Below are positions 1-49,712 of a stretch of DNA of 49,712 bases, piece after piece. The translations under genes were made by a program, and so were the position numbers. Under the pieces are notes generated by a model. That model made no database searches. It had not been told where the DNA came from and worked only from the letters and a program-made list of their open reading frames with translations. How positions within the stretch are numbered: position 1 is the stretch's first letter; each line of letters begins with the position of its first letter. This DNA is from an uncultured Gemella sp. (GTDB lineage Bacteria > Bacillota > Bacilli > Staphylococcales > Gemellaceae), in NCBI GenBank assembly GCA_927911745.1, contig CAKMQF010000113.1, positions 1-49,712 of the forward strand. The letters are read 5' to 3'.

Positions 1-254
1 ACTAAGCTACGAATAGCATTTCTATCTAATTCGATTTCTACTTTTGGTGCAATTCTTACTTTTACTGTTACTGTCCCTACTTCTACGATATCTCCGTAAA
101 TTCCTGCGAAAGTTACAATTCTATCTCCTTCTTTTAGTGAATCTTGAAGAAGTTTTAATTCTTTATTTCTTTTAGATTGTGGTCTAATAATCATGAAATA
201 CATGAAAGCAAAAAGAACTACAATCATAATAATATTAATATATGAATATTGCAT
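1..254 (-). CDS. yajC: Preprotein translocase subunit YajC (truncated by window edge)
   Basis: Small accessory membrane protein of the Sec translocon. The visible part starts MQYSYINIIMIVVLFAFMYF, a single N-terminal membrane helix. The YajC signature IIRPQSKRNKE follows, then a soluble domain with EGDRIVTFAGIYGDIVEV. The C-terminus runs off position 1, so about 85 residues are seen of a family of roughly 90-110. An excellent ribosome binding site (cggaggg) lies a few bases before the ATG. It is the last visible gene of queA-tgt-yajC, a conserved order in many bacteria. The ORF was read by hand because it is cut by the edge. Confidence 0.93.
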   Translation of the reverse strand, partial: MQYSYINIIMIVVLFAFMYFMIIRPQSKRNKELKLLQDSLKEGDRIVTFAGIYGDIVEVGTVTVKVRIAPKVEIELDRNAIRSL

Positions 255-341
255 AATTTCCCTCCGTTTATTTAATATATATTTATTCTACTATATACTC
301 AGTAAAAAATAAACCTTTATTATTCTTTTTTTACTAAATTC

Positions 342-1517
<1,176 letters not shown>

Positions 1518-2545
1518 CTAGATTATTATCATCGCATCTCCAAAACTGAAGAAACGGTATTTATTCTCAACTGCTATGTTATATAATTCAATAACTTTTT
1601 CTCTATCATAAAATGCACTAACAAGCATTATTAATGATGATTTGGTAAGTGGAAGTTTGTAATCAGTCCATCAACACATTTAAATTCAAATCCTGGATAA
1701 ATAAAGATATTCGTCCATCCTGAAGCTGCAACAATTTTCCCATTATTATCACGTGCAATTGTTTCTAATGTTCTTGTTGAAGTAGTACCTACAGAAAATA
1801 CTCTTCCACCATTTTCTTTTGTTTTATTAATTATTTTTGCTGTATCTTCGTCTAAAGTATAGTACTCTGAATGCATATCATGTTCTTCAATATTTTCAAC
1901 AGCTACAGGTCTAAATGTTCCAAGTCCAACATGAAGGGTTAAGTAAGCTATATTTACACCTTTTTCTTTTATCTTTTCTAGTAATTCATTTGTGAAGTGT
2001 AATCCTGCTGTTGGAGCTGCTGAACTACCTACCTCTTTTGAATAAACTGTTTGATATCTTTCTTTATCAGTTAATCTTTCTTTAATATATGGGGGAAGTG
2101 GCATAGTTCCAAGTTCATCTAATCTTTCTTGGAAAATTCCATCATATCTGAATTCAAAATGTCTAAATCCATCATCTAGTACTTTTGTACAAACTGCTTC
2201 CATTATACCATCACCAAAAGATACTATACTACCTTCTTTTATTCTTTTAGCAGGTTTAACAAGGCATTCCCAGTCATTATGTCCAAGATTTTTTAATAAA
2301 AGCACCTCTATTGCAGCACCTGTATCCTTTTTAGCACCATATAATCGTGCCGGCATTACTCGCGTATTATTAAGTACTAAAGTATCACCTGGATTAAAAT
2401 AATCTATAATATCTGAAAAAACTTTATGTTCATGTGAATTATTTTTTCTATCTACACAAAGTAATTTACTAGTATCTCTTTTTAAAAGAGGTGTTTGTGC
2501 TATTAGCTCCTCTGGTAAATAAAAATCAAATTGTTCTAATTTCAT
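1518..2545 (-). CDS. queA: S-adenosylmethionine:tRNA ribosyltransferase-isomerase QueA (frameshifted near its end)
   Basis: Adds the epoxycyclopentane ring to preQ1 in tRNA using the ribosyl part of SAM, the step after TGT. The N-terminal [19 protein letters not shown] and the motifs [26 protein letters not shown] and GLITNFHLP are diagnostic. The open frame stops after LPNHH at 1631. One extra A in the run near 1652 would restore [13 protein letters not shown] and a C-terminus ending [11 protein letters not shown], with a stop at 1518 and normal length of about 342 residues. The lost base is in an A run, so I infer a sequencing indel. Ribosome binding site aaaggag; first gene of the operon. 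Confidence 0.95.
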
Positions 2546-2660
2546 CTAAAATCTCCTTTAAAAGTTACCTTTACTATTATAGCTTGATTATCTAAAGTTA
2601 GCAAGCCTCACTATTAGAAATTATAAATTTTTCTATTTTATACGATTTCCTTATCTAAAA

Positions 2661-2704
2661 AACACAAAAAGAATTTGGATTAATTTAATCAATCCAAATT
2701 CTTT
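2661..2704 (-). terminator. Rho-independent terminator of ftsW
   Basis: A perfect 14-bp stem (2668-2681 with 2691-2704, core gaatttggatt) with a 9-base loop directly follows the ftsW stop. On the minus strand it is followed by a T-rich tail (tttttgtgtttttt). It separates ftsW from queA. Confidence 0.9.
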
Positions 2705-2705
2705 A

Positions 2706-3923
2706 TTATTTTTTACTATTACTACGTAAATATTTTACATGAGATAAAATATTGGTAGCTATACCTAATCCTATACTTAATATTAAGATTGAACTACCAC
2801 CATTACTAATAAATGGCAATGGTACTCCAGTCATCGGTATAGAAGCAGTAACTCCTCCGATGTTAACAACTCCTTGGACAACTAGCAAACTGGCAAAACC
2901 TAAAGAGTACATTGCTGAAAATGTATTTCTTGATTTTGTACCAGAAAAAATTACTTTTCCAATAATAACTAGCAGTAACGCTACAACAAATAGTACTCCA
3001 ACTAATCCTAATTCTTCAGCTATAATTGCAAGGATGAAATCTGTATGAGCTTCTGGTAAATATCCAAGTTTCTGAATAGAGTTACCTAACCCTCTACCGA
3101 ATAACCCTCCATTACCAAAAGCAACATATGAATTTATCACTTGATCTGCAGCTGCTGCTAAATCCTCAGAAAAAGGATTTAAAAATACTTTCAAACGATT
3201 TGTTCTATAAGAAGTACCACTTGAAAACAGTGCATTCTTAATCACAAATAGCATAAGTACTGCTACCCCTGCAATTAAAGCAAGTGACAAGATTTTTTTT
3301 ACATTTTTTGAATGCATATTAGAACACAAAGTCATAATCCCAATTACCGATAATGTAATAAGCATCATACCCGTATCATTTTGCGCAGCTATTAACGTAA
3401 CAAGTGCAAGAGGAATACTAAATATTTTCAACAGTTCTGAACTAGTGCATATTTGTCTCAACTTCTCTTTTCTTGTCTCTAAAATAAAAGCCATATACAT
3501 AATAATAAAGAGTTGTGCTAAAGTAGAAGGTTGAAAACTGAAAGAACCTATCCTAATCCAAGATTTTGCACCATTAATTGCCGGCATTAATTGTGGTATT
3601 AAAAGTAAAACAAACATTACAATAAAACCATATTTTAGTAATTCTTTCTCTTTAAAAACCTCGAATGGTACAGCAACCGAAAATAGTAAAAACGCTATAT
3701 AGGCTAAAATTGCCCACATGGCTTGTCGTTGTAGGAAATAAGTCTCACTTACGGGAATGCCAGATGTAAATGTTCCATATTTATTTCCTATCATACTAGC
3801 ACTATACACCATCATACAGCTTAAAACTAATAAAACTAATAGTGTCAATGCAACCATCCAATCTAAACGAACATGTCTTTTTTCATGCTTTATAGATCTA
3901 TGTATTTTCCCAAAAAGTTTCAT
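2706..3923 (-). CDS. ftsW: SEDS-family peptidoglycan glycosyltransferase FtsW
   Basis: Polytopic membrane protein that polymerises lipid II at the septum with a class B penicillin-binding protein. About ten hydrophobic segments are visible. SEDS hallmarks include GAKSWIRIG with FQPSTLAQ after it, QNDTGMMLI, GNGGLFGRGLGNSIQKLGYLPEAHTDFI, and the C-terminal PLPFISNGGSS. The AHTDFI and ISNGGSS forms favour FtsW over RodA, though RodA is not fully excluded. The frame is open from 3968, but the internal ATG at 3923 gives the usual MKLFGK start one base after the ylaN stop, suggesting translational coupling. The adjacency ylaN-ftsW is also seen in staphylococci. Confidence 0.9.
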   Translation of the reverse strand: MKLFGKIHRSIKHEKRHVRLDWMVALTLLVLLVLSCMMVYSASMIGNKYGTFTSGIPVSETYFLQRQAMWAILAYIAFLLFSVAVPFEVFKEKELLKYGFIVMFVLLLIPQLMPAINGAKSWIRIGSFSFQPSTLAQLFIIMYMAFILETRKEKLRQICTSSELLKIFSIPLALVTLIAAQNDTGMMLITLSVIGIMTLCSNMHSKNVKKILSLALIAGVAVLMLFVIKNALFSSGTSYRTNRLKVFLNPFSEDLAAAADQVINSYVAFGNGGLFGRGLGNSIQKLGYLPEAHTDFILAIIAEELGLVGVLFVVALLLVIIGKVIFSGTKSRNTFSAMYSLGFASLLVVQGVVNIGGVTASIPMTGVPLPFISNGGSSILILSIGLGIATNILSHVKYLRSNSKK

Positions 3924-3924
3924 A

Positions 3925-4209
3925 CTAATTCGCTTTACTTTCTTGAATAACAGTATTATACATTTCACTAGCCTTATCTTCTAAATCAGCTAAAATAATA
4001 CGTCCAGCTTCTTCTGAAATGCATCCTATTTCTACAGCAATGTTAATTTCTTTTGAAAGACCGTAAATTTGAGTATCTATTACATCTTGGTACAAGGGAC
4101 ATGTTCTCTGACCTTTTACCGATACACAAGCATTAATCATTTCTTCAATCTTCATAACATCTTCTTCTATTCTCTTACGTACCTTAATAAAAATAAGGTT
4201 GTTTTCCAT
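3925..4209 (-). CDS. ylaN: YlaN family protein (UPF0358)
   Basis: Small cytosolic protein of 94 residues. The family core is clear: CPLYQDVIDTQIYGLSKEI at about residues 37-55, followed by a helical C-terminus. In Bacillus and Staphylococcus, YlaN is needed under iron limitation and has been reported to bind iron and relieve Fur repression. That role is known for the family, not shown here. The stop codon nearly touches the ftsW start, so the pair is likely one operon. The frame is intact. Confidence 0.88.
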   Translation of the reverse strand: MENNLIFIKVRKRIEEDVMKIEEMINACVSVKGQRTCPLYQDVIDTQIYGLSKEINIAVEIGCISEEAGRIILADLEDKASEMYNTVIQESKAN

Positions 4210-4219
4210 TTAATCTCAC

Positions 4220-4420
4220 CTATCCTTTTGATAATTCATGATTAACTTCATGTTTTATAATTGCTATTGCTCTTATAAAATCTTCTTTTGAAATTAATTC
4301 TAAGCGTCTTAACTCTCTTACCTCATATTCTACCATACTTAATGTATGTTTTCTATCTTTCATGTATATTATTATACCAAAAGATTTTAAAAATTGTTGC
4401 AAATCGTAAAAATTTATCAT
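4220..4420 (-). CDS. yqgQ: YqgQ family protein (DUF910)
   Basis: A 66-residue protein with the YqgQ pattern: FYDLQQFLKSFGIIIYMKDR at the N-terminus, then EYEVRELRRLELISKEDF and a helical end. The family is predicted to bind single-stranded nucleic acid, but its function is unknown. In Bacillus, yqgQ lies beside the rhomboid gene yqgP. The same pairing occurs here, 10 bases downstream of the rhomboid/TPR gene, which supports the identity of both. No defect is visible. Confidence 0.85.
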   Translation of the reverse strand: MINFYDLQQFLKSFGIIIYMKDRKHTLSMVEYEVRELRRLELISKEDFIRAIAIIKHEVNHELSKG

Positions 4421-4430
4421 TTACATCACC

Positions 4431-5869
4431 TTAAAATTTACTTAGCTCATCTACTAGATTTTTGTTTTTCTCTCTTCCATCTAGTTCATACGCTATTTTA
4501 GCATATTCCTTAGCTTTTTCATAGTTACCTTCTTGTCGTTCAATAACAGCTAAATTATAGTAGATTGGAGAAAATGTACCATCAAAACTTATACCGTCCA
4601 AGAATACCTTTTTAGCATCTTGCTTAGTTGCATTTGTCATTTTCACCATACCTAACTCATAATAAGTAAGTACAGATTTATTTTTTGATGTTAATTCTTT
4701 TTCTAAATTGAATATATCCTCATCTGAATAAGTTTTTACTAATCTACTCTCTACTCTACTCGCTCTATATCTATTAATAACACTCTTAGTATTTACGCCC
4801 GCTAATAATAGTGCTTCACCTAAAACACCAAAGATTAATATTGATATTAATGTAATATAAATATTTCTTTTTTCATTAAGAAAAGTTCTAAAAACACTCC
4901 TAAAATGAAAGAAAAAATATAAAGTATTATTGAGGTTTCAAATACAAGTGTAGCAATAGTTAGATATACTATTGACACTGCACCAGAATACATAAACTTC
5001 AGATTATCATTTTTCTTACTAAGTTGCTCCATAAAAATTGAACCTAGCAATGCAATATTAGAAACTAACGCTATATCAAGCGTACCAGAGTAACCAAATA
5101 TCAATAACAAATTAAAAATAAATGATACTACTAATAATATCCCTATACTCTTCAATATATTTAATGTTTTATTAAAAAGTATTGAAGTAACAAAAATCGA
5201 AACCAAGACAAGCAATAATTTCATAGAATTATCAGTAGTAAACACACTTGTGAACATTCTATAAAATTGTCCACTTATTATTTTTTGATAACTATATTCA
5301 ATATAATTATATAGAGAATAAGTATTATTCGATAAATAAAGTACAACAAAATTTACCAAAAATAATAATAAATATATACCTGATAAAATATTATATTTTA
5401 CATTAAAAACATTTCTATCTAATGTCTGTCGTTTATAAAGTTCAACTACCCTATTTTTATATCTTAGAGTATCTGGCGTTCCTTCAATAAATCTAGAGTC
5501 TTTTTCTTTTAAGAATAGCTTACTATTCTTTTCATTATAAAGTATACGCTCAATAATCAAGCTATTTGAAATTCTATATTTTTTGTAATCATCGATAACT
5601 TCATCGAAGTCAGGAGAAACATAAAGGATTTTCATTTTTAAACTACTCAGTTTAAACATTTTTTTAAGTCTAACTTCATTTCTAATTACATTAGAAACTA
5701 TACTATCTATCTCTGTTGATTTAAAACTATCCCCATATATAAATCTTATTAATTCATTATCTTCATTAATAAGCCAGACATCTTTCTTTTCTGGACGATA
5801 ATATAATATACTATAATTATATTTTGTTATATACAGATATATAATCTTCCAAAATTTCTTATCATTCAT
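4431..5869 (-). CDS. Rhomboid-like membrane protein with C-terminal TPR, catalytic residues lost (YqgP/GluP/ActH type; frameshifted)
   Basis: N-terminal cytosolic domain of about 150 residues, then a membrane block from about residue 158, a further helix (IYITLISILIFGVLGEALLL), then a TPR tail containing YNLAVIERQEGNYEKAKEYA. This is the architecture of YqgP/GluP and of staphylococcal ActH, the activator of the amidase LytH. The rhomboid entry motif survives as GQFYRMFTSVF. However, the position of the GxSG serine reads IALV, the catalytic histidine region reads LYIFSFILG, and the HxxxN of helix 2 is absent. The frame stops at 4847; one more A in the run near 4864 joins it to the segment ending at 4431. 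That indel is probably sequencing error, while the active-site losses are substitutions. It is followed by yqgQ. I infer a pseudo-rhomboid scaffold. Confidence 0.75.
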
Positions 5870-5884
5870 AATTTCGCCACTAAC

Positions 5885-5924
5885 AGTAAAACTTAAATAG
5901 ACCTAGGTCTATTTAAGTTTTACT
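5885..5924. repeat. Perfect 40-bp palindrome across the EIIA stop codon
   Basis: Positions 5885-5904 are the exact reverse complement of 5905-5924, centred on cctagg, with no loop spacer. The EIIA stop lies inside it. It can form a strong hairpin at the end of the EIIA mRNA and probably works as a terminator or 3-prime stabiliser upstream of the rhomboid gene, though there is no clear T tract after it on the minus strand. Confidence 0.8.
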
Positions 5925-6411
5925 TTTGCTACTTCTTGTAAGAAATCAACAGTTTCATTTAATTTTAATACTTCAATGTTAGCTACTGCATCCATGTTAG
6001 TAACAACACAAGGAGTAATAATATCTTTAGCTTTTTCTTTAACTAATTCTAAATCATAAGTTAATAAAGTTTGACCTACTTCAACTCTATCTCCAGCAGA
6101 TACAGCTACATCGAAACCTTCACCTTTCATAGCAACTGTTTCTAATCCAACGTGGATAAGAATTTCTACTTCTCCTGATTTAATACCAAAAGCATGTTTT
6201 GTTGGGAATACTTGGATAATTTCTCCTGCTACTGGAGATACTAATTTTCCTTCTTCAGGAATAATTGCAAATCCAATCTCCCATCATTTTTGAGCAAATA
6301 CTGGATCGGGTACTTCAGTAATATCTACCACTTTACCTTTCATGTATGAGTTTAATACTAACTCTTGTACTTGTTCTTCTTTTTTCCGAATAATTTAGAT
6401 AAAAATCCCAT
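5909..6411 (-). CDS. crr: Glucose-type PTS EIIA domain protein (three frame disruptions)
   Basis: Single-domain EIIA-Glc protein that passes phosphate from HPr to an EIIB partner. The reconstructed protein starts MGFLSKLFGKK. It carries PDPVFAQ, PVAGEII, the first active histidine in FPTKHAFGIKS, and the phosphorylated histidine in ILIHVGLETV followed by MKGEGF. Three lesions occur: a missing A near 6384, a missing A near 6288 (creating a TGA), and an extra T near 6279 that restores frame. Only 5909-6130 is open as a normal ORF. All are run-length changes, so error is likely, but a true pseudogene cannot be excluded. Start ATG at 6411 with ggaggattata before it. No EIIBC gene lies nearby. Confidence 0.85.
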
Positions 6412-6449
6412 TATAATCCTCCATATATTATTGCCTTCTTAATATATCT

Positions 6450-6478
6450 ATTATATACTTTTATTGCTTTTTTTTCAA
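6450..6478 (-). promoter_or_regulatory. Sigma-A promoter of the EIIA gene
   Basis: On the minus strand: TTGAAA (6473-6478), a 17-base spacer, then TATAAT (6450-6455), about 39 bases before the EIIA ATG. Confidence 0.75.
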
Positions 6479-6570
6479 TTAATTTTGATAAATAATTCCA
6501 ATTTAATATTAAAATATTTTCATCGATTTACTATAGCAATTTGATTATAATAAATTGTTGATTTGTATAA

Positions 6571-6620
6571 TAAAAAAAATATCCATTTTACATTGTCATA
6601 AAACCATGTAAAATGAATAT
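6571..6620 (-). terminator. Rho-independent terminator of ftsY
   Basis: A 15-bp stem with one mismatch (6579-6593 with 6606-6620, core ccattttacat) sits just after the ftsY stop and is followed on the minus strand by a run of eight T. Confidence 0.88.
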
Positions 6621-6636
6621 TTCTAAAAATTATTTT

Positions 6637-7698
6637 TTATTCTTCTGCTTGTTCTTCTTTTTGTTCAGTATTTTCTTGATAGAATAATCCATAGATATAT
6701 TGTTCAGGATCAAATACTTCTAAATCATCAATATTTTCTCCTAATCCAACAAGTTTAACTGGAATTCCTAATTCTTTCTTAATAGCTATAACAATACCAC
6801 CCTTAGCAGTTCCATCAAGTTTAGTAAGGATTACACCTGTAACATCACTAACTTCTTTGAATGTTTTAGCCTGAAGAATTCCGTTTTGTCCTGTTGTAGC
6901 ATCGATTGTTAATAACACTTCATGAGGTCCTTCTGGAACTTCCTTCTTAATTACACGAACTATTTTTTCAAGTTCTTTCATTAAATGATCTTTATTTTGT
7001 AAACGTCCTGCTGTATCACATAATAATACATCATAACCTTTTGCTTTTGCAGATTGAATCGCATCAAAGATTATCGCTGCTGAATCAGCTCCTTCATGTG
7101 ATTTAACTATATCAGCACCACTACGCTTAGCCCAAACATCAAGCTGATCAATTGCACCTGCTCTGAATGTATCTCCAGCAGCTATAAGAACTTTTTTCCC
7201 TTCTTTTTTAAGATTATGAGCTAGTTTACCGATAGATGTCGTTTTACCAACTCCATTAACCCCTACAAATAAAAATACTGAAAGTTCTTTTTCTGGCGCA
7301 TAATTTAATTCAGATTTTACAGTTCCTTCCATGTAAACATCTACAAGTTTTTCAATAATCATACTTTGTAGTTCACTTGGTTCTTTTAGATTTTGTCTTT
7401 GTGATTCAACTTTTAAGTAATCAACTAACTCTAATACTGTATTATAGCTAACATCAGATTGAATTAATAGTTCTTCTAAATCTTCGAAAAACTCCTCGTT
7501 AATTTCTCTATATGAACTAATTAAATTATTAAGAGCGTTAGAGAAATTATCGCGTGATTTCTTAAGTCCTTTTTTAAATTTTTCAGTTACAAACTGACTC
7601 TCGACAAATTCTTCATATTCATCAAGTGAAATCAGTTCTTCATTTAATTCTTCCTTAGCAGAAAATTTTTCTTTTAATCTTTCAAAAAAGCTTGCCAT
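6637..7698 (-). CDS. ftsY: Signal recognition particle receptor FtsY
   Basis: SRP-type GTPase that docks ribosome-nascent-chain/SRP complexes at the membrane. The 353-residue protein has a short acidic N-terminal A domain, the N-domain helical bundle (about 45-135) and the G domain. G motifs: GVNGVGKTT near 150, [11 protein letters not shown] near 175, DTAGR near 230, [10 protein letters not shown] near 292, and GLGE with the DLEVFDP closing segment. Start ATG with aaggag spaced well. Unlike in Bacillus, no smc precedes it; its upstream neighbour is lysS, with hairpins in the 187-base gap. The acidic tail EQKEEQAEE is typical variability. Confidence 0.96.
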
Positions 7699-7731
7699 TG
7701 GATACTCCTTATATACCTTTTTTATATAATA

Positions 7732-7753
7732 AAAGGGAGACTAAGCTCCCTTT
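7732..7753 (-). terminator. Hairpin with T-rich tail upstream of ftsY
   Basis: An 8-bp perfect stem (aaagggag with ctcccttt, 7732-7739 and 7746-7753) with a six-base loop. On the minus strand the tail is ttttattata. It lies between lysS and ftsY, about 35 bases before the ftsY start. It could end lysS transcription or act as a weak attenuator of ftsY. Confidence 0.5.
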
Positions 7754-7821
7754 AATTTCTATTAAAGCTTCCTATATTTTAGGGAGATTTAATTTTTATA
7801 AATATTTGCCCTTTTTTCAAT

Positions 7822-7856
7822 AAGCGGATATTTTGCGGATTCCGCGAAAATCGCTT
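7822..7856. terminator. GC-rich imperfect hairpin after lysS
   Basis: Inverted repeat aagcg...cgctt enclosing a gcgg/ccgc inner stem, 30 bases beyond the lysS stop. Its GC content is unusual for this region. The flanking sequence gives poly-T only on the plus strand side, so terminator function for lysS is uncertain. Confidence 0.4.
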
Positions 7857-7885
7857 TATATAAACCTTTATATATCAACGTTTTC

Positions 7886-9782
<1,897 letters not shown>

Positions 9783-11114
9783 TTGACAAAATTAAAAAAA
9801 GATATAGGATTCTTTGGTGCATTTTCAACGGTAGTTGGTGTAGTTATTGGATCAGGTGTATTCTTTAAAGCAGCTGTCATATATAAAACAACAGGCAGTG
9901 TTAGCTTAGGTCTCCTAGCTTGGCTTCTTGCTGGTATTATCAGTATTTGTGCTGGACTAACAACTGCAGAACTAGCAGCCTCTATGCCCGAAACTGGAGG
10001 AATGATAGTTTGGGTAGAAAGAGCCTATGGTAAAACTTTTTCCTATTTATTAGGTTGGGCTCAAGCTGTGATTTATTATCCAGCGAGTATTGCTGCTGCC
10101 GCTACTATATTTGCAACACAATTTCTAAATTTATTCCAAGTCGATAAAAAATATTCAATCTTAATAAGTGCATGCGCTGCAATTACAGTTACTGGTTTAA
10201 ATTTACTTGGAAGTAAAGCTAGTGGTCAAATTCAAACCGCTGCGACAATTGGTAAACTTATCCCTATATTTGCGATTATTGTATTTGGATTATTACAACC
10301 TAATCCGACTACTATTGAATTAATTCCAAGTAGTTCAGTTGATTCAACTATCAATACTTCTTCGTTAGCCGCTCTTGGAGCCGCTATGCTAGCTGCAATG
10401 TATGGCTATGATGGTTGGAGTAATGTTGGAACTATAGCAGGTGAGATGAAAAATCCAAAAAAAGATTTGCCACGAGCAATTTTATATGGTTTATTAGTTA
10501 TTACTGCAGTTTACCTACTTATAAACATTGCATATCTATTAACTATGCCGATGGAGCAAATTGCTGGTAATGGTAATGTTCCTAATGATATTGCCACTAA
10601 ATTATTTGGACCTAATGGTGGGAAAATAATAACAATAGGAATTATGGTAAGTGTCTACGGAACAATGAATGGATTCACAATGACTGCGATTCGTGTACCT
10701 TATGCAATGGCACTAAAAAATCAAATACCATTTAGAAAATATTGGTTAAAACTAAATATGTTTTCAATTCCATATTTCTGTGCTCTGACTACTTTAATTT
10801 TAACAATTGCAATGATGTTTACAGGTGGATTTGATGCACTAACGGATTTCCTTTTATTTACAATTTGGATTTTCTTTATTGCAACATTCTTAGCGGTATT
10901 CATTCTTAGGAAGAAAGAACCGAATTTACCAAGACCTTATAAAGTTCCACTATACCCAATAGTTCCTTTAATTGCTATAATAGGTGGAATTTATATCGTT
11001 ATTTCGGCTCTAATAACACAATTCACGTTAGCCATTAGTGGTGCAGTTATAACCTTAGCAGGTTTGATTTTCTACACAGAGATTCATAAAAAATTCAAAA
11101 ATAATGAAAGATAG
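9783..11114 (+). CDS. APC-superfamily amino acid permease (SteT/LAT-like)
   Basis: Twelve-helix amino acid transporter or exchanger of 443 residues. The APC signature is in helix 1: VVGVVIGSGVFFK (residues about 17-29). Typical conserved segments are AELAASMPETGG near 63, YGYDGWSNVGTIAGEMKNPKKDLPRAI near 207-233, and the C-terminal RKKEPNLPRPYKVP. This last motif is common in LAT/SteT-type serine/threonine or broad amino acid exchangers. The substrate cannot be read from the sequence. It starts with TTG, chosen because aggagg lies six bases upstream. It has its own promoter and terminator, so it is monocistronic. Confidence 0.88.
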   Translation: MTKLKKDIGFFGAFSTVVGVVIGSGVFFKAAVIYKTTGSVSLGLLAWLLAGIISICAGLTTAELAASMPETGGMIVWVERAYGKTFSYLLGWAQAVIYYPASIAAAATIFATQFLNLFQVDKKYSILISACAAITVTGLNLLGSKASGQIQTAATIGKLIPIFAIIVFGLLQPNPTTIELIPSSSVDSTINTSSLAALGAAMLAAMYGYDGWSNVGTIAGEMKNPKKDLPRAILYGLLVITAVYLLINIAYLLTMPMEQIAGNGNVPNDIATKLFGPNGGKIITIGIMVSVYGTMNGFTMTAIRVPYAMALKNQIPFRKYWLKLNMFSIPYFCALTTLILTIAMMFTGGFDALTDFLLFTIWIFFIATFLAVFILRKKEPNLPRPYKVPLYPIVPLIAIIGGIYIVISALITQFTLAISGAVITLAGLIFYTEIHKKFKNNER

Positions 11115-11155
11115 GAGAAATGATTCAAATTAATACTTTGAGTCGCTTCTCCTTT
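11113..11155 (+). terminator. Rho-independent terminator of the APC permease
   Basis: Stem ggagaaatgattcaaa with tttgagtcgcttctcc, with two G-U pairs and one mismatch, followed by ttttattg. It begins at the permease stop codon. Confidence 0.85.
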
Positions 11156-11157
11156 TA

Positions 11158-11270
11158 TTGATATTTAGATTTATTTTTGATAGAATATGATTATAACTTC
11201 TTTCAATTTTGTTTAGAAGGTTGAAGTTATCCTCCTAGCCCTGAGCTACGGATAACTTCAATATTTTTTA
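11158..11270 (+). promoter_or_regulatory. Promoter plus candidate attenuator leader RNA
   Basis: Promoter TTGATA (11158-11163), 17-base spacer, TAGAAT (11181-11186), with transcription expected near 11193. The leader has three interacting segments: ataacttc (11193-11200), ttgaagttatcc (11221-11232) and ggataacttcaa (11250-11261). Segments 2 and 3 form a perfect 12-bp terminator stem with an inner tagc/gcta helix, followed by tattttttta-like sequence. Segment 1 can pair with segment 2 instead, as an antiterminator. This is the architecture of a riboswitch or attenuator of only about 75 bases. I do not recognise the class. The downstream gene is the membrane protein at 11313. Confidence 0.6.
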
Positions 11271-11312
11271 TCAAAATGAGAGTAATTAAAGTCGTAAGGA
11301 GGAAGCTTTATC

Positions 11313-12194
11313 TTGAATTTTGTTTTTAAAAAAGAGACCATCCTGACCTCTTTTTATACAATTTCATTGTCTTTATTAATAAGTAAATTCTCAGTAGAGT
11401 ATTCATTTTCAGATAAATCAATATATAACTTCTTTCAATTTATGCTACTTTTTATTATTTTCTTTAATAGTTGGCTGTTGGAAGTTGTTCATCTGAATAG
11501 ATATGGGAAAGATAGCTTTATTAATTACTTCTTTTTAATTTCACAAATACTCGTTATAGTGAATTTACTAGTGAGAAACTCTTTAAATATTAAATATATG
11601 CTTGCAACATTAATCCTACTATCTGTAATATTAAGTGTTCAACATATAACCGAGTATATTCTTACAGATAAAAAAGACCTTATGATAAAAAAACTAACAG
11701 AACCATTTTGTTATATTCATACTGGTCGTACCCTTTCTTTATTATTAGGCTTAATATTCATAGATTATTGCTACTGGTTTATACTTCTTACTTTTACGGT
11801 AAGTCAATTATTCCCAAGCTTTATATCTAGAAGTGTTCATGTAAGAGATATAAACTTTTATCACTTAACCAGTCATCTATTCGTTATAACAAACACGACA
11901 GCTTTTGCTTTAGCATTAAGTGATTTTAAAATTGATTTACCTACAAAAATATATTGGGCAATCAGTATCATGTTTATCATAATAGTAATTATATACTATA
12001 GAACTTTAAAAACTATTAATAGAACAATGTCTAAACAATCAGGTAATACATATATAATTGGTGTATATTTTACAATATTTAATTTATTATTTGCCAATCT
12101 GTTTTTTGTTTTAGAATTTGATTGGAAATATATTCTACTATGTATTATATGTTATGCTGTAAGCTATCAATCTTTTAAACAATATAAAAAATAA
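11313..12194 (+). CDS. Multi-pass membrane protein of unknown function, possibly LtrA-like
   Basis: A 293-residue, very hydrophobic protein with about eight predicted membrane helices and few charged residues. Segments such as NSWLLEVVHLNRYGKDSF and FYHLTSHLFVITNTTAFALAL loosely resemble the helix pattern of the low-temperature-requirement A (LtrA) family, but no diagnostic motif is decisive. The TTG start is chosen because ggagg lies about 10 bases upstream. The gene stands alone between the leader described at 11158 and a convergent terminator, so the leader presumably controls it. The AT-rich composition matches its neighbours. Confidence 0.6.
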   Translation: MNFVFKKETILTSFYTISLSLLISKFSVEYSFSDKSIYNFFQFMLLFIIFFNSWLLEVVHLNRYGKDSFINYFFLISQILVIVNLLVRNSLNIKYMLATLILLSVILSVQHITEYILTDKKDLMIKKLTEPFCYIHTGRTLSLLLGLIFIDYCYWFILLTFTVSQLFPSFISRSVHVRDINFYHLTSHLFVITNTTAFALALSDFKIDLPTKIYWAISIMFIIIVIIYYRTLKTINRTMSKQSGNTYIIGVYFTIFNLLFANLFFVLEFDWKYILLCIICYAVSYQSFKQYKK

Positions 12195-12238
12195 ATCCGA
12201 TGATACACTTCCAAATTTAGAAAGTTTATCATCGGATT
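12194..12238. terminator. Bidirectional terminator between convergent genes
   Basis: A 12-bp perfect inverted repeat (aatccgatgata with tatcatcggatt) lies between the membrane protein gene (plus) and the SGNH hydrolase gene (minus). Confidence 0.8.
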
Positions 12239-12242
12239 CTTC

Positions 12243-12890
12243 TTATCTTGCTTCCTCGTAATCCAAGACTTCTGCAACTTTACTAGCAATATACTTCGCT
12301 AATTTTTCATGATTTTTATCATCTAGGTGAATGCAATCCACTAATGAAGTTTCTGCAACACGTCCAGCATTTAAAAAGTCAACTTCGTATTTATCACTAA
12401 CTTCTTTAAATGTTTGTGCTAAGAATTTTGATTGTTTTAAACTATTTTCATCGAATTCACCAAATAAACTATGTCTATCTACTATTTCATCACGTAATGG
12501 AACTGGTGATACAACAAGAATTTTTGGAATCTTATATCCAGCTATTAAATGTGGATTTCTAATATATTTAATGTATTCTTCTATACCTTTAGCAATAAGT
12601 TTGGCACTTGGATTAAATTGTTTTTTCAAATCATTTGTACCTAACATTATGATTACTAAATCAACGGGTACGTGACTTAACATTAAAATTGGTAATGTAT
12701 CAATGCCACATCTAACGGGTACGATTGTGTCTTTTGCAATTACAGTTCTACCGCAAAGGCCTTCTTCTAATATTGTGTCATTAGGACGAAGATCTTCTAA
12801 TAATTTTGTCCAACGTTTATCTGTTCTAACTCCATCTTCTCCTGGAACATATCCCCAAGTATTACTATCCCCAATACATAAAATACGCAT
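12243..12890 (-). CDS. SGNH/GDSL-family hydrolase (esterase)
   Basis: Cytosolic serine esterase of the SGNH fold, about 215 residues. Block I is LCIGDSNTWGY with the nucleophile Ser near residue 9. Block II Gly lies in EEGLCGRTV. Block III is MLGTNDLK with the oxyanion Asn near 88. Block V is DCIHLDDKNH, giving the Asp-His pair. No signal peptide is seen. Close relatives include arylesterase-like and GDSL lipase-like proteins; the substrate is unknown. The frame is open from a GTG at 12902, but the ATG at 12890 has aaggtgg in the right place and gives the usual MRILCIGDS start. Confidence 0.85.
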   Translation of the reverse strand: MRILCIGDSNTWGYVPGEDGVRTDKRWTKLLEDLRPNDTILEEGLCGRTVIAKDTIVPVRCGIDTLPILMLSHVPVDLVIIMLGTNDLKKQFNPSAKLIAKGIEEYIKYIRNPHLIAGYKIPKILVVSPVPLRDEIVDRHSLFGEFDENSLKQSKFLAQTFKEVSDKYEVDFLNAGRVAETSLVDCIHLDDKNHEKLAKYIASKVAEVLDYEEAR

Positions 12891-13003
12891 AATTTTTTCC
12901 ACCTTTTTTCTTCTAAATTCTTCTTAATTTTATCAAACTAATATGAAAAAAGCAATAGACCCTAATGATATAAGTACTAATAATTGTTATCAGTGCATTA
13001 TTT

Positions 13004-13032
13004 TTGTATTGTTAACAAACATGATTTATAAT
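13004..13032 (+). promoter_or_regulatory. Promoter of the CDF transporter with a palindrome in the spacer
   Basis: TTGTAT (13004-13009), 17-base spacer, TATAAT (13027-13032). The spacer contains the palindrome ttgttaacaa (13009-13018), a possible binding site for a metal-responsive repressor; this role is inference. Confidence 0.6.
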
Positions 13033-13060
13033 ATCATTATTCTTAAAAAAGGAGAATAAA

Positions 13061-13966
13061 ATGATACAAACAAATTTTCATCATAAAAAACATTACAAGA
13101 TTCAAGCATATTCAAAAAAAGTACTTTATACAACATTAATTTTAACAACAAGTTTCGCCTTATTAGAGTACATCGGAGGTCTACTTTCTAACTCATTAGC
13201 TCTTTTAGGAGATTCTTTCCATATGTTCTCTGATGTTATTGCATTAGGATTCAGTCTAATTGCTTTACTATTCAGTTCAAAAAAAACCAAATAAAAAATA
13301 TACTTTTGGTTTTGTAAGATTAGAAGTACTGGCAGCTTTTATAAACGGTCTAATGCTAGTAGGTATTTCTATTTATTTAATATTTGAAGGATTCATGAGA
13401 TTCTTCAATCCTAAAGATATTGATTTCAAATCAATGCTTATAATATCAACTATCGGATTAATCTTCAATATTGTAGTAACAATAATTTTAACAAAAAGTT
13501 TAAAAGAAGAAGACAATCTTAACATACAAAGTGCTTTATGGCACTTCCTTGGTGATTTAATCAGTTCAATCGGAATCATAATTTCATCAACTATTATTTA
13601 CTTTACAAACTATCAAATCGTTGATGTTATTATGAGTATTATCATAAGTATAATTCTTTCAAAGGTGGTTATAAAATTACTAAATCATCGTTTGTCATTT
13701 TAATGGAAGCTACTACTTTGGATACGGAAGAAATCTACAATAAAATAAAAGAAGTGGAAGGTATTGCTGATATTCATGAATTTCACATTTGGCACACAGA
13801 TACAAATGAAATCAATGCTGCAATGCATATTTTACTAGATGAATATGAAACTAGCCACGATTATAAAATTGTAGAAGATGTTAAAATAGTACTTAAAGAA
13901 GAATACAATATAGAACATTGCTTCATCGCATTAGAAAATATTAAATACAACGATCACAGTTTATAA
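13061..13966 (+). CDS. czcD: Cation diffusion facilitator, CzcD/ZitB type (two frame disruptions)
   Basis: Proton-coupled exporter of zinc or a similar divalent metal. The N-terminus has His-rich FHHKKHYK. Helix 2 carries the metal site as LALLGDSFHMFSD, and helix 5 carries ALWHFLGDLISS. Both have the HxxxD or DxxxH pairs of zinc-type CDF proteins. The cytosolic C-terminal domain contains ADIHEFHIWHTD. The frame breaks at an eight-A run near 13286 (one A too many) and again near 13694 in KLLN (one base short), after which LMEATTLDTEEI continues. Total about 301 residues, normal for the family. Good ribosome binding site aaaggag. The two lesions are most simply sequencing errors. Confidence 0.9.
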
Positions 13967-13969
13967 AAA

Positions 13970-14007
13970 AAAAATGTCTAAGTTGATAATATATCAACCT
14001 AGACATT
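13970..14007. terminator. Bidirectional terminator between czcD and the HAD gene
   Basis: A long near-perfect stem (aaaaatgtcta and gttgata with tatcaac and tagacattttt) has A and T tracts on its sides. It lies between convergent genes. Confidence 0.9.
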
Positions 14008-14009
14008 TT

Positions 14010-14692
14010 TTATATTTCTAATAAATCGATTGTCTTCTCAATTTTATACGTAGGCACTATCTCTGGATTAGAAATTTTATGAATATCCACTAAGCAACTA
14101 TCTATCCCTGCATTATTAGCACCTAATATATCCGATGTAAGAGTATCTCCTATCATTAAAACTTCATCCTTATTTTCAACACAGATTTCTTTTAAAATAA
14201 TATCAAAAAATTCTTTATCTGGTTTTTTACTTCCAATTTCTTCGGAAATAAAAATCTTCTCAAAGTATTTATTAAGATTATTATTTTTTAATCTTGTATG
14301 TTGAGTAACACCTATTCCATTAGAAGCTACATATAATTTATGAGTTGTTGTTAGCTTCTCTAACATCTCAATTATTCCATCAAAAAGTTGATTTCCTTCA
14401 GCAAGATATCCTCTATATCTATTATCTACTTCACTACCATCAACTTTTCTATCAAACAACTTAAAAAATCTTATAAATCTTTCACTAGTGACTTCTTTAT
14501 TCGATATTTCTCCACGTTCAAAACTTCTCCATAAAGATTTATTTATCGTTTCATATTTTTCAATAATTCTTCATTATATTCAATATTCTCATCTTCTAAT
14601 AATTTTTTAAAAGCTAATATCTGTGCCTTACCAAAATCTAATAAGGTATCATCTAAATCAAATAATAAATATTTATACTTATCTATAATCAT
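14010..14692 (-). CDS. HAD-family hydrolase, YjjG/YfnB nucleotidase type (frameshifted)
   Basis: Haloacid dehalogenase phosphatase of about 227 residues. Motif I is FDLDDTLLDF (nucleophile Asp). Motif II Ser/Thr is in LYVASNGIG. Motif III Lys is in GSKKPDKEFF. Motif IV is MIGDTLTSDILGANNAGID, which is typical of the YjjG/YfnB noncanonical pyrimidine nucleotidase subgroup. Those enzymes dephosphorylate damaged nucleotides. The reading frame from ATG 14692 (ggagtg before it) breaks near 14568. One more A there gives KKYETINKSLWRSFERG and joins the open frame ending at 14010. Conserved motifs are all present, so the break is probably a sequencing indel. Confidence 0.82.
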
Positions 14693-14785
14693 CTATACAC
14701 TCCATATATTTTTTATCTACTCATTATAACATAGAGATTGATTTTTTTAGAAAAAATAGATTTATTTGATGTATAAATTTAAATT

Positions 14786-15832
14786 TTATTTTTTATCCTT
14801 AAAATATTCTCGAACTCTAGGGGCTACTTCTTCACCAAATAGTTTAATAGCTTTCATAATATCTTCATGCGGCATAGAACCGAGTGGTAAATGCAACATG
14901 AATCGATTTAAACCTAGTGTTTCTATCATATCAATAAGTTTATTCGCTACAGTCTCAGGACTTCCTACTAACATAGATCCGTCTGGGCCTACACTATTTA
15001 AATATTGTTCAAAAGTAAGTGGTCTCCAAAATGGTCTATCTTTCGAGATTGCATCAACTACTTGTTTTGTCGGATAAAAATACTTTTTAATAGCTTCTTC
15101 ATCAGTTTCAGCTACAAATCCCCATGAGTGTGAAGCAACTTTTAAGCGACTTTCATCAAACCCAGAGTGCTTCCCAATAGCTCTATAATAATCTGTTAAT
15201 CCCTTGAAAGCTTTATATTGTCCACCAATTATTGCATATGCTATTGGTAATCCTTTTTGTGCTATTTTAATAGTTGATTCAGTATTTCCACCTGTTGCTA
15301 CCCAGATTGGAAAATCTTTTTGAACACTTCGCGGATACACTCCCTTATTTTCTACCTTTTGTGTATGCTTTCCTTCCCATGTTAACTTTTCATTAGCTTT
15401 TATTTTCTCCAACATCGCTAATTTTTCATCGAACAATTCCTCATAGTCTGCTAAATCATAACCGAATAATGGGAATGATTCTGTAAAAGAACCTCGTCCC
15501 ACCATAACCTCTGCTCTACCATTAGAAATAGCATCGATCGTTGCATATTGTTGATAAACTCTTACTGGATCCGAAGATGATAACACTGTCACCGCAGAAC
15601 TTAATCTTATATTCTTTGTAACAGCTGCTCCTGCTGCTAACAATATCTCTGGTGCTGATACAGCAAAATCCTCTCTGTGATGTTCCCCTATTGCATAAAG
15701 ATCCAATCCAACTTCATCAGCAAGTTTCATCTCTTCTATCATATTTCTAATACGCTCATCATGCGATGGTATTATACCTGTTCCTTCTATTTCAGTTGTT
15801 TCACCAAATGTACTAATTCCTAGCTCTATCAT
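14786..15832 (-). CDS. LLM-class flavin-dependent oxidoreductase (luciferase-like)
   Basis: Bacterial luciferase-like monooxygenase fold, 348 residues, which uses reduced FMN or F420-type flavin. In Bacilli, FMNH2 is expected. Visible family features: AIGEHHREDF near 47, APEILLAAGAAVTKNIRLSSAV near 61-82, RAEVMVGRGSF near 104-114, and the C-terminal GSPETVANKLIDMIE segment. The protein belongs to the group often annotated as alkanal monooxygenase-like; the substrate is unknown. Very strong ribosome binding site aggagg. The MarR gene lies 63 bases upstream on the same strand and is probably co-transcribed and autoregulated, suggesting induction by a small aromatic or reactive compound. Confidence 0.87.
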   Translation of the reverse strand: MIELGISTFGETTEIEGTGIIPSHDERIRNMIEEMKLADEVGLDLYAIGEHHREDFAVSAPEILLAAGAAVTKNIRLSSAVTVLSSSDPVRVYQQYATIDAISNGRAEVMVGRGSFTESFPLFGYDLADYEELFDEKLAMLEKIKANEKLTWEGKHTQKVENKGVYPRSVQKDFPIWVATGGNTESTIKIAQKGLPIAYAIIGGQYKAFKGLTDYYRAIGKHSGFDESRLKVASHSWGFVAETDEEAIKKYFYPTKQVVDAISKDRPFWRPLTFEQYLNSVGPDGSMLVGSPETVANKLIDMIETLGLNRFMLHLPLGSMPHEDIMKAIKLFGEEVAPRVREYFKDKK

Positions 15833-15895
15833 TTTTTTATCCTCCTATATTATCTCTATTTCAAGATATTTATTTGTTAAAAAAGGCATAAGCCT

Positions 15896-16304
15896 CTAGT
15901 TTATTTTTTTTAATATTTCTTTCAATATATCTAATTCTTCTTCAGTTAAATCATCGAAAATTTTTTTAGTATTAATTTTATGGATAGGGAAAATATCATC
16001 CATTAAGTCTTTCCCTACCTTAGTTAACTTGATATAAGTTACTCTTTTATCCTTTTGGCTAATCTTTCTGTTAACATATCCTTTTTTTTTCAAGGTTATC
16101 GACAACGTATGTTGCACTTCCACTAGCAAGTAATATTCTATCACGTATTTCCTGAATGCTCTTCTCACCTTTACTATATAAAAATTCCATAACAGAAAAT
16201 TCAGTCGCATTTATTGGATAATTCTTTAAAGTTTTCTTTAAATCACCTACTAATAAATTACTTGCTCTCATAATTCCAATAATAGCTTTAAACTCATTAT
16301 TCAT
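15896..16304 (-). CDS. MarR-family transcriptional regulator (frameshifted)
   Basis: Winged-helix repressor of about 135 residues. The N-terminal helices contain MNNEFKAIIGIMRASN. The recognition region is GEKSIQEIRDRILLASGSATYVVDNLEKK. The wing follows with GYVNRKISQKDKRVTYIKLT, then a dimerisation helix ending ILKEILKKIN. The frame breaks in a nine-A run near 16082; eight would keep the frame. A consensus promoter with an adjacent operator palindrome lies just upstream, and the downstream gene is the flavin oxidoreductase. It most likely represses its own two-gene operon. Confidence 0.85.
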
Positions 16305-16345
16305 AAGGATTCTCCTACTTTTATTATAAACATTTCTTCTCAGAA

Positions 16346-16394
16346 ATTATCTCGAATATGAGATAATTATACTTTATACACCTTATATTGTCAA
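16346..16394 (-). promoter_or_regulatory. Consensus promoter and MarR operator
   Basis: On the minus strand: TTGACA (16389-16394), 17-base spacer, TATAAT (16366-16371), both perfect consensus. Directly next to and overlapping the -10 is the inverted repeat attatctc-N6-gagataat (16346-16367). Its position would block RNA polymerase, so it is the likely binding site of the adjacent MarR protein. Confidence 0.82.
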
Positions 16395-16396
16395 AG

Positions 16397-16449
16397 AAAT
16401 AAAACTAAAGACATCTAGAGATAAATCTCTAAATGCCTTTAGTTTTATT
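16397..16449 (-). terminator. Terminator of the ABC exporter operon
   Basis: A long stem (aataaaactaaag with ctttagttttatt) overlaps the last codon and stop of the downstream ABC gene, with an inner agat/atct helix. The minus-strand tail is ttctttg, so it is moderately T-rich. It abuts the marR -35 box. Confidence 0.7.
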
Positions 16450-18235
16450 CTGCAAATTGACTTTGATATAATTCTGAATAGAAACCTTTTTGTTCTAATA
16501 ATTCATCGTGGTTACCTTGTTCAATAATATCTCCATCTTTTAATACTAATATTTTATCTGCATTTCTAATTGTTGATAATCGGTGAGCGATTACGAATGT
16601 AGTACGTCCTTCCATAAGTTTATTCATTGCTTTTTGAATTAATACTTCTGTACGTGTATCTACACTTGAAGTTGCCTCATCAAGAATTAATATTGGTTTA
16701 TCAGCAAGAATCGCACGAGCAATTGTTAATAATTGCTTTTGACCTTGTGAAATATTTGAAGCATCTTCATTTAATTCCATGTCATAACCACCTGGTAATG
16801 TTTTAATAAAGTGGTGAATATGAGCTGCTTTAGCCGCTTCTATTACTTCTTCATCTGTAGCATCTAAACGACCATAACGAAGATTCTCCATTATCGTTCC
16901 TTTAAATAACCATGTATCTTGTAGTACCATTGTGAAGTAAGAACGCAATTCGGATCTATCGAGTTTAGAAATATCTTTTCCATCAATATAGATACTTCCT
17001 CCATTAATATCATAGAATCTCATAAGAAGTTTAATCATTGTTGTTTTACCAGCACCTGTAGGACCAACGATAGCGACCATTTCTCCTTTTTTAACATTAC
17101 TTGTAAAGTTTTTAATAATTATTTGATCTTCTACATATCCAAATTTTACTTTATCGAATACCACATTACCTTCTTTATTAGTAACTGTTTCAAGAACTTC
17201 TGCATTTTCTTCATCTTTAGCATCTAAGAACTCAAATACCCTTTCACCAGCAGCTGCCATTTTTTGAATTTCTGACATAGACTGAGCTATTTGACCGATT
17301 GGTTGAGTAAAGTTTCTTATATATTGGATAAAGGCTTGAATATCCCCTACTCCAATAGTTCCTTTAGATACTAATAATCCACCTGAGAATACAATACCAA
17401 CATAGCCAAGGTTACCAACAAAGTTAATCACTGGGAACATTAGCCCTGAGAAGAAGTTCGCTTTCCATGATGATGTATATAATTGTTTATTTTTATCATT
17501 GAATTCTTTAACACTTTTTTCTTTGTAGTTAAATGCTGCAATAATATTTTGACCTGAGAAACTCTCTTCGACCTGTCCATTTACATCAGAAAGCATATCT
17601 TGTTGGCTCTTGAAATATTTTTGACTCCATTTTGTTATAGCACCTAGTAGTATTCCTGAAACAGGAATTAAGGCTAACGCAATCAATGTCATTAGAGGAC
17701 TTATTGTAAACATCATTACTAATACACCTAATACCATTGCAGTATTGGAAATTATCTGAGTAAAACTTTGGTTAAGTGATTGTCCTAAAGTATCAACGTC
17801 GTTTGTAACTCGTGATAAAGTTTCACCTACAGTACGTTGTTCAAAATATCCAACAGGTAAAGTATTTATTTTTTTACTTATATCTTTACGAATATCGTAT
17901 GTCATTTTTTGAGAAATATTACTCATTAACCATCCTTGAATAAACATAAACAGAGATGATAGTATATATAAACCTAATACTGTAAGTAAAATTCCTGCTA
18001 TTTTTTCGAAATTTATACTACCTTCATTACTAATTTTAGCTATTAAACCTTCAAAAAGTTCAGTTGTTGCTTGCCCCATAATCTTAGGACCCACTATACC
18101 GAATACTGTACTAGCTAATGCAAAGAATACTATCAAAATACTCGAGATTTTATACTGTGTAAACATCAATTTGATAATTCTTTTTAACGTTCCAGAAAAA
18201 TTATTAGCTTTTTCTATTTTTTGATCTCTAGCCAT
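16445..18235 (-). CDS. ABC exporter half-transporter, second subunit (RcrQ/BmrD/PatB-like)
   Basis: Six-helix membrane domain fused to an ATPase, 596 residues; it should pair with the preceding half-transporter. NBD motifs: Walker A GPTGAGKTT near 388, Q-loop VLQDTW, signature ISQGQKQLL, Walker B LILDEATSSVD with the catalytic Glu, and H-loop VIAHRLSTI. It therefore carries the intact ATP-hydrolysis residues. Start ATG at 18235 with aaggagg. The frame is open upstream without a stop into the previous gene, so as sequenced the two half-transporters are joined in frame. I infer that a lost base near 18252 removed the upstream stop. Substrate unknown; relatives export drugs or peptides. Confidence 0.9.
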   Translation of the reverse strand: MARDQKIEKANNFSGTLKRIIKLMFTQYKISSILIVFFALASTVFGIVGPKIMGQATTELFEGLIAKISNEGSINFEKIAGILLTVLGLYILSSLFMFIQGWLMSNISQKMTYDIRKDISKKINTLPVGYFEQRTVGETLSRVTNDVDTLGQSLNQSFTQIISNTAMVLGVLVMMFTISPLMTLIALALIPVSGILLGAITKWSQKYFKSQQDMLSDVNGQVEESFSGQNIIAAFNYKEKSVKEFNDKNKQLYTSSWKANFFSGLMFPVINFVGNLGYVGIVFSGGLLVSKGTIGVGDIQAFIQYIRNFTQPIGQIAQSMSEIQKMAAAGERVFEFLDAKDEENAEVLETVTNKEGNVVFDKVKFGYVEDQIIIKNFTSNVKKGEMVAIVGPTGAGKTTMIKLLMRFYDINGGSIYIDGKDISKLDRSELRSYFTMVLQDTWLFKGTIMENLRYGRLDATDEEVIEAAKAAHIHHFIKTLPGGYDMELNEDASNISQGQKQLLTIARAILADKPILILDEATSSVDTRTEVLIQKAMNKLMEGRTTFVIAHRLSTIRNADKILVLKDGDIIEQGNHDELLEQKGFYSELYQSQFAE

Positions 18236-20378
18236 GATGTTTACCTCCTTTTGTAATTCTTCTTCACTAAGTTGACTTTCTGCAATTTCTAAATATGTTG
18301 GACAAGTTTCTAGAAGTTCTTGGTGTTTTCCAACTCCTACTATTTTACCTTCATTCATTACGATAATCTTATCCGCATTTAGAATTGTTGCAATACGCTG
18401 AGCTACTATAATAGTAGTTACTCCCGCCATTTCTTTTCTTAAAGTTTTTCTTAATTTAACATCTGTTTTATAGTCTAATGCTGAAAAACTATCATCGAAA
18501 AGAAGTATTTTAGGATTTTTCGCCAAGGCACGAGCGATTGAAAGACGTTGTTTTTGTCCACCTGAAACGTTAGATCCCCCTTGTGAAATCTCACTATTAA
18601 ATTTATCTTCTTTTTCATTAATAAAACTCTATTGCTTGAGCAATTTCAGCGGCTTTTTTCATCTGTTCATCAGTATATTTTCATCTGCATTTAATATTTG
18701 ATTCAATATTACCACTGAATAAAACTCCTTTTTGAGGAACAAATCCTAAAATGTCTCTTAATTTATTTAAGCTTATATCTCGAATATTAACTCCATCAAT
18801 TGAGATTTCGCCTTCACTAGCATCAAAGTATCTTGGAATTAAATGAAGTAATGTAGATTTACCACTACCAGTACTTCCTATAATTGCAGTAGTTTTTCCT
18901 GCTTCAGCTTCAAAACTAATATTACTAAGCACTGGACTATCGGCTCCATAAAATGTAAAGCTAACATTATCAAATTTAAGAGTACCTTTTACATCTTGAA
19001 GTTTACTATCATCAATATTCTCACTATCCACTACAGTAACCTCTGTTTCCAGTACTTCATTAATACGACCAGCTGCAACTTCAGCACGAGGTAGTTGCAT
19101 CATTAAGAATGTAAAGAATAAGAATGACATTACTATCTGCATTGTATATGTTATAAACGCCATCATATCTCCAACTTGAATACTACCAGCATCTATATTT
19201 TTTCCACCAACCCAGATTATTAATAATGCAATACCATTCATAATTAGTATAATCATTGGCATAAGCGCTGATAAAGTTCTATTGATAAAAAGTTGTTCAT
19301 TTTTTAAAACTGTATTTTCTTTATCGAATCTTTCCTCTTCATATTTTTCACGACCAAAAACACGAATTACAGAAATACCAGTTAATGCTTCACGAGTTAC
19401 CAAGTTTACTCTATCAATTAGCTTTTGCATAATTTTGAATTTCGGCATTACTAAGAATGAAATTATTCCTAATGTTAAACCTAAGATACCTACACCTAAT
19501 GCAATTATCCAAGTCATTCCAGTATCAGTTTGCGTAACTTTATAAACCCCGTAAACTGCCATCATCGGCGCATAGATTGCGATAAATAACATCATATTTA
19601 AAGCATTTTGAATTTGTTGAATATCGTTTGTACTTCTTGTAATTAGTGAAGCTGTAGAAAATTTATCAATATCTTGTTTAGAAAATGATAGTACTTTATT
19701 ATAAAGTTTTTCTCGTAAATTATAAGCTATTTTCGAAGAGATTCTACTAGCTATAAAGTTCGAAATAATACTTCCAATACCTGAAATAAATGTTACGATT
19801 ATCATCATTATTCCAACTTCTTTTAGATAATTTTTTCTAATCTCATTAGTATCAATTCCTACATTGTTTCTATACTCTTCTTTAACATAACGAACTCCAG
19901 CTTGTTTTGTTATCATATCAGCTGAACTTCCTAAGTCGCTAATTGATTTATTTTTTTGTTCAATTAAACTATCTTTCTTGACTAGTCCTAGTTTGACACC
20001 TTCTGCAACCTTATCTAGATCTAAGTTCTCAGATTTTGCTCCAGATACAACAGTCATAACATTTTTAAAAATATCATTTAGTTCGCTACGCTCTTGATCA
20101 TTAATGCTATCAAGTTTATACACATCACCATCTTTTGTATATTTAGATGTAACTTTCTTGATTTCATCATCTGTCATAAATAGTTGTAATTCTCTAAATG
20201 ATTTTTCACTAATTTTCTTAGGAACGGCATCTTGGATACCACTTTGTTGGATACCTTTATCGACTATATTGCTTGTATATGTTGGAAGTGCTAGCTCTGC
20301 AACAACACGAACTCCCAGTATCGCAACTAAAAATATCATAGGTACCAAGAAACCTTTTAAATATTTAATTAGTTTCAT
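18236..20378 (-). CDS. ABC exporter half-transporter, first subunit with degenerate NBD (RcrP/BmrC-like; frameshifted)
   Basis: An N-terminal helix is followed by an unusually long extracytoplasmic insert (about residues 35-185), then five more helices and an ATPase domain. Walker A is GSTGSGKST near 495, Q-loop VPQKG, signature VSGGQKQRL. Walker B reads LLFDDSFSALD, with Asp where the catalytic Glu belongs. The H-loop reads IVAQRIATI, with Gln for His. This asymmetry is characteristic of heterodimeric exporters with one dead site. The frame breaks at about 18690, 18675 and 18629, yet NIESNIK, ADEN, DEQMKKAAEIAQAIEF and INEKEDKFNSEISQGG are readable across it. Its start overlaps marR by 14 bases; ribosome binding site aaggagg. 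Confidence 0.88.
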
Positions 20379-20829
20379 TGTTTTCCTCCTTATCTTGTAT
20401 TTCTTCTCTTAATACTAGATTTGTTTTTGTTAATAATATATTAAAAGCTTCCTTTTCTCTAGCATCAAATTTATCCCATATAGACTTAAACCACTCTTCA
20501 TAGGCTTTTCTATGTAATTCTATGCATTCGATTCCTTTTTCAGATAAACTAAGATATTTTTTTCTTTTATCTTTTTCATCGATACTTTGGACTACAAAAT
20601 CTTTTTCAAGTAACTCACCAACAAGTGCTGTGACTCGAGGTTTTGTCACATGTAGTTCTTCACCTAGCTCCTGCATTGTAATCTTTTCTTTACAAGATAA
20701 AAATAGCATCGCTTGAAATTCCGGTTTTCTAATAGGAGCATTATTTTTTTTATGAATTCTCTTCATAATTAATCTAAATTCTTCCATCATATCAATTGCC
20801 TGATGATATGATATTTCACTTTTACCCAT
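20365..20829 (-). CDS. MarR-family regulator of the ABC exporter (RcrR-like)
   Basis: A 154-residue winged-helix protein. The DNA-binding segment is ITMQELGEELHVTKPRVTALVGELLEKDF (about residues 50-78), with the wing VVQSIDEKDKRKKYLSLSEKG. Intact frame, ribosome binding site aaaggagg. It overlaps the first ABC gene, so the three genes form one translationally coupled operon: MarR, half-transporter with degenerate NBD, half-transporter with intact NBD. The same order is found in streptococcal rcrRPQ, which is tied to stress, competence and (p)ppGpp; here the rel gene lies only about 2 kb away. A strong operator lies in its promoter, so it is probably autoregulated. Confidence 0.88.
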   Translation of the reverse strand: MGKSEISYHQAIDMMEEFRLIMKRIHKKNNAPIRKPEFQAMLFLSCKEKITMQELGEELHVTKPRVTALVGELLEKDFVVQSIDEKDKRKKYLSLSEKGIECIELHRKAYEEWFKSIWDKFDAREKEAFNILLTKTNLVLREEIQDKEENNETN

Positions 20830-20866
20830 CTTCTACCTCCTTTATTTTTATAAATTAGTTAATAAA

Positions 20867-20923
20867 GTTAACTAATTAGTTAACCATGTTAACTATTATA
20901 TTTTATTTTACATTTATAGTCAA
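20867..20923 (-). promoter_or_regulatory. Promoter and palindromic operator of the MarR-ABC operon
   Basis: Minus strand: TTGACT (20918-20923), 17-base spacer, TATAAT (20895-20900). Downstream, 20867-20884 is a perfect 18-bp palindrome (gttaactaattagttaac). Further gttaa half-sites flank it (20856-20863, 20888-20893). This is a probable multi-site binding region for the encoded MarR protein. Confidence 0.85.
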
Positions 20924-20941
20924 TAGATAATTTAATAATTC

Positions 20942-20985
20942 TAAAAAAAGATTAACCTAAATTTTTCTAGGTTAATCTTTTTTTT
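20942..20985 (-). terminator. Terminator of the rel-dtd-lytH operon
   Basis: A perfect 13-bp stem (aaagattaaccta with taggttaatcttt) lies directly after the reconstructed lytH-like stop, followed on the minus strand by seven T. A and T tracts on both sides could make it bidirectional. Confidence 0.9.
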
Positions 20986-22433
20986 CTATTTACTAAACAC
21001 CCAAGCTTGAGCAAGGTTGTTTTTTATATCATTTTCTGTAAAACCATTGTAACTTGTAAGTTTAACATCATCGTCATTCGGATCATTTATATAGAATTTA
21101 TCGTCTTCAAAACCACGAATAACTTTATATGTTACTCTGTCACCAAATACTCCAGATTTTAGTCTAACAAGTATAGGTTTATTATCTCTTAAGGCATTTT
21201 CTAAGTTTTCTACTAATTTATCAGTCTCGATTCGTTCAACTTTTAAGATTATATTTTTTCAGCAAAAGCTGTAATAATCGTAGGTTGAGTTCCTTGATTT
21301 CTGATATAGTACTTATTGCCTGCCCAAGAAGCTAGCTCTTCTACAGTTGCTTCATCTTTACCAATATATTTTGCAATCATCGCAAGCGAGATAATAGCAT
21401 CACCATTATCCTCAATTGTTTTCTTACCATCAAGACCATAAGCTATATTTTTATATGCATCTTGTTTCATATAATACATAGGAACAGAAAGACCTTTTTG
21501 TGGTAAGTTAAGTAACTGTTCTTTTCGTTTCGCATTATAATTATCAATATTAATTAAATAATACAAGTATCCCTCTACACCATCTCTTAACGATTCGATA
21601 AATTGTTTATTAGCTATTTCGTTATTTAATAAATCAACATCAATTTTATTCCCTATATTAGCCGAGATCAATTTCACTTGAGGTAATTTATCACTTAATT
21701 GAGGGAAATTCGCCTGTTTCTCAGATGATGATATCTTCGAAATATAGTGTTCAGAAAGATTTTTTTCAATACTTCTTGCTACAATAGATGATTCTTGTGT
21801 TCCATAGTATACTTTTACACCAAAAACTTCTTTGTTGCTATCATTATTAGTATCAATATCAATTAACATTTCCACTGAGTTTTCTGCAGCAATTTTTAGA
21901 ATATCTTCTTTTGAAGGATACGAATCGTCATTATCTCTTGTTAATATTACTTTTATTCCATCTTTTTCTAATACTTCTTTCAACTGTTTAGCTAGTTTCA
22001 AATTATAAGATTTAGAAGATATTCCTTTATAATCAATCTTCTCTTCTTGTGAATTAACAGGATTCAATAAGACTGAAAAAGAAGCTAATTTTTCCTTATT
22101 TTGATCTTCAGGACTTTTCTGACCAGTTCCTAAAATACTCCAACCTGGTATCCATCCCACAAAACTATCCTTCGTTTTTACTTCATACCAATTTTCAGAT
22201 TTACTTAACATTTCAACATTATCTCCAGCAGTCACTTTTTTTAATGTTGGATAAGTATCATCTGGTCCTGTTCTAATTTCAATTTCTTTTGCAATAGTAA
22301 TATTATTTTCGGAATTAGGTGATAAATTCATTTTTTCACCTATATATGTTACTACGCCTCCTACAACAAATACTAATAACAATATAGATATTACGAATAA
22401 TATTCCATTCTTATTTCTTCTTTTTATTCTCAT
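20986..22433 (-). CDS. LytH-like cell-wall protein: TM, SH3, inactive amidase-3 domain and inactive C39-like domain (frameshifted)
   Basis: About 481 residues. Membrane helix at 10-31; bacterial SH3 domain about 43-102 (EIEIRTGPDDTYPTL, GWIPGWS). An amidase_3-like domain covers about 117-300. The zinc His motif is replaced by SVLLNPVNSQ, the Glu ligand region reads ISSKSYNLKL, and the second His segment reads MLIDIDTNND, so all metal ligands appear lost. A C39-like domain follows. Its GCG-type Cys segment reads DNGDAIISLAMI and its His segment reads VTYKVIRGF, while NDP is kept. The ORF stops at 21249; one more A near 21255 restores NIILKVERIETDK through QAWVFSK to 20986. It lies in rel-dtd-lytH order as in staphylococci, where LytH is an active amidase. 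I infer a pseudoenzyme or scaffold. Confidence 0.78.
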
Positions 22434-22435
22434 AA

Positions 22436-22887
22436 TTATTTTCCTGCTGATAATTTTTCGTAAACAATAGTAATAGGACCATCGTTAACAATATTAACTT
22501 CCATCATTGTTTGAAAATACCAGTCTCTACTGTTACACCTTCTTCTCTCAAAAATTCATTAAATTTTTCGTATAATTCATTAGCTTTTTCCGCACCAGCA
22601 GCACTTGTAAAACTTGGTCTATTACCTTTTTTCGTATCAGCATATAAAGTAAATTGTGAAACTGATAAGATACTTCCTCCAACATCTTTTAGACTCAGGT
22701 TGATTTTATCATTTTCGTCTTCAAATAAGCGTGCTTGTGCTACCTTTTTTGCTAAATATTTTGCATCTTCCTCAGTAGATTCTTTATGAACTCCTACTAA
22801 AAGACAGTATCCTTTATCAATACTACCAACAACTTTATTATCAACACTCACACTAGCTTTTTTAACTTTTTGTAATATAATTTTCAT
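22436..22887 (-). CDS. dtd: D-aminoacyl-tRNA deacylase (frameshifted at the C-terminus)
   Basis: Removes D-amino acids mischarged on tRNA; cytosolic homodimer. The family motif [17 protein letters not shown] lies near residues 77-93, with the start [16 protein letters not shown]. The second active-site motif near the C-terminus would be [17 protein letters not shown]. As given, the frame ends at 22504 after GIFKQ; one more C near 22515 (ttcc for ttc) restores it, giving the usual 150 residues ending at 22436, two bases before the lytH-like start. It sits between rel and the lytH-like gene, the standard Bacillales order. Confidence 0.93.
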
Positions 22888-22895
22888 ATATCCAC

Positions 22896-25075
22896 CTATT
22901 TAACTATTCTTTCTACGCTATATACGTCTTGAATTTGTCGTAATTTTTTTAATCATATAATCGCATTCACTAACATTTTTCACATATATCCCTATCGTAA
23001 TAACACATGTTTTATCAGCTTTCGATTCAGAATTAAGTTTTTTAATCTCAACTCTACTTTCACTTAATGTTAATAGAACGTTTTGCAATAACAGTTCTCT
23101 ATCAAAAGCGTGAATTTGTAGTGTTACACTGTAACGACGTGCATTTAAGCTTTCTACCCATTCAACATCCAATAATCTTGCATGATCCTCTTCACTTAAA
23201 TTTGGACAATTATGTCTATGAACTGTAACTCCTCGACCTTTTGTAATAAAGCCTACTATGTTATCTCCTGGAATTGGTTGACAACATTTAGATAATCTTA
23301 CAAGAATATTATCTACACCTTTAACATAGACACCAGTTTCAGTTACTATTTTTTTATTTTCTTCTGCATTGAAAAGTTTTCTCAATTTTCGCTTGAGTCA
23401 TCTTTTCTTTTCTAATTTTTTCTGTTAATCTTGCAAAGACTTTATTCGCTGTAATTCCACCATATCCTATGGCAACATACATTTCTTCAAGATTAGCAAA
23501 TTTATATTTATTAAGAGCTGTAGCGATATTTTCTTCAGTTAAAACCTCATCTATATCAAAGTTATTAGCTTTAATCTCATCTTTTAATAAGATTTCACCT
23601 TTTACTAAGTTTTCTTCACGAGCTGCTTTTTTGAAGAATGCTTTAATTTTCGACTTAGTCTGAGATGAAGTAGCTATTTCTAACCATGAGCGATTAGGTC
23701 CAGTAGAATTTTTACTAGTACGAATATCACAAATTTCACCAGTTGATAATACATAATCAAATGGCTCGATTTTATCATTTACAGTAGCTCCTACCATCTT
23801 ATTACCAACTTCTGAGTGAATCGCATAGGCAAAGTCAACAATACATGAACCTTTAGGTAATTCAATAATATCACTATTAGGTGTAAAGACATAAATTTTA
23901 TCACTCAATAAATCTACTTTTAATGATTCCATAAAGCTTTCAGCAGTTGCTTCTGTCTCATCATTTTCTGCGATTTTTTGGAACCAGTTTAATTTTTCAT
24001 AGAAGTTATTATTTTTATTAACCTTCTTACCTTCTTTATATGCCCAGTGCGCAGCAATCCCTTTCTCTGCAATTTCATGCATTTCATAAGTTCTAATTTG
24101 AACTTCTAAAGTTTGTCCATCAGGTGCAATTACCGTAGTGTGAAGCGATTGATACATATTAGGTTTTGGCATCGCAATATAGTCTTTAATTCTTCCTGGA
24201 ATAGGTACCCAAAGATTATTTACAAGACCTAAAGTAGCATAACAATCTGCTACGCTATCTACCAAGACACGGACAGCTAGTAAATCATAAATCTGGTCAA
24301 AAGTTTTATTTTGTTTAACCATTTTTTTATAAATACTATAAATATGTTTTGGTCTTCCAGTAACCTGTGCTTTTATATTATTATCAGCTAAAATTGACGT
24401 TATACTAGAGCATGCATTTTTTATACTCTCTTCCCTTGCACTTCTCTTCTGTTTCATCATCCCTACTATTGAAAAATATTGAGATGGATGTAAGTATCTA
24501 AGAGAGGTGTCTTCTAGTTCCCATTTTACTGAACTTATCCCCAATCTATGAGCTAACGGTGCATAAATTTCAAGTGTTTCACTAGAAATTTCACGTTGTT
24601 TTTCCTCACGCATATACTTCATAGTTCTCATATTATGAAGTCTATCTGCTAGTTTAACAAAAATAACTCGTAAATCTTTCGCTATCGATACAAAAAGTTT
24701 CCTATGATTTTCTGCTTGTGATTGCTTTTTAGAACGGAATTTTACCTTATCTAGTTTTGTAACTCCATCGACTATTACCGCTATATCTTCTCCAAATGTT
24801 TCTTTAATATCATCAAACGTATACTTGGTATCTTCTACAACATCATGTAAGAAACCAGCACAAATTGTTGCATAATCTAATTTAAGCTCAGTTAAAATTC
24901 CTGCAACTTGAACTGGGTGTAATATATATGGTTCCCCTGATTTTCTAAATTGTCCTTCGTGAGCAATTTTTGCAAATTCATAAGCTTTTCTTATAATTTT
25001 AATTTGCTCATCTGATAAATATTTACTCGCCATATCTTCTACATTTTCATAACTATATGGATATTCAAGATTCAC
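22896..25075 (-). CDS. rel: Bifunctional (p)ppGpp synthetase/hydrolase Rel (two frame disruptions)
   Basis: Makes and degrades the stringent-response alarmone. Domain order: HD hydrolase ([36 protein letters not shown]), synthetase ([40 protein letters not shown]), TGS ([17 protein letters not shown]), a zinc-finger/conserved-Cys region ([20 protein letters not shown]) and ACT. The frame breaks near 23382 (one A too many, within [11 protein letters not shown]) and near 22942 (one A too many, before [11 protein letters not shown]). The frame is open to 25198, but GTG at 25075 preceded by aggagg gives the correct [14 protein letters not shown] start. About 726 residues. Loss of a real rel would be unusual, so sequencing error is favoured. 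Confidence 0.95.
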
Positions 25076-25220
25076 AGAAATTCCTCCTCTTTCGTAATTT
25101 AATCTACCCTTATAATACCACAAAAACAAGAAAATTTCCCGTATTTTATCAAAATTATTATATTTTTCAACTGTTTTCATGCCATGTACTTTAAACAAAT
25201 ATAAAAAAACAATTTCTAGA

Positions 25221-25257
25221 TATAAAAAATCCTACGTTCAAATTTTGAACTAGGATT
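25221..25257 (-). terminator. Rho-independent terminator of lysP
   Basis: The stem aatccta and gttcaaa with tttgaac and taggatt (25228-25257) follows the lysP stop, with a minus-strand T-rich tail (ttttttata). Confidence 0.88.
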
Positions 25258-25265
25258 AAATTTAA

Positions 25266-26763
25266 TTATTTAGTATCTACATCTTGAGATAAATCAACTT
25301 TATCTAATGGTATCATTTTTGTTTTATATCTAATTTTGTGGTATAGATAGAAGAATAAGAAGATTGGAACTCCCATGTAAGTAGTTAGCATTCCACTCCA
25401 GTTAACTACACCTTTAGTAATAAGTTCAGTATCTTGACCAATAATAACGATGATACATAATACTAAAGCTATGATTGGTCCTACAGGGAACCATTTTGCT
25501 CTATATTTAAGATCATTTAAATCTTTACCTTGAGCGATAAATGCTCTTCTAAATCTATAGTGACTTAACGCAATACCTAACCAAGCGATAAATCCAGTTA
25601 ATCCACTCGCTGCTACGATATAAGTATAAGCGTTAGCACTTGTAAGTTGGATTAAGAAGATTAAGAATACTACTGCAGCTGTTGCGATTAATGAGATAAC
25701 AGGAGTACCGTATTTAGTAACACGACCAAAAATTGGATACGCAAGTTTTTCTTTACTCATCGCATAAAGCATTCTTGTTGATGCATACATACCTGAGTTA
25801 CCAGCTGATAGGATTGATGTTAAGATTACTGCATTCATTACACTTGCTGCTAATGCAAAACCTGCATTTTTTGAAGACAATTGTAAATGGTGATTTAGCA
25901 ATTTCTTCAGCACTTGCAGCACCTAATAAATCTGGTGAAGTATAAGGAATTAATAATCCGATTACTAAGATAGCTAGTACGTAGAAGATTAAAATTCTCC
26001 AGAATACTTGTTTTACAGCTTTTGGAATACTTTTCTCTGGATTTTCACTTTCACCAGCAGTAATACCGATTAACTCAGTACCTTGGAATGAATATCCAGC
26101 AATTAAGAATACTCCAAGAGTTGCAAGGATTTGTCCAGATAATGATGAATCTTCACCAACGAATGGAGCATCACCAATTGTTAAGTTTTTGAATCCAATA
26201 TATTCTCCACCTAAAATACCGAAGATTGTTAAGCATCCAACTACTAAGAAAATGATTACTACTACTACTTTAATAAGTGCAAACCAATATTCACTTTCAC
26301 CATATACTTTAACACTAAGTGAGTTTAAAGCGATAATAATAACTAGGAATAATAAGCTCCAAGCCCAGTGAGGAAGTACTCGCATAGGCTCCCAATAACT
26401 AATAGCTAATGCAGATAATTCTACATCAGCAGCTACTGTAATTACCCAGTTAAACCAATAGTTCCATCCTAAAGCAAATCCTAATGAAGGATCCACATAA
26501 CGTGTAGCATATGTACTAAATGACCCTGATGTAGGAAGATATGTTGCCATTTCCCCTAATGATGTCATTAAGAAATATACCATAAGCCCGATACATAGGT
26601 AAGCTACGATAGCTCCCCCAGGTCCCGCACTTTGAATTGCTTGACCACTTGTCATGAATAATCCACTACCGATACATCCTCCGATAGCAATCATACTAAT
26701 ATGACGTGATCGTAAATTTCTTTTTACTTCTGTTGCATTATTGTTATTGCTGTTGTTTGTCAT
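25266..26763 (-). CDS. lysP: Lysine-specific permease LysP (frameshifted)
   Basis: Twelve-helix APC transporter for lysine uptake, about 498 residues. The start MTNNSNNNNATEVKRNLRSR is followed by the APC motif MIAIGGCIGSGLFMTSG. Then come MTSLGEMATYLPTSGSFSTYATRYVDP and LGWNYWFNWVIT, which match the LysP subgroup closely. GTELIGITAGESENPEKSIP and the later RMLYAMSKEKLAYPIFGRV are also typical. The frame breaks near 25880 (six A where five keep frame: IVFKNAGFALAAS). Start ATG at 26763 has aaggagg; the longer open frame to 26796 is not needed. A lysine riboswitch directly upstream confirms the substrate independently. Confidence 0.95.
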
Positions 26764-26779
26764 AATAAAAACCTCCTTG

Positions 26780-27040
26780 ATAAAATAAAAAAGCATAACC
26801 TCCTACCATATTTGCACGGAGTTATACTTCACATTATCTCTCCAAAACAAGATATTAGTAGCGCAACATAGCCTCACGACTATGACAGTCCTATACTTAG
26901 TTCAATATAGGCCCAACAATATTAACATAGGATTAATATCATTTCGGCGATGTTTCCTTTCAAGTAATATCATCAAGTCCTATACTTTCAATTACCCTAC
27001 TGATAAAAATCGCAACCTCTACCTCACTTACTTTGTGAGG
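26780..27040 (-). promoter_or_regulatory. Lysine riboswitch (L box) with terminator, controlling lysP
   Basis: The minus strand carries L-box landmarks in order: ggtagaggttgcg (27023-27011), agtaggg, gaaagg...cgccgaaatg (near 26955-26940), gggcc, ggactgtca (26893-26885), and ggctatgttgcgctac. It is followed by a terminator stem (aagtataactcc with ggaggttatgctt, one bulge, 26791-26829) and a T-rich tail, then the lysP ribosome binding site. Lysine binding is expected to favour termination and shut off uptake. The 61-codon open frame at 26960-27145 overlaps the element and is not a gene. Confidence 0.9.
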
Positions 27041-27064
27041 TACATATTCAATTAACTGTTTATT

Positions 27065-27093
27065 AGTATAATATACTTTTTTATTGTTGTCAA
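27065..27093 (-). promoter_or_regulatory. Sigma-A promoter of the lysine riboswitch-lysP transcript
   Basis: Minus strand TTGACA (27088-27093), 17-base spacer, TATACT (27065-27070), just upstream of the aptamer. Confidence 0.85.
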
Positions 27094-27197
27094 TAAAAAT
27101 TTTAATTTTTTCTAAAAATTTAATTAAATATTGAATATATTGCACTATATTCTACTTTTATAAGAATAATATTCATTACATCAATACTTTATATATC

Positions 27198-27235
27198 AAA
27201 AAAGAAGGAGCTTAAAACCTCCTTCTTTTTTTAAA
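27198..27235. terminator. Terminator downstream of fbp and the small peptide
   Basis: Perfect 13-bp stem (27198-27210 with 27219-27231, core gaaggag/ctccttc) with A/T tracts on both sides. It ends the leftward fbp transcript and could also stop rightward reads. Confidence 0.88.
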
Positions 27236-27283
27236 AATACTAACAAGTATCTTTTTATATCTAACAGTTTGATAAACAAATGA

Positions 27284-27388
27284 CTAATTAATCATTTTAT
27301 TTTCTTTTCGTTTTTTCAATAGTTTATAATTTGTTATTATTCCTAGTATCATTAAAATTTCTAGTATACTTAATAAAATCTTCATCAT
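27284..27388 (-). CDS. Small single-TM membrane peptide (34 residues), unknown
   Basis: Reads MMKILLSILEILMILGIITN followed by YKLLKKRKENKMIN and a stop. It has one hydrophobic helix (about residues 3-20) with a strongly basic C-terminal tail, and an excellent ribosome binding site (aaggggga) six to eight bases before the double ATG. It lies 47 bases after the reconstructed fbp stop and is followed by a terminator, so it may be the last cistron of the fbp transcript. Size and layout recall type I toxins or small regulatory membrane peptides. No antisense RNA promoter could be confirmed. It is too short for routine gene callers. Confidence 0.55.
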   Translation of the reverse strand: MMKILLSILEILMILGIITNYKLLKKRKENKMIN

Positions 27389-27435
27389 CTCTCCCCCTTT
27401 AATACAAAGAAACTCAGAATATCAATTTATATTAA

Positions 27436-29384
27436 CTAATATCTTTCACAAATTGCCCCTTGACGATATTCTTCTAATAAAATTTTTAATAATTCAATTT
27501 GTTTTTTTATTCTTGCACCGCTATCTGTATCAGCTACTTTTTTTTCGACATAATTTATCTACAACTCTCTTAGTTGAAATAATATCCGTCTCATTTTTGA
27601 TTGACTCTTCTTTACTTTGGAAGATATCATGACTCATTATCTGTAACCCATAAGAATTGTAAGTTAATGTATAACCACCATGACCTGTTGTTTTATGATA
27701 AGCCCTAGACATCCCACCATCAATAACAATCGTTCTACCATTAGCTTTAATCGGATTTTCTCCTTTTGTTTCCTTAACAGGAGTATGCCCATTTATAATG
27801 TGACCTTCACTAGTTAACCCAAACTCATTTAATAACTTAATGCAAAACTCTTCATCATCTCTAAGTTTATAATACGCATTTTTTACTTCTTCATGAGTAG
27901 ATTTATCCTCTATAAAATATCTTTCGAACGTCGTCATATCACATTTACCAAATAATGGAGAGTATCGACCTTGCCATAAGTAAAAGAACAGCCCATTATC
28001 TTCTCTACAACCACAATAAAATATGCTACGAATTTTTTTTATCAAAAAAGTCTAGTAGATTCTTACCTGAGTATTTCTTTCCTCCATAAGAAAATTCCTG
28101 GAAGTTTCCATTCTCATCTACCGGCATGCAACCGTGAAGAAGTAGATTCCCATTATAGCAACAATACATAGCACCTTTATTGATAAATAATTCAACATGT
28201 TTTTTTAATTTTTCACTTGCTATAAATGATTCTTTTAGTCTATTAATAATCTTTTCTTCTTCATCTGTTAATAAATATGGATTTTCTTTATCAACTGTTG
28301 GGAAGTTACATGACGTTAATGGATATTCTTTACCATAGATTTTTACAGTTTCTTTTTCAAAGTCAATTTTGTCTAGTAACGCACGTGATTCCAAATCAAA
28401 CTCAGGATGTTTATCAATAATTTGTTTTTCTAATTTGAATTGAATTATTGCCATAGCTTTATGCATTCTAGCTATTTGCATAATTTCATGCTCACTATAT
28501 TTCAACTCATCATCCTTAGATATTTTTGGTAAAAACTCTTTACAGTGATCATCCTTGTAGTACTTTTCACTAAAGTTTAATAAATTCCTAATAGGAATTC
28601 CATATCTATCTTCTATAATGTCTAAATTATCATATCTTGCACATATTCTGATTACATTTGCTAATGATATTCTGTCTCCAAGATAAGCTCCTATCCATAA
28701 CATATCGTGATTTCCCCATTGAATATCAACAGAATGGTAGTCTAATAATCTATCCATTATTTTATCAGGAAAAGGTCCTCTATCATAGATATCTCCTACA
28801 ATATGTAAATGGTCGATTGTTAACTTGTGGATACTTAATGATAATTCTATAATAAACTTTTCTCCAGCACCTAATTCAATAATATTCTCAAGTATTTTAT
28901 CATAGTAATCATTCTTATCACTACTTTGCATTTTATAAAGTAATTCATCAATAATATACTTGAAATCTTTTGGCAAAATTTTTCTTACTTTCGATCTAGT
29001 ATACTTCCTAGCTGCTACTTGTGTTACTTCTAATAATCGAAGAAGCGTAATTTTTTGAAACTCTTTATAATCACATACATCATATTCTTTTCTTATAAGA
29101 TTTAATTTTTCTTCTGGATAATAAATAATAGTAGCTAAAAGATTTAAATCTTTTCTAGGTAGTCTATTACCAAATACTTCTTTAAGTTTTTCTTTAATAA
29201 TACCCGAACCATTTCTTAAAATGTGATCAAAGGCTTCATATTCTCCATGAATATCACTTAAAAAATGCTCTGTTCCTTTAGGAAGTGTTAATATAGCCTC
29301 TAAATTAATTATTTCCTTAGTTGTTTCATCAATGCTTTGAAAGTTTTCTGCTAATAGTTCTAAATGTTCCTTAGATATTTTCAT
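27436..29384 (-). CDS. fbp: Fructose-1,6-bisphosphatase class III (two frame disruptions)
   Basis: Gluconeogenic phosphatase of the Firmicute-specific class III, about 648 residues when reconstructed. Metallophosphatase motifs are clear: [16 protein letters not shown] near 42, [14 protein letters not shown] near 195, [12 protein letters not shown] near 222, and later [10 protein letters not shown] and [10 protein letters not shown]. The frame breaks in an eight-A run near 28034 ([12 protein letters not shown] needs seven) and in an eight-A run near 27545 ([11 protein letters not shown] needs seven). The protein then ends AICERY at 27436. Both are homopolymer length changes. Ribosome binding site aaaggag. 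A small peptide gene and then a terminator follow. Confidence 0.93.
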
Positions 29385-29510
29385 GCCATTCTCCTTTTTA
29401 TTATTTTCAATTAAATCTTAACACACTTCCTACTTTAATTCAAGAAATGTTACACGCTATCAAGGTATATTTAACAGGTTATTACACATTATTTATCCTG
29501 AGATAAAAAT

Positions 29511-29558
29511 AAAAGAAATATTACACTAACTGTAAAACATTAGTATTATATTTCTTTT
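29511..29558 (-). terminator. Terminator of the esterase/ATP-grasp operon
   Basis: Imperfect stem aaaagaaatatta-actaa with ttagtattatatttctttt, following the ATP-grasp gene stop, with a minus-strand tail rich in T. Confidence 0.7.
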
Positions 29559-29564
29559 ATAAAA

Positions 29565-30727
29565 TTATTTTAATTTCCCTACAAATCTTTCCATCTCTTT
29601 CATCTCTTCAAGAGTGTCAGCAACAAGAACATACATTGTATTTCCTTGTAATTCAGCGAAAGCTTCAGGCATTCTTAATACAGCTTTTAATTTATCTTGA
29701 TATTTATTTCTGATATCTTCATCTGAATGTACATAATCTTTATAATCACGACGCGTTGAAGCTAATCCATATTTTTCATCAACATTTAGCCCATTGAATG
29801 TTCCATTAACAACTTCAGCATACACTCTAAAATAATCTGTTGAATGCGCAAAGTTATACACGTCTACTGCAAATGCTCCTGCTGGACGGTTATTATACTC
29901 AATTGCGATATAATCATCTTTAGTTTTGAAAAATTCAATATGGAAAAATCTCTCTTTCATACCAAATGCTTTTACAGCATTTTTACCATATTCTACTAAT
30001 TTCGGATCTAAATCCTTATCAATATAATAAACCCAATCAAGAGTATTATTATTTAATAAATCTAATGGAGTATGGTAATAAACGATACTAGTGTAGAAAA
30101 CAATATTTCCTTTAGCATCTACTAATCCATCAAAAGTTACGATGTCAGAGTTATCTACAAAAGGCTCTAAGAAATAATGAGTAGTTCCATCCCATTCTTT
30201 TTTGAAATTTTCTACGTCTTTCTTATCTTTAAGCTTATAAGTTGCTGATGCTCCTACTCCATTATCAGGTTTAGCAATTAGTGGAAGTTTTAATTTCTTC
30301 ACACCTTTTTCGATGTCACCTTCTTTTTTCACTAAGAAACCTGGCACTACAGGTACACCTGCTTTTCAAAGTATTTTTTCATCTCTGATTTATGCTTTGT
30401 TTTTTTAAGGTCATGCTCTTTTAAACCAAACACATTAAATTGTGTACGAAGTGCAGCATCTAATTCCATCCAGTGCTCATTTTGTGATTCTATTCTATCA
30501 ATGTGCCCATGTTTGTGATATAAGAATGCAACAGCACGTTTCACTTCATCAACATCATCAAGACTATTAACTCTAAAATACTCAGTTAAAGCTTCTTTAA
30601 GTCTTTGATCAAGTTGTTCATATGGTTCTTCTCCAATTCCAAGTACATTAATCCCTTGATTTTTTAACTCAATAGAAAATTTTTGAAAATTGTGTGGGTA
30701 ATATGGTGATATAACTATGTAATTCAT
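29565..30727 (-). CDS. ATP-grasp family ligase, unknown substrate (frameshifted)
   Basis: About 387 residues. The N-terminal pre-ATP-grasp part starts MNYIVISPYYPHNFQKFSI and has LGIGEEPYEQL. The ATP-grasp core has LPLIAKPDNGVGASATYKL (nucleotide-binding Lys and glycine-rich loop), TFDGLVDAKGNIVFY, and metal/ATP ligands in FHIEFFKTKDDYIAIEYNNRPAGA. Such enzymes join a carboxylate to an amine or thiol through an acylphosphate. The frame breaks near 30364; one more A gives YFEKAGVPVVPGFLVKKEG. It is the last gene after two esterases, all on one strand from a single promoter, so the three probably act on one metabolite. The product cannot be named. Confidence 0.82.
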
Positions 30728-30752
30728 AAATCTTTGTCTCCTCTTAACTTTA

Positions 30753-31491
30753 TTATAAATTTAACTTATCTAAAAAGTATGGCATTTGAATTCTCCACCA
30801 AGGCCAGTCATGAGCAACATCTTCGCCCCATACATCAAACCATGCTGGAATATTCTTTTCTTCAAATGCTCTTTTCAAACTATAAAATGATGGTAATCCA
30901 TCTTGTTCCCATGGACCTAACCCTGTACATACAATAATATCAGCGTTTCTATAGTGATCAATGAACCATCCATCATTTTGATTCCAAATATTATCACTAG
31001 GTGAATTTCTATATATTAACTCATCATTCCATATTCACCTACGAAAAATCTAGCATCATAAACTCCACTAAGTGAAATTACTTTTCCAAATACATCTGGA
31101 TGTTGTAGGAAAATATTAAATGAGTGATATCCTCCCATGCTACATCCAGTAGCCATCATTTGTCCGAACCAACCTGTTTTATGTTTAATAAACGGAATGG
31201 CTTCTTCAATGACATATTTTTCATACTGTGTATGAGCCAATGCTCTGTCATGACCATTTTCCAGTCGCATAACCATGATTCACTATCAACACTCGATAAT
31301 GTGAAAAATTGTACTTTTCCTTCATTTATAAAACTTTCACAAGCATGAATCATACCAAAATCATAATACTCATTGTGTGTTCCACCTGATGACGGAAACA
31401 CAACAATCGGTAATCCTGCATGGCCATACCTATTAAGAACCATTTCTCTTCCTAAATTTCCACTATAATGACTTAAATTCTCTATATTCAA
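30753..31491 (-). CDS. Esterase D/PF00756-like alpha/beta hydrolase (two frame disruptions)
   Basis: About 247 residues. The N-terminal REMVLNRYGHAGLPIVVFPSSGG is typical of the COG4947 esterases. The nucleophile lies in MATGCSMGGYHSFN, and the C-terminal His lies in DVWGEDVAHDWPWWR. The frame is broken near 31257 (one A short, giving WKNGHDRALAHTQYEKY) and near 31030 (one A short, giving EYGNDELIYRNSP). It ends PYFLDKLNL at 30753. A TTG start at 31491 is preferred over the ATG at 31506 because ggagg sits eight bases before the TTG. No signal peptide. It is paired with a second esterase and an ATP-grasp ligase. Confidence 0.82.
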
Positions 31492-31522
31492 TACTAAAAC
31501 CTCCATTTTCTAAAAAATTCTA

Positions 31523-32353
31523 TTACCAGTTTTCACTTATAAATCTCAAACATTCTGGTAAATATTTAGCCCAACACTCTTCACTGTGTTCTCCATTAGC
31601 TACAACATTTAATTTCAACTCACTTGTAGATAAACCAGCATCAATTAGCTGACGATAATAATCTAAACTTGCATCAATATATAATTGTTTTAAGTTACCG
31701 TTTGCTAATTGCTTATCCGTATCATCACCTTCATTTGTTCCAACTTCAATATACACTCTTTGATCTGAAACTTTATGTTTCGAAATAAATCTATCAAATT
31801 CTGGTTTATTTAACCAATTTGCAGATGAGAATACTCCAAGACACCCTACGACATCTTTATGTTCTAAACCAATATATTGTGATATATTAGCACCTAAAGA
31901 ACTACCAATCATCGCTGTATATTCTCGTTGTGGTTTAGTACGATATGTACTATCTATGAATGGTTTAACTACATTTACAAAGAAATCAGCATACTCAGAA
32001 CCTAATCCTCCTAATGTCAAACCAAAATTTAATATTGGTAAACTTGAAAACTTCCAAGGTGCATATTCATTCATTCTTCCCTCATTATCATTATCAATCC
32101 CAACTATTATCATTTTTGGCATATCAGGATTTCTTTTTATTGCTGGTATCACTTTCCAAGAATGTCCACTAAATGATTCACCACTATAAAAAACATTTTG
32201 TCCATCATTCATATACACTACAGGATAGTGTTTATGTTCATCTTGAGCATAGCCTTTTGGTAAAAGAACTCTAATGCGACGATTTTTTCCCGTGTACGGC
32301 ACTTTTAACTCATGCTCTTTCATTTCTAAATAAAAATACGCATCTCTATTCAT
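31523..32353 (-). CDS. PF00756-type esterase (alpha/beta hydrolase)
   Basis: Intact 276-residue hydrolase of the enterochelin esterase/esterase D type. The oxyanion and core strand VVYMNDGQNVF lie near residue 45. The nucleophile elbow is MIGSSLGANISQY near 148. The acidic region is EVGTNEGDD, and the catalytic His is in NGEHSEECWAKYLP near the C-terminus. It is cytosolic (no signal peptide). First gene of the three-gene unit with a good promoter at 32389-32417 and ribosome binding site aaaagga. Siderophore-type or sugar-ester substrates are possible by family, but nothing here decides. Confidence 0.87.
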   Translation of the reverse strand: MNRDAYFYLEMKEHELKVPYTGKNRRIRVLLPKGYAQDEHKHYPVVYMNDGQNVFYSGESFSGHSWKVIPAIKRNPDMPKMIIVGIDNDNEGRMNEYAPWKFSSLPILNFGLTLGGLGSEYADFFVNVVKPFIDSTYRTKPQREYTAMIGSSLGANISQYIGLEHKDVVGCLGVFSSANWLNKPEFDRFISKHKVSDQRVYIEVGTNEGDDTDKQLANGNLKQLYIDASLDYYRQLIDAGLSTSELKLNVVANGEHSEECWAKYLPECLRFISENW

Positions 32354-32388
32354 TAATATTTTCCTTTTAATTTATTATTATAGCTATA

Positions 32389-32417
32389 ATTCTACCTTAT
32401 TTCTCTTATAAAATCAA
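32389..32417 (-). promoter_or_regulatory. Sigma-A promoter of the esterase/ATP-grasp operon
   Basis: Minus strand TTGATT (32412-32417), 17-base spacer, TAGAAT (32389-32394), about 36 bases before the first ATG. Confidence 0.7.
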
Positions 32418-32509
32418 TTAATTGAGTGTAATTTTTCATAATTTTTCTGAAAATTAATTATTATTGATTATTTATATACTAGTGTAATGTCCATAATCAA
32501 ATGATATAC

Positions 32510-32542
32510 AAAAAAAAAACGAATTACCATATGGTAATCCGT
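32510..32542 (-). terminator. Terminator of the dlt operon
   Basis: Hairpin acgaattaccat/atggtaatccgt with one mismatch (32519-32542), followed on the minus strand by about ten T. It lies 135 bases beyond the dltD stop, leaving a sizeable 3-prime segment. Confidence 0.85.
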
Positions 32543-32594
32543 TCCCCTATACTAAAATTCACTATATACATACTCTTGGACATTTGAAAATCCG

Positions 32595-32676
32595 TTAAAA
32601 ACAATATATTATTATTCCCATTATTACTATATAAAAGAATAATACCCATAGTGTTAATTTTTGTTTATAGCTTAAT
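32595..32676 (-). other. Open segment after dltD encoding a possible membrane helix
   Basis: In the frame shifted from the dltD stop, the minus strand reads LKSKLSYKQKLTLWVLFFYI and then VIMGIIIYCF before a stop at 32595. It is a basic stretch plus one membrane helix. It has no ATG, GTG or TTG start with a ribosome binding site. Either dltD continues into it through a run-length error at LKK, or it is a remnant or noncanonical small ORF. Confidence 0.3.
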
Positions 32677-33844
32677 TTACTTTTTAAGTTTGTAAAGATC
32701 TCTTTCAAAATCAATCCATCCTCTCCAACCTAGATGCATCGCATCATACATATAATAGTCTTCATATTCTTTACTTGAATAATCCATTACCTCTATATTA
32801 TTATTTTTAGCAATTTCTTTTAATTTATTGTAGGCAACTTGTCTCTTTTCACTACCTATTCCAGTATAGTCACTCCATTTCCCGTGAGCAGGAAGAATTG
32901 CAAACTTGATATTCAACTTCAAGTCCTTAACAATAGATAATAGTATATCTAAGTCTTCGTATTCTTTAGAATCATCATACTTTGTATTCTTTGAACTATC
33001 TTTTAGTTGATTATACTTAACTCTTATGTATTTGTCATAATATGTATTATCTATTTGATAATCATTGTTATTAGTTCTTTCTTTAGCTTCCTCAGCTACT
33101 TTTTTATCTAATTCTTCCCAATTATAATCAGGTGTCTTTTCTCCACTAACCGGATAGTTTTCTTTACCTTTATTTTTATAAAAGTTTAATTTATTTTTTA
33201 AAACATAAAAGTAATTATCAAGTTTTATAAACTCTCCTGTAAATTTATTACCTTTACCTTCTAAAAAATAACGTTTATAGCTTTTATACTTTTTATTCAA
33301 TTCCTTATTTGTAGATGAAAGTTCTATAACCCTATTAATAAATTTCTCTTTGGTTTCTCTACTAATATTTTCATTTTTCATAGTATTATAGACATGCTCA
33401 CTAGAAATCCTAGATAGAAATGCATCTTTTAAAATACCATTCTTATTATCAAACCACTGAATAGATTGAATCATTACTATTTCATTATTCTTTACATCAT
33501 TCCCTATAGATCCAATAGTAGCCGCATGTATAATATTTTGAGAGTTCCCTACCCCTACTTGCATTATATTAAAATCATCGTAATTAAATATTTTCTTTGG
33601 ATGATAATTTTCGTTAATTGTTGTAGTTAACTCTGATGAACCTAACAGTAACAAAGTTCTTGGTGTCATATTTTCAACTATGATATCTCTACTTTTGTAC
33701 TTTTCAAAAGAGGTACTGTATCTAACACTATTATCGTTCGACTTATAGTAAGTTTGTACCTTCTTTAAGAGGGTCACATCTAAAATTACAAGTGTAATTA
33801 ATACCAATACTATTGATATTAAAAAATGCTTTTAATCTTATCAT
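32677..33844 (-). CDS. dltD: D-alanyl-lipoteichoic acid biosynthesis protein DltD (frameshifted near its start)
   Basis: Membrane-anchored extracytoplasmic protein that helps move D-alanine onto teichoic acids. The N-terminal helix is about residues 4-26 (LISIVLVLITLVILDVTLL). SGNH-like motifs are LLLGSSELTT (nucleophile Ser) and the C-terminal YDAMHLGWRGW (Asp-x-x-His). About 389 residues. The frame breaks in a six-T run near 33822; five would give MIRLKAFLISIVLV from the ATG at 33844, four bases after dltC, with ggaaat before it. A following open segment (32595-32676) could extend the C-terminus by a helix if the stop is also a run-length artefact. Confidence 0.92.
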
Positions 33845-33848
33845 GCTA

Positions 33849-34082
33849 TTATTTCCTATTTTCTATATATGAAATTACCTTGTTTGGGGTATCGATTTCT
33901 TCATATGTTACTTCTGTTGGAGCTATGCTTAATCCGAAAATTTCTTCGATTTTTACTAACATTTCTACAAAAGCTAATGAGTCCATCAACCCTTCTTCTT
34001 TCATGTTTATGTCTAAATCTTCTCTTACTACTTCATCTTCACAGATTTCTTCTAACATTTCTAATACTTGTTCTTTTATCAT
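33849..34082 (-). CDS. dltC: D-alanine carrier protein DltC
   Basis: Acyl-carrier-like protein of 77 residues that holds activated D-alanine as a thioester on 4-phosphopantetheine. The attachment site is Ser in EGLMDSLAFVEML (about residue 35). It is highly acidic, as expected. The frame is intact with taggag before the ATG. It sits in the usual dltA-B-C-D order, between dltB (21 bases) and dltD (4 bases). Confidence 0.95.
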   Translation of the reverse strand: MIKEQVLEMLEEICEDEVVREDLDINMKEEGLMDSLAFVEMLVKIEEIFGLSIAPTEVTYEEIDTPNKVISYIENRK

Positions 34083-34103
34083 CCTTGTTCTCCTAACTCT
34101 ATA

Positions 34104-35262
34104 TTATTTTTTTAGTACATGGCTTATTAGTTTATATGGTTCTCCCGAGAAGATATATAAACCTATTATTACTAAGTTGATCGTTATGAACCAACTAAGT
34201 ACTTTGTACCATGTTTCGTTTTTATTCTTTTTGTAAAACTTACTTTTCTTCTGATAGTATTCAAATCCTGCCATCAGTATTCCATGGTAGAATCCATATA
34301 CTATATAGCTTATTGTTAAGCCGTGCCAAAATCCCATAAGAACCATGTTTACCATATAGGCATACATTGCTGTATTAAGTCTTTTCTTAAATCTTTTTTT
34401 TCTTTGTTGCTTCCATAAAGACTCTTGAGAATACGAAGTCTCTAAGCCACGTTGATAGTGTTATGTGCCATCTATTCCAGAAGTCTTTTATGTCTATACT
34501 TAGGAATGGTTTGTTGAAGTTCATCGGTGTTCTTATTCCTAAGATGTTACTACTACCTACTGCCATTAAACTGTATCCTGCAAAGTCAAAAAATAAGTAC
34601 AATGTATATAGGTACATGTATTTTAATGAATAAACAAATGTCCCATGGTTTGTTAAACCTACTAAGTAGTGGTAACTTAATGTTGAGAATACTATTTTAT
34701 ATAGTAATCCCAATATTAGTCTGTAGACTCCTTCTCCAGCTAATTCTAAGTACTCTGTCCTCGGCATTCTTTCTTTTATTTCGCCCATAAACCTTCTACT
34801 TCTGTCTATCGGTCCTGCGCTAACTGTTGGGAAGAATAGTAGGAATTGTACATATTCTACAGCACTGATTTTTTCTTTTATTAAACCATCTGATATTTCT
34901 ATCATAATTTGTATTGTCTTAAATGACATATATGATATTCCTATAAAGGCTAATAGGTGTAAATGTGTAGTTGCGAATACTTTGTTTATTACTAGTGGTA
35001 ATATTGATAGTATTACTAATATTTTTAAGTGTTTTTTACTTTCTGTTTTTTGGGCTATTAGTACTAATATGTATTCAAATAGAATAAATCCTACTAGGTA
35101 AGATAACATTGTGATACTTTTACCATATATTACTACGGCAAATATTACTGATAATGCCAATATATAATATTCTATTTTTTTACCTAGATAGTTTATTATA
35201 AAGCCTATGATTAGTGCTATAGCTAAGAATAAGAAAAATTCATTTCCGTCAAAGTAGTTCAT
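34104..35262 (-). CDS. dltB: D-alanyl transfer MBOAT protein DltB (frameshifted)
   Basis: Polytopic MBOAT-family acyltransferase that moves D-alanine across the membrane from DltC. Hydrophobic segments run through the length. MBOAT features include FFPTVSAGPIDRSRRF, DFWNRWHITLSTWLRDFVFSRV, and the catalytic His in MVLMGFWHGLTISYIVYGFYHG. The open frame stops at 34387 after ATKKKKI. An eight-A run near 34398 should be seven, giving KKKRFKKRLNTAMYAYMVNM and an end at 34104; total about 386 residues. Its start lies one base after the dltA stop, so translation is coupled. Confidence 0.95.
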
Positions 35263-35263
35263 T

Positions 35264-36766
35264 CTATACTAACTCCTTTAACTTTTTCTTATCTATTTTA
35301 CCGTTATTGTTTAGTGGCATTTCTTCTAAGAATACTATTTTTTTCGGTATCATATATTCTGGCACTAATTTTTTTAGTTCTTGTTTTATTTGTTTTGTTA
35401 CTTCGAAGCGTTTTTCTATTTTTTCGTTATATACTACAAATGATGTCAATGCTTTTACTTTTCCATCTTCATAGCTTGGCACTGTCGCTGCTTGACGTAT
35501 TTTTTTATTTTTTAGTAGATTGTTATCTATGTCTTCGAGTTCTATTCTGTGCCCATGTAGTTTTACTTGGAAGTCTATGCGTCCTTCACAAAATAGCATA
35601 CCGTCTTTGAAGTACCCCAAGTCTCCTGTTAGGTAACTTCTTTCTTCTTTTCCATCTACCTCTCCTATACCAAATTTTTCATTTGTTATAGCGTCATTTT
35701 TTAAAGTATCCTTTTGCGACTGTGTTCCTGTGATTACTATTTCACCTTTATTTTCTTCATCTGGATTTGCTAGGTGTACTTTTGTACCCCATTTTATTTC
35801 TCCTACCGGTAGGTTCTCATAGTATTTTTTATTCACTTCTTTTGTTATTTCTACCCATGTGACCATTACTGTTGATTCTGTTGGTCCATATGTATTTATT
35901 ACCTGTGCATCTTCAAAGTTTTTATGAATTTTTTCTACTGTTGTGCTGAATAGTTTTTCTCCACAAAAGACGAATTGTTTCACCTTCGGCATTAGACTTT
36001 GATTGAAGTTTTTATCTATGAAACACATTTCTATAAATGATGGTGTTGAGATCCATATTGTTGCATTTGATTTATTCAGTTCTTCAAACATTACTTTGAA
36101 ATTCTCTTGGTGTTTTTTATCTATTTGTACTAAAGAGGCTCCTAGATAAATACTCGGCCATAATGACATTACCGATAGATCAAATGAGAACGGTGGATGT
36201 CCTAAGAACACTAATTCTTCTTTTTCATCATAGTATCCTGTGTACCAGTGTAAGAAGTTATTTAAATTATTGTATGTAATACATACTCCTTTTGGTTTTC
36301 CTGTACTTCCTGATGTGAAAATTATATAGAATATATCTTCATCTTTTACGTAGTTTTCTTTTGAAATAGCGTTTTGAGTACTTGAGATTATTTCTTTAGC
36401 TGATTTAACATCTAGCATTTCTCTAGATAGTTCTATTTCTTCTGTGACTAGTACTACTTTTGAGTCTGTTGTTTCTACTATTTCTTCTACTCTTTCTTTC
36501 GGTGTATTTATATCTACTGGGCAGAATGCTCTTCCTGATTTTACACACGCTAAAAAGTACACTAACATAAATGGATGTTTATGTCCGTACACTACTATAG
36601 GATTTTTGTCTTCACCTAGTTTTTCTTCAAAATAAGACGCAAGTCTATCTGAATACTCTATTAAATTTTTATATGTTAAGTTTTCATTCTGATATATATT
36701 ATTAATATATACTTCTTTAGAACTATTTTTAAACTGTTCTAGTTTTTCAAAAAAAGTTAATTTCAT
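35264..36766 (-). CDS. dltA: D-alanine--D-alanyl carrier protein ligase DltA
   Basis: Adenylate-forming enzyme that activates D-alanine and loads it on DltC; first gene of the operon. Intact, 500 residues. Motifs: FTSGSTGKPKGV near 149 (P-loop A3), HPPFSFDLSVMSLWP (substrate pocket), NTYGPTESTV near 291 (A5), YLTGDLGY near 380 (A7), GRIDFQVKLHGHRIELEDID near 392 (A8), and the catalytic Lys in NNNGKIDKKKL near the C-terminus (A10). The product decreases cell-envelope negative charge and supports resistance to cationic peptides. No dltX-like ORF was found between the promoter region and dltA. Confidence 0.97.
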   Translation of the reverse strand: MKLTFFEKLEQFKNSSKEVYINNIYQNENLTYKNLIEYSDRLASYFEEKLGEDKNPIVVYGHKHPFMLVYFLACVKSGRAFCPVDINTPKERVEEIVETTDSKVVLVTEEIELSREMLDVKSAKEIISSTQNAISKENYVKDEDIFYIIFTSGSTGKPKGVCITYNNLNNFLHWYTGYYDEKEELVFLGHPPFSFDLSVMSLWPSIYLGASLVQIDKKHQENFKVMFEELNKSNATIWISTPSFIEMCFIDKNFNQSLMPKVKQFVFCGEKLFSTTVEKIHKNFEDAQVINTYGPTESTVMVTWVEITKEVNKKYYENLPVGEIKWGTKVHLANPDEENKGEIVITGTQSQKDTLKNDAITNEKFGIGEVDGKEERSYLTGDLGYFKDGMLFCEGRIDFQVKLHGHRIELEDIDNNLLKNKKIRQAATVPSYEDGKVKALTSFVVYNEKIEKRFEVTKQIKQELKKLVPEYMIPKKIVFLEEMPLNNNGKIDKKKLKELV

Positions 36767-36801
36767 ATTTATTTTATCCTTGCCTCTATATCTATTCTTT
36801 A

Positions 36802-36841
36802 TCGACTTTTAATTTTACATCACTATATATCAAAAAGTCGA
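36802..36841. promoter_or_regulatory. Inverted repeat in the dlt leader
   Basis: tcgactttt (36802-36810) and its reverse complement aaaagtcga (36833-36841) flank 22 bases in the region just upstream of dltA, next to a tataat (36842-36847 on the minus strand). It may be a leader hairpin or an operator for a two-component regulator; neither is shown. Confidence 0.4.
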
Positions 36842-36903
36842 CATTATACTCCTTATATTATTATAATATAAAACTTAAAAAATGTGATTAAAAAATAGAA
36901 AAA

Positions 36904-36957
36904 ATTATAAAAAAAATTGATTTATTGCTTTTATTTTCAAAACAACAAATCAATTTT
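36904..36957 (-). terminator. Terminator of the sbcD-sbcC-addB operon
   Basis: Stem aaaattgattt-tt with aa-aaatcaatttt (36913-36957, one mismatch), 24 bases after the addB stop, followed on the minus strand by eight T. Confidence 0.82.
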
Positions 36958-36980
36958 CATAAGATTTTTCTAAAATCGGA

Positions 36981-39900
36981 TTATTTCAGGTCATTAAGTA
37001 ACTTTTCTTTTAAATCTTTTGGTTTGAGCTCTACCTTCTCTTTATAACTAAGTCGTGTATCACTATTACTTGCAAAGTTAAATAAAGTTCCCTTCTCAGC
37101 AGAATATTGATTTTCAACCTCATAGTTAGATAAATCGAAATCAAATACAAAGATTTTTTCTATAAGTATCATTATATTTTCAAGATTTTTATTAACTAAT
37201 TTTTCAAGTTCAGGACTTGTAAATGCTTTATGACTATCTGCCCCATGAATTTTCTTAGCTTTTGTAGTTCTAATATACATAATTTCGGGAGCTTTTTCAT
37301 AAAATTCATCATCTAATATTAAATCACTATTGCTAAACCTCTTAATCTATAGGTCTTTAAATCTTTACCTAACTTGGCTATTTCTCTATAAAATATCCCT
37401 AATATATCTTCTGAATTTCTGTCAAACATCAGTTCACATGCCAATGCATAAGTTAAAATCTGAGAAATAAACCCTAATTCTAAACTATCTAAAGAAAAAT
37501 CACTTTGACTACTCTTATAATCAATTATTGAAATATTCTTTCCATTAACGTCTACTCTGTCAATTACCCCTGTGAATTTAATAGGTGGTATATTGTATTT
37601 TTGTTTCAGTTCTTTTTTATTAACTTCCCCAGTTTTGACATTTTCACATGTAATAACATTGTCTACTATTTCCAGAGTAAATGGTCTTTCTAAGAACGTT
37701 GGCATAAACTTCGTTAAAGCAAAGTATTTTATTTCTATTGCTATAGCTACTTCAAGTCTCATAATCATATTATTTAAAATATATTTATGAGTATTTAACA
37801 ATTCTATTAACTTCAATGTTTCTAATATATCTTTATTATTACTAGAATAAATAACCTCATTCAAGATCTCTTTAATATTAAATCTCTTTGTAATATCTTC
37901 ATCTTTTAGCACGTCTATATCAAACTTGCTTCCGCAATCAGCTATAAAATTAGTAATTTTTTCTTCTGACATTACTGCGTGGAAGAATTTTCCAGTAACA
38001 AGATTATCAATATCAATATCCCTTTCTTCTACTATTCCAAGTACTCGTTTAACAAAGAATTGATATGGATTCCTTTCGAAATCAGAAATTTTAGAAATAC
38101 TAAACTTAGAAAAACTTTCTTTCTTAACTTCTAAAAATTCGTCTATATATTCTGAACTAAGATGAAACTTATAATCCCTGATTATTTTAGATAAATAATT
38201 TTTAATACTAGTATCATTAGTGAAAAATACTCGGTCATTTAATTCATCAAGAACTTCGTAATTCTCATAACTTTCATGTTCTGAAGTAAGGTGATACTGC
38301 TCTAAAAACTTAATCATAAGTTCAACTAAAACCTCAACTTCTTTTGTCTTACTATCTTTCACTTCCATAAATCTACGGTAAATTTTTGCGAATAAATAAT
38401 TAAATTCCTTAGTTGAAACTATCTCTGAAACATTTTCTAATAGTAATTATAGTCAGCAATAGAAAACTCTAAGATTTTTGAAGTTTGCTTTTCTTCTAAT
38501 TCTGGGAATAAAGATCTCACTGTATTTAAGTATGGAGATGCAAAATTTTCTTTAAAACTCTTATCAATTAAACTATAACTTATATATGTTTTCTCTTGAG
38601 CTCTTGTCATAGCAATGTAAGCTACGAACTCTTCATCAATAAGTGCCGCTTCTTTTGTCGGTGATAAAAAGATATCATCATTTATTAATCTTTCTTTATC
38701 TTTATCGTCTATTAATCCTGAACTTTTAGATACTGGCAATACATCTTTGTTGAATCCCATAACGAAGATAACTTTTTTATTTTCAACTTTTGCTAAATCC
38801 ATAGTAGACATAATGATAGAATTATTTATTTCTGGTATTGAACGATACTTAATAGATGTTAATCCAGTATTAAATAGAGATACGAATTTTTTATATTCAA
38901 ACTTTTCACTACCAAAATTCTCATTTATATCATTAATATATTCGAGAATTTTTTTATAAACTTGTCTATCTATACTATCAATTTTTAACTCTTCTATATT
39001 ATCATACTCACCATCTTCTTTATCAAGATACATTTTAATCTTAGAATGATCAAAAACATCTACTAATTTTTTTATATATCTTTTAGCTTGAAGATTATTC
39101 TTAGCTGAGACTTCTGAAACCTTATTAATAAGTTCTAATAAAACTTGTCTACAAATTTCAAGCTGTTCAGAATCATACTTCCCTGTCTTTTCAATAAAGT
39201 AATCTTTTAAAATATCACTATGCGTATTTACCAATTTTTCATTTAATATATTTTCAAGATCGTCTATTGAAATTATCCTAACTTTTTCTAATAAATTGTT
39301 GTATCCATATTTTCTTCCAAGATTTTTTACTAAATAACTAGTTGTAAATTTATCCTTTATTACTGTTTCATCTAACTCTGCAATATCTTTTTCTAGTTGT
39401 TTTTCATCAATATTTGAATCTCCTAGTAAAACATGTGCAATAACCTTTTGGCGATATATGTTCTCAAAATTCGTTAATCTAGTTTTTAACAGATTTAATA
39501 ATCTAGTTTTAAAACTACCTTCATCAAAATATAATGTTTCTTGTATAAACTTAACTAAACGGTGATTACTAGTTTCAATATTTTTATCTAAATGAACGTC
39601 TAAATTGTAATCTTTAAAAATATTCAAATAATTTTCGTATGTATTATCACGATAAAGAATTGCTATCTCATTTTGGTTAATATTGTTATGATTTAGTTTC
39701 ACAATCTCACGAGCAATTTGTTTAACTTCCAACTCCTTATTTTTCGCACACATAATTTCAATACTATCATCAATCTCATGCTGTGCTGTGAAGTTTTTAT
39801 AGTATTTATCAGCAAGAATATCATTAGAAACACCATTAAAACGTCCTTTATAAGTTTCCAGTTCTTCATATTCCTCTACTTTATTATCTTTTATTTTAAA

Positions 39901-40824
39901 TTTCAGTGTATTTACTTCTTCTTTTTTTACAAAGGCTACTACAGAAAAATTCACATCATTATTATTTTTCACTATTTCATTCATACTAGCAACAATTTCA
40001 TGAGATTTTCTAAAAATATCAAGCTTATATTTCTCTTTACTATATAAATCAGATAGATAAAAGTCATTATATTTCATCTTCTCTAGTTCATAACCTTGAA
40101 CAAGTTGTGATAAATCAAAATTAAAATATCTATTTGCATCACTTATGACACTTATTATTAACTTTTTAGACTTCTGAGCAAGTTTCTCGATGTAATAATA
40201 CTCCTGTGCTGTAAAGTTATAATAAGCATCCACATAAAAAATATAATCACTTAAATCAGTGTATTCCATGTACAAAAGCAATTCGCTTATATAATCTACT
40301 TTATCAAAAGAACCTTGTTCTTTTAATAACCTCGAATATTCAACATATATTTCTAAAATAGATTCCAATTTTTCTCTATGACTACTATCTAGAAGAGTAT
40401 TTTTCTCTAAATACTCTTCTAATACATTAATACTTACGTTATACTCTTTTAATTCATTTATTATTTCTTCTACAACTTCTATAAAATTAACATCTTGTAA
40501 AATTCTTTTTACTAAAAAATTCTCACTATTTTCTAGATTTTTTGCAGCTTTATAGAAATAAAATGGTTTAATATTATCTCCTAGCCTACTAAGATTATCC
40601 ATTCCCAATTGTTTTGATAATCTTCTAGTTAGGCTTGAGAAATTCATAACATCGATATTAAAAGTACCACCGAACTTATCACATAACATTTTTTCAAAAT
40701 TAAAACTATTCTGTTCTGGAGTTAATACAATTATTTTTTGATTATCTCTATTTAACTCAATATCATTTAATATGTAGTTCGTTTTGCCTACACCACTTGG
40801 ACCGATTAATAATTCTAAGTTCAT
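36981..40824 (-). CDS. addB: ATP-dependent helicase/deoxyribonuclease subunit B (AddB/RexB; two frame disruptions)
   Basis: Subunit of the AddAB/RexAB double-strand-break resection enzyme. The start MNLELLIGPSGVGKTNYIL gives a Walker A motif. A degenerate UvrD-like core follows (IIMSTMDLAKVENKKVIFVMG, AYIAMTRAQEKTYISYS). The C-terminal RecB-type nuclease has FFHAVM, FTGVIDRVDV and IIDYKSSQ. No C-terminal Cys cluster is visible, so it resembles streptococcal RexB rather than the iron-sulfur AddB of Bacillus. The frame breaks near 38445 (one T short, YYLENVSEI) and near 37331 (one A short before SDLILDDEF). About 1,280 residues, rather long. Ribosome binding site aaaggag. addA is not next to it. 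Confidence 0.9.
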
Positions 40825-40850
40825 GTTTTCTCCTTTCTTTTTATATTACT

Positions 40851-43800
40851 TTATATTCCAGTCATTTTAATCTTCGCATAATTATCTTTAGAATAGACTT
40901 CTACCTTCGGTCTAATTCTCTCTTTTAACTCGCTGACATGTGAAATAATACCAATATTTCTTCCATACGATTGTAAATCTATTAACGTTGTTAGAGCGAT
41001 ATCTAGTGTTTCAGCATCTAGTGATCCAAATCCTTCATCGATAAAGATAGTTTCAAGAGATATTCCACCACTTTCATTTTGAATAACTTCTGCTAATCCT
41101 AAAGCGAGAGCTAAAGAAGCTAAGAATAATTCTCCTCCAGAAAGAGAACTAATAATACGAGTACTATTTAAGTATATATCATGTATTTCAATCTCTAAAC
41201 CTTGAAGACCTCCACCTTTCGATTTTTCATCGCGTCTAATAAATCTATATCTATCATTGTCATCTGTAGTAATCTTTTAGTTCCCGCAACTAGAATTAAG
41301 TCTAAATAATATCCTTGAACATAAGTTTCTAATGATTTTCTGTTTTCGGTTTTCCCGCTAACAACATCACTAAATGCTATAATTTCTCTTATCTCTTTAG
41401 ATGATTCTAATAGTTCAATATATTCACTATGAATTTTTTTTATATAATTTTTTATTATTTTCTAATCTTGTATTAAGCACTACAACTTTTTCTATAAAAT
41501 CATTAACTTGAGATTCAATATTTTGTAGTTTCTGATGCTCTTCTTCTAAATCGGGTTGTTCTATATCTTTTAACTCTTCTTCGAGTTTTTCTATAATGTT
41601 TACTATAATTTTTTTAGCATCTTCAAATTTATTAATTTGAGATTCAAATCCTTCTAATTTAACCAATTCTGCTATGTCTTCTTCTGCCATTTCTAAAGTT
41701 ATGTAATACTTATTGAGTTTAGAATCGCTGAAACTCTCTATAATATTATCTATTCTTTTACTAACTTCCAGTAAATTTTCTTTATTATTTTTCTGTTCTG
41801 TTTCTAGTTTTGTTTTTCTTATCAATAATTCATTACTATTATTTTGCTGAACGTTACATCTATTATCAAAATCTTCAACCTGAGATTGTATTTTCTCATA
41901 ATAATCAGCTAACTCATCTAGCTCAATTTTTACATTTTTTTCGAACTGTTCTATTTTTATTTTTCGCTTCTAGATATTTTTTGTTTTAATCTCATCTTCA
42001 TTTTTTAATAACTCTGAAAGATCCTCTATTTCTTGATTAAGGTCCTTAATTCTATCCTCAGATATTTTGATTGCTTTACTAATATCCGTTAGTTTAGAAT
42101 TCTCAGTCTTTAATTCGTCTTCTAATTGTAATAGTTCTTCCTTAGCTTTAAAGTTAATTGTATCCTCTAAATTTTTCAGAAGAGCACTTATTCTTTCTAT
42201 TTCTTCTTCATCTTTTTTTATAAGGGTTTCTAGTTGAATTGTATCTTTATTAACTTTTTGAAGTGATTTTTCTATACTTTCATCTACTGCCTCTAAAGAG
42301 GGAATTTCTGGTAAGTGTTCAATCTTTTGTCGACATAAAGGACAATCATCCCCTTCATGCAATTTCACTAGAAAACCATTTAAAACTTCTTGTTCTTTAT
42401 TCTTATTTAATAATATAACTTCTTGCTCAAGCTTCTTCTTCTCTACTTCGAGTTCTTCTAATTGTTTTTTATCAAGAGTAAGTTTCAAACTCTTATCATT
42501 TACTTCAGAAAATTTATTATTATATTCTTCGAGTTTTTCTACATCTTGCTCTTTCTTTAAAATTTCTAATTTTAGCTTACCAATACTACTCTCTAGAATA
42601 TTTTTCTCCTCAATATCCTCTAAGTAGCCTTCTTTTGAAACTTTCAACCTAGAATCTAACTCTTTATATGTTTCTTTTTTCAAAGCAAGCTCTTCTAATG
42701 TTTTACTATAGATTTCAATGTTGGCTTTTGCAGAATTTAATTCATTAAAGTTATTATAGAAAAACTTATAATCAATAGTTTCCTTTCTAAGTTCTTCTAT
42801 ATTATCTTTTTGTGCATTTAATTCTAATTGTAATTTCTTATTGTTTTCTAAGTCTAATTTATATTTGTCTGTATCAATTAATAAAATCTTTCTCAAGGTT
42901 TCTTAATTGTGATTGTTTATTTAATAAAGTACTGTACTCTATAATCTTATCTTTACTCTTTTGTAACTCTTTTAACTTCTCTACTTCTAATCTTAGACTT
43001 TTATAATAGTCTTCTTTTTCACTTAATTCTTCTAGTTCTAACTTGTTAGTTTTAAGTTGAGTGAATTTATCATTAAGCTTACTTAATTCTATAAATTTCT
43101 CTTTTTCTTTAGAAAAACTACGTTCTAATTTTAATAATTCTTTTTTCTCAATTTTTATTATTTCTTCTTGTGAGTGAATAATACTTAGTATTTCTTCAAA
43201 ATTTTCGTCTTTTAAATATTCAAACTTCGTAAGTTCTTCCTCAATATCAAACTGTTCAAATCTAGTAATCAACTCTTTTTCTTTCTGCTTATGTGAACTA
43301 TCTAATTTTTTGGCTTGTTCTTGCAGTTGTTCCACGAATTTCTGATAAAAGTAAGTATTAAATAAGGATCTTAAAGTTTCTTTTTTTTCACTTGATTTTG
43401 ATAATAAGAACTCTTTAAATTTTCCTTGAGGTAAAATAATTATTTGACAAAATTGCTTATCGTCTAAACCTATCAACTCTTCTATTTTTTCTTTTACCTC
43501 TTGTTCTTTTGAGGCAATTACTTCTAATTTTTCATTATTATATTGCATTAAAGCAACTTTCCCCGATGTTAAGTTTTTATTACCAGCTTCAATAAGCCAG
43601 AGTTCTCTCAATTCTATACTTTTTCCCACTTAATTCAAAATCAAAGTTAACCTGTGTTTTATCCTTATCCAAGGCTGTCTTCGTTCTTAGTGAGGCTATA
43701 TCTTTTCCCCCGGTTGTCTTATTGTATAATGCATACGTAATAGCATCAAATAGTGTTGACTTCCCTGACCCAGTTTTTCCTGTTATTAGAAATATAGGTT

Positions 43801-43879
43801 CATTTATTATTTTATCCCATTCTATTATTTCGTTCTTATATGGACCAAATTCTTTTAATTCTAATCTAATTGGTTTCAT
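40851..43879 (-). CDS. sbcC: Nuclease complex ATPase SbcC (about six frame disruptions)
   Basis: SMC/Rad50-type ATPase that works with SbcD to cleave hairpins and protein-blocked ends. Start [17 protein letters not shown]; Walker [19 protein letters not shown] near 30. Long coiled coils flank the zinc hook [11 protein letters not shown]. Near the end come the signature [21 protein letters not shown] and Walker [14 protein letters not shown] (read around 41160-41020), ending YAKIKMTGI at 40851. Frame breaks lie near 43602, 42892, 41966, 41945, 41446 and 41265, mostly in A/T runs. About 1,009 residues, normal for the family. All key motifs are present, so I take it as a real gene with sequencing errors. 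It overlaps sbcD by 14 bases. Confidence 0.9.
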
Positions 43880-45006
43880 CTTGATTCACCTTGTCTATAA
43901 TATTTACTAGTACTTGTTTTTGACTTTCAGTTAATTCACTACCAGTTTGTTCACTATAGAATCCCTCTATTAACTGTAAAGGACTCTTAGCTAACATCTC
44001 TCTATCTAATTTCACTTCATTATCGATACCAGTATTTCTTTTTTGCTTTAGTATCAGAGTATTAGGATAATATTCTTTAATTCTAGGTAACGGATCAGTA
44101 ATCCCCTCTAAACCACTCAGTTCCATACTAAAATAATCATTTTTACAATCATAATTTTTGTTGATACTCTTTCGTTAAAACTTCTTCATAAGATGCACTA
44201 ATATTATGTAGCTTTCTTTTTTGTTTTAATGGAATAAAATCTTCACTATAGTTTTCTTTTGTTACCTCTATAAGCCTTATACCTTTGGTTTGAGAAGCTT
44301 CAGAGAATGAATACACCATTGGACTTCCACTGTATTTTAAACGCGTCTCTTTTATTGCATTCGGATTATGAAGATGACCTAGAGCTACATAATCAAACTT
44401 GTCAAAGACTTCCACAGCAACATTTTCAACAGTTCCTACAGATATTTCTCTTTCAGAATCAGTCTCTAATCCTCCCGATACAAAAGTATGAGCTACTAAA
44501 ATATTAGTCTTATTAGTATCTAAATTTTTATAAATTTCATCAATTACTCTTTTTGTTGCTGCATTATGGGTTGTTAATGTAGGGTCTTCAAAATATTCTC
44601 TCGCTTCAAAGGGTTCAAAATATGGTAATAAATATATATCAGCATCTTCATAAGAAATTCTATCAAAAGCTTGCTCTAATCTTGTATGAAGATAAAATTT
44701 ATGCTTGCTAAACCAAGCTTCACCTATAGCTAATCTTTCTCTACTGTCATGGTTTCCACTAATGGCAAAAATTGGTATGTTACATTCTATATTAATTTTA
44801 ACTAAAAGTTCTTGTAGAAGTGTAGTCGCTTCTTTACTAGGAACACTTCTATCATATAAATCCCCTGCAATAATTAAAAAATCAGGATTAATATTCTTAA
44901 TCTCAGTTATTAAATTCTCAAACACAAACTCCTGATCTACTAATAAATCTAATCCTTGTAATTTTCTTCCAATATGCCAATCAGCAGTATGTAAAAATTT
45001 AACCAT
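43866..45006 (-). CDS. sbcD: Nuclease SbcD (frameshifted)
   Basis: Mre11-type metallophosphoesterase nuclease, about 380 residues. Catalytic motifs in order: HTADWHIGRKL near 6, IIAGDLYDRSVPS near 45, ISGNHDSRERL near 82, ILVAHTFVSGG near 170 and VALGHLHNPN near 205. The C-terminal capping region begins GSPMVYSFSEASQTKG. The frame breaks near 44153, where one more A gives KEYQNKNYDCKNDYFSMELSGLEG, and the segment then ends VNQDETN at 43866. Ribosome binding site aaaggtg. First gene of sbcD-sbcC-addB, a DNA-end processing operon. Confidence 0.93.
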
Positions 45007-45142
45007 ATTATCACCTTTTCCTATAAATTATCTCTATTATATTATATATTAAAAACAATCAAAATAGTAGTAAATATTAAATCTTCCTAGAACCAATTAC
45101 TACTAATAAAAAATGATAATAACGCATTATATTTTAATGCTC

Positions 45143-45180
45143 ATAAAAAAAATAACGAGAAGTAAACCAACTTCTCGTTA
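45143..45180 (-). terminator. Rho-independent terminator of uppS-cdsA-rseP
   Basis: Perfect 11-bp stem taacgagaagt/acttctcgtta (45153-45180) after the rseP stop, followed by a minus-strand T tract. Confidence 0.92.
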
Positions 45181-45190
45181 TAATCATTAT

Positions 45191-46483
45191 CTATTTTCCA
45201 AATAATCTTTGGATATCATTCCATGTTACTGCTAACATCAACGCAACCATTAATAATCCAAACGCTACAGTTAAGTAATATTGAGCTTTTTTATTAATTG
45301 GTTTTTTAAAGATTGCTTCGTAAATTACGAATATGATACGTCCACCATCAAGAACCGGAATAGGAATTAGGTTCATAAGACCTAAGTTAACACTTAAAAT
45401 TCCTGTCCATTTTAATGTTGTAATTAAACCACTTTGTGCAGCTGCAGAAGACATTTCATAAATCGCTACAGGTCCACCTAGTTGGTTTAAACTAAATCCT
45501 CCATTAAACAATGAAGCAAACAGATTAATAATTCCCATGAAAATCGCAGTTCCATAATATAGAGTTTGTTCAAAACCACTCTTAATTGAACCAGCTAAGT
45601 TTTTCTCATACGCTTGGTTTATTCCAAGTTTATAAGTTTTAACTTCTTTACCTTTTTCCACAGTTGTTTCTTCTTTTGGTGTAACTTTAATTTCTTGTTG
45701 TGAACCATCACGTGAAACTTTTAATGTAAGCTCAGAACCATTAGAACTTACTATCTCATTAGTCATTTCTTTCCATGTTGTAACACTCTTACCATTTACC
45801 TGCTCAACTACATCACCTTGTTTTAATCCTGATGAGTAAGCCGGATAGTTAGAAGCTAGTTCACCTAAACGCGTAGTATTAGATGGTACTCCACTATAAA
45901 TTGAAATACCTAAGAAAATTGCTAGCGCTAATATAAAGTTCATTAATGGTCCTGCAAATAATGTCCAGAATTTTTTCCCCCATGAGTGTGAAGAAAACAT
46001 TCTTTCTACTGGAGCAATTTGCTCTTCCATTCCACCAAATGCAACACATGCATCTTTTCTTACTTCATAACGTTCTATTTTATCACCAACAAAACCTTCT
46101 ACGAATAATTTTTCTGTTAGATCAAATTCATTTAATTCTAATGGAAGTAAATCCATATCATTACTTTTATCTAAAACTATTTTTTCGACCTTATCATTTT
46201 CATCTAGTTTTAAATTAATTTTCATTCCTTTTTTTAGGTCATATACCGACATATCATTATTAAAATCAAAAACGTTATCCGGCATTTTTACATATCCACC
46301 AACAGGAAGAAGTCTAATCGTAAAGTTAGTCTCCCCTATTTTTTTGTGAAATATCTTAGGTCCCATTCCTATTGCAAACTCTTGGCACAATATTCCTGAT
46401 TTTTTAGCAACTATAAAATGACCGAATTCGTGAATAGTTACTACTACAAAAAATATTAATATAAATGCTATAATACCTTGCAT
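45191..46483 (-). CDS. rseP: Site-2 metalloprotease RseP (RasP/EcsB-type M50)
   Basis: Intramembrane zinc protease of 430 residues that cleaves membrane-spanning regulators and signal-peptide remnants. Helix 1 holds VTIHEFGHFIVAKKSG (HExxH, residues about 17-32). A PDZ domain covers about 210-280 (GLKQGDVVEQVNGKSV). The third zinc ligand is in NLIPIPVLDGGRIIF near 370. The acidic insertion around residues 75-130 is typical of staphylococcal-type homologues. Intact; ribosome binding site gaggggt. It follows cdsA directly, without the dxr gene that separates them in Bacillus. Confidence 0.95.
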   Translation of the reverse strand: MQGIIAFILIFFVVVTIHEFGHFIVAKKSGILCQEFAIGMGPKIFHKKIGETNFTIRLLPVGGYVKMPDNVFDFNNDMSVYDLKKGMKINLKLDENDKVEKIVLDKSNDMDLLPLELNEFDLTEKLFVEGFVGDKIERYEVRKDACVAFGGMEEQIAPVERMFSSHSWGKKFWTLFAGPLMNFILALAIFLGISIYSGVPSNTTRLGELASNYPAYSSGLKQGDVVEQVNGKSVTTWKEMTNEIVSSNGSELTLKVSRDGSQQEIKVTPKEETTVEKGKEVKTYKLGINQAYEKNLAGSIKSGFEQTLYYGTAIFMGIINLFASLFNGGFSLNQLGGPVAIYEMSSAAAQSGLITTLKWTGILSVNLGLMNLIPIPVLDGGRIIFVIYEAIFKKPINKKAQYYLTVAFGLLMVALMLAVTWNDIQRLFGK

Positions 46484-46503
46484 CTAATACCCCTCTCTAT
46501 ATT

Positions 46504-47277
46504 TTAAAATAAACTTAGTAATATTATTAAACATGGTGCTGATAGAATAACAGAATCGAATCTGTCAAAAATACCACCATGCCCTGGTAATAAATTACTA
46601 CTATCTTTTACTTGATATTCTCTTTTGTATGCTGATTCAATTAAATCACCAAATTGACCAACGGCACTAACTACCAATGTAATAGCAATCGCAACTAATA
46701 GGCTAGAAAATATATTAGTTGTATAGAAGAACAATAACGCTATTACTATTGATGATAGACTACCTATTACTGAACCTTCAATTGATTTGTTAGGACTTAT
46801 TTTCGGTGAAAGTTTATTTTTCCCAAACTTCATTCCACCAAAATAGGCAAAACTATCAGTAAACCAAATTGTAAGTAATAAATAAGCTACATGCGATAAG
46901 CTCAAGTTTCTTATCATAAACAAACAATAAAATCCTATAAAAATATAGGCAGTTACAAATATAATCGAACCAATTTCAACTAATTTAATTTTATGACCTG
47001 TTGCAACTACAGTCGCTAACATACCAACTAAAATTAAAAAAAGTAATCCATAAAGTTGTAACTGTGTAATTTCTTCATTTAAAAATAGTAATGCACCTGC
47101 TAAAGAAGATAACCCTAAAACTACTAGGTTGGTTTCTTTAAAAGTCATTCTTACTATTTCATACATAGCCATTACACCTAGTGCGAATGTTGTAAATTTA
47201 AAATAATCTCCACCTAAAAATAGTAATGGTAGGAAAACAATTAATGCCACTATGGCTGTTATTACCCTAGTCTTCAT
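46504..47277 (-). CDS. cdsA: Phosphatidate cytidylyltransferase CdsA
   Basis: Membrane enzyme that makes CDP-diacylglycerol from phosphatidate and CTP, 257 residues with about seven to eight helices. The signature near the C-terminus reads SAYKREYQVKDSSNLLPGHG with GIFDRFDS after it. An upstream conserved WFTDSFAYFGGMKFGKNKLSPKISPNKS is also present. Intact. Its start overlaps the uppS stop by 11 bases with ggagg upstream, so the two are translationally coupled. It supplies phosphatidylglycerol, from which lipoteichoic acid (the substrate of the dlt genes) is built. Confidence 0.95.
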   Translation of the reverse strand: MKTRVITAIVALIVFLPLLFLGGDYFKFTTFALGVMAMYEIVRMTFKETNLVVLGLSSLAGALLFLNEEITQLQLYGLLFLILVGMLATVVATGHKIKLVEIGSIIFVTAYIFIGFYCLFMIRNLSLSHVAYLLLTIWFTDSFAYFGGMKFGKNKLSPKISPNKSIEGSVIGSLSSIVIALLFFYTTNIFSSLLVAIAITLVVSAVGQFGDLIESAYKREYQVKDSSNLLPGHGGIFDRFDSVILSAPCLIILLSLF

Positions 47278-48031
47278 TTAAACCTCCAAACCTTCTATCT
47301 CTACTTTGATATTCTAATAATGCCTTGTAAAATTCTTCTTCAGTAAAGTCCGGCCATGCCACTTTAGTAAACAAGAATTCACTATAAGCAATTTGCCAAA
47401 GTAAAAAGTTTGAAATTCTTTGTTCTCCCGAAGTTCTTATTAATAAGTCAGGATCTGGAGTATTAGATGTAAATAGATTTTGACTCACATGTTCTTCAGA
47501 AATTTCATCTATACTGTATTTATTATCTTGCACGTCTTTAGTAATTTGTTTAATTGCTCTTAACATCTCATCTTTAGAACCATAATTCAATGCAAAGATT
47601 AATTTTAATCCAGTATTATTTTTTGTCTGCTCAATTGCATCATTTACTGCTTTTCTAGTATTTTCAGGAAGTTTCTCTACTACACCAATAACCTCAACTT
47701 TTACATTATTTTCCATAAGTTCCGGCATAAAACTACTGAACATCTTTTCAGGAAGATCCATTAAATAACTAACTTCTTCTTTAGGTCTCGCCCAGTTTTC
47801 TGTAGAAAAAGCATATAATGTTAGATACTCTACACCTAGTTTTGATGCATATTTTGTTATTTTTTTTACAGTTTGCATCCCTTCATAGTGTCCTTTAATT
47901 CTAGGCATATTTCTCTTTTTAGCCCAACGTCCATTACCATCCATTATAATAGCAACGTGTGTCGGAATTTTTTTTAACTCTTGTTTGTCATTTTTTTCCA
48001 CTAATTCATTTTTTCTAAAAAATTTAAACAT
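47267..48031 (-). CDS. uppS: Undecaprenyl diphosphate synthase (isoprenyl transferase) UppS
   Basis: Makes the C55 lipid carrier for cell-wall synthesis by adding eight isopentenyl units. The cis-prenyltransferase motifs are VAIIMDGNGRWAKKR near 30 (catalytic Asp), GHYEGMQTVKKI near 50, YLTLYAFSTENWARP near 72, NYGSKDEMLRAI near 150, and DLLIRTSGEQRISNFLLWQIAYSEF near 200. The frame is open to 48052, but ATG at 48031 has aggagg at the right distance and gives the usual length (254). Intact. Without dxr in this cluster, isopentenyl diphosphate probably comes from mevalonate. Confidence 0.96.
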   Translation of the reverse strand: MFKFFRKNELVEKNDKQELKKIPTHVAIIMDGNGRWAKKRNMPRIKGHYEGMQTVKKITKYASKLGVEYLTLYAFSTENWARPKEEVSYLMDLPEKMFSSFMPELMENNVKVEVIGVVEKLPENTRKAVNDAIEQTKNNTGLKLIFALNYGSKDEMLRAIKQITKDVQDNKYSIDEISEEHVSQNLFTSNTPDPDLLIRTSGEQRISNFLLWQIAYSEFLFTKVAWPDFTEEEFYKALLEYQSRDRRFGGLNED

Positions 48032-48220
48032 AATTCCTCCTATGTAACACACTTCATTATATCATAAAAGGCTTAATGCAACAAACTTTTAATAATTTTT
48101 ATTAATGACTATGGCTATTAATTTTTCATAGAATAACTATATTATATTTAAACCAAACAACCTATACAATTCTTAATATTCATATAATTTATTTTTCTCT
48201 TTTATATAAAGTATTTTATG

Positions 48221-48400
48221 TTGCTTTCATTTAATATTCATGCTAGAATATACTCATTAAACATGATATTAAAAACGAAAATTGCTATTTTTAAAATAAG
48301 AATTTTTATAAACTGTTATCATAATATTTTTAAAATAATTCGACTAGCTTTAGCTTAGCCGTTTTTTTAATATTATTATTTTTTAATATCATGCTAATAT
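48221..48400 (+). promoter_or_regulatory. Structured leader with promoters and a terminator upstream of the MFS gene
   Basis: The 367-base gap before the MFS gene has no ORF. It holds a promoter TTGCTT (48221-48226), 17 bases, TAGAAT (48244-48249, with an extended TG). A 14-bp inverted repeat catgatattaaaaa (48262-48275) has its complement at 48380-48393, enclosing 104 bases. Inside is a hairpin cgactagc-ttta-gcttagccg (48341-48361) followed by seven T, an intrinsic terminator. A second copy of the tcatgcta-element (48389-48396) gives another extended -10, TGC-TAATAT. This looks like an attenuated leader, class unknown. Confidence 0.5.
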
Positions 48401-48419
48401 ATATTGAAAGGATGATTGA

Positions 48420-49631
48420 ATGAACAAAAATACAAGATGGACTGTCTTATTCGCCTCAATGGCAATTTTACTATGTGCAGGTTCACTATATTCATTTAGT
48501 GTTTTTGCAAAACCTCTAAGTGTTTCTAAAGGATGGAGTATGCCAGATGTTATGCTAGCATTTACTATTAACGCTGCTATCGCTCCTATTCCTACTATTC
48601 TAGGAGGATTTATTACAGATAAAGGAAAAGCAAATATCTCTATTATTTTAGGGGGAATCTTATTTGCTGTTGGATTTATTCTTACTGGATTTGCTACTAC
48701 AAAAGGAATGTTATATTTTAGCTATGGCGTGTTATCTGGTGTTGGACAAGCATTTGCATATTCTGGAATTATAAGTAATGCACTTAGATTCTTCCCTGAT
48801 AAAAGAGGATTAGCTGCTGGTTTAATTACAGGAGCAATGGGAGGGGCTAGTGTTATCGCTGCTCCAATCGCACATAGTCTTATAGCTAATTATGGAGTAC
48901 ACAATGCATTTATCTACTTAGGTAGTGTGTACTTAGTAATCATTATAATAGCTCTATTCTTCATAAAAGTTGCTCCTGCGAATTATCAACCTGAAGGTTG
49001 GATTCAACCTGTTGCAGAAATTAAACAAGAGGCTGCTAATAAAGATTGGAAACAAATGTTAATGAGTTTATCATTTTACTTTATTATTTCAATGTTTGCT
49101 ATTGGAGCATTCTCTGGACTTATGGTAGCATCAAACGCATCAGTAATCAGCCAAACTATGTTCGGATTATCTGCTTCAGTTGCTGCAACTTTTGTTAGTA
49201 TTTATGCTCTTTCTAACACATTTGGACGTGTTGTATGGGGGGTTGTTTCAGATAAAATAGGACATGAAAAAACACTTATCGCGATTTATTCGGTAATTGC
49301 TATTTCATTATTAACTCTAGTTAACATTAGAACTACAGTTGGTCTGACAGTCGGTCTTGTTCTCCTTGGTCTATGTTTTGGTGGAATTATGGGAGTTTTC
49401 GCGCCATTAGTAATGAAAACATTCGGTCCTATAAACCAAGGAGTTAACTACGGGATTGTCTTTATAGGATTTTCTACAGCTGCATTCTTCGCACCTAAAT
49501 ACGCTGCTGGAATTGCCGCTAAAAATAATGGAGATTTTACAGAGGCCTTTTATGTAGCTATCTCGATAGTACTTGTTGGATTAGTAATTAGTATTATTTA
49601 CTCAATCTTTACAAAACGTAGAATTAAATAA
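48420..49631 (+). CDS. MFS transporter, oxalate/formate antiporter (OFA) family
   Basis: Twelve-helix carrier of 403 residues. N-terminal RWTVLFASMAILLCAGSLYSFSVFAKPLS and GWSMPDVMLAFTIN match the OFA pattern. Later SGVGQAFAYSGIISNALRFFPDKRGLAAGLITGAMGG is the OFA/monocarboxylate hallmark around residues 100-140. The helix 7-8 region has the MFS A-like motif SNTFGRVVWGVVSDKIGHEK. Oxalate, formate or another small carboxylate are the family substrates; the specific one is not shown. ATG start with aaagga before it. It is monocistronic, with a structured leader and its own terminator. Intact frame. Confidence 0.87.
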   Translation: MNKNTRWTVLFASMAILLCAGSLYSFSVFAKPLSVSKGWSMPDVMLAFTINAAIAPIPTILGGFITDKGKANISIILGGILFAVGFILTGFATTKGMLYFSYGVLSGVGQAFAYSGIISNALRFFPDKRGLAAGLITGAMGGASVIAAPIAHSLIANYGVHNAFIYLGSVYLVIIIIALFFIKVAPANYQPEGWIQPVAEIKQEAANKDWKQMLMSLSFYFIISMFAIGAFSGLMVASNASVISQTMFGLSASVAATFVSIYALSNTFGRVVWGVVSDKIGHEKTLIAIYSVIAISLLTLVNIRTTVGLTVGLVLLGLCFGGIMGVFAPLVMKTFGPINQGVNYGIVFIGFSTAAFFAPKYAAGIAAKNNGDFTEAFYVAISIVLVGLVISIIYSIFTKRRIK

Positions 49632-49639
49632 TAAACAAA

Positions 49640-49670
49640 AGAAATCATCTCAAAAAATGAGATGATTTCT
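49640..49670 (+). terminator. Terminator of the MFS gene
   Basis: Perfect 13-bp stem agaaatcatctca/tgagatgatttct with a 5-base A loop, just after the stop. The plus-strand T tail is short, so efficiency is uncertain. A TTGACA begins at 49679, probably the next promoter. Confidence 0.8.
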
Positions 49671-49712
49671 TCAGATTGTTGACAAAACGACCAAAATATC
49701 AATGAACGTAAT

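Follow-up and report, generated by a model that had tools for sequence, protein, structure and literature searches.

Bacteria of the genus Gemella are common on human mucosal surfaces. In Staphylococcus, LytH is a membrane amidase that trims stem peptides off uncrosslinked peptidoglycan, and together with its activator ActH it serves in growth control. Page et al. are said to have found in 2022 that stable binding of LytH to ActH in S. aureus requires the LytH metal, and that the activating function towards the amidase reportedly resides in the TPRs of ActH. Staphylococcal-type ActH combines a rhomboid domain with these TPRs. Two reports describe S. aureus LytH in a complex with ActH that is required for LytH activity (PMC13104630, PMC9733580), and in one study transposon mutants of S. 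aureus JE2 in lytH or actH had no severe division defect (PMC13104630). YqgP, the ActH homolog of B. subtilis, is placed by another report in membrane protein quality control together with FtsH (PMC7231995). Degenerate hydrolases acting as regulators are established (PMC4946905): the mycobacterial CwlM is a degenerate Amidase_3 protein that controls MurA, and EnvC carries a dead hydrolase domain that regulates live hydrolases. A LytH-ActH pair with catalysis lost in both partners was not found described in the open-licence literature, in which searches for Gemella pseudoenzymes and for catalytically inactive peptidoglycan amidase pseudoenzymes also returned no papers, and a search for Gemella amidases and autolysins brought up none that deals with it, judging by the titles.

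Here we examine a 49,712-nucleotide stretch of an uncultured Gemella sp. (contig CAKMQF010000113.1 of assembly GCA_927911745.1), called the window throughout. It encodes a LytH-like protein that differs from Staphylococcus LytH by the absence of the zinc histidines and of the catalytic glutamate, and by an added degenerate C39 domain. Like CwlM, it is an Amidase_3 family member whose zinc residues are not conserved, and CwlM is kept for regulation; but CwlM is described as cytoplasmic and without a predicted secretion signal (PMC4946905), whereas the Gemella protein has an N-terminal transmembrane helix, an SH3 domain, a C39 domain and the position of lytH. Beyond what was originally predicted for this DNA, alignments indicate that the window also encodes an ActH orthologue with a parallel loss of catalytic residues.

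Gene position, reading frame and neighbours

20986..22433, minus strand: lytH-like pseudoenzyme gene, intact in relatives; split in the window into a 394-residue frame (21249-22433) and a further one that runs to the stop codon 20986-20988
22504..22887, minus strand: dtd, directly upstream of the lytH-like gene
22918..25198, minus strand: rel (RelA/SpoT), identified also by synteny; split into 23354-25198 (PF13328, PF04607, TGS) and 22918-23385 (ACT_4)
20943..20984, no strand assigned: intrinsic-terminator-like hairpin 3' of the lytH-like gene, with 17 pairs, 3 of them G-C

The original prediction placed a single gene at 20986-22433. All eight segments quoted for it (SVLLNPVNSQ, ISSKSYNLKL, MLIDIDTNND, GDAIIS, SLAMI, ELASWA, VTYKVI and YINDP) are present on the minus strand, but in the window they do not lie in one open frame. 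The frame that begins at 22433 reaches a stop after 394 residues, and the remainder up to the stop at 20986, which holds VTYKVI and YINDP, is in a different frame. In 13 relatives the gene is a single uninterrupted frame of 472-482 amino acids, and most of the 120 database proteins listed are full length. Residues 1-393 of the window protein are 96% identical to the protein of genome G009. Since the relatives are intact and similar splits affect other housekeeping genes of the window, the break is most likely an insertion or deletion error in the sequence, the gene being intact in the organism. A decaying pseudogene or an artefact of poor assembly would match the split of the window copy and the similar splits in rel, fbp and an amino-acid permease gene; for the family this reading is already refuted and has a negligible probability, given the intact gene in 13 relatives, the mostly full-length proteins among the 120 listed and dN/dS values far below 1.

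Between 22918 and 29384, rel, the amino-acid permease gene and fbp each appear as two overlapping frames with complementary Pfam matches, and these splits are likely sequence errors of the window assembly.

The pair rel and dtd is found upstream of the amidase gene in all 30 loci tested (13/13 Gemellaceae, 17/17 outgroup), which bears out the assignment of the gene following rel-dtd to the lytH locus. In G013 a search found neither the lytH-like gene nor dtd, giving one weak match inside another amidase; as dtd is missing as well, the absence there is probably an assembly gap. The actH gene is present in that genome. The hairpin downstream of the lytH-like gene (1 found, 0.6 expected by shuffling) was listed on the plus strand; it is symmetrical, and a T run follows it on the minus strand as well.

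Domain structure and the former amidase site

22329..22412, minus strand: N-terminal transmembrane-type helix, residues 8-35, with basic residues ahead (sequence; AF2 model of an orthologue)
22140..22277, minus strand: bacterial SH3 domain, residues 53-98 (PF08239, 34.6 bits, cut-off 27)
21558..22082, minus strand: degenerate Amidase_3 domain, residues 118-292 (Pfam Amidase_3, E 3.3e-18 in the window piece)
22053..22055, minus strand: position of the first zinc ligand His, Asn127; His in 0/134 Gemellaceae-type sequences versus 13/13 staphylococcal-type references
22014..22016, minus strand: position of the zinc ligand Glu, Ser140; Glu in 1/134 (L010) versus 13/13 references
21852..21854, minus strand: position of the second zinc ligand His, Asp194; His in 0/134 (Asp in 124) versus 13/13 references
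21666..21668, minus strand: position of the catalytic Glu, Ile256; Glu in 0/134 versus 13/13 references

The predicted order of transmembrane segment, SH3, Amidase_3 and C39-like domain is reproduced by Pfam, with SH3_3 and Amidase_3 matched in the window and Peptidase_C39_2 in the intact orthologue L002. Pfam and the orthologue model together give the protein the N-terminal transmembrane helix, SH3 domain and Amidase_3 domain of a LytH orthologue; the Amidase_3 profile (PF01520) scores above its curated cut-off and the fold agrees. In L013, the most distant orthologue tested, SH3_3 scores below its cut-off. A LytH family profile matches 149 of 157 genomes of the order. Among the matches listed, those that extend over the full protein with its C39 part come from the 13 Gemellaceae alone, and the outgroup matches listed stop at or before residue 310.

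As proposed, the amidase ligands are replaced: where 13 staphylococcal-type LytH proteins read His/Glu/His/Glu, the window reads Asn/Ser/Asp/Ile. The 134 Gemellaceae-type sequences compared comprise the window, 13 loci and the 120 database proteins listed out of 128; the set contains many near-identical members and some fragments, and those with a species name belong to Gemella or Gemelliphila. A hydrophobic residue occupies the catalytic Glu position in 132 of them. The His-Glu-His-Glu set is complete in all 70 outgroup loci read, chosen as best matches among the 136 outgroup genomes that had one (the position after dtd was checked in 17).

Within the genus no gap interrupts the alignment near the Glu ligand or the catalytic Glu, and predicted strands and helices fit the other two positions. 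Placement of the first His is less secure in the second genus, which has a shorter loop there; in none of the 13 orthologues does a His occur in the approximately 10 residues after the conserved N-P. A His immediately precedes the Glu-ligand position in L003 and L004, not in the other 11 orthologues. Over the full length of the protein, not one His position is shared by all 13, so that a conserved alternative His-based zinc site is absent. The loss is lineage-wide and thus not due to chance; chance and misalignment were both rejected as its cause. The two outcomes that would have overturned the idea of a pseudoenzyme, an orthologue with intact zinc ligands or ligands placed elsewhere, were sought and neither turned up.

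Pseudoenzyme status of the Gemellaceae LytH-like protein is well supported by these sequence comparisons. Continued enzymatic activity, through a rearranged active site or different chemistry, is very improbable. The amidase domain is under constraint (dN/dS 0.05-0.17) and Asp194, kept at the second His position in 124/134 sequences, could bind a metal weakly; but there is no invariant His, Glu223 is the sole invariant acidic residue of the domain among the 13 orthologues, and the catalytic Glu has become hydrophobic in 132/134.

The C39 tail and possible hydrolase targets

20989..21407, minus strand: degenerate domain of the C39_2 peptidase type (residues 343-481 in intact relatives), broken in the window where the frame changes, near 21.25 kb
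21399..21401, minus strand: position of the C39 catalytic Cys, Asp345; Asp in 13/13 orthologues, Cys in 5/5 intact references
21130..21132, minus strand: position of the C39 catalytic His, Thr434; Thr or Ser in 13/13, His in 5/5 references
21082..21084, minus strand: C39 triad Asp (NDP), kept in 13/13 orthologues

The tail belongs to the Peptidase C39_2 fold both by profile (PF13529, 38.6 bits in L002, cut-off 24) and by structure comparison; a sequence search retrieved no solved C39 structure for it, but a fold search did. Its register was fixed by five intact C39 proteins of the family Gemellaceae. The Cys and His of an active C39_2 peptidase are absent from all 13 lytH-like orthologues. The tail shares the fold, the spacing and the triad Asp with the Gemellaceae C39_2 proteins and differs from them by the replacement of Cys by Asp and of His by Thr or Ser, and by its fusion to LytH. 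Comparison with intact homologs shows a Gemellaceae LytH orthologue that carries a C39 tail and whose two enzyme domains have both lost their catalytic residues. The initial statement that every catalytic residue is lost holds for most of them, not for the C39 Asp, kept in 13/13, nor for the Glu ligand of L010 (1/13).

A C39_2 paralogue of about 290 amino acids, in which Cys, His and Asp are all intact and the N terminus is hydrophobic, occurs in 13 of 15 Gemellaceae genomes (L159-L171; catalytic residues read in 13/13 loci), and is 25-30% identical to the dead tail of LytH. Derivation of the tail from this conserved membrane protein was considered and found unsupported, other C39 proteins scoring similarly or better.

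In five of the nine genomes of the nearest genus none was found besides pseudo-LytH; the other four have one extra intact, secreted-type Amidase_3 protein each, with repeated wall-binding-like units (L064-L067). With pseudo-LytH as the sole Amidase_3 protein found in 5/9 genomes, an active enzyme of the family may be lacking in those species, and a regulated Amidase_3 client cannot be general. An Amidase_3 enzyme as the general partner of pseudo-LytH was rejected on this count.

These distributions bear on the earlier suggestion that the protein regulates another hydrolase. The likeliest target is the membrane-anchored C39_2 protein, acted on through the dead tail by substrate competition or by pairing of the dead and live domains. 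We regard both this reading and its mode of action as unlikely. A candidate target with intact Cys, His and Asp is available in 13/15 genomes, the dead tail is among the best-conserved parts of the LytH-like protein, and PMC4946905 offers EnvC as a precedent for dead hydrolase domains that regulate live ones. Against it stand the low 25-30% identity of the C39 domains and the absence, in 5/9 genomes of the genus, of any Amidase_3 protein found other than pseudo-LytH.

The ActH orthologue and its locus

4431..5869, minus strand: ActH/YqgP orthologue with a degenerate rhomboid and a C-terminal TPR part; split in the window into 4847-5869 and 4431-4649
4220..4420, minus strand: yqgQ, positional marker of the actH locus (PF06014, 73 bits)
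3925..4209, minus strand: DUF1507 gene (PF07408), presumably ylaN-like
2706..3968, minus strand: FtsW/RodA-type peptidoglycan polymerase gene (PF01098, 265 bits), clustered with actH-yqgQ

The candidate ActH orthologue lies about 15 kb from the lytH-like gene. It resembles ActH/YqgP in its position before yqgQ, its length of about 480 amino acids, its membrane core and its C-terminal TPR, and is unlike them in the rhomboid residues, the His and Asn columns being lost in 14/14 Gemellaceae proteins and the Ser column in 11/14. One intact frame of 478-481 amino acids is found in 14 of 15 Gemellaceae genomes; G015, the one without such a frame, is 66% complete. The yqgQ gene adjoins actH in 14/14 Gemellaceae and 10/11 outgroup loci. 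With its first 340 residues as a query, the Gemella protein matches staphylococcal-type ActH at E values of 1.6e-14 to 2e-6.

All 11 ActH references have the aligned rhomboid residues intact. In the 14 Gemellaceae proteins the TM6 His column holds Tyr (13/14) or Ser (1/14), the TM2 Asn is gone from its aligned column, and the Ser column is occupied by Leu in six, Val in three, Ser in three and Asn in two. Ser is lost in 9/9 proteins of the genus, the three that retain it all coming from the sister genus (G010, G012, G013). In G012 and G013 a Ser at the aligned column is accompanied by a His one residue off its column, which makes the loss of the rhomboid dyad less certain in these two. A GYSG motif occurs upstream of the aligned Ser site in eight of the 14, five of which lack any His between residues 166 and 346. 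The Pfam rhomboid model matches 0/9 genomes of the genus versus 14/14 control genomes; the three matches in the family are separate short proteins in G012 and G013 and the ActH-like protein itself in G011, the single one of 14 ActH-like proteins that the model recognises. Dyad loss is clear from the alignment in the nine genomes of the genus; for the Gemellaceae orthologue as a whole, comparison shows the rhomboid protease motifs to be lost, with less certainty in the two sister-genus members.

TPR matches were obtained in L032, L035 and L043, above the curated cut-off in L032 and L043, and a profile of the ActH-like proteins reaches ActH (7tj4_A) at E 0.0015, ranked behind generic TPR proteins. 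We infer that the TPRs are extracellular. A structure model built on an alignment whose sequences were near-identical came out poor (mean pLDDT 42) and was set aside, so the fold assignment draws on the alignment and one Pfam match (L042).

The FtsW/RodA-type gene is present at the actH locus in 14/14 Gemellaceae versus 0/11 outgroup loci, in which about 1 kb after the actH stop was covered. In the window the cluster actH-yqgQ-DUF1507-ftsW/rodA extends over 2706-5869; the DUF1507 gene is unmatched in L043 and L044.

Selection and conservation of domains

Pairwise dN/dS for the whole lytH-like protein is 0.05-0.12 in seven Gemella pairs, the pair with the window covering the first piece only and dS being near saturation in the more distant pairs. 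For the amidase domain the range is 0.05-0.17 in Gemella versus 0.03-0.06 in five staphylococcal-type pairs. The figures indicate purifying selection on the gene with the old catalytic domain somewhat relaxed, and decay as a pseudogene was rejected on values so far below 1. Missing residues throughout the lineage, intact frames and low dN/dS together uphold the view of a conserved pseudoenzyme. Comparison shows both genes to have intact frames in relatives and preserved neighbourhoods, and the lytH-like one to be under strong purifying selection.

Mean pairwise identity among the 13 Gemellaceae LytH proteins is 71.9% in the connector, 64.8% in the C39 domain, 62.0% in SH3, 47.9% in the amidase domain and 39.9% in the transmembrane stretch; invariant columns number 41 of 139 in C39 and 15 of 175 in the amidase. 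The pseudo-amidase is the least conserved folded domain, with only the transmembrane stretch lower. Across eight staphylococci, by contrast, the amidase domain leads all parts of LytH, at 72.6% with 90 of 175 columns invariant. The two sets differ in depth, so it is the order within each protein that counts and not the absolute values. ActH follows a similar pattern: in Gemellaceae the rhomboid domain is at 45.3% versus 63.7% for the TPR and 63.1% for the cytoplasmic part, and in ten staphylococci the rhomboid leads at 61.5%, narrowly above the TPR at 59.8%. The samples were eight of 12 staphylococcal-family LytH loci and all ten staphylococcal-family ActH loci, with outgroup L054 excluded. 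Constraint has shifted likewise in LytH and ActH: the old catalytic core, the most conserved part in staphylococci, is now the least conserved folded domain.

Proposed role of the pair

In view of the above, the conservation of the pair though its catalytic residues are lost suggests a job that needs no cutting. We give an even chance to a conversion of LytH-ActH into a non-catalytic regulator or scaffold of the cell wall, for which the following mechanism can be envisaged. The transmembrane helix would anchor the LytH-like protein, allowing three parts, SH3, the groove of the pseudo-amidase and the pseudo-C39 domain, to reach nascent wall and to bind, but not cut, stem peptides or uncrosslinked strands there. 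The ActH TPRs would continue to dock on the LytH-like protein, and ActH may relay to the machinery of wall synthesis or position the pair with it, a possible contact being the FtsW/RodA-type polymerase encoded alongside. That the LytH-like protein serves as a scaffold on peptidoglycan is plausible, since its most conserved parts are SH3, connector and C39.

The main reservation concerns the metal that LytH reportedly needs for binding ActH: a metal-free LytH might not bind it. The lack of a severe division defect in the S. aureus JE2 mutants also speaks against it, and fast-evolving amidase and rhomboid domains fit the plain loss of a former joint function too. The LytH-like protein could be a stand-alone wall-binding sensor or spacer, with the loss in ActH coincidental or marking the end of the old partnership, which we consider improbable. 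Its constraint lies mostly in SH3, connector and C39, and least, among the folded parts, in the old amidase domain, as such a protein would have it; ActH could be retained for something else, since YqgP has another role in B. subtilis (PMC7231995). On the other hand, the losses in LytH and ActH are both present in both Gemellaceae genera, and the TPRs remain among the best-conserved parts of ActH.

Returning to the non-catalytic LytH-ActH pair, a more specific version is that evolution has retained it throughout the genus Gemella, and probably the family, as an all-pseudoenzyme complex of dead amidase, dead C39 peptidase and dead rhomboid protease that controls peptidoglycan synthesis by binding alone. 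This is a tentative proposal, with a probability somewhat short of even. If true, it would expose a non-enzymatic role of LytH-ActH, perhaps in staphylococci as well; and should the dead pair still be at work, binding and cutting by LytH-ActH would be separable roles. The lineage is a natural example of a known complex whose two members have both lost catalytic residues.

Public records name several of the catalytically dead proteins (P0022, P0069, P0091, P0108 and P0116) N-acetylmuramoyl-L-alanine amidase, and with such names the wall metabolism of Gemella is likely misread. Among the ActH-like proteins, P0322 is recorded as hypothetical and P0345 as a tetratricopeptide repeat protein.
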